From positions 1 to 38,703 of the forward strand of contig CAMAGM010000009.1 of assembly GCA_945833995.1 (NCBI GenBank): a stretch of DNA of 38,703 nucleotides, in the 5' to 3' direction. The DNA is from an uncultured Prevotella sp. (GTDB lineage: Bacteria; Bacteroidota; Bacteroidia; Bacteroidales; Bacteroidaceae). A program made the position numbers and the translations under genes. How positions within the stretch are numbered: position 1 is the first letter of the stretch; the number at the start of each line of letters is the position of its first letter. Below the pieces are notes generated by a model. The model had not been told where the DNA came from, ran no database searches, and saw only the letters and a list, made by a program, of their open reading frames with translations. Below are positions 1-38,703 of this stretch, one piece after another.

Positions 1-2
1 TC

Positions 3-212
3 ATTGGTTTCAAGATGCTTTCTGTAGGTCATGTCCATAATCCCATGGCTCTCGGTCTGTCCATGGGAGCCGCCTCACATGCTCTCGGGACATCTGCCGC
101 CATGGACCGCGACCAGTTTGTTGGTGCATACGCCAGCCTTGGCCTTACCCTCAACGGCATCCTTACCGCCATTCTCACTCCTACGGTAATAGACGTAATC
201 AATTCGTTTTAG
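3..212 (+). CDS. LrgB/CidB-family membrane protein, C-terminal fragment (5' end outside window)
   Basis: Open frame from the window edge; motif IGFKMLSVGHVHNPMALGLSMGAASHALGTSAAM...GILTAILTP is typical of the LrgB C-terminus. Confidence 0.8.
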   Translation: MGFKMLSVGHVHNPMALGLSMGAASHALGTSAAMDRDQFVGAYASLGLTLNGILTAILTPTVIDVINSF

Positions 213-422
213 AATTTGAAAGGGTAATCCATCCTTTGGAATAGTAGTATGGCAATACATTACTTTGTGATATTCAGCCCTTTGTAATGCGCAGCGCTGG
301 ATATTCAACCACATTAAAGGGTGGGAAAGTTGAATTAAATATTATTTTCGGCTTGTTCGTGAGAGTAGCACGATTATTTAATATGAACAGGTGATAGTCT
401 CTGTTTATCCTGTAATGAAAAG

Positions 423-498
423 TCCAACGTTGCGTTTGTGGAGACGCAACGTTGGATTTGTTTTGACGCAACGTTAGGGATAAATTGCCGCAACGTTA
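423..498. repeat. 22-bp-period array of four AACGTT-centred units; the first two form a perfect 13-bp inverted repeat
   Basis: CAACGTT at 425, 447, 469 and 491 (exact 22-bp steps); TCCAACGTTGCGT (423-435) / ACGCAACGTTGGA (444-456). Confidence 0.85.
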
Positions 499-2835
499 GT
501 TTTTCTTCAACAGATTCAGAGGTTCGGTGGGGGCGAGGACATCGGTGGTCTTCTCGGTGTATTGCTTCAGCTGGGCTGTTGCGGTGCAGCGCACGTCGTC
601 GATGTTGGCGGCTATGCTGAAGGTGTATTTGCCGGCTGCCGTGAGCCACTGTGCGTTCTGCTCGTCGTAGGAAGCGAGGTCGCGGACGGGAATCTGCATC
701 GTCAGAGTCTGGCTCTCGCCTGGGGCGAGCGAGCGTGTCTTGGCAAACGATTTGAGTTCCTTCGAGGGCTTCTCAAGTCCTGCCTCGGGAGCTGTGGCAT
801 AAACCTGCACTGCTTCCTTGCCTTCTACCTTTCCAGTGTTCTTCACCACGACGGTCAGCACCACGTTGTCGCCGTTGACCTTCACCGTAGGCTTGCTGTA
901 GGCAAAGGTGGTGTAGCTCAGACCGTAGCCGAAAGGATAGGCAACGGGCTTCTTGAAGGTGTCGAAATATCGGTAGCCTACGTAGATGTCCTCCTCGTGG
1001 TTGGTGAAGTCAACGCCCTTGATAGGTGCGCCCCAACCTTTCATCTCCTTATACGAGTAGAGGGTCATGTCTTGTGGGAAGTTGGCTGTTGAGGGATGGT
1101 CGGCGGCTGTTATGGGCCAAGTCATCGTGAGCTTGCCCGATGGACAAACCTTGCCTGCCATGATGTCGGCAATGGAGTTGCCGCCTTCCTCGCCTGGCTG
1201 CCAAGCCATGATGATGGCATCGGCACGGTCGCGCCACGAAACGGTCTCAATCACCGAGCCGGAATTGATGACCACAACCACTGGCTTGCCTGCCTTGCGG
1301 AAAGCATCGCTGACGCGGTCGATGAGCTGGCGCTCAAGAGGCGTGATGTTGAACTCGTCGTCAATCGAGCGGTCGATGCCCTCGCCTGCCTGTCGGCCAA
1401 TGGTGATGATGGCGGCGTCGGCTTCGGGGCAGCTCTCGTCGATGCATCGCTGCGACAACTCTATCTCAGGCAGCTTCACCTTGCCGAACATTGGCATCTG
1501 GAACCACTTCGTTGGCTCGCGGTCAGCCTCAAACTTCACCTTGGCATACTCTACGTATTTTTGATAGATGTCGGTAAGGGTCTTTGTAGTGGAGATGCCA
1601 GCGTTCTTCAGACCTTGTACCATGTCGATGACGTAAGGCACGTTGACGTTGCCCGAACCGCAACCGCAGTGGAGGAAGTCGTAGGAGTTCACTCCGAAGA
1701 GTGCCACTGTCTTGATGTCCTTAAGAGGCAGCACTCCGTTGTTCTGCAGCAGCACGATGCCCTCGGCAGCCGACTGTCGTGTGATGGTGGCGTGAGCCTT
1801 CAGGTCGGGTGTGTTTGATGCCTTGAACTGTTGCATCTTTGGTGAAAGGGTGCAGAGCTCCAGCACTCGGCGCACGCAGACATCAACGTCAGCCATGCTG
1901 AGTTTGCCGCTCTTCACCTTGTTTATAATGTCCTCGGTCTGTGAACCATAGCCTGGCATCATGAGGTCGTTGCCCGCATGCACTTGTGCGGCAGTGTTGC
2001 GCAGTCCTGTCCAGTCGGTCATAACCATGCCGCGGAAACCCCAGTCGGTGCGCAGGATGTCGGTGAGCAGTTCGTGGCTCTCCTGTGCGAATATGCCGTT
2101 TATCTTGTTGTACGACGACATGACTGTCCAAGGGTTGCTCTCGCGAACGGCAATCTCGAAGCCACGCAGGTAGATCTCGCGCATGGCACGCTTCGACAGA
2201 CGCTCGTCAACCCGTGTGCGGTCGGTCTCCTGTGAGTTCACGGCGTAGTGCTTTATGCTTGTTCCCACGTTCTGGCTTTGCACGCCACGGATATAGGCAG
2301 CGGCAATGCGGCCCGTGAGCAGTGGGTCTTCGGAGTAGTATTCGAAGTTGCGTCCGCAGAGAGGGTTGCGGTGGATATTGACTCCAGGGCCGAGAATCAC
2401 GTCGCAGTTGTATTCTCGTGTCTCATTGCCTATAGCCTTTCCCACCTGCTCCACCAGTTCGGTGTTCCATGTTGAGGCGAGTGTGGAGCCAACGGGGAAT
2501 CCTGTGGCATAGTAGGTCTTTGTCTCGCCCTCGCGTTTCGGCTCTATGCGTACTCCGGCAGGACCGTCGGCAAGCACGAGCATCGGTATGCCGAGGCGTG
2601 GAATGGCTGCGGTCACTCCCGCAGCACCGGGGACGAGGTTCTTCGTATAGCCGCCCATGGCTCCACCAGTCTCAGCCTGGTTTGTTGCTCCCACGAGCAA
2701 GAGTGCCTTCTCCTCAAGCGTCATGGCTTTCAATACTTCGTCGATGTTGTCGGCTCTCAGTTGTGGAGCCTGTTGTGCCGAGGCAGTCAGTGCAGTTGCT
2801 GCGGCAAAGGTCAGTAATGTCTTCTTTATATGCAT
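496..2835 (-). CDS. Glycoside hydrolase family 3 (beta-glucosidase-like), secreted
   Basis: 779 aa; signal peptide; GPGVNIHRNPLCGRNFEYYSEDP, VMTDWTG nucleophile region, C-terminal fibronectin-III-like domain. Confidence 0.93.
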   Translation of the reverse strand: MHIKKTLLTFAAATALTASAQQAPQLRADNIDEVLKAMTLEEKALLLVGATNQAETGGAMGGYTKNLVPGAAGVTAAIPRLGIPMLVLADGPAGVRIEPKREGETKTYYATGFPVGSTLASTWNTELVEQVGKAIGNETREYNCDVILGPGVNIHRNPLCGRNFEYYSEDPLLTGRIAAAYIRGVQSQNVGTSIKHYAVNSQETDRTRVDERLSKRAMREIYLRGFEIAVRESNPWTVMSSYNKINGIFAQESHELLTDILRTDWGFRGMVMTDWTGLRNTAAQVHAGNDLMMPGYGSQTEDIINKVKSGKLSMADVDVCVRRVLELCTLSPKMQQFKASNTPDLKAHATITRQSAAEGIVLLQNNGVLPLKDIKTVALFGVNSYDFLHCGCGSGNVNVPYVIDMVQGLKNAGISTTKTLTDIYQKYVEYAKVKFEADREPTKWFQMPMFGKVKLPEIELSQRCIDESCPEADAAIITIGRQAGEGIDRSIDDEFNITPLERQLIDRVSDAFRKAGKPVVVVINSGSVIETVSWRDRADAIIMAWQPGEEGGNSIADIMAGKVCPSGKLTMTWPITAADHPSTANFPQDMTLYSYKEMKGWGAPIKGVDFTNHEEDIYVGYRYFDTFKKPVAYPFGYGLSYTTFAYSKPTVKVNGDNVVLTVVVKNTGKVEGKEAVQVYATAPEAGLEKPSKELKSFAKTRSLAPGESQTLTMQIPVRDLASYDEQNAQWLTAAGKYTFSIAANIDDVRCTATAQLKQYTEKTTDVLAPTEPLNLLKKN

Positions 2836-2866
2836 AATAAAATGGAAAAAAATGGTTATTGTGCTG

Positions 2867-2898
2867 CAAATTTACGACTTTTGCTTCATACGACCAAA
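2867..2898 (-). promoter_or_regulatory. Bacteroidales-type promoter for GH3: TTTG-N20-TAAATTTG
   Basis: Minus-strand TAAATTTG (2867-2874) and TTTG (2895-2898), 20-bp spacer, just upstream of the 2835 start. Confidence 0.6.
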
Positions 2899-3009
2899 AG
2901 TTTTTGTGTTTTTCTTGCTTATGTGTGGAAAAAAAGGAAAGGGATTCAAGAGGCGATGTTGCCTCTCAAATCCCCCAAGAGTGTATGTGTTGTTTTGTGT
3001 CGTTGTTAT

Positions 3010-3915
3010 TTACACGAGATGTGCGATGAGGTCCTCACGGTCGCCCTCAAGCATATCCACTACAGGAATCTCTATCATTGTGTAGCAACCAGGCTGCTGG
3101 CGCATTGAGGCGCGTGCCACGTTTACGAGCACCTGACCGGTGAGTGCGGGGTTGTTGATGCTCATGTTGAACTCCAGTCGCTGGTTTTGTGTCTGTCCGC
3201 TCACACCCTTGCGAACGAGGTTCACGCCATGACCCATGTCGCGCACGTCGTCAACCGAAGCCACCTGGAACACGTGTGTCTCGTCGTTGGCGAAGTATGG
3301 GTCAGCCTTTATTGCCTTCGTAACATCTTCAAGCTTATAGCCTTCCTCCAGTTCTACATACACCATGCGGCGGTGTATGCCCTCGCCGTGAGGAATGGTC
3401 ATTGAGAGAGCGTTCTTCACGCCTTCCTTCGAGCGCACGCAAACAGAGTGTCCCATCGACATGCCCGGACCGAAGTTGGTGTAGCTCAGTCCCTTTGGTG
3501 CGAGGCTCTGCATGAGTGTGCGTACTACGGAGTCAGAGCCTGGGTCCCAACCGGCAGCGATGACCGAGACGGTACCTGTCTCCTTGTTGATAGGCATCAG
3601 CTCGCGACGATAGTCGAGAATGCTTGTGTGGATGTCGAAGCTGTCAACGGTGTTGATTCCGAGTGGCAGAATGTCCTTCGCAAATTCTGGACAAGAGCGT
3701 GTTGGAGCTGCCAGTATTGCTACGTCAACGTCTTTCAGCTCGCGTATGTTCTTCACCACTTCATACTGTGCCAGTTCGGCTGGCTTGTTCTCTGCACCGT
3801 TGCGGCGCACTATGCCTGCTATCTCGAAGTCGTTTGCTGCTTCGAGGGCTTGGACTGTATATCGTCCAATGTTGCCGTATCCTACCACGGCTGCTCTAAT
3901 CTTCTTCATATCCAT
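3010..3915 (-). CDS. ddh: meso-diaminopimelate D-dehydrogenase
   Basis: 301 aa; MKKIRAAVVGYGNIGRYTVQAL, DSFDIHTSI, AAGWDPGSDSVVRTLMQ, FGPGMSMGHSVCVR typical of Ddh. Confidence 0.92.
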   Translation of the reverse strand: MDMKKIRAAVVGYGNIGRYTVQALEAANDFEIAGIVRRNGAENKPAELAQYEVVKNIRELKDVDVAILAAPTRSCPEFAKDILPLGINTVDSFDIHTSILDYRRELMPINKETGTVSVIAAGWDPGSDSVVRTLMQSLAPKGLSYTNFGPGMSMGHSVCVRSKEGVKNALSMTIPHGEGIHRRMVYVELEEGYKLEDVTKAIKADPYFANDETHVFQVASVDDVRDMGHGVNLVRKGVSGQTQNQRLEFNMSINNPALTGQVLVNVARASMRQQPGCYTMIEIPVVDMLEGDREDLIAHLV

Positions 3916-4104
3916 TTAGTTGTTTGATGTTTATCTTTTTTTGTTTGCGGTTGCAAAATTACTCTTTTTCTGCGAAATGAGTATCAAAAGGGAAGAAAAA
4001 AATGTAAATCGGTAGAGGTTTTTGTCGATTTGATACATTTCCTGCGCCTCAGAGAGAGAATCCGTAAGCAAAATGCAAGTTTTTGCTAACGAACTCTCGT
4101 TTCC

Positions 4105-4707
4105 TCACTTTATCAACTTCAGAGCTGTCTTTATCACCTGCTCCACAGGCATGTCGGGATTGTCCTTGAGAATCTGCATTACCACTTTATGCGATGGGGC
4201 AGGCGAGAAGCCAAGCATTGTGAGTGCGCTTATTGCCTCTTCCTTCACTTCTGAGTTGACTGGCTGCTGTATGGCTCCGCCTGCTGGAATCTCTGCCGCT
4301 ATGCCGAGCGACACTATCTTGTCGCGCAAATCGACAATGATGCGTTGTGCCGTCTTCAGTCCAATGCCCTTTATGGTCTTTATCATCCGCTCGTTGCCTG
4401 TGGATATGCAGTCGCAAAGCTCGGCAGGGCTCATCGACGAGAGCACCATTCGGGCAGTGTTTGGTCCTACGCCCGACACAGTGATGAGCAACAGGAACAT
4501 CTCACGTTCCTTCTTTGAGGCGAAGCCGAACAGGACGTGTGCGTCCTCCCGTATTGCCTCATGCACGTAGAGCTTCACTTCCTTCTTGCCTTGTATGGCA
4601 GAGAAAGTGTTGAGCGATATGTTCATTCCGTAGCCCACGCCAGCGGCCTCTACGACAGCCATAGCGGGGGCAAGTTCTGTAAGTTCACCTTTTATATATT
4701 CTATCAT
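4105..4707 (-). CDS. ruvA: Holliday junction DNA helicase subunit RuvA
   Basis: [35 protein letters not shown]...[36 protein letters not shown]; start taken at the internal Met (ORF call to 4797 adds about 30 non-RuvA residues). Confidence 0.93.
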
Positions 4708-4723
4708 AGTTGTTGCTTTTTTA

Positions 4724-4819
4724 GGAGTGAAGAGTGATGAGTTATGATTACTGAACTGTGCGGAATGGAAGACTTGACGGTAATCACAACTCTTCACTCA
4801 TCACTCATCACTCTTCACT
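4724..4819. repeat. Intercistronic inverted repeat built from gagtgaagagtgatga / tcactcatcactcttcac
   Basis: Left arm 4724-4750 is near-complementary to 4781-4819; overlaps the stop codon of the 4801-5736 gene. Confidence 0.75.
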
Positions 4820-5736
4820 TCAATAAATCTCAGTTCCGCCTCAAGCATCTCAAGCTTAGGCATGTTGAATCCTACTGACTTCGCGTCGGCAATGGGACGT
4901 GAGTAAAGATAGTCAATCTCCATTGGTCGGTGGAAGTCGAAATCAAGTTTCATACTTGGCGAGTAGGGTGGCATCTTTATGGTGTTGGCAATCATCTTGT
5001 CAGCAAACGACTTGTCGATGTTCTTTATGCCAAGGGCGTTTGCCGCGCCAATCACCTCAAGCATCTGGTCGTAGATGAGCTTGTGGGTCGATGGACATGA
5101 GAGCAGAAGGTTTGTAGTGGTGTTAAGAGCCACGGTCATTCCGTTGAACGGCATGTTCCATACAGCCTTTTTCCAACGTGCCTCAAGATAGTCCACCTCG
5201 GCAGCACCGATGCCCGCAGAGCGGAAATCGTCGATGAGCTGTTGGAAGCGTACTGTGTCGTTGCAACTGTAGTTGCCAATGTTGATGTTGCCGTAGAACT
5301 GGTGGTTGATGTGTCCTGGCCCAGCCTTTGCCGAGCAGATGAAAGCCAAGCCAGCGGCGAGTGGCTGACCTGGAAACATCTTCTCCACGTCGGGCTCCAC
5401 GCCAATTCCGTTCTGAATGAGCAGCACTATTGTCTCTGGTTTCAGCAGTGGTTTGAGCAGCGATGGAAGCAGATGGTTGTTGGTGGTCTTCAACGCCACT
5501 ATCACCACGTCGCACTCCGGCATGTTTGCCGTGTTGTCATACACGTTTGGCTCCTTCAGGTGGAAAGAACCGTCGCAGGAGTCAACCCGTAGTCCGTTCT
5601 CCACAACATACCGATAGTCGGAGTGTAGTAGGAAATGCACCTCGAAGCCAGCCCTCACGAGACGTGCCCCGTAGTAGCCTCCTATGGCTCCCGTTCCTAT
5701 TATTGCATATTTCATATTCTTACTTTTTGGGGTCAA
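4801..5736 (-). CDS. Ketopantoate reductase family protein (2-dehydropantoate 2-reductase)
   Basis: MKYAIIGTGAIGGYYGARLVRAGFEVHFLLHSDY; ApbA/PanE Rossmann and C-terminal domain. Confidence 0.85.
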   Translation of the reverse strand: MTPKSKNMKYAIIGTGAIGGYYGARLVRAGFEVHFLLHSDYRYVVENGLRVDSCDGSFHLKEPNVYDNTANMPECDVVIVALKTTNNHLLPSLLKPLLKPETIVLLIQNGIGVEPDVEKMFPGQPLAAGLAFICSAKAGPGHINHQFYGNINIGNYSCNDTVRFQQLIDDFRSAGIGAAEVDYLEARWKKAVWNMPFNGMTVALNTTTNLLLSCPSTHKLIYDQMLEVIGAANALGIKNIDKSFADKMIANTIKMPPYSPSMKLDFDFHRPMEIDYLYSRPIADAKSVGFNMPKLEMLEAELRFIEVKSDE

Positions 5737-5797
5737 ATATTGTTATCGGGTGCAAAGGTAATGCGTTTTTGTGGAATTTGCAAGAAAAAAATGAAAA

Positions 5798-5821
5798 AAG
5801 GGTTGTCTCACGACAGCCCTT
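5798..5821 (-). terminator. Rho-independent-type terminator hairpin followed by T-run on the minus strand
   Basis: AAGGGTTGTC-TCAC-GACAGCCCTT; minus-strand continuation TTTTTTCATTTTTTT. Confidence 0.55.
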
Positions 5822-5936
5822 CTCCATTACGTTTTCTAACTAACTTATTATCAACTATTCATTACTCATTACAAAATCTGGTGCAAAGTTACGGCTTATT
5901 TTTAATAAATAGTAACTTTTTCGGTAAAAAAATAAC

Positions 5937-5948
5937 GTAAACGTTTGC
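5937..5948. promoter_or_regulatory. Putative LacI-family operator overlapping the -33 element
   Basis: GTAAACGTTTGC, CpG-centred palindrome AAACGTTT (5939-5946), upstream of a lacI-type gene. Confidence 0.55.
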
Positions 5949-5975
5949 GAATTTCAAAAATATGGAGTATATTTG
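5944..5975 (+). promoter_or_regulatory. Bacteroidales-type promoter TTTG-N20-TATATTTG for the LacI-family gene
   Basis: TTTG 5944-5947; TATATTTG 5968-5975; spacer 20 bp; gene starts 6021. Confidence 0.7.
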
Positions 5976-6020
5976 CAAGCGCAATTATCTTAAATAACAG
6001 TAAAGACCTATATTGATATA

Positions 6021-7049
6021 ATGAATAACGTGAAACACAGGACTTCGCTGAAAGACCTTGCAGCGAAACTTGGAGTCAGCATAGCCACGGTGAGCCGTGC
6101 GCTGCGCAACAGTCCGGAGATAGGGCAGGAGATGCAGCAGCGTGTGAAGGCATTGGCAAAGGAACTAAACTACAGGCCAAATCCCTTCGCCCGCAGCCTA
6201 AGGCGTGAGGCTCCGAAAATTATAGGCGTGGTGGTGCCAAACCTCGTCACCCATTTCTATTCGGCTGTGCTCGACGGAATAGAGGAGGAGGCGGCAAAGT
6301 CGGGATATTCGGTCATCAGTGCCAACAGCCATGAGGACTGCGTGGCGGAGGCAAAGGCTGTTGACAACTTCATCGACATGCACGTGGAGGGCATCATTGC
6401 CTGTCTTGCACAGAACACCACCGACTACTCCCATTTCGAGGAGATAGCCGAGATGGGCATCCCGCTTGTGTTCTTCGGGCGAACCTGCATGAGCGACAAG
6501 TTCTCCACCGTGACCGCCAATGGCGACGAGGCGGCACAGATGGCAACGGAGCACCTCATAAGCACTGGTAGCCGGCGCATAGCCTTCATTGGAGGACCAA
6601 ACCACCTCGACATGGTGAAGCGCAGGAAGCACGGCTATCTGGAGGCACTGCGCGACCACCGCATACCCATCGACCGGGAAATAGTGGTGTGCGACAGGAT
6701 AGACTATCAGACGGCGTTGGCGAACACGCTGAAATTGCTTCAGCGTCCCGACCGTCCCGACGCCATACTGGCTTTCAACGACATAATAACCTTCGCCGCC
6801 TACACTGCCATAAGGCAGATGAAGCTCAACATACCTGACGACGTGGCACTCATAGGCTTCACCGATGACATTCATACGGAATACGTCACCCCACGAATGT
6901 CGGTCATTGCCGACCAGTCGCAGACTATGGGAGCCGAGGCTTGTCGCCTGTTGATGAAGGCGATAGGTGGCGACAGCAAGATAAGGAACGTCATAGTTCC
7001 GCAAAAGCTCGTAATCAGAGAGACATCGGCAAAGAAGTTGACGAGTTGA
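6021..7049 (+). CDS. LacI family transcriptional regulator
   Basis: N-terminal HTH TSLKDLAAKLGVSIATVSRALRNSPEIG plus periplasmic-binding-like domain. Confidence 0.95.
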   Translation: MNNVKHRTSLKDLAAKLGVSIATVSRALRNSPEIGQEMQQRVKALAKELNYRPNPFARSLRREAPKIIGVVVPNLVTHFYSAVLDGIEEEAAKSGYSVISANSHEDCVAEAKAVDNFIDMHVEGIIACLAQNTTDYSHFEEIAEMGIPLVFFGRTCMSDKFSTVTANGDEAAQMATEHLISTGSRRIAFIGGPNHLDMVKRRKHGYLEALRDHRIPIDREIVVCDRIDYQTALANTLKLLQRPDRPDAILAFNDIITFAAYTAIRQMKLNIPDDVALIGFTDDIHTEYVTPRMSVIADQSQTMGAEACRLLMKAIGGDSKIRNVIVPQKLVIRETSAKKLTS

Positions 7050-7076
7050 CAAGTTGACAAGTTGACGAGTTGACAA
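7037..7076. repeat. Five 8-bp tandem units GTTGAC(A/G)A spanning the lacI-family stop codon
   Basis: gttgacga gttgacaa gttgacaa gttgacga gttgacaa read directly. Confidence 0.9.
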
Positions 7077-7163
7077 GTCATTTGTCCTGCTATTAGCTCC
7101 TGTCATTTAAGAAAAAAACAATATGTCCTACTTGTAAACTTAAAAAAACGAAGAAACTATATT

Positions 7164-10100
7164 ATGAGAAGAACCTACAAGACAATGTCTGTCATTTTCG
7201 CCTTGTTGCTGACAATGACATCATGGGCATCAAAACCCGACTTGAAATTCAAGAGACTTGATACACGCGACGGTCTCTCGAACTCACAGGTGAACTGCAT
7301 CCTGAAAGACTCAAAAGGATTTGTGTGGATAGGTACGAGATATGGGCTTGATCGCTACGACGGCACTCGCTTCCGCGTGTTCCAAGCCAATATCAAGGAC
7401 ACTACAACCTTGATAAACGACTATGTTGACAAACTCTATGAGGACATCGACGGATACATCTGGGTTCAGCAGGAGACGAGATACTGTGTCTATAATCCCA
7501 AGACAGAGCGTTTCGTGCGCGACCTCACGCCATGGACAAAGAAGGCGCATGTGGAAGGCAATGTGGAGAAAGTGCATATCGACCAGCGCAAGAACTACTG
7601 GATAAAGGCCTGGGACCACGACCTCTTCTACTATAACCCAAGGACAGGCAAGAGGGCTACATTCGTCATGGGCAAGGAAAGGAACGGAGTGAAGGAGAAC
7701 GTGCGCATCACCTCGTTTGCCGACTATGGACGCAGCACTCTCATGGTCACTGACAGGGGCATCATAACCTGTTTCGACGGCGAGAAGGGACGTGTGGCAT
7801 GGGTGTCAAACCATGTGGCGAAGTTGAGGGCATCGGAGGTTTTGGACTATCGTCTCTATATCGACAGGCATGGAAACTACTGGGTGTTGGGCGGTGGCAG
7901 ATGCCATGTCTATTCCCATAGCCATAAGCGCTGGTTCGACTCGCTCAACGACTATCTCAAGGTGCGTGGCTTGGCAGCCCTGTCAGGCAATGTCGTCACT
8001 TGGGACGTAATGGAGGACCTCGACGGACGCGTGTGGGTTGCCACCGACCATGACGGACTTTACATCATCGATTTCCAACAGAAGGATATCTACAACTACA
8101 CCAACGACAAGGCAAACGATAAAACAATCTCGGACATCTCCCTCGTGAAACTATATTGTGACCCAGAGGGACAGATGTGGATTGGAACATACACTGGCGG
8201 CGTGAACCAAGTGGTGAGGAGCAACGCCAACGTCAGCAACTTCTTCCTCGGAAGCGTTAACACCGTGGTGGAGGATCACGAAGGCAACTACTGGCTTGGA
8301 ACCAACGAGATGGGACTCATTCGCTACAATCCTTCCACCAGAAACAGCCAGACCTTCAACATGGCAAACGCGGGACTCTCGTCAAACGTGATAGTGGCAA
8401 GCCTCTGCGCCTCCGACGGCACGCTCTGGTTTGGCACCTACGGCGGAGGCGTGATACGCTATGCCAACGGGAAGTTTACGAGCATGCGCAAGGGCGACAA
8501 GCCTGGTTGCGTAGCCGACGACAACGTGTGGGCTGTGGTTGAGTCGCCCGACAAGAACATCTGGATAGGCACGCTTGGCGGCGGAGTGCAGTGCATAGAG
8601 AACGGCACGGAAACGATAACCACCTACAACCAGGCAAACTCACACCTTTCGAGCAACTATGTCTCGTCGATGCAGATGACCGATGCGGGCTGGATTGTGG
8701 TCGGCACGTCGAACAACTACTCGCTCATCGACCCCAAGACACGCAAGGTGGTGAACATGAAACTCGACCAGGACTCGTCGAGAATGACCGCCGTAACGGC
8801 TTCCAACACACAAGTCTATATGGACTCGCGAGGTCTCGTGTGGTATTGCTCACCTGCAGGTGTGCATGTGCTCGACAACTCCACAGGCCGTGTCACGCTC
8901 ATCGACCAGATGGCGGGATTGGCGGGAAACTCTGTGTGCGCCGTGATTGAGGACTCGAAGCACAACGTCTGGGTGACCACCGAATACGGCGTGTCGTGCA
9001 TCCTCATGACAAGTGCCAAGGGACACTGGAACTTCGACATCCGAAACTACAACAACCGCGACGGACTGCAGCCTGGACCGTACAACCAGCGCTCCATGTG
9101 CCTCACCCGCGACGGCAAGGTGCTTGTGGGCGGCAGCATGGGAATCGACATTATCGAACCCGAGCAGCTGAGCCGACAGGTCGTCTCTGGCAAGCCTTTG
9201 TTCAGTGGATTCCAGCTTTACGGACAGCAGATAGAGGTGGGCAAGGACTATGACGGAAGGGTGGTCCTGCCCGAGGCACTCAACGAGAGCCGACAGCTCA
9301 CGCTGCGATACAACGAGAACCAGTTCACCATACAGATGGCTTCCGACCAGGGACTTATCGGCAACCGCTCGCAGTATGTCTATATGATTGAGGGTTTCAG
9401 CGACAAGTGGATGAAGACCGAGGCGGGCAACCCCAACATCTCGCTCACGGGACTTGCGCCTGGCAGCTATACCCTTGTGGTGAAACTGCTCGACGACCGC
9501 AACCAGATGGGACAGGTGGAAAGCCGTCTCAACATCGTCATTACACCGCCGTTCTGGGGCACTTGGTGGGCATACGTCTTCTACATACTATTGGCTGTGG
9601 GACTGATTTACCTCTGGCATAAGCGCACCATACGCAAGCTGCACCTTGAGAAACTGAAGATGGAGGCTGAGGTTGAGAAGCGCAAGAAGCGTGAGGCTGC
9701 CGATGCCTACAACAACATGAACGAGGATCTGCGTGGAGCCTTCGACACCATTCTCACCAGACTCGATACCCTCATGAGCGGCGAGAACAACGAGCACCGC
9801 TACGAGCAGCAGCAGGAGATATTCGGCAACGTGGAGTCGCTCATGTCAACCGTCAACGATACCCTGTCGGCTTCCACTAAGTCGGAGGAAAGAAAGGAGT
9901 TCATTGAGCCAAAGATAAGCGACATGCAGATAGTGAGCCTCGACCAGCGTTTGGTCGATGCGGCTACGGCATACGTTGAGGAGAACCTGTCCAATGGCGA
10001 CATCACGGTGGAGACGATGAGTGAGGCACTCAATATGTCGCGCGTACATTTATATAAACGTCTCACGGCAATAACAGGCATGACCCCGTCGGAGTTCATA

Positions 10101-10265
10101 CGCGACTTGCGCCTGCGCCATGCCGAGCAGCTCATACTGCGGAGCCAGCTCTCAGTGAGTGAAATTAGCTATAAAGTCGGATTCAACAATCCACGCTATT
10201 TCTCCAAATATTTCAAGGAAAAGTATGGCGTTATACCCTCGCAATACAAAAAAGACACCATTTAA
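7164..10265 (+). CDS. HTCS-like transmembrane regulator: beta-propeller (Reg_prop) sensor, Y_Y_Y domain, one TM, coiled linker, AraC HTH; no recognizable kinase or receiver
   Basis: RLDTRDGLSNSQVNCILKDSKGFVWIGTRYGLDRYDG; YYY region RYNENQFTIQMAS...; TM WWAYVFYILLAVGLIYLW; C-terminal AraC MSEALNMSRVHLYKRLTAITGMTPSEFIRDLRLRHAEQLI. Confidence 0.9.
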   Translation: MRRTYKTMSVIFALLLTMTSWASKPDLKFKRLDTRDGLSNSQVNCILKDSKGFVWIGTRYGLDRYDGTRFRVFQANIKDTTTLINDYVDKLYEDIDGYIWVQQETRYCVYNPKTERFVRDLTPWTKKAHVEGNVEKVHIDQRKNYWIKAWDHDLFYYNPRTGKRATFVMGKERNGVKENVRITSFADYGRSTLMVTDRGIITCFDGEKGRVAWVSNHVAKLRASEVLDYRLYIDRHGNYWVLGGGRCHVYSHSHKRWFDSLNDYLKVRGLAALSGNVVTWDVMEDLDGRVWVATDHDGLYIIDFQQKDIYNYTNDKANDKTISDISLVKLYCDPEGQMWIGTYTGGVNQVVRSNANVSNFFLGSVNTVVEDHEGNYWLGTNEMGLIRYNPSTRNSQTFNMANAGLSSNVIVASLCASDGTLWFGTYGGGVIRYANGKFTSMRKGDKPGCVADDNVWAVVESPDKNIWIGTLGGGVQCIENGTETITTYNQANSHLSSNYVSSMQMTDAGWIVVGTSNNYSLIDPKTRKVVNMKLDQDSSRMTAVTASNTQVYMDSRGLVWYCSPAGVHVLDNSTGRVTLIDQMAGLAGNSVCAVIEDSKHNVWVTTEYGVSCILMTSAKGHWNFDIRNYNNRDGLQPGPYNQRSMCLTRDGKVLVGGSMGIDIIEPEQLSRQVVSGKPLFSGFQLYGQQIEVGKDYDGRVVLPEALNESRQLTLRYNENQFTIQMASDQGLIGNRSQYVYMIEGFSDKWMKTEAGNPNISLTGLAPGSYTLVVKLLDDRNQMGQVESRLNIVITPPFWGTWWAYVFYILLAVGLIYLWHKRTIRKLHLEKLKMEAEVEKRKKREAADAYNNMNEDLRGAFDTILTRLDTLMSGENNEHRYEQQQEIFGNVESLMSTVNDTLSASTKSEERKEFIEPKISDMQIVSLDQRLVDAATAYVEENLSNGDITVETMSEALNMSRVHLYKRLTAITGMTPSEFIRDLRLRHAEQLILRSQLSVSEISYKVGFNNPRYFSKYFKEKYGVIPSQYKKDTI

Positions 10266-10300
10266 TAACATTTTAGCACCTCTTTATCGGGAATAATGGC

Positions 10301-10308
10301 TAATTTTG
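10301..10308 (+). promoter_or_regulatory. Putative -7 element TAATTTTG upstream of the GH31-GH2-GH3 genes
   Basis: Matches TAnnTTTG, 42 bp upstream of the ATG; no clear -33 TTTG. Confidence 0.45.
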
Positions 10309-10349
10309 CACCGACAATCTGACAATAACTAAAATAAAAGAATAAGGAC

Positions 10350-13307
10350 ATGAGTTTAAGACTCCTATTAGTTTCGGCATTGCTTGCCACCTCTTTCGGC
10401 ACAGCTGTCAACGCCGACGCGGCTGCCTACCAGCGCGACGGCAGAAAGATTAGTCTTGAGATTCCTCAGACAAGTAAGAACAACGTCAGGGCAATGCGCC
10501 TCACGGTCGTCAGCGACGACATCATTCGAGTTGAGGCTACTCCCGACGAAGCTATACCAAACAAGCGGAAGAGCCTCGTAGTGGTCAACCGCGAGGGAAA
10601 GTACAAGGCTGACGTGAAGGAAGACGACAGTAGCCTCACGCTGCAGACGGCAAAGCTCACAGTGACCGTTGACAAGGCTACGGGTAAGCTGACATTCATC
10701 GACAGGACAACAGGAAAGGTGCTGCTCAAGGAAGCCGACGGCAGCAAGACTTTCACACGCTACGTCTCCTCGCAGACAGAACTGCCAGAGAACTATCGTC
10801 CTACTTCGCCCGACGAGGTGAACTGGGGCAAGACCTCCGATTTGAATAAACTGTCATTGGAAGACCGCTCTGGCTACTCCTGGCACGCACTCTTCGAGAG
10901 CGATCCCAACGAGGCTTTCTACGGCTTGGGTCAGCACCAGTCGGAGGAAATGAACTACAAGGGACGCAACGAGGAACTTTTCCAGTACAACACAAAGGTG
11001 TCAATCCCATTCGTAGTAAGCAACAAGAACTACGGCATTCTCTGGGATTCCTATTCCTACGGTCGTTGGGGTAATCCCAACAACTATCAGCAGCTCCACC
11101 GTGCCTTCAAACTCTACGACAAAAACGGCAAGCTTGGCTCGCTCTCCGGAACATACACCGAGAACACGGGCAAGATAATCGAGCGCGCAGAGGACTCTAT
11201 CTACTATGAGCACTCTGGCGTGGTTGGCCTGCTGCCACAGGACATCAACCTTGGCAACTCCAATGTCGTATATCAGGGCGAGATAGAGGCTCCACAGACG
11301 GCAAAATACCGTTTCATTCTCTACTATTCAGGCTATGTGAAGGTCTATATGGGCGGTCGCCTCGTTGTGCCAGAGCGTTGGCGCACGGCTTGGAACCCCA
11401 ATGCCTACAAGTTTGAGGTAGATCTGAAGAAGGGCGAGCGAACTCCGCTCCGCATTGAGTGGCAGCCCGACGGTGGCGTTGCCTACTGCGGTCTCCGTGC
11501 CGCCACTCCACAGACTGAGGCTGAGCAGGGTAGGGTGTCTATCTGGGCTGAGATGGACAAGGAGATGGACTACTACTTCATTGCCGGCAACAACTATGAC
11601 GACGTAATCAAGGGCTACCGCTTCCTCACAGGTCGTGCCCAGGTGATGCCAAAATGGGCGATGGGCTTCTGGCAGAGCCGCGAGAAGTATAACACCCAGG
11701 CAGAGGTGGAAGGTGTGCTCGGTGAGTTCCGCAAGCGTCAGATTCCAGTGGATGTCATGGTTCAGGACTGGCTCTATTGGGAGCAGGACAAGTGGGGCAG
11801 CTTCAAGTTCGACCTCAAGCGTTTCCCTGATCCAAAGGGAATGGTTGACTACATTCACGACAACAACGCCCGCATACTCATCTCACACTGGCCAAAATAC
11901 TATTCTTCGACCGATAACTACAAGGCTTTCGACAAGAATGGCTGGATGTATCAGCAGGCTATAAAGGACAACATCCGCGACTGGGTTGGCCCTGGCTATC
12001 TCGGCTCTTTCTACGATGCATATTCCGCAGGAGCAAGAAAACTGTTCTGGCAGCAGATGCACGACAATCTCTACACCCTCGGCATCGACTGCTGGTGGAT
12101 GGACGCATCGGAGCCTAACGTACGCGACTGCACTCCTATCGAGTATCGCAAGTTGCTCTGCGGTCCTACCGCCATGGGCACAAGCGAGGAGTATTTCAAT
12201 GCCTACTCGGTTGTAAATGCCGATGCCATCTACAACGGTCAGCGCTCGGTTGACAACAACAAGCGTGTGCTCCTGCTCACCCGAAGCGGATTTGCTGGCG
12301 AGCAGCGTTTCAGCACCGCTACTTGGAGTGGCGACATAGGCACTCGTTGGGAGGACATGCGCGCACAGATGACCGCTGGACTCAACTTCTCAATGGCTGG
12401 CGTTCCTTTCTGGGGAATGGACCAGGGTGGCTTCTGCGTTGAGAACCGCTATGTTGCCGCACAGCAGCTCTTCGACAAGTCGGGCTATGAGAACGAGGAT
12501 CTCAAGGAGTGGCGTGAGCTTAACGCACGCTGGAACCAGTTCGGTTGCTTCATTCCTCTCTACCGTACCCACGGACAGTGGCCTTTGCGTGAGGTTTGGA
12601 ACCTCGCTCCAGAGGGACACCCCTGCTACAACACCATCGTATATTACGACAAGCTCCGCTATCGCATGATGCCTTACCTCTATTCCATGGCTGGTTGGGT
12701 GAACTACAAGGACTACACCATGCTACGTGGTTTGGTCATGGACTTCGGTTGCGACGAGAAGGTGCTCAACATCGGCGACCAGTGGATGTTCGGTCCTGCT
12801 TTCATGGCTTGTCCTGTCGGCACTTACAAGGCTCGTTCCCGCGATGTCTATTTCCCAAAGCAGTGTGGTTGGTACGACCTCTATACTGGCAAGAAGTATG
12901 CTGGCGGACAGACGGTATCCGTGCCTGCTCCTTACGAGAAGATGCCCGTTTTCGTACGCGAGGGTGCCATAGTTCCTTTCGGTCCTGAGATTCAGTGGAG
13001 CGACGAGAAGAAGCCTGAGCTGATCAACCTTTATGTATATACAGGTGCTAATGGCGAGTTTGAGCTTTACGAGGACGAGGGCACTAACTACAACTATGAG
13101 AAGGGCAAGTCGTCGAAGATTCTCTTCCAGTGGGACGATGCCTCACAGACCCTCACCATAGGCACACGCCGTGGCTCATTCAACGGAATGTTGAAAAACC
13201 GCCGCTTCAATGTCGTGCTTGTCAAGGAAGGCACAGCACTCAACCTCGACAATCCTCAGGGCAAGGAGGTTCAGTACAATGGAAAGGCAGTTAATGTGAA
13301 ATTCTGA
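10350..13307 (+). CDS. Glycoside hydrolase family 31 (alpha-xylosidase/alpha-glucosidase-like) with PA14-like insert
   Basis: 985 aa; FYGLGQHQSEEMNYKGR, VDVMVQDWLYWEQDKWGSFKFDLKRFPDPKGMVDYIH, DCWWMDASEPN nucleophile motif; PA14-like VYQGEIEAPQTAKYRFILYYSGYVKVYMGGRLV. Confidence 0.92.
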   Translation: MSLRLLLVSALLATSFGTAVNADAAAYQRDGRKISLEIPQTSKNNVRAMRLTVVSDDIIRVEATPDEAIPNKRKSLVVVNREGKYKADVKEDDSSLTLQTAKLTVTVDKATGKLTFIDRTTGKVLLKEADGSKTFTRYVSSQTELPENYRPTSPDEVNWGKTSDLNKLSLEDRSGYSWHALFESDPNEAFYGLGQHQSEEMNYKGRNEELFQYNTKVSIPFVVSNKNYGILWDSYSYGRWGNPNNYQQLHRAFKLYDKNGKLGSLSGTYTENTGKIIERAEDSIYYEHSGVVGLLPQDINLGNSNVVYQGEIEAPQTAKYRFILYYSGYVKVYMGGRLVVPERWRTAWNPNAYKFEVDLKKGERTPLRIEWQPDGGVAYCGLRAATPQTEAEQGRVSIWAEMDKEMDYYFIAGNNYDDVIKGYRFLTGRAQVMPKWAMGFWQSREKYNTQAEVEGVLGEFRKRQIPVDVMVQDWLYWEQDKWGSFKFDLKRFPDPKGMVDYIHDNNARILISHWPKYYSSTDNYKAFDKNGWMYQQAIKDNIRDWVGPGYLGSFYDAYSAGARKLFWQQMHDNLYTLGIDCWWMDASEPNVRDCTPIEYRKLLCGPTAMGTSEEYFNAYSVVNADAIYNGQRSVDNNKRVLLLTRSGFAGEQRFSTATWSGDIGTRWEDMRAQMTAGLNFSMAGVPFWGMDQGGFCVENRYVAAQQLFDKSGYENEDLKEWRELNARWNQFGCFIPLYRTHGQWPLREVWNLAPEGHPCYNTIVYYDKLRYRMMPYLYSMAGWVNYKDYTMLRGLVMDFGCDEKVLNIGDQWMFGPAFMACPVGTYKARSRDVYFPKQCGWYDLYTGKKYAGGQTVSVPAPYEKMPVFVREGAIVPFGPEIQWSDEKKPELINLYVYTGANGEFELYEDEGTNYNYEKGKSSKILFQWDDASQTLTIGTRRGSFNGMLKNRRFNVVLVKEGTALNLDNPQGKEVQYNGKAVNVKF

Positions 13308-13318
13308 TAGGATAGAAG

Positions 13319-15826
13319 ATGAAGAAAACAATAGCACTCTTTTGCCTCTTGTTGGGTGTTGCCGCAAGCAACGCCCGCGAGAGGCTTAATTTTGATAAAG
13401 GGTGGCGATTCTGCCTTGCCGACTCGGCTCAGATGTCGTCGCCACGTTATAATGACAGCAAGTGGCGCACTCTTAACCTGCCCCACGACTGGGCTATAGA
13501 GGGCGATTTCTCTGCATCGGCTCCTTCGGGCAACAGCGGTGGCGCACTACCTGGTGGCACCGGCTGGTATCGAAAGACCTTTACCGTTGATGCCGCTGAC
13601 CGTGATAAGCAGTTCTACATCGATTTCGACGGCGTGTATATGAACTCCACGGTGTGGATCAATGGTACAAAGCTTGGCACGCGCCCCTACGGCTACAGCT
13701 CATTCCGTTACGACCTCACGCCTTTCCTCAAGTTTGGCGAGAAGAATGTCGTTGCCGTGCGTGTTGACAACAGTGACCAACCCAACAGCCGTTGGTACAG
13801 CGGTTGTGGAATTTATCGTCACGTCTGGCTCAACAAGACTGAGAAGGTTCATGTGGCTCATTGGGGAACCCACGTCGTGGCAGAGGGCAACAAGGTGAAG
13901 GTCGATGTGCAGATTGACAATCTTACGGGCACCGACCAGAAGGTCATCGTGAGGAATAGGGTAGTGGATGCTACGGGAAAGACCGTGGGACAGACGCAGA
14001 AGTCGTTCACCTCGAAGGGTGCCATTCCCATGCTCACCATTTATCCGCCGAAGCCTGTCGATCCAAAGCTCATTACCGTCAGCTCTGTCGTCTCTGTAAA
14101 GAAACCACAACTCTGGTCGTGCGACAACCCCAATGTCTATACTGTTGTGACCACCATAGAGCAGAACGGCAAGGTGCTCGACACTTACGAGACCACAACC
14201 GGATTCCGCAGCTTCAAGTTCGATGCCGCCAAAGGCTTCTCGCTCAACGGCAAGTCGATGAAGCTCAACGGTGTCTGCCAGCACCACGACCTCGGATGCC
14301 TTGGGGCCGCCATCAACGAGGACGCACTGCATCGTCAGCTACGCATCTTGAAGGAGATGGGAACCAACGCCGTGCGCTGCTCACACAATCCTCCTGCTCC
14401 CGAACTGCTCGCTATGTGCGACACCATGGGCTTGATTGTCATGGACGAGTCGTTCGACATGTGGCGCCGCCGCAAGACGCAGAACGACTATGCCCGATTC
14501 TTCGACGAGTGGGCTGAGCGCGACCTTACCGACCTTGTGCTGCGCGACCGCAACCATCCTTCCATACTCATGTGGAGCATAGGAAACGAAGTGCTTGAAC
14601 AGTGGTCGTCGGCCGATGCCGACAATCTCACGGCAGAGCAGGCTAACCTCATTCTCAACGCTGGTCACGACGCCTCTACGCTTGCCCACGGCGAGGAACT
14701 GAGCGTCAATTCAATCCTCACGCGCAACCTCTGCGCCATTATCCGCCGTTACGACACCACGCGCCCCATCACGGCTGGCTGCAACGAGCCTGACCCAAAG
14801 AACCACCTCTTCAAGAGTGGCGCGCTGGACATCATCGGTTTCAACTATCACCACCAGTGGGTGAAGGATGTTCCGCAGAACTTCCCTGGCAAGCCTTTCA
14901 TCTTCTCAGAGAGCGTGTCGGCTCTTCAGACACGTGGCTTCTACATGATGCCAAGCGACTCTGTCTATACAGCCCCAGTAGAGTGGTGGCTGCCTTATAG
15001 CGACCCCTCGTTCCAGTGCTCTGCCTACGACAACATGCACGCCTCGTGGAGCTCAACCCACGAGGAGACATGGGACGTTGTGAAGCACAACGACTTCGTC
15101 GGCGGACAGTTCATCTGGACAGGCTTCGACTACATTGGCGAGCCTACGCCCTACGGCTTCCCTGCCCGTAGTAGCTATTTCGGCATTGTCGATCTTGCAG
15201 GCTTCCCCAAGGACTCCTACTATATGTATCAGAGCGAGTGGACCGACAAGCAGGTGCTCCATCTCTTCCCTCATTGGAACTGGCTCGACGGACAGGACAT
15301 TGACCTCTGGTGCTACTACAACAATGCCGACGAGGTTGAGCTCTTCGTCAATGGCATTTCGCAGGGAGTGAAATCCAAGGCAGACAGCCATCAGTATCAC
15401 CTCATGTGGCGCGTCAAGTTCGAGCCTGGCGAGGTGAAGGCAGTGGCACGCAAGGACGGCAAGGTTGTTGCCGAGAAGACCATCCGCACGGCTGGTGCTC
15501 CCTCGCAGTTGCACCTTTCTTCCGACCGCCCCCATTTCGGCAACAATCCTAATGGCGACAATCTTGCCTTCATCACTGTAGAGGTGCTCGACAAGGACGG
15601 CAATCTCTGCCCACGCGCCGAGGACCAAGTGTTCTTCGAGGTTGAGGGTGGCAGGATAGTAGGTGTCGATAATGGCAATCCAGTCTCCATGGAACGCTTC
15701 AAGGATACGAAGCGAAAGGCGTTCAACGGCAAGTGCCTCGTAGTCGTTGCCACCGACGGCGGCGATGTCACGCTGAAGGCAAAGGGGTATCAGTTGACTG
15801 GAAGTTCGATTGTCGTTAAGAGGTAA
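13319..15826 (+). CDS. Glycoside hydrolase family 2 (beta-galactosidase-like), secreted
   Basis: 835 aa; RLNFDKGWRFCLAD, LPHDWAIEGDF, GVCQHHDLGCLGAAINEDALHRQL, SIGNEVLEQW, FIFSESVSALQ. Confidence 0.93.
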   Translation: MKKTIALFCLLLGVAASNARERLNFDKGWRFCLADSAQMSSPRYNDSKWRTLNLPHDWAIEGDFSASAPSGNSGGALPGGTGWYRKTFTVDAADRDKQFYIDFDGVYMNSTVWINGTKLGTRPYGYSSFRYDLTPFLKFGEKNVVAVRVDNSDQPNSRWYSGCGIYRHVWLNKTEKVHVAHWGTHVVAEGNKVKVDVQIDNLTGTDQKVIVRNRVVDATGKTVGQTQKSFTSKGAIPMLTIYPPKPVDPKLITVSSVVSVKKPQLWSCDNPNVYTVVTTIEQNGKVLDTYETTTGFRSFKFDAAKGFSLNGKSMKLNGVCQHHDLGCLGAAINEDALHRQLRILKEMGTNAVRCSHNPPAPELLAMCDTMGLIVMDESFDMWRRRKTQNDYARFFDEWAERDLTDLVLRDRNHPSILMWSIGNEVLEQWSSADADNLTAEQANLILNAGHDASTLAHGEELSVNSILTRNLCAIIRRYDTTRPITAGCNEPDPKNHLFKSGALDIIGFNYHHQWVKDVPQNFPGKPFIFSESVSALQTRGFYMMPSDSVYTAPVEWWLPYSDPSFQCSAYDNMHASWSSTHEETWDVVKHNDFVGGQFIWTGFDYIGEPTPYGFPARSSYFGIVDLAGFPKDSYYMYQSEWTDKQVLHLFPHWNWLDGQDIDLWCYYNNADEVELFVNGISQGVKSKADSHQYHLMWRVKFEPGEVKAVARKDGKVVAEKTIRTAGAPSQLHLSSDRPHFGNNPNGDNLAFITVEVLDKDGNLCPRAEDQVFFEVEGGRIVGVDNGNPVSMERFKDTKRKAFNGKCLVVVATDGGDVTLKAKGYQLTGSSIVVKR

Positions 15827-15886
15827 GTTTTTGGGAATCTACCTTCTTCATTTACGTTATTTATTTTAAATCACATAAAAAAAACA

Positions 15887-18109
15887 ATGAAAAAACTATT
15901 GTCAACAGCTTTACTTGCTGCCACATTCTCAGTAGTCTGTGCGCAGCCTTCACCCCTCCCCAGGGGGGGGCAGGGGGTGGGCCCCACTGCCCTCTATCTT
16001 GACCCTAACGCTCCATTGGAGTCAAGGGTGCAGGATGCACTCTCACGCATGACGCTTCACGAGAAGGTCCAGTTGCTTCACGCTCAGAGTAAGTTCACTT
16101 CCGCCGGTGTGCCACGCCTTGGTATTCCAGAACTGAAAATGGCTGACGGCCCTCATGGCTGTCGTGCGGAGATTGAGTGGAACTCATGGAACTATGCCAA
16201 CTGGACCAACGACTCCATCGTGGCTTTCCCTTCGCTCACATGCCTCGTCTCGACATGGAACCGCGACCTTGCACGTCTTTATGGCGACAAGGTGAGCGAA
16301 GAGTTCGCCTATCGCGAGAAGGACATCATGCTCGGTCCTGGAACTACCATTGCCCGATGCCCATTCAACGGAAGAAGTTTCGAGTATATGGGCGAGGACC
16401 CTTATCTCGCCGGTGAGCTTGCAGTACCTTACATACAGGGCGCACAAAAGAACGGAGTGGCTTGCTGTCTAAAGCATTTCTTCCTCAACAACCACGAGGT
16501 GAACCGAATGACTGTCAATGTCAACGTCTCCGAGCGTGCCGTGGAGGAAATCTACCTGCCTGCCTTCGAGAAGTGTGTCAAGGAGTCTGGACTTTGGACT
16601 ATGATGGGCTCCTACAACAAATGGCTCAACGTACACTGCTGTCAGAACGACTCTCTCCTCAACGGCATATTGAAGAAGCGTTGGGGATTCGACGGAGCCG
16701 TTATCAGTGACTGGGGCGGATGCCACGACACTTGGGAGGCTGCCACTGGTGGTCTCGACATAGAGATGGGCTCTTTCACCAACGGTATGACCGCCGACAA
16801 CTCACAGGGCTACAATACCTACTTCCTTGCCGACCCATTCGAGAAACTGCTGCGTGAGGGCAAAATCTCTGAGGATATTCTCAACGACAAGGCTGCCCGA
16901 GTGTTGCGCACCATTTTCCGCACGGCAATGAATCCAAACAAGGTGCGTGGACGACTCTGCACCGACGACCATTACGACGTTTGCCGACAGGTGGGCGAGG
17001 AAGGTATAGTACTATTGAAGAATGGTAATATTGAAAAATTGAAGGAATCTATATTGCCCCTTGATGCCTCACGCTACAACCGCATCCTCGTTGTTGGCGA
17101 CAATGCCATACGCAACATGAGCCAGGGTGGCGGCTCGTCGGAGTTGAAGACCAAGCGCGACATCTCCCCGCTCGAAGGACTGAAGGCTGTTTATGGCGAC
17201 AGGATAGACTACGCACAGGGCTACTATGCCGGTCGCCCGATGTATGCACATGTTGAGGAACTCGACCCTGACAAGCAGGCAGAGCTGAAAGCTGAGGCAC
17301 TGGAGAAGGCAAAGCAGGCAGACCTCATCATCTTCATCGGTGGCATGAACAAGAATCATCAGCAGGACTGCGAGGGTGGCGACCGCCTTACCTACGACCT
17401 CTCCTATGGTCAGAACGAGCTGATAGCCGAACTTGCCAAGGTGCAGCCAAACATCATTGCCGTGATGTATGCCGGCAATCCTTACGCTACACCTTGGATA
17501 GACAAGGTTAAGGCTCTCGTGCAGTGCTGGTATCTTGGCTCAGAGTCAGGCCGTTCGCTTGCCAATGTCATTTCGGGCAAGGTAAATCCAAGCGGCAAAC
17601 TGCCTATCACCTTCGCAAAGAACATGATGGACTATCCTTGCTTCCAGTATGGCGAGGAGGGCTATCCAGGCATTCACGACCAAGTCTATTATAAGGAAGG
17701 CATCTACGTGGGCTACCGTCATTTCGACACCCGCAAGGTGCAGCCCCAGTTCCCCTTCGGCTTTGGTTTGAGCTACACCACATTCAAGTATGGAAAGCCA
17801 ACCATTTCTGGCAACACCGTATCGGTCAATGTAACCAATACCGGCTCTCGTGAGGGCAAGGAAATCGTGCAGTTCTATGTAGGCGATGTGAAATGTTCAG
17901 TCGATCGTCCTGTGAAGGAGCTCAAGGGCTTCGAAAAGGTTAGCCTTGCCCCTGGTGAGACAAAGACCGTCACTTACACCATAGCTCCACGCGACCTCCA
18001 GTTCTACGACGAGGCAACCCATCAGTGGAAGTCTGAGCCAGGCAAATTCAAGATTTATGTAGGTTCCAGCGAGCTTGACATTCGCGGAACGGTGGATTAT
18101 AATATTTAA
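15887..18109 (+). CDS. Glycoside hydrolase family 3 (beta-glucosidase-like), secreted
   Basis: 740 aa; MLGPGTTIARCPFNGRSFEYMGEDP, GAVISDWGGCHDTWEAATGGLDIEMG, C-terminal FnIII-like domain. Confidence 0.92.
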   Translation: MKKLLSTALLAATFSVVCAQPSPLPRGGQGVGPTALYLDPNAPLESRVQDALSRMTLHEKVQLLHAQSKFTSAGVPRLGIPELKMADGPHGCRAEIEWNSWNYANWTNDSIVAFPSLTCLVSTWNRDLARLYGDKVSEEFAYREKDIMLGPGTTIARCPFNGRSFEYMGEDPYLAGELAVPYIQGAQKNGVACCLKHFFLNNHEVNRMTVNVNVSERAVEEIYLPAFEKCVKESGLWTMMGSYNKWLNVHCCQNDSLLNGILKKRWGFDGAVISDWGGCHDTWEAATGGLDIEMGSFTNGMTADNSQGYNTYFLADPFEKLLREGKISEDILNDKAARVLRTIFRTAMNPNKVRGRLCTDDHYDVCRQVGEEGIVLLKNGNIEKLKESILPLDASRYNRILVVGDNAIRNMSQGGGSSELKTKRDISPLEGLKAVYGDRIDYAQGYYAGRPMYAHVEELDPDKQAELKAEALEKAKQADLIIFIGGMNKNHQQDCEGGDRLTYDLSYGQNELIAELAKVQPNIIAVMYAGNPYATPWIDKVKALVQCWYLGSESGRSLANVISGKVNPSGKLPITFAKNMMDYPCFQYGEEGYPGIHDQVYYKEGIYVGYRHFDTRKVQPQFPFGFGLSYTTFKYGKPTISGNTVSVNVTNTGSREGKEIVQFYVGDVKCSVDRPVKELKGFEKVSLAPGETKTVTYTIAPRDLQFYDEATHQWKSEPGKFKIYVGSSELDIRGTVDYNI

Positions 18110-18112
18110 TTA

Positions 18113-18254
18113 TAGAGGTGAGAGGTGAGTGGTGAGAGGTGAGAGATTTGTCATAGCCTTGATTTTAGGTCGTTGACTGCGCAGTGCAGTATTCTCTCAC
18201 CTCTCCCCCCTCACCTCTCCCCCCTCACCTCTTCCTCTCACTCCTCACCTCTCT
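18113..18254. repeat. Low-complexity inverted repeats gtgagaggtgag / ctcacctctccccc between convergent genes, likely bidirectional terminator
   Basis: gagaggtgagaggtgagtggtgagaggtgagag (left) versus ctctcacctctcccccctcacctctcccccctcacctc (right). Confidence 0.7.
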
Positions 18255-20339
18255 TTAGAAACTCGGATAGTTGTACCAATCCTTGTTGTTAGCCCCATTG
18301 CTCTCATACCAAGACTTGAACTGAGGATAACATTCCTCGATGCTTTTATATTCCGTAGGAACTTTAAATTTGGCTACCTCATCGCTTGTGGCTAAGATGT
18401 TGATGGCAAAGGGATGCCAGTTTGACTTGTTGCCAACATAGTAGAGTCCGTTGGCGGGGTCGCTCCTGTCGTCCTTGGTGCCGAAAAGGGCATTGTTCAT
18501 CTTCTCTGTGGGTGTGAAGTGGGTCGGATGCACCTCATTGCGACCTTGTTCCTTGTATCCGTTTATCACGATGAAGGGGTTGAACTGGTAGTTCAGCGTG
18601 CCGTAGGTGAACATGTCTATTGGCTTGTTGAGTATTGTCTTCACCTTGAACGTTGTCCCGACGGGCACTTTCTGACTGTTGTCTAACAGCATCACAACTG
18701 GGCGCTGCAGGTCGGTGTCGAGACCCTGTCCGTCACACTTGTATGTCGATGTCACCTCGATGCTCTTGATGTCGCTACGGGTGAAGTTGAAACTGCCAAA
18801 ATAGCTCTTGTCGCCGAAGAGGTCGTAGCCGAAGGCGTTCTTGTATTTGGCACCGTTGTTTATAAAGGTGAACTCGTCCTCAAGCATCACCACGCTCCAT
18901 GTCTCATCGTAGTATGCCGCCCTATGGTATGTCATCGCCACGTCGTTCATGTCGTAGTCGCCCTTGCTTGGGAAAAGGTCCTCAAAGCCGAGAATGCCGT
19001 ATGAGTCCTGTTGCCAGATATATTCAGGCTCTTCCTGTTTGTTCGGGTCTTCGCCCTCAGGCAGGTCGGCTGGCACTGTGGGAGTGACCTCAAGTATGAC
19101 GATGTCGTCGCGGAAGTCGCCACCATACTGGTCTGTGCGGCTCTCGTGGTAGGGCTGGTCCTCGAAGGCGAGGGCAATGTGGGTGTTGTCGAGCTTGAAT
19201 GCCATCATGTGGTGAACGTTTTTCGTCAGCACAGCCTCGCCACTGTTGTTGTATGCCGTATATTGGTTGAAGTTGTAGGTGAAATCACCGTTTGTTGAAT
19301 ACTCAGAGAACACGGCGTGGCACTTGTCGGTCTTCTTGTCCGAGGGATTTACGAGCAGCACGAATGCCATGCTCGTTCCTTGTGGGAATGTGGTGCTGCC
19401 GTTGAGTGTCAGCGTGGTGCCGTCGCCCTCGCGTTTCTTTCCGAGGCCTTCCATAGCCACGGTCAGGGGGTAGTCGCTCGGAGTCTTTCCTATTGTCACG
19501 TATTTGTCGCCGTTGAGGTTCGACTCAGCCCTCTGCACCCCATTGCCGAAGGTGTAGAATGTGAGGGTGTTGTTGCGCTTGTTGTTTCCGTGGCTCACGA
19601 AGAAAGCCTTGATGGTCACGTCCTTGTCGAAGGTGATGTAAGGCACGTCGAACTGGTAGGACACGTTGCCGTAATTGTTGCGCTTCTTCAGTGTCGCCTC
19701 TATTGTTTCCTTCCATTCCTTCTTTATCTGCGTGCCCTGAGTCTTTTGCTCGTCTTGTGTGGCAAGTGTGTATTGCAGCGTAGCCCAGTTGGAATATACT
19801 CCTTTTTGCGACTGTGCGTCGCTCACGTTGCCGTCCCACGAAGCCCTTGTGCCAGCCTTTGTCGCGCTTTCCATATCCACCTCGGCAAAGTTTGCCACCT
19901 TGCCGTTGCTGATTGCGCTCTTCATGAGCATTGGCGTGCCAACGGTTTTTGAGAATACGTAGATGTCAGCCGCGGCGGCTGGGATGTGGCAGGAGAAGTC
20001 GAGGCTGCCGTCTGCCTTGGTCCTGCCGGAGAGGAACGGGTGCTTGTTCTCGTCCTTGACGTAGTTGCCCATCTCGTCGGCAACGAGCGGATTAGACGTG
20101 AACATCTCCACTTCTGCCCTTAGCCCCATGTTGAGGCTGATGCTGACGCTCTGCACTGTGGAGAAGTCGAAGTCGTTGGCTTCCTCCTTCGGTGTTTCGG
20201 GTTGCGATGGTTGCTCAGGCTCGTCGGGCTGATACAGGTCGGTCTTGCTTGAGCATGATGTTGCCAGTGTTGGCAATAGTGCCGTTGAGGCAATAATGGT
20301 GCATCCCATTAATAGATTTCTTAATTCTTTTGCTTTCAT
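18255..20339 (-). CDS. LruC domain-containing lipoprotein
   Basis: 694 aa; lipobox-like TSCSSK; YGILGFEDLFPSKGDYDMNDVAMTYH typical of LruC domain. Confidence 0.8.
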   Translation of the reverse strand: MKAKELRNLLMGCTIIASTALLPTLATSCSSKTDLYQPDEPEQPSQPETPKEEANDFDFSTVQSVSISLNMGLRAEVEMFTSNPLVADEMGNYVKDENKHPFLSGRTKADGSLDFSCHIPAAAADIYVFSKTVGTPMLMKSAISNGKVANFAEVDMESATKAGTRASWDGNVSDAQSQKGVYSNWATLQYTLATQDEQKTQGTQIKKEWKETIEATLKKRNNYGNVSYQFDVPYITFDKDVTIKAFFVSHGNNKRNNTLTFYTFGNGVQRAESNLNGDKYVTIGKTPSDYPLTVAMEGLGKKREGDGTTLTLNGSTTFPQGTSMAFVLLVNPSDKKTDKCHAVFSEYSTNGDFTYNFNQYTAYNNSGEAVLTKNVHHMMAFKLDNTHIALAFEDQPYHESRTDQYGGDFRDDIVILEVTPTVPADLPEGEDPNKQEEPEYIWQQDSYGILGFEDLFPSKGDYDMNDVAMTYHRAAYYDETWSVVMLEDEFTFINNGAKYKNAFGYDLFGDKSYFGSFNFTRSDIKSIEVTSTYKCDGQGLDTDLQRPVVMLLDNSQKVPVGTTFKVKTILNKPIDMFTYGTLNYQFNPFIVINGYKEQGRNEVHPTHFTPTEKMNNALFGTKDDRSDPANGLYYVGNKSNWHPFAINILATSDEVAKFKVPTEYKSIEECYPQFKSWYESNGANNKDWYNYPSF

Positions 20340-20436
20340 AAGTTTTTATTTTTTGTTCTGAATACTTCTTCGTGTGTTTTTATGGCTGCAAAGTTACATT
20401 AATTTATTTAAACAAGGAATGTTTTGCGCAGTTTTT

Positions 20437-20467
20437 TTTGTTGTGTCAAGAAAAAACATTAATTTTG
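20437..20467 (+). promoter_or_regulatory. Bacteroidales-type promoter TTTG-N19-TAATTTTG
   Basis: TTTG 20437-20440 and TAATTTTG 20460-20467 upstream of the gene at 20528. Confidence 0.6.
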
Positions 20468-20527
20468 CAAGCGTTATCGCATACTCCTTTAGAAGGAGAA
20501 TAATTATAAAGAACGAAAAACAAAGGA

Positions 20528-21082
20528 ATGAGAAAGACATTTTTATTGGCTTGCGTAGCCTTGGCTGTAGCTTTCGTGGCATGCAAGGAAACGAAAAAGA
20601 GTACGGACATCATCGTGAAGAAGGAGGTGAAGACGGAGCCTTCGGCACCCATAAGGATGCAGGACTACAACCAAGAGACTGAGGCTGACCTTGGCGACAG
20701 CCACTTGACTTGCGCCATTCACCGCTCACCCGACGACAGCCTCCAGATGGTGAAGGACGAGTCGGGACAGCCTTTCGTTGACAACAGCATATCGCTCGTC
20801 ATAACCCGACAGGACGGCTCTACGTTCTTCAAACGCACGTTCACAAAGGCAGCCTTCGACTCATGTCTCGACGACGACTATCGCAAGACAGGAATCCTGG
20901 AGGGCTTGGTGTTCGACCGCGTGGATGGACAGACCTTGCGCTTCGCCGCCAGCGTGAGCCACCCCGGTACTGACGAGTACATCCCCATAGTCCTAACCAT
21001 CGACCGCTTTGCTAACGTAAGCATAAAGCGTGACACACAGTTGGATACAAATGCGCAGGAAGAGGAGGATGATGATATCTAA
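20528..21082 (+). CDS. Small lipoprotein, DUF4738-like
   Basis: 184 aa; lipobox VAFVACKE; conserved-looking DLGDSHLTCAIHRSPDDSLQMVKDESGQPFVDNSISLVITR. Confidence 0.7.
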   Translation: MRKTFLLACVALAVAFVACKETKKSTDIIVKKEVKTEPSAPIRMQDYNQETEADLGDSHLTCAIHRSPDDSLQMVKDESGQPFVDNSISLVITRQDGSTFFKRTFTKAAFDSCLDDDYRKTGILEGLVFDRVDGQTLRFAASVSHPGTDEYIPIVLTIDRFANVSIKRDTQLDTNAQEEEDDDI

Positions 21083-21120
21083 AACGCGGTTCTAATTTGA
21101 TTATAATAGGCATCTGTTCT

Positions 21121-21204
21121 ATGTTCCGCAATGGTGAACCTACATTCCGCAGTGGGGAACGTACATTCCGCAATGGTGAACGTACGTTCCGCAATGCGGA
21201 ACAT
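21121..21204. repeat. Four 21-bp tandem units (ACGTTCCGCAATGGTGAACGT type) bounded by perfect 14-bp inverted ends
   Basis: 84 bp = 4 x 21; TTCTATGTTCCGCA (21117-21130) / TGCGGAACATAGAA (21195-21208). Confidence 0.9.
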
Positions 21205-21494
21205 AGAATAGATACCCTTTCCTAATAATTTCCATACGCCTATCCTCACATTCATATCACTCCTATCCAAACACTATCGTAACCGCTATCCACTCACCAT
21301 TATGGCACGCTTGGTGGCAACATCATTTCCGTTGCATTTTCTCCTTCTATACAGTGAATTTTCATTTTTATCTGCCACCTGCCACCAAAACGGTGCAACG
21401 TAACGATATACAATACATTAACATGGTGGCAGATAGAGGCTGTTTTTGCCTAAAAACGCCCAATTTCCGAAACGACACCACTGCTTTTAGCTTT

Positions 21495-21648
21495 CAACGT
21501 TACGTTTCCTGTACTCCAACGTTGCGTTTCCAACACTCCAACGTTGCGTTTCCAACACTCCAACGTTGCGTTTCCAGCACTCCAACGTTGCGTTTCCGAC
21601 ACTCCAACGTTGCGTTTCCAGCACTCCAACGTTGCGTTTCCATCGACT
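21495..21648. repeat. Seven 22-bp tandem units CAACGTTGCGTTTCCARCACTC
   Basis: CAACG starts at 21495, 21517, 21539, 21561, 21583, 21605, 21627. Confidence 0.92.
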
Positions 21649-21760
21649 TCTCGATATAGCCAAATCGACAAGTCGATATTTGAACATCGTAAAGTCAAGT
21701 TGAGAAGACAACATGATAGTCACCGTTAGTGTCACCGATAAAGACAAAGGTAATCTAACT

Positions 21761-21890
21761 ACGGAAACTACTACGGAAACTACTACGGAAAGTTCGGGAA
21801 CAAGCGGAGATTGTTCGGAGAAAACTAAAAAAGTTCGGAAACAAGTTCGGAAACACAAGCAAAAAGTTCGGGAATTGGTTCGGAAACAAA
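21761..21890 (+). pseudogene. Degenerate 12-nt / 20-21-nt repeats resembling tetrapeptide linker repeats (TTET..., KFGN...), possible remnant of an AlbA_2/Schlafen-type gene
   Basis: ACGGAAA at 21761, 21773, 21785 (12-nt); GTTCGG at 21792, 21813, 21833, 21845, 21866, 21878. Confidence 0.35.
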
Positions 21891-22096
21891 AACATCATAT
21901 TGCCACTAATAATGCCAACAGCTGTTTTAGCTTTAGACCATCTGCAGCCATGATACCTTTATTAATGTCATTTCCTACTGTTCAAAGTGGTTTTAGCTAT
22001 TCCTCAAATGGATTTACTATAAATCCACTATTTCTGGTAAATGCTTCTCAAATGTTACTATATTCTATTTGCTTCTTCATATTATTACTCCAAGTT

Positions 22097-23527
22097 CTAT
22101 TTCACCCAAAAATTCGGCATTGATGTCTTAAACTCAATATCAATATAATGACATTGCTCCTTGATGATTCCACGTCGCCTAATTGCGGGTTGAAGACAAT
22201 AGTTGTCAAAATCGTCCTTCTCCACTTCGGCGAGATTTGTCCAATGTGGAAAGAGTAATTTCATATATGCGACTGCTATACGTTTTACGGCATTGAAATC
22301 ACGAGTGTCCGCATTCTTGTCACATCCTACCAATTCATCAAAAAGCAAGCCATAGATATTTTGCGTTCTTAACGAATGTAGTATTTCGGAGAAATATTCA
22401 ACATTAATTGTCCAACCTTTATATATTATGCCTTTGTTTATACGAGGGAGGTGCCAACCCTCTATAAAACAATGGAAACGGTCAAGAAGAGCAGATTCAC
22501 GGAACGACTGTGGAAGGGAGTCGAAATATCTGAAATTAAGCGGGCATCGCTGGTCATTCAAGGGGATATTGCCCATTATCATAAGCCCACATTCAGAAGT
22601 GAACTCATTGTTGTCTATTGTCGTTTTCCCTGATTCCAGATACGATTTTAATGCCGCTTGAATCTCTGCTGGCTCTTGGAATATAATAGTTTGTATTTCA
22701 TCAAAAGCAGTAAAATCATGGTTCTTAATAATGCCATTCTGTTGTTTTGCCTTGTCATAAAAAAGTTTTGCCCGTGTTACCTTACCTCCACTAACGAGCC
22801 AACCATATTTTGACAGATTTCCAAACACAAAAGATTTACCTGTCCCTTTGGGAGCAAGTTCTATAACATTCAGTCGTGGCTCTACAAATATAAGCAATCG
22901 AGTCAGGAACTCCATTTTCTGAGTCATAGTTTCAAAACCATCACTCTCATACTCCATTGCAGACAACAACACATCAACCCATTCCTGCACAGTAAAGGCT
23001 TTCCTTGCATTTCTAAAATAGTCGATATCGACAGAACGGTATGGTTTGAAAGGCTTGTAATCTACCATCTCAACATGGTTCTTCTTTCCATCCTCGTCAG
23101 GAAGAACAGACAGTTTAACGATATCCCATTTTTCACCATCCACCAATTCGCCCTGATGCTTCTTATAGACATATTCTGGTATCTGACCTTCATTCAGCTT
23201 TATCCCGAGGTCTGGGATAGCAAACCTACGAAGACCCTTAACCAAGTCAATGTATATTATAAATCTTGTCAGTAATGTTAGCTCATCTCCACCAGCAAGA
23301 CGGTCTTTCACTTCTGTCTGCTTCTGCGGAATCACCATATCCAAGAAAGACGTAAGTCCCATTCTGTCTACAGAACCATCGTTGATAATATATCGTTTCA
23401 ACACGAAATCCTTGACAAACGATGGAAGGTTACGCCCTGCAAACAAACTGTTGGTTGATACGGGGTCTTTATAAATTGCCATTGAAGAGAACAGTTCTCT
23501 TACTTTATTTGTAGTACTTGTCTGCAT
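22097..23527 (-). CDS. brxL: BREX BrxL-like AAA+ protein (short form)
   Basis: 476 aa; VIELAPKGTGKSFVFGNLSKYGWLVSGGKVTRAKLFYD, FTAFDEIQTIIF, LMIMGNIPL, SALLDRFHCFIEGWHLPRI typical of BrxL. Confidence 0.85.
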   Translation of the reverse strand: MQTSTTNKVRELFSSMAIYKDPVSTNSLFAGRNLPSFVKDFVLKRYIINDGSVDRMGLTSFLDMVIPQKQTEVKDRLAGGDELTLLTRFIIYIDLVKGLRRFAIPDLGIKLNEGQIPEYVYKKHQGELVDGEKWDIVKLSVLPDEDGKKNHVEMVDYKPFKPYRSVDIDYFRNARKAFTVQEWVDVLLSAMEYESDGFETMTQKMEFLTRLLIFVEPRLNVIELAPKGTGKSFVFGNLSKYGWLVSGGKVTRAKLFYDKAKQQNGIIKNHDFTAFDEIQTIIFQEPAEIQAALKSYLESGKTTIDNNEFTSECGLMIMGNIPLNDQRCPLNFRYFDSLPQSFRESALLDRFHCFIEGWHLPRINKGIIYKGWTINVEYFSEILHSLRTQNIYGLLFDELVGCDKNADTRDFNAVKRIAVAYMKLLFPHWTNLAEVEKDDFDNYCLQPAIRRRGIIKEQCHYIDIEFKTSMPNFWVK

Positions 23528-23529
23528 AT

Positions 23530-25938
23530 TTAGAAACCGAATAAGTCATCCTCCTGCACACCAATATTGATGTTCAGAGAGTCTGTTTGTTTATAATCAC
23601 CTATTTTCAACACTATTTTTGAAGCAGTTGCCACGAGGTTAAGTCGCTCACTCTCAAACGTGTCTCCTTTTGTGCGACGCAAAGAATAAGTAACACCATT
23701 GTACACAACTGCAGGAATATCAATACTGCTTACTCCCTTTATTATGTATTTTACTATTGGATTATTCGCCGAGATATCATGCTCCAACAGCTTTGCAGAT
23801 ACGTCTGATGCGTTCTTCTGGCTGGAAACTATAACGACGGGGACAAGAACCTCTTCTGGCGTTGCCCCTCCATGGGCTCCCTGACCATTTGGTGTTTTTG
23901 ATGTTAGCGAGTTATGTGTAAGCGAGCATAAAGTTTTTCCATCTTCCAAGATAATATAATTATCATCTTTTACCACTTTGTTGTCGGTAAAATTCGCACA
24001 CCGTCCACCATGGTCAGCTTCTATTCCAGCTATATTCAGCCCTTTTCCCAAACATGCCAAATAGCTTAAGCCATGATCAGCCACAAAGGCTATTTTCTTT
24101 CCATTATATTGTGCAAGTACTTGAAGAATCGCTTTCTCCACTATTTGCATCTCTTCAATAAAATAGAGCGGATATTCCTTTTGGCTATGGGCATAATGGT
24201 CGAGGTCGCCTATCTTACTTATGCCAGGTGCCAGTTCCTCCAACTTAATTTTGTTTACCATCGTGGTAGTAGGGAGTTCTGCTGTACAGATATGTATCTC
24301 ATTTAGGTATACCCCATCGAGCCTATGCCTTTCTATTGCTTTAGAGATAAAAGGAATCCAATCAACGCCAAGACCATCAATCCAATAATAAACGTCAATG
24401 TCACTTCTGCTATTCATTAATGTCTTAACCGTCTTAAACCTACTCCTCCACGAGTCAAATGTCACCTCATTAGCATTCCTTTCCTTCAAGCATTCTACCA
24501 ATCGTGGAGAAATTGAACATGCGAGTTTGGACTTTTTGTATTCTTCAAAATATTCATTTACCCACATGTTGCCCTCTGACATCTGCAAACTAAAGATAGA
24601 GGTATAGCTATACAACAAAGGGAACAAGTCTTTTACCATTTCCCTTTGTATAGCATCTTTCCCCAGCCATTCCACCATTAGGCATTTTTCAGAAATGGTC
24701 AAAGAGGACATGTATTTCATAGCTTGGAAATAACCACGCTCTGGGTCTGCGGCAATAGCCATCAGCTTGGCCTTGACTTTCCTTTCTGCCCACTCGGTGA
24801 TTTGGACGTTATGTTTAGCGGCTTCCTTCAAAAGCATGCAACGCACTCGTAAATCTTTCTCGCTAATTGCCTCATCAAATGCCAATGTTGCCAATAGCGA
24901 GAATAGCTCCGACGTGCCAAGTGACGAGGATTTGCGTAATGCTTTTGAAAGATATGTTTCTTCGTCAATATGTTGTAGGTAATAGATTTTCAGTAGCCAG
25001 CGTGAGAAATCGTCTTCACATTCAAACCACGTTTCAACAAAGGAAACCGCATCTGTAAGATTGTAAGAATTGAATTTGCGGTTAACGAATTGCTCTAAAT
25101 CAAAGTCTTCAATATCTATAAGATGGGCGAGTTTTCCCCAATAATCCATATTGTCTTTAGGATTATCATCTGTCCCAACGCTTACTCCAAGCCCATTCCT
25201 CAAAAAATCATACGCATTTCTACAAACAACATATTCAAAGGCATTGTCTGGTTGCGCGTTATGCGCATTATTGAACAAAGACTTTGACGTACAGATTATC
25301 TGTTGACATACTTTATTGCCAACTTTCCATAAATCAATCCATTGCCTAACGTTGGAACAAATGGTGTATTTGCCCGACAATCCTTTTACTCCGTATGTAC
25401 TCTCTGCCAATATAAGCTTATAGTTGTCACCAGTTGTAGCAGAATGGTATTCCCATATATGTATGTTGGGGTCATCCTTGAACTTGCTGACCTTACCTTG
25501 CATTCCAATAACTGGCACATATATACGTTGATGCCCACGCTGCGCCTCTTCTGGAGATTGAATAAGACGTATGGTCTGCAACAAAGAGTCAAACTCCGCA
25601 TAGTTCCCATTATCATAAAACCGTGCTATTTCGGAGAATGGGGCTATGACAAAATCATTAGCGGGGAGACTCTTCACATACTCTTCAAAACGCATGGCGA
25701 GTTGTGAATATGTAATTAATTGGTCATCGTATTCGTCTGCCATCCACTTGTCTATTCCTTGCACATAGACATTGTGGTTACTACATTCAAGGACGAACTC
25801 ATTGAAGTCGCTGAACTTCTCAAAGAGGACAAACCTTAGTGGATACCGGTTACGCAATGCGCTTTCGGCTCCCACCCAGTTTTTGTCTTCCTCAATCTCC
25901 TTATAGAGTTCGTCAAGCGTTTCAAAAGCCTTATACAT
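23530..25938 (-). CDS. pglZ: BREX PglZ alkaline-phosphatase-superfamily protein
   Basis: 802 aa; VYYWIDGLGVDWIPFI, KIAFVADHGLSYLACLGKGLNIAGIEADHGGRC, GAHGGATPEEVLVPVV typical of PglZ C-terminal domain. Confidence 0.88.
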   Translation of the reverse strand: MYKAFETLDELYKEIEEDKNWVGAESALRNRYPLRFVLFEKFSDFNEFVLECSNHNVYVQGIDKWMADEYDDQLITYSQLAMRFEEYVKSLPANDFVIAPFSEIARFYDNGNYAEFDSLLQTIRLIQSPEEAQRGHQRIYVPVIGMQGKVSKFKDDPNIHIWEYHSATTGDNYKLILAESTYGVKGLSGKYTICSNVRQWIDLWKVGNKVCQQIICTSKSLFNNAHNAQPDNAFEYVVCRNAYDFLRNGLGVSVGTDDNPKDNMDYWGKLAHLIDIEDFDLEQFVNRKFNSYNLTDAVSFVETWFECEDDFSRWLLKIYYLQHIDEETYLSKALRKSSSLGTSELFSLLATLAFDEAISEKDLRVRCMLLKEAAKHNVQITEWAERKVKAKLMAIAADPERGYFQAMKYMSSLTISEKCLMVEWLGKDAIQREMVKDLFPLLYSYTSIFSLQMSEGNMWVNEYFEEYKKSKLACSISPRLVECLKERNANEVTFDSWRSRFKTVKTLMNSRSDIDVYYWIDGLGVDWIPFISKAIERHRLDGVYLNEIHICTAELPTTTMVNKIKLEELAPGISKIGDLDHYAHSQKEYPLYFIEEMQIVEKAILQVLAQYNGKKIAFVADHGLSYLACLGKGLNIAGIEADHGGRCANFTDNKVVKDDNYIILEDGKTLCSLTHNSLTSKTPNGQGAHGGATPEEVLVPVVIVSSQKNASDVSAKLLEHDISANNPIVKYIIKGVSSIDIPAVVYNGVTYSLRRTKGDTFESERLNLVATASKIVLKIGDYKQTDSLNINIGVQEDDLFGF

Positions 25939-25941
25939 ATA

Positions 25942-28900
25942 CTACGAATTTATTCTGTCCAACAACCATTCGCCGCCTTCGTCGCATAATTTATTCAAGA
26001 GAGCCAACGCAACATTCAGGGAAGATATGCTCGCAATGTGCTCCTTCGCTTTTTTCCGCTTCTCGGCTATTACGCTATAGTTTGGCATTTGCTCGCCAAC
26101 TCGTGTAGGAGTGTCGTTACGTTCTTCAACTTTTGTCCATTCCTTGTTTGAAGTTTGCTCCAAACGCCAGTTCTTGGCTCTTGCAACCACTTCCTCCTCC
26201 GTCCAGTAACCTACAGTTGATTGCAGATTCTGCTCAATATACTTTCTAACTTCATCCAGCTCGTCATCCTTAAGATTTATCAGCTCTATCTGTTTCAGGA
26301 AATTGTCAAATCCCTCAGCAAAAATATTCTCAATATTAAGAATATTCTTCATCTCAATACGCATCTCGTCAATCAAAGCCAGTGTCTCGTTAACCAACGC
26401 AGGATTGCGCAGCTCCCTTTCCATACAAATCTGCACTATATCATCAACAAGTTTTTTCACTTCGTCTGTGATGGAAACGCTAAAAGGAAGATTGGAAAAT
26501 GCTTTCTCAGAGGCATATTTGATAGCCCATAGAGGACGATTCTTCTTTCCAAGGAATTCCGCAGTAATGGCATAACGGGCATCCTTCAGACTTGTCACGT
26601 CATTATAGGTGTTGTCCTTACTGTTGAGTTTGAACAATGATATTAGAGCTTTGCACAGTTTGCCCTCTTCAGGTGTTTGGAACTTGAAGTTGAGTTTGCT
26701 GTTCGACTTGTTGTCGTCCCAAACCTTAAAGAGCCATACAATATCGTCAATCAAAGCATTCTTGTCATGTGGTTTTCCTTGCATGTCGAATATTTTGTTC
26801 TCCCAACCTCGTAAGGCGAATGCTACCATAGCCATTGCGGAAAAACCTCCGTAAAGACCGTATGGCGGTTTTGTAAGCATAGAAAACTTGTCGTCGAAAT
26901 TGAATGGCAAACTCTTGTCGGCATATTTGATGATGCTATTCACCTTGTCATATACCTTTTTGAAAGGATGGTTTTCAGACACGTCGGTTTTCCATTGCAT
27001 ATTGTCGTCCAAACAGTCTTGAACAAGATATTGTATCGGGCGCATCTGCGCCGTGATTTCCGCCAACTCTGCTTTTGATGTCGCAAACAAGAAGGTACGC
27101 ACAATCTCCTTCGAGTTCTGTTGTTTCCAGAAAGTAGAAGGTGCTTTTTGTCGCAGTATCTCACAAGCATCTGGTCCGTATGGATAGATTGTTGGAGCAA
27201 CAGCAGAGTTCACTATGCTCGAAAGATGTTTCACCGATATAGGTTGTTTCTCATTGCCGCTAATATATATTATGGCATTGTTGCGTTGGGCTGCCTCCAT
27301 CCAGTCTTTTACCATTCCTATTGCATGGTCTCTATGGACTTTCTGTTGGTCAATAAATCCATGACTACTTGCACACGCATAATTTGCCTGATATTCTATG
27401 AACTGTTCGTATCTGCCATCGGTCATTACCTCGTCGAAAACAATATATACTATGTTTTGCAAATCCTTGTCTTGTTCGTCATTTGCACAACTTTCTGCAA
27501 AAGTTCGCAATGTGGCAAGCTCAATGTTGTTGCGTGCCATTAGTAGGGCAAAGAACAAGGCACTACCCTTCGTTTCTCTGCGTCCATTCTTAATCTGGCT
27601 GCGCAAAGAAGAATCATTTTGAACGTCTGAATAGAATTTGTAGTTATACGGACGAATTACCTTCTGCATATATTTCTTTTCAAACAAATTCGATGCAGCA
27701 TCAGAGAAGTTGAGTATCTGGTGGGTAAAACGGAACTGTACGTTTCTCATCTCCGTTTTCTTTTCCTCAATCTCACCAGAAGGCAAGGCTGAGAACTGAA
27801 CGGAATAAAGACCTCCTGGGGCACGCTGTATTATTCCTTGCTCATTAAACCATTGAAGCACAGTGTCAACCATTCCTTCATAGCGTGAGCCTTGGTAAAG
27901 TGCCTTTATGTTGTCCTCTGAAGGTGTAACGAGTCCGTTGTTATTCTCTCCAGACACATTATTGAATGCGTTGAGCAATAATATCCCTTTGAAAACGGCA
28001 TAATAAGCATCACCCTCATTGGCAACCTGAAGGCGGTAGGAGTTGAAACGCTCGGTCACTGCGCCATAATTTGTCACATCGTCTTGGAACACCTTTAGAA
28101 CGTAATCCCATAAATAGTCGGCAGTTATTGTATCGCCGTTCAAATATGCCTCTTCATTATCCAAGAAATCTCTTATGGCATCATTCTGCCCCAAGAACTC
28201 GAATACACTACGGCTTGATGAGCCAACAACAGTCGCATAGTGAGTTGCAAGATTAGCTGTTCCGGGATGCAATGGGTAAAGATTGAAAAGGTCTGCCTTA
28301 GTTGATTCCGGGTCATTGCTTGTCTGCGTGAAGACAGTGAGCAGTTCCGGATTTTGTTGATAAAATCTTAGGCACATCTGTTCGTGTCGCTCCTTATTCA
28401 AAATCTCAAACTTGCGCGACATAATCTTGAAAGCCGATACCGACTCCATATTGTATTTTTCCCGATGGTAACGGCCATCGGTTTGTTTCAATTGCTCAGA
28501 GTTGAATTTGTCAAAGGCTGACGGATGTGAAATAAGGAACATGAAAGAGTTGTTCTCTTCGTTGGCAAAACGCTCCGCAATCTCTTGCAGCTCTTTTAGG
28601 ACTGGAATGCCTATGGCATTGGTCATCACATCGGTGAACTCATCCCAAACAATCAGCAGACCATTATAAGTCCCCATTTCCGCAAGTTTATCTTGCACTT
28701 CTATGAGCCATTGTTTGATGTTTTCGTTGTTCATGCGCACGTCAAGACCTGTCTCACGCAGTGTGTCAGATATTCTATGGAACGTACCGAGGTCGTTGTT
28801 CCTTAAATTGTCAATCAGTTGGGAGCTGTTCGATACAATTGAGGAAAGTGCAGTATAGGTTTCGACCAAATGTTCCCATATTTCTTTGTGGTTTTCAATA

Positions 28901-29391
28901 TGATTGATATAACTCTCAAAGTCCGTTGGCACTGATACTTCTATCTTCTTTGCCTTGAGAGTTGCCATCACAGCTTTTTGCAACACAAGGGCAAGGTCGA
29001 GAGGATGTGTCATGGCTGCAAGGCCATAAACTTTCACGGTGAGCAGACGCTTCTCCTCACGCAAGTTATATATGGCATTTCTAATTGTGGCAAATTTTTC
29101 ATCACCATATTCATAATCCACCCATTCCCTTATACTATTAATATCGTCACCAAGTAAATGGCTCAATACGGCAACAGCATGGCTCTTTCCTGTGCCGTAA
29201 GTTCCGTTTAGCCAAAACGACTTATGGCTATCAAGATCATTGCCTCTCACTGCCTTCAGCACAGTGCGAAGCACCTTGTTAAACTGTTCATTAGGGATGA
29301 ACGATGTCCACTCCCCCTGTTTTTCGTCTTCTATGTTGTAGGCAGCCTTGCCACCACGCAACTTTATTATGTCGTCATATTTTGTAGCCAT
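25942..29391 (-). CDS. brxC: BREX P-loop protein BrxC (type 4 form)
   Basis: 1149 aa; Walker A SFWLNGTYGTGKSHAVAVLSHLL; Walker B-like GLLIVWDEFTDVM; large BrxC-like architecture. Confidence 0.85.
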   Translation of the reverse strand: MATKYDDIIKLRGGKAAYNIEDEKQGEWTSFIPNEQFNKVLRTVLKAVRGNDLDSHKSFWLNGTYGTGKSHAVAVLSHLLGDDINSIREWVDYEYGDEKFATIRNAIYNLREEKRLLTVKVYGLAAMTHPLDLALVLQKAVMATLKAKKIEVSVPTDFESYINHIENHKEIWEHLVETYTALSSIVSNSSQLIDNLRNNDLGTFHRISDTLRETGLDVRMNNENIKQWLIEVQDKLAEMGTYNGLLIVWDEFTDVMTNAIGIPVLKELQEIAERFANEENNSFMFLISHPSAFDKFNSEQLKQTDGRYHREKYNMESVSAFKIMSRKFEILNKERHEQMCLRFYQQNPELLTVFTQTSNDPESTKADLFNLYPLHPGTANLATHYATVVGSSSRSVFEFLGQNDAIRDFLDNEEAYLNGDTITADYLWDYVLKVFQDDVTNYGAVTERFNSYRLQVANEGDAYYAVFKGILLLNAFNNVSGENNNGLVTPSEDNIKALYQGSRYEGMVDTVLQWFNEQGIIQRAPGGLYSVQFSALPSGEIEEKKTEMRNVQFRFTHQILNFSDAASNLFEKKYMQKVIRPYNYKFYSDVQNDSSLRSQIKNGRRETKGSALFFALLMARNNIELATLRTFAESCANDEQDKDLQNIVYIVFDEVMTDGRYEQFIEYQANYACASSHGFIDQQKVHRDHAIGMVKDWMEAAQRNNAIIYISGNEKQPISVKHLSSIVNSAVAPTIYPYGPDACEILRQKAPSTFWKQQNSKEIVRTFLFATSKAELAEITAQMRPIQYLVQDCLDDNMQWKTDVSENHPFKKVYDKVNSIIKYADKSLPFNFDDKFSMLTKPPYGLYGGFSAMAMVAFALRGWENKIFDMQGKPHDKNALIDDIVWLFKVWDDNKSNSKLNFKFQTPEEGKLCKALISLFKLNSKDNTYNDVTSLKDARYAITAEFLGKKNRPLWAIKYASEKAFSNLPFSVSITDEVKKLVDDIVQICMERELRNPALVNETLALIDEMRIEMKNILNIENIFAEGFDNFLKQIELINLKDDELDEVRKYIEQNLQSTVGYWTEEEVVARAKNWRLEQTSNKEWTKVEERNDTPTRVGEQMPNYSVIAEKRKKAKEHIASISSLNVALALLNKLCDEGGEWLLDRINS

Positions 29392-29409
29392 ATCTGTATG
29401 ATAATCTAA

Positions 29410-29859
29410 TTATTCTTGTTTCGTTAAATATCTCTCAATGATGCAACGCTTTAGGTATTCCCTATTTTCTGCTTCTTGTAAAAGGTCCCACAATTCATCG
29501 TCCAACTTTGCGTATAATAGATTCTCGCGGAGGTATTTGGCGGAGGGTGTATGCCCTTTTATTGGAGGTCTGCATTCCTTAATCCAACAAAGGTGATAGA
29601 ATTCCGAAGAACAAAGATGATAGTATGGAACTATAAATGGCACATGACCAATCTCATCGTAATATCTGTGTAATCCATCATAGCTATATATCAAATGTTC
29701 ATCATTCCACATTATTACATTTTGCTTCAATCTCATTAACGATATGTTTTCAACGATTGAAAGCAGAAAAAGCGGTTTGGCATTTGACTTTCCATTCACG
29801 CCGTTCCCTCTTCTTATTGCAAGTAACATTTCTTTGTATAACTGAATTGAAAAGTTCAT
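29410..29859 (-). CDS. Small BREX-embedded protein resembling the N-terminal (sulfur-binding-domain-like) region of HNH restriction endonucleases; no HNH motif
   Basis: 149 aa; pattern KPLFLLSIVE...PFIVPYYHLCSSEFYHL...LRENLLYAKLDDELWDLLQEAENREYLKRCIIERYL; 1-nt gap after brxP, 18-nt gap before brxC. Confidence 0.55.
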   Translation of the reverse strand: MNFSIQLYKEMLLAIRRGNGVNGKSNAKPLFLLSIVENISLMRLKQNVIMWNDEHLIYSYDGLHRYYDEIGHVPFIVPYYHLCSSEFYHLCWIKECRPPIKGHTPSAKYLRENLLYAKLDDELWDLLQEAENREYLKRCIIERYLTKQE

Positions 29860-29860
29860 C

Positions 29861-32371
29861 CTATAATAAAGATTTAAGAGCGGAAATTGGAGACAAATCC
29901 TCTCGCAATGTTATATGCTCAAGTCCCATCGATAATTCTGCGATTAAAACCCGATTGCTATCAGAAGATAAGTATCGTAATACTCTCAAAAGGTCATTTC
30001 TTGCTATGCCAAATTCTTTATATACTCCATTTACTTCTTCTTCTCTATATAAATCAGAGACCCTAAGCATAGATATTTCTTTTGTCTTGCCATATTTATA
30101 TAAAGAGTATGCAACCGCTTCTGGTGACAAATCGCTATATGGCAAACGCATCAATGAGAGTCCTTTTTGATCTTGACTTTCGAATTGTTTTAGTTCCTCG
30201 CCAATAGGAGAGTATTTGAACGTTTGTACCAATGCTTGAACTGCATATTTTATTGTTGTCTCCTTGAATGTTGGAAGAAAATACTCCGTTGCCAACCTAT
30301 CCATACTCTTTCTGTCAAACAAGATTGCAAACCCAAATGTCAATACAAACCACCTCATTAATGGGCTGTTATATGTGAGATTAATATGAATAAGTTCCCA
30401 AAGCAGTGTAGGGGAATCCCTGTTGATTTCAACGCACAACTCTCCAAAATCTGTAATATGTCCGTTCTCGTCAATTATTTCAGCATCTTTTAACCATGCC
30501 TTAAAACTTGGCACTTGTTTTACTCCAAGATAATTGTCTTTCCAAAATGACTCTGGGTCAGACAAATATTGATCCACCCATTCTTGATGAATACCAAATG
30601 TTCCGTATTTTGAAATCTTCATATTTGATGTATTTATTACTGTAGGTTTTAACAATGAATCTGCTACAATGCACCCGACATCATGATACTCCAAGCACTT
30701 ATGGCAATGAATGCATCTTGTTGTCTCTATTGATACATCAGGATAAACAGAAAGTGCTCCTGTCGGACATTCCAGCTCGCAAGACTCACAATTTATGCAA
30801 TATGCTGATTTGTATATTACTCTTCTTATCAAGTATCTTAATTGAATATTGTTGTTGTCGTACAAAATAAAACGATAATCGTTTATTTTTGATTGATAAT
30901 CAATTGAAAAGTTGAAAACTTCATCTTTGTACGACAATTCTCCCAGTACTTGGTTTCCTTTATATTTTACACTATATTTCCCTAAAGCGGAAAGCCATGT
31001 CAGCACATCCTTTTGGGAATAACTTACTTTAGCCTCCCATTTCGTAGAAGATGTTGATATTACAATGGAAGTTAGCGAATCTGAGAATTTTCCACTTCCC
31101 CTCATTTTCCATTTACGTTCGGATATATATTCCTCTTTATTGGGAATATTTCTTTCTTCAACCATATTCTCCAAACGAGAAAGAAATGGTTTGAGATTAC
31201 TATGATAGCAATTGTTCACTATCATATCATCCCATGGTGAACCAAATGGACAAAGAATACAACCAACTCTTGGTTTTCCTACCCTGTATGCACTATTAAT
31301 TGGCAGGTCGTGTCCAAAAAGATATAAAAATACTTCGGTAGTGTTCCATAAAAGAATAGGTCGCGCATTAACAACGAATCTGTGCTTTACGCCTTTGCCA
31401 ATTCGGTTGTAATCGCTTCGTTTGACTGACTCTTCAGCTCGAACACCTTCAAAGGCAATGAAATGACGTTGCTTTTGGCCTTTTGACAACAAAGCCCTAT
31501 ATAATGGCGCTGTCTTCATAACAGAACAACACCAACGATGTGTGTCACTGGGTGTACCAATTTTGTCCCAATAGTTTAACACCGACTCATGGTTACGGGC
31601 GGTATGGAATTTTAAGGCAGGAAATAAATCCTTGTAATATTTCTGTATCTCTTCATACAACGAGAGCGACGGAGGCAACTCATATCCTGTGTCGCTATAA
31701 ATAACCTCGAAATCAGTTGGAGGAATAGCACGAGTACACAAGTCGAGAACAACTTGCGAATCCTTTCCACCAGAGAAAGATGCAATGAAGCGGTCAATCT
31801 TTGTTGATAACAACACACGCTTACCTTCTTTTTGAGCAGCTTCTAAGGGCATGATGTCAAACGACTCACAATCCTGTTTAACAACTGCCATCTTTTGTTT
31901 ACTCTTTTTCTCTACTCGCTCTGCCATTGCCTCAAAATCCATTTTGTTGGCATCAGCTTTATCAAAAGTCTTGTTTACTTTAGAGTAGGCTGTGTAAGTG
32001 TCTCTAATAAACTCGATAGCTTCATTCTCCAAAACGAACATATAGTCAGATGTTTTTCGCAACATTGCATCAACATCCACAGGTATGAGCTTTTGCGGTT
32101 CTATACCTTTGCAAAACTCAAGAGTTGGCTTAGTGTAGATATTTGCTCCTTTCGCGTCAAAAATATGTTCACCTCTATACCAATATTGCTTGTTGATAGC
32201 CCACATGATGGGGGCATCACAATGAGGATAATCCCAACCGAGCTTGTTTAACCCTAATAAGTCAAGTTCTTCATAGAACACAGGACGAGGGGAGATACCC
32301 AATGTACCCTCCACTATGCGGGAATGTAATAACACGCCCCCAGTCTCCTTGTCCCATGTTATTTTATACAC
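29861..32371 (-). CDS. brxP: BREX type 4 BrxP: PAPS-reductase/DndC-like ATP-pyrophosphatase with 4Fe-4S ferredoxin-like motifs and C-terminal DUF4007-like region (ORF can extend to 32539)
   Basis: FIASFSGGKDSQVVLDLCTRAI PP-loop; HRWCCSVMKTAPLYRALL; CINCESCELECPTGAL and CIHCHKCLEYHDVGC; start set at in-frame GTG 32371 (MYKITWDKETGGVLLHS). Confidence 0.85.
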   Translation of the reverse strand: MYKITWDKETGGVLLHSRIVEGTLGISPRPVFYEELDLLGLNKLGWDYPHCDAPIMWAINKQYWYRGEHIFDAKGANIYTKPTLEFCKGIEPQKLIPVDVDAMLRKTSDYMFVLENEAIEFIRDTYTAYSKVNKTFDKADANKMDFEAMAERVEKKSKQKMAVVKQDCESFDIMPLEAAQKEGKRVLLSTKIDRFIASFSGGKDSQVVLDLCTRAIPPTDFEVIYSDTGYELPPSLSLYEEIQKYYKDLFPALKFHTARNHESVLNYWDKIGTPSDTHRWCCSVMKTAPLYRALLSKGQKQRHFIAFEGVRAEESVKRSDYNRIGKGVKHRFVVNARPILLWNTTEVFLYLFGHDLPINSAYRVGKPRVGCILCPFGSPWDDMIVNNCYHSNLKPFLSRLENMVEERNIPNKEEYISERKWKMRGSGKFSDSLTSIVISTSSTKWEAKVSYSQKDVLTWLSALGKYSVKYKGNQVLGELSYKDEVFNFSIDYQSKINDYRFILYDNNNIQLRYLIRRVIYKSAYCINCESCELECPTGALSVYPDVSIETTRCIHCHKCLEYHDVGCIVADSLLKPTVINTSNMKISKYGTFGIHQEWVDQYLSDPESFWKDNYLGVKQVPSFKAWLKDAEIIDENGHITDFGELCVEINRDSPTLLWELIHINLTYNSPLMRWFVLTFGFAILFDRKSMDRLATEYFLPTFKETTIKYAVQALVQTFKYSPIGEELKQFESQDQKGLSLMRLPYSDLSPEAVAYSLYKYGKTKEISMLRVSDLYREEEVNGVYKEFGIARNDLLRVLRYLSSDSNRVLIAELSMGLEHITLREDLSPISALKSLL

Positions 32372-32443
32372 GATTCTTTCATATCTATATTCCGACAGAA
32401 TTCCCAAGAATCGGAAGGTTCTTAGTTGTTGTTCAAGCCAATA

Positions 32444-32484
32444 CAAAAAGAAAGCGTGGGAATCTTTCCTGCTGCCCATCCCAC
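32444..32484 (-). terminator. Terminator/attenuator-like hairpin with T-run in the brxP leader
   Basis: Minus strand GTGGGA-(17 nt)-TCCCAC then GCTTTCTTTTT, about 70-75 nt before the proposed brxP GTG. Confidence 0.55.
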
Positions 32485-32780
32485 AACTCGAGGCTTCTCG
32501 CATTGCCCAACAGTCGAGACGGACAACGCAGAAGCCCACGCATGAGGTATATAATAATCCATAGCGTGTTATTGCCTACATACATCAATGATATACATAC
32601 GACAAAACACGGCTGGAGATAATATACCAACCGTGGACATTCACCGTTGTCTTGTCCTTTGACTGTTAATTGTAACTTTGCGAGAATTACGAGTTGTCAA
32701 AGACAAGCGTCAGATAAACGCCCTTTTCATAAAGACTGCACCCGCCACTCTGCCCCTTGCGAAGCTTCTGCAACGGAATG
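32444..32780 (-). ncRNA. Candidate structured leader RNA or independent small RNA upstream of the BREX operon
   Basis: Promoter at 32787-32818; hairpins 32608-32635 (9 bp) and 32493-32535 (about 15 bp with one bulge); terminator-like end at 32444-32484. Confidence 0.45.
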
Positions 32781-32786
32781 CAACTG

Positions 32787-32818
32787 CAAATATACGGCTT
32801 TTATTTTTTCCAACCAAA
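32787..32818 (-). promoter_or_regulatory. Bacteroidales-type promoter TTTG-N20-TATATTTG for the BREX operon/leader
   Basis: Minus-strand TATATTTG (32787-32794), TTTG (32815-32818), spacer 20 bp. Confidence 0.65.
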
Positions 32819-32900
32819 TGTTTTTGCGACTTTTTGACTTTTTGCCTTTAATTCCTCCTTTGGACCGGGGATAATGTGCAATGAAATACTAATTTTTATG

Positions 32901-32988
32901 AAGATACCTTCGTTAGCCATCTAAGATACCTTCGTTAGCCATCGAGGATATCTTCGTTGGCATTTGAAGATGCCTTGGTATCTCAAGA
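32901..32988. repeat. Four 22-bp tandem units (AAGATACCTTCGTTAGCCATCT type), progressively diverged
   Basis: Unit starts at 32901, 32923, 32945, 32967; first two units nearly identical. Confidence 0.85.
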
Positions 32989-33045
32989 AGTGGAGTTCAT
33001 AAAAGAACCTGTTGAGTTCACAAAATAGTTCGTAAAAGGCCGTCC

Positions 33046-33279
33046 AAGTTCGCAAAAGAGTTCGTAAAAGCAAGTCGTCAAATATACAAGTTGATTTCTC
33101 AAAATCCTCATATCAGCGCTATACAAATGAGCGAGAGCATGGATCTTTCACCCCGCCAGGTTCAGAAATACCTGAAACGTCTTCAAGAATTAGGAAAGAT
33201 AGCTCGTATAGGTGGGCGAAAAATGGGGAAATGGAAGATTATCGATCAAGAATACGAGGGATTCTTTGATAGAATATAA
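33046..33279 (+). pseudogene. C-terminal fragment of an AlbA_2/Schlafen-type ATP-binding protein: KFAKEFVK linker plus winged HTH
   Basis: In-frame KFAKEFVKASRQIYKLISQNPHISAIQMSESMDLSPRQVQKYLKRLQELGKIARIGGRKMGKWKII; no upstream body of the gene. Confidence 0.5.
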
Positions 33280-33425
33280 AGGACGAGGCTTTAGCGATCT
33301 GTACGAACTTATATGCGCAAGTTTTATTTTGCTTTTGACCCTAATACAGCTCCTCGTTATATGAAGTATATCCCGGGGAGGTCGTGAATTTAATTTGCCG
33401 GTAATTTGCTATCACCCAAATAAGA

Positions 33426-33456
33426 AAAAGGGGCGGACTCGTTGGCCCGCCCTTTT
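33426..33456 (-). terminator. Rho-independent-type terminator after the 33477-34529 gene
   Basis: GGGCGG/CCGCCC stem flanked by A/T tracts. Confidence 0.75.
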
Positions 33457-33476
33457 ACAATCGACGATAACAATCG

Positions 33477-34529
33477 TTATTTCACTATAAACTTCTTGCC
33501 GTTTTTAATGTAAAGTCCGGCAGGAAGATTTGTCTTGTTGGTGTATTCTATGCCTGAGATGCTGAAAATGCGGTCGGAGGTTGCGTTTTGCTTAACGGCG
33601 GTGATGCCCGTAACGTCTTCCTTGTTCCAAGTTATGTAGTCGTAGCCTCCGCCAAGGTATTCCTCTCCTTTGTAGAGATAGACATAGAACCAAAGTCCAG
33701 GCTCATCGCCCTCGCCTTCCCAACCACTGTAGCCTTTTCCTTTGTCATAATAGACACAAAGGCTGTAGTCGCCACCATAGAAATAGTAATATGGAGCTTG
33801 TGCTGAATAATAGTTGGTGAGGACTATTTCTGGCACGCCTTCAACGACGCTCTCGTTGTCAATCGTAAACTCGATGTCGTACTCTGATCCATATATGCTC
33901 TTGATGGCGTATGTGCCGTCGGTGTAGGCAACAATCTTGCTTTCAAAATTCTTGTCGATAGCTTCTGCATAGTAGTTGGCAGGAGCGCTCCATGCTTCTT
34001 TCTTCTCGCCTGGAACTACGATGTCTTCCTTGTTCCAAGTTATGTAGTCGTAGCCACCGGCAATGTAGTTGTTGTCTTTGTCGTAGAGATAGGCATAGAA
34101 CCAAAGTCCAGGCTCTTCGCCCTCGCCTTCCCAACCAGTATAGCCTTTTCCTTTGTCATAATAGGCACAAAGGCTGTAGTCGCCAGCACTGAAATAGTAA
34201 TATGGAGCTTGTGCAGAATAGTAGTTGGTTAGGACTACCTCGGGTACGCCTTCAACGACACTCTCGTTGTCGATGGTGAACTCGATGTCTTTCTCTGAGC
34301 CATAGATGCCCTTTATGGCGTATGTGCTGTCAGTGTAGGCAACAATCTCGCTCTCAAAATCCTTGTCGAGTGCTGCGGAATAGTAGTTGGCTTTCGCACT
34401 CCATGCAATAGTCTTTTCCTCTGTTGGATTTTCCTCTTCCTGTGCCATAGCCTTTGGACAAACTGCCAAGAGCATGAGGGCGATTAATGCGTAAATTTTT
34501 CTCATAGTGTTGTTGTTTTGTTGTTGCAA
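33477..34529 (-). CDS. Secreted protein with two tandem ~137-aa Tyr-rich repeats and a T9SS-like C-terminal tail
   Basis: Signal peptide; repeat ...YYSAALDKDFESEIVAYTD...IDNESVVEGVPEVVLTNYYSAQAPYYYF... twice; tail DRIFSISGIEYTNKTNLPAGLYIKNGKKFIVK. Confidence 0.75.
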   Translation of the reverse strand: MQQQNNNTMRKIYALIALMLLAVCPKAMAQEEENPTEEKTIAWSAKANYYSAALDKDFESEIVAYTDSTYAIKGIYGSEKDIEFTIDNESVVEGVPEVVLTNYYSAQAPYYYFSAGDYSLCAYYDKGKGYTGWEGEGEEPGLWFYAYLYDKDNNYIAGGYDYITWNKEDIVVPGEKKEAWSAPANYYAEAIDKNFESKIVAYTDGTYAIKSIYGSEYDIEFTIDNESVVEGVPEIVLTNYYSAQAPYYYFYGGDYSLCVYYDKGKGYSGWEGEGDEPGLWFYVYLYKGEEYLGGGYDYITWNKEDVTGITAVKQNATSDRIFSISGIEYTNKTNLPAGLYIKNGKKFIVK

Positions 34530-34610
34530 GACCTTGGGATTTGAAAATGACCTTCTCCGAAGTTAAGGTCTTGATGAATGGCTCCGGAGAAGGTCGGGGA
34601 GGGTGGGATG

Positions 34611-36038
34611 TTATTTCTTTGTCAGCACACTCGTTGCGCCTGAATAGACGTAGGAGTATGAATATGGTGCATACCAGATTGTCCAGTTGGAGATGGTTAT
34701 GGTGCCATCTTCCTCTATCGTTCCGACTACTGGCGTGTCGGGCGAGTCGTGTTGGCAGAATGTGTAGTAGCCGCTCCAATCGGTCTTGAGGTCGATGGTG
34801 ATCTTACGCAAGTCGAAGTCAACCTTTGCCGTGAAGGTGTCCTCCCAACCATAGAAGTTGTAGATGGAGATGGTGGTGTCGTCCACTTTCGATATCTTCA
34901 CGTCGCTCTCCTGGTCGGTTACCTCAGTCCATGTTGCCCAGTCGTAGGTCATGTCGTAGCAGTTTGTCACCTCGGTGTAGTCGCCCACGATGTCATCAAC
35001 CGTCAGTCCCGCAGCACCGGTGTCCCAAGTCACGTCGTCGAAGCCACCGCCGATGTAGTTGTTATCCTTGTCGTAGAGATAGACGTAGAACCAAAGCTCG
35101 CCCTTGTTGCTGTTGCCGTTCTCCCAACCGGTGTAGCCAGTGCCACGTTGGTAGTAGAGGCAGACGTTGTATTCGCCCGCATGGAAATAGTAGTAAGGAG
35201 CCTGGGTGGAATAGCTGTTGGTGAACACCACCTCAGGTATGCCGTCGATTACGCTCTCGTTGTCAATGTAGAAGTCGAGTGCGTCGCTTGAGCCATAGGC
35301 GCCTTCGATGCGCATTGAGCCATCATCGTAACCCACTATTTGGCAGTTGAAGGTCTTGTCGAGGGCTTCTGAGTAGTATTCTCCGTCGGTGCGCCAAGCC
35401 TCTATCTTACTGCGTGTCACTGTAAACTCGAAGGTGATGGAGTTGGAGTAGTTCTCGTCTTCGGAGATGGCCTGAATCACCACGCTGTGGTCGCCCAGCG
35501 TAAGGTTTGGCAGCGTCACGCTGTTGCTCGATGTTGTGAGGTTGATTGGCTGCTCGCTGTTGCCGTCGTAGTACAAGATGTAGTAGTAGTCGGCGTGCTC
35601 AACGGCTGGCCATGTGAGCACGATGCCCGCTGAGGTCTGCTCCCATGTCGCCTGTGGCTCGGCGAGCTGCACCACGTCGTTTGTTGTTGCCTGCAGCGTG
35701 GCTATGGGCGATGTGGATTTGTCGCCCGCTATGTCGGCATACGACCATACGTTGAGTGTGTATGTGGTGTTTACCTTCAGTCCAGTCGCGAGGAGTGAGG
35801 TGGTGTTGGTTATGCCTCCGAGCACCACTTGTCCGTTGGGGTCGGTGAGTTCGTAGGCATACTGTGTCGCACCGGTCACGGGTGACCAGTTGAACGAAAG
35901 TGTGCTTACTGTCTTTGCGCCCTCTGTTATTGATGTCGCGTCGAGTGGCGACTTCACGATGTCGTCGTCGCTGCACGATGTGATGCCCAAAGTCAATGCA
36001 GCTGCCATCAGCAATATTCCGTATATTCTTTTTTTCAT
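34611..36038 (-). CDS. Lipoprotein with two FnIII-like domains and one copy of the same Tyr-rich repeat domain
   Basis: Lipobox TLGITSCSDDD; FnIII-like TVSTLSFNWSPVTGATQYAYEL; YYSEALDKTFNCQIVGYDD...IDNESVIDGIPEVVFTNSYSTQAPYYYFHAGEYNVCLYY. Confidence 0.75.
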   Translation of the reverse strand: MKKRIYGILLMAAALTLGITSCSDDDIVKSPLDATSITEGAKTVSTLSFNWSPVTGATQYAYELTDPNGQVVLGGITNTTSLLATGLKVNTTYTLNVWSYADIAGDKSTSPIATLQATTNDVVQLAEPQATWEQTSAGIVLTWPAVEHADYYYILYYDGNSEQPINLTTSSNSVTLPNLTLGDHSVVIQAISEDENYSNSITFEFTVTRSKIEAWRTDGEYYSEALDKTFNCQIVGYDDGSMRIEGAYGSSDALDFYIDNESVIDGIPEVVFTNSYSTQAPYYYFHAGEYNVCLYYQRGTGYTGWENGNSNKGELWFYVYLYDKDNNYIGGGFDDVTWDTGAAGLTVDDIVGDYTEVTNCYDMTYDWATWTEVTDQESDVKISKVDDTTISIYNFYGWEDTFTAKVDFDLRKITIDLKTDWSGYYTFCQHDSPDTPVVGTIEEDGTITISNWTIWYAPYSYSYVYSGATSVLTKK

Positions 36039-36059
36039 AGATTCAATAATTACGATTGT

Positions 36060-36968
36060 TTATTCTTTCCACGAGAACGACACTGCGTTGTAGTAGTCGT
36101 AGGAGCCGTCGGTGTAGTCGGTGAAGTAGATATAGACGTAGCCGCTCTTCTTGTCGAACGAGATGCATGAGTAGCCCAGTGATGTGCCGTAGTCCTCGAG
36201 TATGCAGATGTCGGCAACCTCTATTGTGCCGTCGGCAACAGTCCATGTGGGATAGCTTTGCGTGGCGTCGTCGAAGAGATAGGCTGCCTTTGCCTCAGCG
36301 CCCTCGTAAGGCTCGTAGTTGGCGTATGTGGTTATGCTGTTGTAGCCAACGTATGCCGTAGAGGCACTGCCCACGACAAAGATATAGTCGATGCCAGAGT
36401 TGAGGAAGTTGACGAAGCGGTAGCGGTTTGTCTCGCCGAGCTGCTGCAGTGTGCCTGTGAATGAGTTTGCCACGCCCAGTGTTGTCCACGACATCTTCAC
36501 GTTGCTGCTGATGGTCTGCCATGCAGCCTCCATGATGTAGCCCTTGAACGCCGTTGTGCCATCGACTATGGTGTAGTGGTCGGCATATTCCTCGCCCACG
36601 CTGATGCTATAGTTGTATTTCTTCGATGCCTCAAGATTGCTGAACGTTATCTTTATAGTTGTAGTTGCCTGACCTGCGGCAAAGGATGCTGTCTGTGGGA
36701 CGTTGAGTCCTGCGTCGGCGGTGACGATGAGAGGCACGTCGGCAGCGCTCTCAGTCTTCAGCCTCGACACCTCCACGTCAATCTCCGTTGCCTCGCCAGG
36801 CTGGAATATCCTCTCGCTGGCGTTGCTGCTGTTGAAATACACGCCCAAGCAACCCTCTGCCGTTGGTGCTCCAGGCTCGTAGTCGCTGTCGTTCTTGTCG
36901 TCGCATGATGTGGCAAAGGCTACTGCCGCCACCATCATCAGAATGTTATATATCGTCTTTATCTTCAT
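36060..36968 (-). CDS. Surface lipoprotein in the SusE/F-like position of a PUL
   Basis: Lipobox AVAFATSCDDKND; N-terminal Calx-beta-like region; directly downstream of susD-like gene. Confidence 0.6.
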   Translation of the reverse strand: MKIKTIYNILMMVAAVAFATSCDDKNDSDYEPGAPTAEGCLGVYFNSSNASERIFQPGEATEIDVEVSRLKTESAADVPLIVTADAGLNVPQTASFAAGQATTTIKITFSNLEASKKYNYSISVGEEYADHYTIVDGTTAFKGYIMEAAWQTISSNVKMSWTTLGVANSFTGTLQQLGETNRYRFVNFLNSGIDYIFVVGSASTAYVGYNSITTYANYEPYEGAEAKAAYLFDDATQSYPTWTVADGTIEVADICILEDYGTSLGYSCISFDKKSGYVYIYFTDYTDGSYDYYNAVSFSWKE

Positions 36969-36969
36969 A

Positions 36970-37069
36970 GAACTTTAATTCTTTAATGAGCGAATCCGCA
37001 TTGAACTCTAATTCTTTAATGAGCGAATGACGCATTGAACTTTAATTCTTTAATCTTTTAATTCTTTAA
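36970..37069. repeat. Three ~33-34-bp tandem units gaactttaattctttaatgagcgaatgacgcatt
   Basis: Units start at 36970, 37003, 37037. Confidence 0.85.
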
Positions 37070-37074
37070 TTTGC

Positions 37075-37095
37075 GAATGACGCATGGCGTCATTC
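37075..37095. repeat. Perfect 9-bp inverted repeat GAATGACGC-atg-GCGTCATTC overlapping the susD-like stop codon
   Basis: 37075-37083 and 37087-37095. Confidence 0.85.
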
Positions 37096-38703
37096 ACAAT
37101 ACGGTGTTGGATCCGGATTCATCTGGTCCTCAAGTGCGGAGTTGAAGCTGCGCTCGGTCTCGGGTATGTAGAAGTTGAGCCAAGGTGCGGCGTATCCGTC
37201 CTTTGAGTTGATCAGATAGGTGTCGAGATAGTTCGTCCCGACGTAGTCGCGGATTACTGCGAGGCGCAGACGCTTGAAGTCGTTGTAGAGAATGCCCTCA
37301 CCCCAGAACTCGATGTACTTCTGTGCTATCATCTCATACACGAAGTCGTTGTTGTACGAAGCATCGCAGTAGTAGCCCGAGTTGGTGTAGCGGTAGGTGT
37401 TGAGGAAACTCTCCAGAGCCTGCTTTCCTGCTGCGAGACCATTGAGATAGAACGTACACTCAATCATGTTGAAGTGCATCTCCTCAACGCGGATAAGAGG
37501 AATATCAACCAGCATGCCTGTCTGCTCGTCGTCGATGCTTCCGCTGCCTGGGCGGAACTTGAGGTTTGAGTAGGCGGGCAGTCGGCTGAAGTTTGTCTTG
37601 TCAGACTTCGTGGCTGTGGTCTCCTCTTTCAGCAGCGAGTTGTATTTCTCGGGAGGCGTTGCGGCTCCAGCGTCCTCTGGGGCAATCCACGAAGTCTTGC
37701 GCCAGTCGCCCTCCTGCATCCTGTTGTAGTATTTCGTGGCAAGGCAGCGGTAGGCACCGCCGTAGGCTGGCATGCCCCATGTTGGCTCTGATGCGGTGAG
37801 TCCGACGTGTGAGCACCAGTAGTCGGTGAACTGCTCCTTCGACGAGAATCGCATTTCCCATATCCAAGCCTGGGTCTCGGTGTTGAAACCTGTCTTCGAG
37901 TCCTTCCACTGTGCCTCGGTCACTGGTGTGTAGCCTGCAGCAACCACCTTTGCGGCATAGTCGTAGGCTTTCTGGTAGCATTCGTTGGCTGTCTTTATGC
38001 CAAGAGCCTTGCCGCCGTCGTTGTCGCCCTCGTGCTCAAGCTGTTTGGCAAGGTCGTCGGGATATTTGCGGAAGCGTGTGGCGAGGTTGAGCCAGAAGCG
38101 TGAGAGCAGTCCGTTCACCACGTCGATGTTTGGCTCCGTCTTTCCACTGCGCGAGTAGTTCCTCAGGGCACTCTCGGCTATCGAGAGGTCGTTATAGATG
38201 TAGCGATACATGGTGTAGAAAGGAGCTCGTGGGTTGTTCTTTCCCGACTCGCGTGTTGTCTCCTCCGTCACGAGGGGAACTGTAAGACCATAAATCTTCG
38301 TTGCCTTTGCGTCGAGTTCGGCAATTCCAGTTGGATAGAACTCATACATCAGCGAGAGGTCGCTATAGGCAAGTGCCCTATACACACGCGCCATGGCATA
38401 ATACTGTAGCATCTCGTCGGAGGCATCGTCGGTGAGCGTGGCGAGAATGCGGTTGGCGTTGTTGATGAGTCCGTAGTAGTAGTAGAACGGACAGCCCGAA
38501 TAGCCAGTCAGGTTGCTTGCCTTCTCGTAGTATATCTGGTAGTTCCAGCTCGCGTCGGTTGTTGGGAATCCGTCGAGCATCGTCTCACGGATATACATAT
38601 AGCATGGATAGCCCCAGTCCTGAGTGGCATACCATGTGCCACGGTAAGCCTCGCCGTAGTAGTTCTGCTGTGAGATCATCTTCGAGCTGAGTCCGTTGAT
38701 GAG
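37090..38703 (-). CDS. RagB/SusD family nutrient uptake lipoprotein (5' end outside window)
   Basis: Frame open to window edge; NNANRILATLTDDASDEMLQYYAMARVYRALAYSDLSLMYEFYP, IRVEEMHFNMIE, YIEFWGEGILYNDFKRLRL. Confidence 0.92.
   Translation of the reverse strand, partial: LINGLSSKMISQQNYYGEAYRGTWYATQDWGYPCYMYIRETMLDGFPTTDASWNYQIYYEKASNLTGYSGCPFYYYYGLINNANRILATLTDDASDEMLQYYAMARVYRALAYSDLSLMYEFYPTGIAELDAKATKIYGLTVPLVTEETTRESGKNNPRAPFYTMYRYIYNDLSIAESALRNYSRSGKTEPNIDVVNGLLSRFWLNLATRFRKYPDDLAKQLEHEGDNDGGKALGIKTANECYQKAYDYAAKVVAAGYTPVTEAQWKDSKTGFNTETQAWIWEMRFSSKEQFTDYWCSHVGLTASEPTWGMPAYGGAYRCLATKYYNRMQEGDWRKTSWIAPEDAGAATPPEKYNSLLKEETTATKSDKTNFSRLPAYSNLKFRPGSGSIDDEQTGMLVDIPLIRVEEMHFNMIECTFYLNGLAAGKQALESFLNTYRYTNSGYYCDASYNNDFVYEMIAQKYIEFWGEGILYNDFKRLRLAVIRDYVGTNYLDTYLINSKDGYAAPWLNFYIPETERSFNSALEDQMNPDPTPYCE

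What the first reader, a model, noticed from the sequence alone, without database searches (positions are those of the whole stretch)
22097..32818. Complete type 4-like BREX operon with a sulfur-chemistry enzyme and no DNA methyltransferase
Seen: five same-strand genes separated by 1-18 nt, encoding PAPS-reductase-like BrxP, a 149-aa protein, BrxC, PglZ and BrxL. Established: BREX type 4 is defined by brxP, brxC, pglZ and brxL and lacks PglX; PAPS-reductase-like enzymes of the DndC/SspD type act in DNA phosphorothioation. Inference: self/non-self marking here may be phosphorothioate rather than methyl. The island also looks more AT-rich than its flanks, consistent with acquisition.
Basis: partly seen in the sequence, partly recalled or inferred. 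Interest (0 to 1): 0.78.

Follow-up and report, generated by a model that had tools for sequence, protein, structure and literature searches.

The report
BREX-4 operon carrying a sulfur-mark reader
This is an ordinary type 4 BREX anti-phage operon of a kind already reported to put sulfur into the DNA backbone, but its unnamed 149-residue gene is a nuclease-free version of the domain that recognises that sulfur mark, and it is swapped between operons together with the DNA-recognition half of the enzyme that writes the mark.

Summary
The operon is real and complete: brxP, a 149-aa gene, brxC, pglZ and brxL, same strand, 1-18 nt apart, intact motifs, in an AT-rich island. The phosphorothioate (PT) inference is sound but not new: brxPCZL is already listed as a PT-synthesis system (PMC11931770, PMC12839542).

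What is new is the 149-aa gene. By sequence (profile against PDB 8h0l, E 2e-23) and by predicted fold (AlphaFold2 pLDDT 89.8; the 14 best PDB matches are all sulfur-binding-domain entries) it is a stand-alone DNA sulfur-binding domain (SBD). That is the PT reader of type IV nucleases such as ScoMcrA, here without its HNH nuclease. It lies between brxP and brxC in 23 of 27 related Bacteroidales operons, matches no Pfam, PADLOC or NCBIfam model, and the 2026 BREX survey does not mention it. All 26 BREX copies have Ala where nuclease SBDs have His/Tyr/Asn at a sulfur-pocket position.

Closely related operons are near-identical except for one block: BrxP from about residue 300 to its end (including an SspB-like domain) plus the SBD's first ~104 residues. 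I read this as an exchangeable writer-plus-reader specificity cassette. SBD fold, conservation and block exchange are shown; PT binding and effector control are inferred. Caveat: the primary BREX-4 PT paper was not held.

The parts
29861..32371 (-). brxP: PP-loop PAPS-reductase-like domain (SspD/DndC type), alpha+beta region, ferredoxin-like Fe-S clusters, C-terminal SspB-like DUF4007 domain
   Evidence: PADLOC BrxP 900 bits; PAPS_reduct, Fer4 and weak DUF4007; C-terminal 267 aa fold like SspB 6juf/6lb9, E about 1e-6; start placed at GTG 32371 by homology
29410..29859 (-). sbd: stand-alone DNA sulfur-binding domain, 149 aa, no nuclease domain
   Evidence: phmmer to PDB 8h0l E 6e-5, profile E 2e-23, AF2 pLDDT 89.8, Foldseek top 14 all SBD entries
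25942..29391 (-). brxC: P-loop ATPase of type 4 BREX, SspC-like
   Evidence: PADLOC BrxC 1014 bits, SspC 66 bits; Walker A GTYGTGKS
23530..25938 (-). pglZ: type 4 alkaline-phosphatase-fold protein, probable metal-dependent nuclease
   Evidence: BREX_PglZ_4 754 bits; invariant DGLG, DHG, HGG motifs
22097..23527 (-). brxL: AAA+ ATPase, short form
   Evidence: TIGR02688 421 bits over cut-off; Walker A APKGTGKS
29548..31471 (-). hypervariable block (BrxP residues about 301-836 plus SBD residues 1-104) that is replaced as a unit between related operons; window limits projected from relatives
   Evidence: identity profiles, breakpoints, partial Mantel and AU tests

Best explanation
A type 4 BREX operon whose modification side is an SspBCD-equivalent PT writer: BrxP = SspD + SspB, BrxC = SspC, with sulfur supplied in trans by the chromosomal SufS. 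It marks specific sites in self DNA. The 149-aa protein is a stand-alone sulfur-binding domain that reads that mark. With no nuclease of its own, it most likely reports PT status to the PglZ/BrxL effector side, licensing it on unmarked phage DNA or restraining it on self DNA. Shown here: gene content, SBD fold, SspB-like fold, conservation, block exchange. From literature: brxPCZL systems make PT. Inferred: that this SBD binds PT, and that it controls PglZ/BrxL.
For: Operon identity. Writer parts: BrxP-SspD/DndC and BrxC-SspC similarity, SspB-like C-terminus, SufS over cut-off in the host genome and no desulfurase in the operon. SBD identity; tblastn to plasmids gives 10 of 10 hits in 'HNH endonuclease' genes, and the family profile finds SBD-HNH fusions and mostly ~320-430-aa ORFs across the phylum. 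Conservation: 23 of 27 related operons. Co-exchange: partial Mantel of SBD N-part with BrxP C-part given BrxL r 0.64, p 1e-4, against 0.25-0.28 for SBD C-part, BrxC, PglZ and BrxP N-part; sharp DNA breakpoints; AU p 1e-6 and 9e-4 against the backbone clade. The host genome holds no other SBD, so no self-cutting SBD-HNH enzyme was seen.
Against: No binding or phage assay. All 26 BREX SBDs have Ala at the position where nuclease SBDs have His, Tyr or Asn; the matching Y31A change in SBDSpr nearly abolished binding (PMC7470945), so PT affinity may be weak or gone. Two lineages (L002/L003, L009/L020) and the more distant operons examined (L089-L091, L100) lack it, with no SBD elsewhere in the genomes of the first four, so it is not essential to type 4 BREX. 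Its co-variation with BrxP could be mere linkage, because the genes adjoin, and L016 against L006/L007/L027 changed the BrxP part while largely keeping its SBD.
Confidence: 0.6

Rival explanations
1. The SBD-derived protein has lost PT dependence and serves as an extra target-recognition subunit of the writer, binding the unmodified site next to the SspB-like domain.
For: Invariant Ala replaces the pocket His/Tyr/Asn in all 26 BREX copies. It is exchanged with the writer's recognition half and sits next to brxP, and the variable part ends just after the region expected to hold the base-contact loop.
Against: The other pocket-side residues, Lys28 and Pro78, are invariant. Operons without it keep brxP-brxC-pglZ-brxL and still swap the BrxP block (L009 against L020), so the writer does not need it for specificity.
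Confidence: 0.22
2. The SBD is a shield: it covers self PT sites against SBD-HNH type IV enzymes or other PT-dependent nucleases brought in by mobile elements, and takes no part in BREX interference.
For: SBD-HNH enzymes occur in other Bacteroidales and on plasmids, and the protein lacks a nuclease domain.
Against: Its place inside the core operon and its exchange with the writer block do not need this role, and the pocket change predicts weaker, not stronger, competition for PT sites.
Confidence: 0.1
3. The hypervariable block is ordinary divergence plus linkage; the SBD hitch-hikes and is an unselected accessory gene.
For: The SBD adjoins the variable BrxP half; it was lost at least twice by parsimony; and L016 breaks the association.
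Against: Flanks at 0.9 identity fall to 0.35-0.58 within one block with sharp edges at DNA level and recover inside the sbd gene; the reading frame is kept in all 23 related copies.
Confidence: 0.08

Closest known systems
BREX type 4 (brxPCZL)
   Same: Same four core genes, same order, BrxP fused to DUF4007, no PglX; reported to make PT (PMC11931770, PMC12839542).
   Different: Adds a stand-alone SBD between brxP and brxC that the held literature does not list as a component; no desulfurase gene in the operon.
SspABCD-SspE PT-sensing defence
   Same: The writer parts correspond (SspB, SspC, SspD); the SspE effector also reads PT on self DNA to set its activity (PMC9646914).
   Different: No SspE, SspF, SspG or SspH in the operon; the putative reader is a separate SBD and the effector side is PglZ/BrxL.
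SBD-HNH / SBD-SRA-HNH type IV restriction enzymes (ScoMcrA, SprMcrA, EcoWI)
   Same: Homologous SBD fold and sequence; Lys and Pro of the HK/YP signatures kept.
   Different: No nuclease domain; Ala in place of the pocket His/Tyr/Asn; lies inside a PT-writing operon, whereas dnd clusters are found near SBD-HNH genes in under 3.6% of cases (PMC7461809).

Membership tests
BREX type 4 | brxP, brxC, pglZ and brxL in one operon, no PglX methyltransferase | tested here: met
   no MTase in the operon or the scanned window ORFs
BREX type 4 | type 4 form of PglZ | tested here: met
   BREX_PglZ_4 754 bits, cut-off 140
BREX type 4 | DNA phosphorothioate made by the operon | not testable with these tools
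   needs LC-MS or PT-seq; reported for brxPCZL systems
BREX type 4 | phage exclusion | not testable with these tools
   needs a plaque assay
DNA sulfur-binding domain (SBD) | SBD fold | tested here: met
   Foldseek 8h0l TM 0.75-0.79; 5zmo and 7cc9 also match; best non-SBD match E 0.04
DNA sulfur-binding domain (SBD) | significant sequence homology to a proven PT-DNA binder | tested here: met
   8h0l profile E 2e-23 over nearly the whole length
DNA sulfur-binding domain (SBD) | sulfur-pocket residues (HR/HK and YP signatures) | tested here: inconclusive
   Lys and Pro invariant, His/Tyr/Asn replaced by Ala in 26 of 26, Tyr of YP variable; sequence alignment only
DNA sulfur-binding domain (SBD) | preferential binding of Rp phosphorothioate DNA | not testable with these tools
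   needs a binding assay
Ssp PT system | SspB-, SspC- and SspD-like parts | tested here: met
   SspB fold; SspC and SspD profile matches to parts of BrxC and BrxP
Ssp PT system | SspE or SspFGH effector in the operon | tested here: not met
   the other genes are pglZ and brxL
SBD-HNH type IV restriction enzyme | HNH nuclease fused to the SBD | tested here: not met
   149 aa, SBD only; no Pfam match

The most novel reading that the evidence does not exclude
Probability: 0.4. Interest if true: 0.78.

Novelty: new variant of a known kind. Interest (0 to 1): 0.56.

Why it matters
How BREX tells marked from unmarked DNA is unsettled: type I PglZ is a nuclease that degraded methylated and unmethylated plasmids equally (PMC12205998). 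A candidate reader encoded inside a BREX operon makes that question directly testable with one small protein.

Tried and rejected
Sulfate-assimilation reading of BrxP: rejected; CysH-type models match only the shared domain and far below cut-off. The 149-aa protein as BrxA, BrxB or a regulator: rejected; no such profile and the fold is SBD. The single-protein scan of genome contigs with the 149-aa gene found nothing; the BrxP scan supplied the relatives. PADLOC BrxP as a presence test across genomes rings on general PAPS reductases in 367 of 395 genomes and in 12 of 14 controls, so only near-full-length matches were counted. Searching relatives with two flank proteins, in the hope of finding the empty site, was uninformative: the flanks are not well conserved in the 39 other same-genus genomes. 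A viral-contig search gave one further BREX copy. The primary paper on type 4 BREX PT (bioRxiv 2024.06.03.597175 / PMC12914056) is not held, so it could name this gene without my knowing. The AU tests used a group taken from the backbone tree after the identity table had been seen, with the quick method; treat those p-values as supportive.

Full report
WHAT IS THERE. The five genes are real. On the minus strand the order of transcription is brxP (29861-32371), a 149-aa gene (29410-29859), brxC (25942-29391), pglZ (23530-25938), brxL (22097-23527), with gaps of 1, 18, 3 and 2 nt. PADLOC profiles name the four large proteins at 651-1014 bits, and NCBIfam places PglZ in type 4 (754 bits against a cut-off of 140) and BrxL over its cut-off. 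Catalytic motifs are intact and conserved in relatives. The island is AT-rich against its flanks. No methyltransferase was found in the operon or among the larger window ORFs scanned.

THE PT INFERENCE IS SOUND BUT NOT NEW. BrxP resembles SspD and DndC, and BrxC has SspC similarity. The C-terminal 267 residues of BrxP were modelled at pLDDT 90.6, and their only strong matches in the PDB are the SspB crystal structures 6juf and 6lb9 (E about 1e-6; next match 0.01). The operon therefore holds the three SspBCD parts, two of them fused. The sulfur donor is not in the operon; the host genome has a SufS over its NCBIfam cut-off. A 2025 paper lists brxPCZL as the third PT-synthesis family (PMC11931770), and a 2026 survey treats type 4 BREX as PT-based and notes the SspB, SspC and SspD homologies (PMC12839542). 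I could not read the primary report they cite.

THE OVERLOOKED GENE. The 149-aa protein matches nothing in Pfam, PADLOC or NCBIfam, nor does its family meaningfully match Pfam or PADLOC (five weak, scattered Pfam hits, none in PADLOC). A plain sequence search of the PDB gives 8h0l, the sulfur-binding domain of Hga solved with PT-DNA, at E 6e-5. A profile of 23 relatives raises this to 2e-23 over nearly the whole length. Its predicted structure (pLDDT 89.8, pTM 0.86) has as its 14 best PDB matches only SBD entries, from Hga, ScoMcrA and SprMcrA; the first other match is at E 0.04. Among plasmids all ten tblastn hits lie in genes annotated HNH endonuclease. In Bacteroidota the family profile otherwise finds mostly ORFs of about 320-430 aa; the two of these scanned with Pfam carry HNH_2.

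CONSERVATION. Of 27 related operons with a readable brxP-brxC junction, 23 have the SBD there and four do not: L002, L003, L009, L020. The genomes of those four have no SBD elsewhere. More distant type 4 operons (L089, L090, L091 and an archaeal plasmid, L100) also lack it at that place. On a tree of BrxC, PglZ and BrxL the simplest account is one gain in a Bacteroidales lineage and two losses; the set was gathered by similarity to this BrxP, so the frequency applies to that lineage only.

A SWAPPED CASSETTE. Operons with BrxL at least 90% identical are about 90% identical nearly everywhere except in one block, BrxP from about residue 300 to its end plus the first part of the SBD, where identity falls to about 0.55-0.8 on average and to 0.31-0.58 in swapped pairs (L017 against L005, L017 against L014). 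At DNA level the edges are sharp: about 900-1050 nt into brxP and, on the right, inside the sbd gene. The SBD's first 104 residues follow the BrxP C-half after correction for BrxL (partial Mantel r 0.64, p 1e-4), while the SBD's end, BrxC, PglZ and the BrxP N-half follow it weakly (r 0.25-0.28). Cassette and SBD data each reject the backbone clade (AU p 1e-6 and 9e-4). Exceptions: L016 against L006/L007/L027 changed BrxP but largely kept its SBD, and L009 and L020, without SBD, still differ in the block. Adjacency alone could link the two genes, so the co-exchange supports, but does not prove, functional matching.

THE POCKET. In SprMcrA the sulfur sits among Y31, Q32, Y78, P79 and A82, and changing either Tyr to Ala nearly abolishes binding (PMC7470945). 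Aligned on the HK and YP signatures described for nuclease SBDs (PMC7461809), all 26 BREX SBDs keep the Lys and the Pro but have Ala where the nuclease SBDs have His, Asn or Tyr; only two orphan SBDs outside BREX (L082, L083) share the Ala. This is the strongest reason for caution. It may mean weak reading, as with SspE, whose PT preference is only about twofold (8.5 against 18.4 uM, PMC9646914), or loss of PT dependence.

HOW IT PROBABLY WORKS. Writer: SufS sulfur, then BrxP with BrxC, at a site chosen by the SspB-like domain (inferred from homology). Reader: the SBD on PT sites (inferred). Effector: PglZ, a metal-dependent nuclease in type I BREX that degraded methylated and unmethylated plasmids equally (PMC12205998), and BrxL; the SBD could give them self/non-self information (inferred, untested). 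SBD-HNH enzymes rarely lie near dnd writers, as expected if they would cut self DNA (PMC7461809); an SBD with no nuclease beside a writer fits a self-mark reader, and the search found no other SBD in the host genome.

VERDICT. As handed over, the finding is a correct sighting of a known system with an already published inference. The SBD component and the shared writer-reader cassette appear undescribed in the held literature and make it a new variant of a known kind.

Noticed in passing
window 21105-21216 and 21495-21648: Intergenic repeats downstream of brxL: a palindromic 21-nt tandem unit (TTCCGCAATGGTGAACGTACA) with more than ten copies elsewhere in the genome and a strong predicted hairpin (z -7.4), and a 22-nt tandem unit (CAACGTTGCGTTTCCAACACTC) repeated about six times.
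   Followed up: partly
window about 33010-33280, + strand: Remnant of a gene upstream of brxP on the opposite strand: a winged-helix-like tail (...SAIQMSESMDLSPRQVQKYLKRLQELGKIARIGG...) in an otherwise stop-ridden frame, probably a decayed regulator or ATP-binding protein.
   Followed up: no
L084:8162-10472: A DndC-like PAPS-reductase gene overlaps the start of an SBD-HNH gene: a sulfur-transfer enzyme beside what should be a sulfur-dependent nuclease, an unexpected pairing.
   Followed up: partly
L095:5030-8972: An SBD fused to a helicase of the ResIII/SNF2 type, next to a protein that looks like a DNA cytosine methylase.
   Followed up: no
L082:2740-3186 and L083:9487-9933: Orphan 148-aa SBDs of the same Ala-Lys type as the BREX copies, with no BREX genes recognised in the stretch read, near an Mrr-type nuclease (L082) or restriction-like genes (L083).
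   Followed up: partly
L100:19213-20328: In the Methanosphaera plasmid pNP174 a type 4 BREX operon without SBD is followed by a DUF262 gene, the domain type I recall from SspE; a possible alternative PT-sensing partner.
   Followed up: no
L003:6202-6262: The brxC frame changes about 24 codons from its start at a run of A, so this copy may be broken or the assembly may be wrong there.
   Followed up: no

What the first reader, a model, noticed from the sequence alone, without database searches (positions are those of the whole stretch)
29410..29859. Standalone sulfur-binding-domain-like protein embedded between brxP and brxC
The 149-aa protein has the pattern I associate with the N-terminal region of HNH restriction enzymes, including ScoMcrA-type phosphorothioate readers (KPLFLLSIVE..., PFIVPYYHLCSSEFYHL, ...YAKLDDELWDLLQ...REYLKRCIIERYL), yet it ends before any HNH nuclease. 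Its 1-nt coupling to brxP suggests a writer-reader pair: BrxP installs sulfur and this protein may read it for BrxC/PglZ/BrxL. I do not know of this being a standard named component of type 4 BREX.
Basis: inference. Interest (0 to 1): 0.8.

Follow-up and report, generated by a model that had tools for sequence, protein, structure and literature searches.

The report
Standalone sulfur-mark reader in type-4 BREX
A small protein wedged between the gene that writes sulfur marks on DNA and its partner in a bacterial anti-phage system has the fold of domains known to recognise such marks, and in related bacteria the two genes trade variable parts together, which suggests a matched mark-writer and mark-reader pair.

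Summary
The 149-aa gene (29410-29859, minus strand) is real. It lies 1 nt after brxP and 18 nt before brxC in an intact type-4 BREX operon (BrxP-BrxC-PglZ-BrxL).

A profile of its relatives hits the sulfur-binding domain (SBD) of Hga over its full length (E=5.7e-24). A confident template-free model (pLDDT 91.5) matches SBD-family structures at ranks 1-14 (best TM 0.80). The sulfur-pocket lysine and proline are invariant in 27 of 27 relatives, but the usual pocket histidine is Ala in 26.

The same gene sits between brxP and brxC in 28 other loci from Bacteroidales-type genomes. In the window's genus, 15 of 20 intact junctions of its BREX-4 subclade carry it. The second subclade lacks it there; some of its loci have an SBD protein after brxL.

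New: among otherwise near-identical operons, one block from the middle of BrxP to about SBD residue 104 is exchanged. Matched reader and writer specificity would explain this; linkage alone could too.

PT-DNA binding, specificity matching and the downstream signal are untested. One main BREX-4 phosphorothioation paper could not be read.

The parts
29410..29859 (-). Standalone SBD protein (149 aa), proposed PT-DNA reader
   Evidence: ORF; PDB profile hit to SBDHga1 E=5.7e-24; AF2 pLDDT 91.5; Foldseek ranks 1-14 all SBD-family structures, including full-length ScoMcrA
29776..29781 (-). Codons A27-K28: first half of the sulfur pocket (Sco H116-R117, Spr Y31-Q32). K28 invariant 27/27, A27 26/27
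   Evidence: pocket residues from PMC6224610 and PMC7470945
29626..29628 (-). Codon P78: pocket-floor proline (Sco P165, Spr P79), invariant 27/27
29548..29583 (-). Codons 93-104: loop in the position of the base-contacting loop A5 of SBDSpr; most variable block of the family (12% pairwise identity over 93-103, length 6-12)
   Evidence: PMC7470945
29413..29547 (-). Codons 105-149: conserved C-terminal part that stays with brxC when the block upstream is exchanged
29548..31472 (-). Inferred position in this window of the exchangeable block (BrxP residue ~300 of 836 to SBD residue ~104)
   Evidence: mapped from pairs of related operons; the window itself is not one of the close pairs
29861..32371 (-). 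brxP: PAPS-reductase-family PT writer with 4Fe-4S motif and DUF4007-like C-terminus (836 aa; ORF-list start 32539)
   Evidence: PADLOC BrxP 900 bits; PAPS_reduct E=4.3e-30, DUF4007 E=0.0017 below cut-off; Foldseek PAPS reductases
25942..29391 (-). brxC ATPase
   Evidence: PADLOC 1014 bits
23530..25938 (-). pglZ type 4
   Evidence: NCBIfam NF033445 754 bits
22097..23527 (-). brxL
   Evidence: PADLOC 708 bits, Pfam BrxL_ATPase 380 bits

Best explanation
The gene encodes a nuclease-free sulfur-binding domain that acts as the phosphorothioate (PT) reader of one subclade of type-4 BREX. Shown here by computation: SBD fold and homology, pocket lysine and proline conserved, operon linkage conserved across Bacteroidales, and exchange of its N-terminal two thirds together with the C-terminal two thirds of the writer BrxP, while its last ~45 residues stay with brxC. 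Inferred: it takes the PT sulfur into the pocket formed by helices 2 and 4 and contacts neighbouring bases through the variable loop 93-104, so that it recognises the sequence context that its own BrxP marks. Also inferred: its conserved C-terminal part docks on the conserved machinery, most likely BrxC, and reports mark status so that PglZ/BrxL spare marked self DNA.
For: Fold: 8h0l profile hit E=5.7e-24; pLDDT 91.5; the only Foldseek PDB matches at E<=0.001 are 8h0l (two chains) and 5zmo, and ranks 1-14 are all SBD-family entries; no match at E<=0.001 among predicted viral structures. Pocket: K28 and P78 27/27, on model helices 27-40 and 76-84, the second and fourth helices, as in SBDSpr where helices 2 and 4 form the cavity. 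Linkage: brxP-SBD-brxC order in 28 of 54 loci found by an SBD search of GTDB genomes; brxP-SBD spacing -7 to +11 nt in 18 loci. Tally not selected for the SBD (genus, PglZ-4 anchored): 15 of 20 complete clade-A junctions carry it. Exchange: L108 vs L095 DNA 95.3% identical up to the middle of brxP, no detectable similarity for 1.6 kb, then 99.7% over 10.1 kb from SBD codon ~97; the pattern recurs in other pairs. Partial Mantel given BrxC: SBD 1-103 follows BrxP 400-892 (r=0.51-0.57, p=0.0005) but not BrxP 57-360 (r=-0.03) of the same gene; SBD 104-end follows BrxC (r=0.86).
Against: Adjacent DNA recombines together, so joint exchange does not prove matched specificity; the pairs compared are few and not independent (several share loci). 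Counter-case: L094 and L096 share SBD residues ~76 to the end, including loop 93-104, although their BrxP C-termini are only ~39% identical, while L093 and L094 share the BrxP class but differ in the loop. The pocket histidine is replaced by Ala in 26 of 27; mutating that position strongly weakens binding in Sco (H116I) and Spr (Y31A). The gene is dispensable: 5 of 20 clade-A junctions in the genus, plus one more locus, lack it, and G069 and G270 have no SBD match anywhere. No PT-DNA binding, partner binding or phage data exist here.
Confidence: 0.6

Rival explanations
1. It is a subunit of the writer rather than a reader for the effectors: it binds PT or hemi-PT DNA, or BrxP itself, and helps BrxP/BrxC place or maintain marks. 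The joint exchange then reflects a co-adapted BrxP-SBD interface.
For: 1-nt coupling and often overlapping stop/start with brxP; N-terminal part exchanged with BrxP C-terminus; explains why loop 93-104 need not follow the BrxP class (L094/L096).
Against: Operons of the same BrxP class exist without it (L178 vs L140, 84% in BrxP-C; L074 vs window, 71%), so modification apparently does not need it.
Confidence: 0.2
2. It has lost sulfur recognition and serves only as a winged-helix DNA- or protein-binding adaptor.
For: Pocket histidine replaced by Ala in 26/27; weak Foldseek similarity to Cdc6/ORC winged helices.
Against: K28 and P78 fully conserved while the surroundings diverge; in alignment A3 the same position is N, Y or H in HNH-linked SBDs, so it tolerates change.
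Confidence: 0.1
3. It reads PT in order to activate the anti-phage response, as SspE does in Ssp, rather than to spare self DNA.
For: SspE relies on host PT to act (abstract, PMC9646914); other SBD proteins accompany PT systems here (Pbe-like loci).
Against: No effector domain in the protein; 149 aa only.
Confidence: 0.07
4. It is a PT-responsive regulator of the operon's transcription.
For: Small winged-helix-like fold; among the first genes of the operon.
Against: No promoter or operator evidence was sought; the conserved position inside the operon argues for a stoichiometric partner (inference).
Confidence: 0.03

Closest known systems
SBD of Hga (PDB 8h0l), ScoMcrA (5zmo) and SprMcrA (7cc9/7ccj)
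   Same: Fold, conserved pocket lysine/arginine position and proline, variable base-contacting loop
   Different: ScoMcrA and SprMcrA SBDs belong to endonucleases; this is a separate 149-aa protein with no nuclease; Ala at the pocket-histidine position
Type-4 BREX (BrxP-BrxC-PglZ-BrxL)
   Same: All four core genes, same order
   Different: Extra SBD gene between brxP and brxC, not in the component list of PMC12839542 as far as its text was read
Type I restriction specificity subunits (from memory)
   Same: A variable recognition segment is exchanged between conserved flanks
   Different: Here one block spans two proteins, writer and putative reader
Ssp system with SspE
   Same: PT-based defence; BrxC and BrxP match SspC and SspD models; has a PT-sensing partner
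   Different: SspE is an NTPase/nickase; this protein has no enzyme domain

Membership tests
Sulfur-binding domain (SBD) family | Sequence homology over the whole domain | tested here: met
   Profile vs 8h0l E=5.7e-24, positions 6-141
Sulfur-binding domain (SBD) family | SBD fold | tested here: met
   AF2 pLDDT 91.5, TM 0.80 to 8h0l
Sulfur-binding domain (SBD) family | Pocket: Lys/Arg and Pro conserved, plus His/aromatic wall | tested here: inconclusive
   K28 and P78 27/27; histidine position is Ala in 26/27
Sulfur-binding domain (SBD) family | Binds PT-DNA, not normal DNA | not testable with these tools
   Needs a binding assay
ScoMcrA-type PT-dependent endonuclease | HNH nuclease domain on the same protein | tested here: not met
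   149 aa, SBD spans the protein
Type-4 BREX locus | BrxP, BrxC, PglZ-4, BrxL together | tested here: met
[quoted passage not shown]
   15/20 clade-A junctions in the genus; 0/7 second-clade loci at that position; absent in archaeal L197

The most novel reading that the evidence does not exclude
BREX-4 carries a two-gene specificity cassette: the target-recognition part of the sulfur writer and the DNA-reading part of a separate sulfur reader are inherited and exchanged as one block between conserved flanks, so each operon changes what it writes and what it reads in a single event.
Probability: 0.4. Interest if true: 0.85.

Novelty: new variant of a known kind. Interest (0 to 1): 0.7.

Why it matters
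How type-4 BREX uses its sulfur marks is open. A dedicated reader next to the writer would make this testable by deleting one small gene, and naturally exchanged writer/reader pairs in near-identical operons are ready-made experiments on specificity. Standalone SBDs with differing loops could also be useful PT-detection reagents.

Tried and rejected
Pfam, NCBIfam and PADLOC gave no family for the protein. A genome-contig scan with the single sequence found nothing; with the alignment it worked. The BREX-4 PT paper PMC12914056 is not held, so prior description there cannot be excluded. BrxP family PDLC02510 rings in 349 of 397 genomes and in 12 of 14 controls because of its PAPS-reductase part; only matches with E below about 1e-80 were used. 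The predicted BrxP model is only moderate (pLDDT 74.8) and its fold search gave PAPS reductases, nothing decisive for the C-terminus. No match at E<=0.001 in the viral structure library. The hypothesis that SBD loss follows the BrxP class was rejected: losses occur within classes.

Full report
What is there. The ORF at 29410-29859 (minus strand) encodes 149 aa and sits 1 nt after brxP and 18 nt before brxC. The operon is brxP, this gene, brxC, pglZ (type 4), brxL. Homologues place the brxP start at the GTG at 32371.

What it is. phmmer against the PDB gives SBDHga1 (8h0l) at E=6.2e-5; a profile of ten BREX relatives gives E=5.7e-24 over 6-141, and one that adds SBDs from HNH and other proteins gives 2.4e-37. 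AlphaFold2 without templates gives pLDDT 91.5, pTM 0.87. Foldseek against the PDB has three matches at E<=0.001, two chains of 8h0l (best TM 0.80) and 5zmo; ranks 1-14 are SBD-family entries (SBD complexes with PT-DNA, plus full-length ScoMcrA 5zmm); weak similarity to Cdc6/ORC winged helices follows. The viral library has no match at E<=0.001.

Pocket. In ScoMcrA the sulfur cavity is lined by H116, R117, Y164, P165 and A168, and in SprMcrA by Y31, Q32, Y78, P79 and A82 from helices 2 and 4 (PMC6224610, PMC7470945). The corresponding positions here, by motif, spacing and the Hga alignment, are A27, K28, V77, P78 and H81. K28 and P78 are invariant in 27 of 27 BREX relatives, A27 in 26. K28 and P78 are also invariant in 18 sequences that include HNH-linked SBDs, where the A27 position is N, Y or H. 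I did not align directly to the Sco or Spr sequences. Loop 93-103, in the place of SBDSpr loop A5, is the most variable block (12% pairwise identity; the loop is 6-12 residues long).

How widespread. Of 54 genome-contig loci found with the SBD alignment, 28 have it between brxP and brxC, mostly in Prevotella and relatives, also Sanguibacteroides, Parabacteroides, an Odoribacter MAG and others; one of the 28 comes from a MAG titled Erysipelotrichaceae, which may be contamination. One record labelled phage and one viral contig also hold it next to brxP. That search selects for the gene, so I also anchored on PglZ-4: 27 of 398 genomes of the genus have it. Twenty have an intact brxP-brxC junction of the window's subclade; 15 carry the gene, 5 do not (G069, G270, G836, G846, G916); three are cut by contig ends; four belong to a second subclade. 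A further SBD-less clade-A locus is G043:C110. In the second subclade (BrxC 25-29% identical) none of seven loci has the gene at the junction, but three have a 203-273 aa protein with an SBD directly after brxL. An archaeal type-4 plasmid locus has no SBD gene between brxP and brxC, and the gene after brxL there is annotated DUF262.

Selection. Same-class pairs with unsaturated dS give dN/dS 0.07-0.13 (large dS values make these rough). Spacing to brxP is -7 to +11 nt in 18 loci.

Exchange block. L108 (P. vespertina) and L095 (P. aurantiaca) are 95.3% identical in DNA up to the middle of brxP, have no BLASTN similarity for 1.6 kb, and are 99.7% identical over the next 10.1 kb, starting at SBD codon ~97. 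In protein terms BrxP drops after residue ~300 of 836 in all five pairs examined. The SBD recovers near residue 104 in the pairs examined, except in L094/L096 where it recovers near 76. Across 21 operons, given BrxC distance, SBD 1-103 follows BrxP 400-892 (partial r 0.51-0.57, p=0.0005) and not BrxP 57-360 (r -0.03). In the 14 pairs with BrxC above 85%, SBD-N identity is 0.63 or more in the four pairs whose BrxP-C averages 0.84 or more, and 0.54 or less in the ten whose BrxP-C is 0.49 or less. At lower BrxC identity the two groups overlap in SBD-N identity.

Reading of it. The simplest account is a PT reader whose recognition part changes together with the writer's target-recognition part. 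Two cautions stand. Neighbouring DNA is exchanged together anyway. And L094/L096 share the base-contacting loop while their BrxP C-termini differ, whereas L093/L094 show the reverse, so strict matching of that loop to the BrxP class does not hold.

Known or new. The 2026 BREX survey text lists BrxC, PAPS reductase, DUF4007, PglZ, BrxL, a cysteine desulfurase and a zinc-finger protein for type 4, and no SBD in the passages read (PMC12839542; its supplements were not read). The BREX-4 PT paper could not be opened. SBD and BREX-4 are both known; their combination as a nuclease-free, co-exchanged partner appears new to me.

Noticed in passing
L080:12961-13572, L084:6046-6675, L081:10519-11340: In three second-subclade type-4 operons the gene directly after brxL is a 203-273 aa protein ending in an SBD; in L080 and L084 it begins with a leader like EELELLLQIMQKHDLPMSPILEYA.
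   Followed up: partly
L078:12845-14412, L079:5506-6498, L080:13527-15059, L084:3711-6038: A similar short leader starts several other unannotated proteins after brxL with differing C-terminal parts, as if it were a shared docking segment; those sent to Pfam and PADLOC had no match (the L084 protein was not searched).
   Followed up: partly
L128:2692-10498, L029:4452-10337: A second family of nuclease-free SBD proteins (178-189 aa) lies beside a Pbe-like locus in Prevotella (in L128: PbeA 1058 bits, PbeC-like ATPase, and a 626-aa protein starting with an SBD).
   Followed up: partly
L098:10537-11763: An AAA_14/DUF4143 ATPase gene is inserted between the SBD gene and brxC.
   Followed up: no
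L089:6379-6915 and 10001-10453: P. pectinovora has a frameshifted in-operon SBD and a second, separate SBD gene just upstream on the other strand.
   Followed up: no
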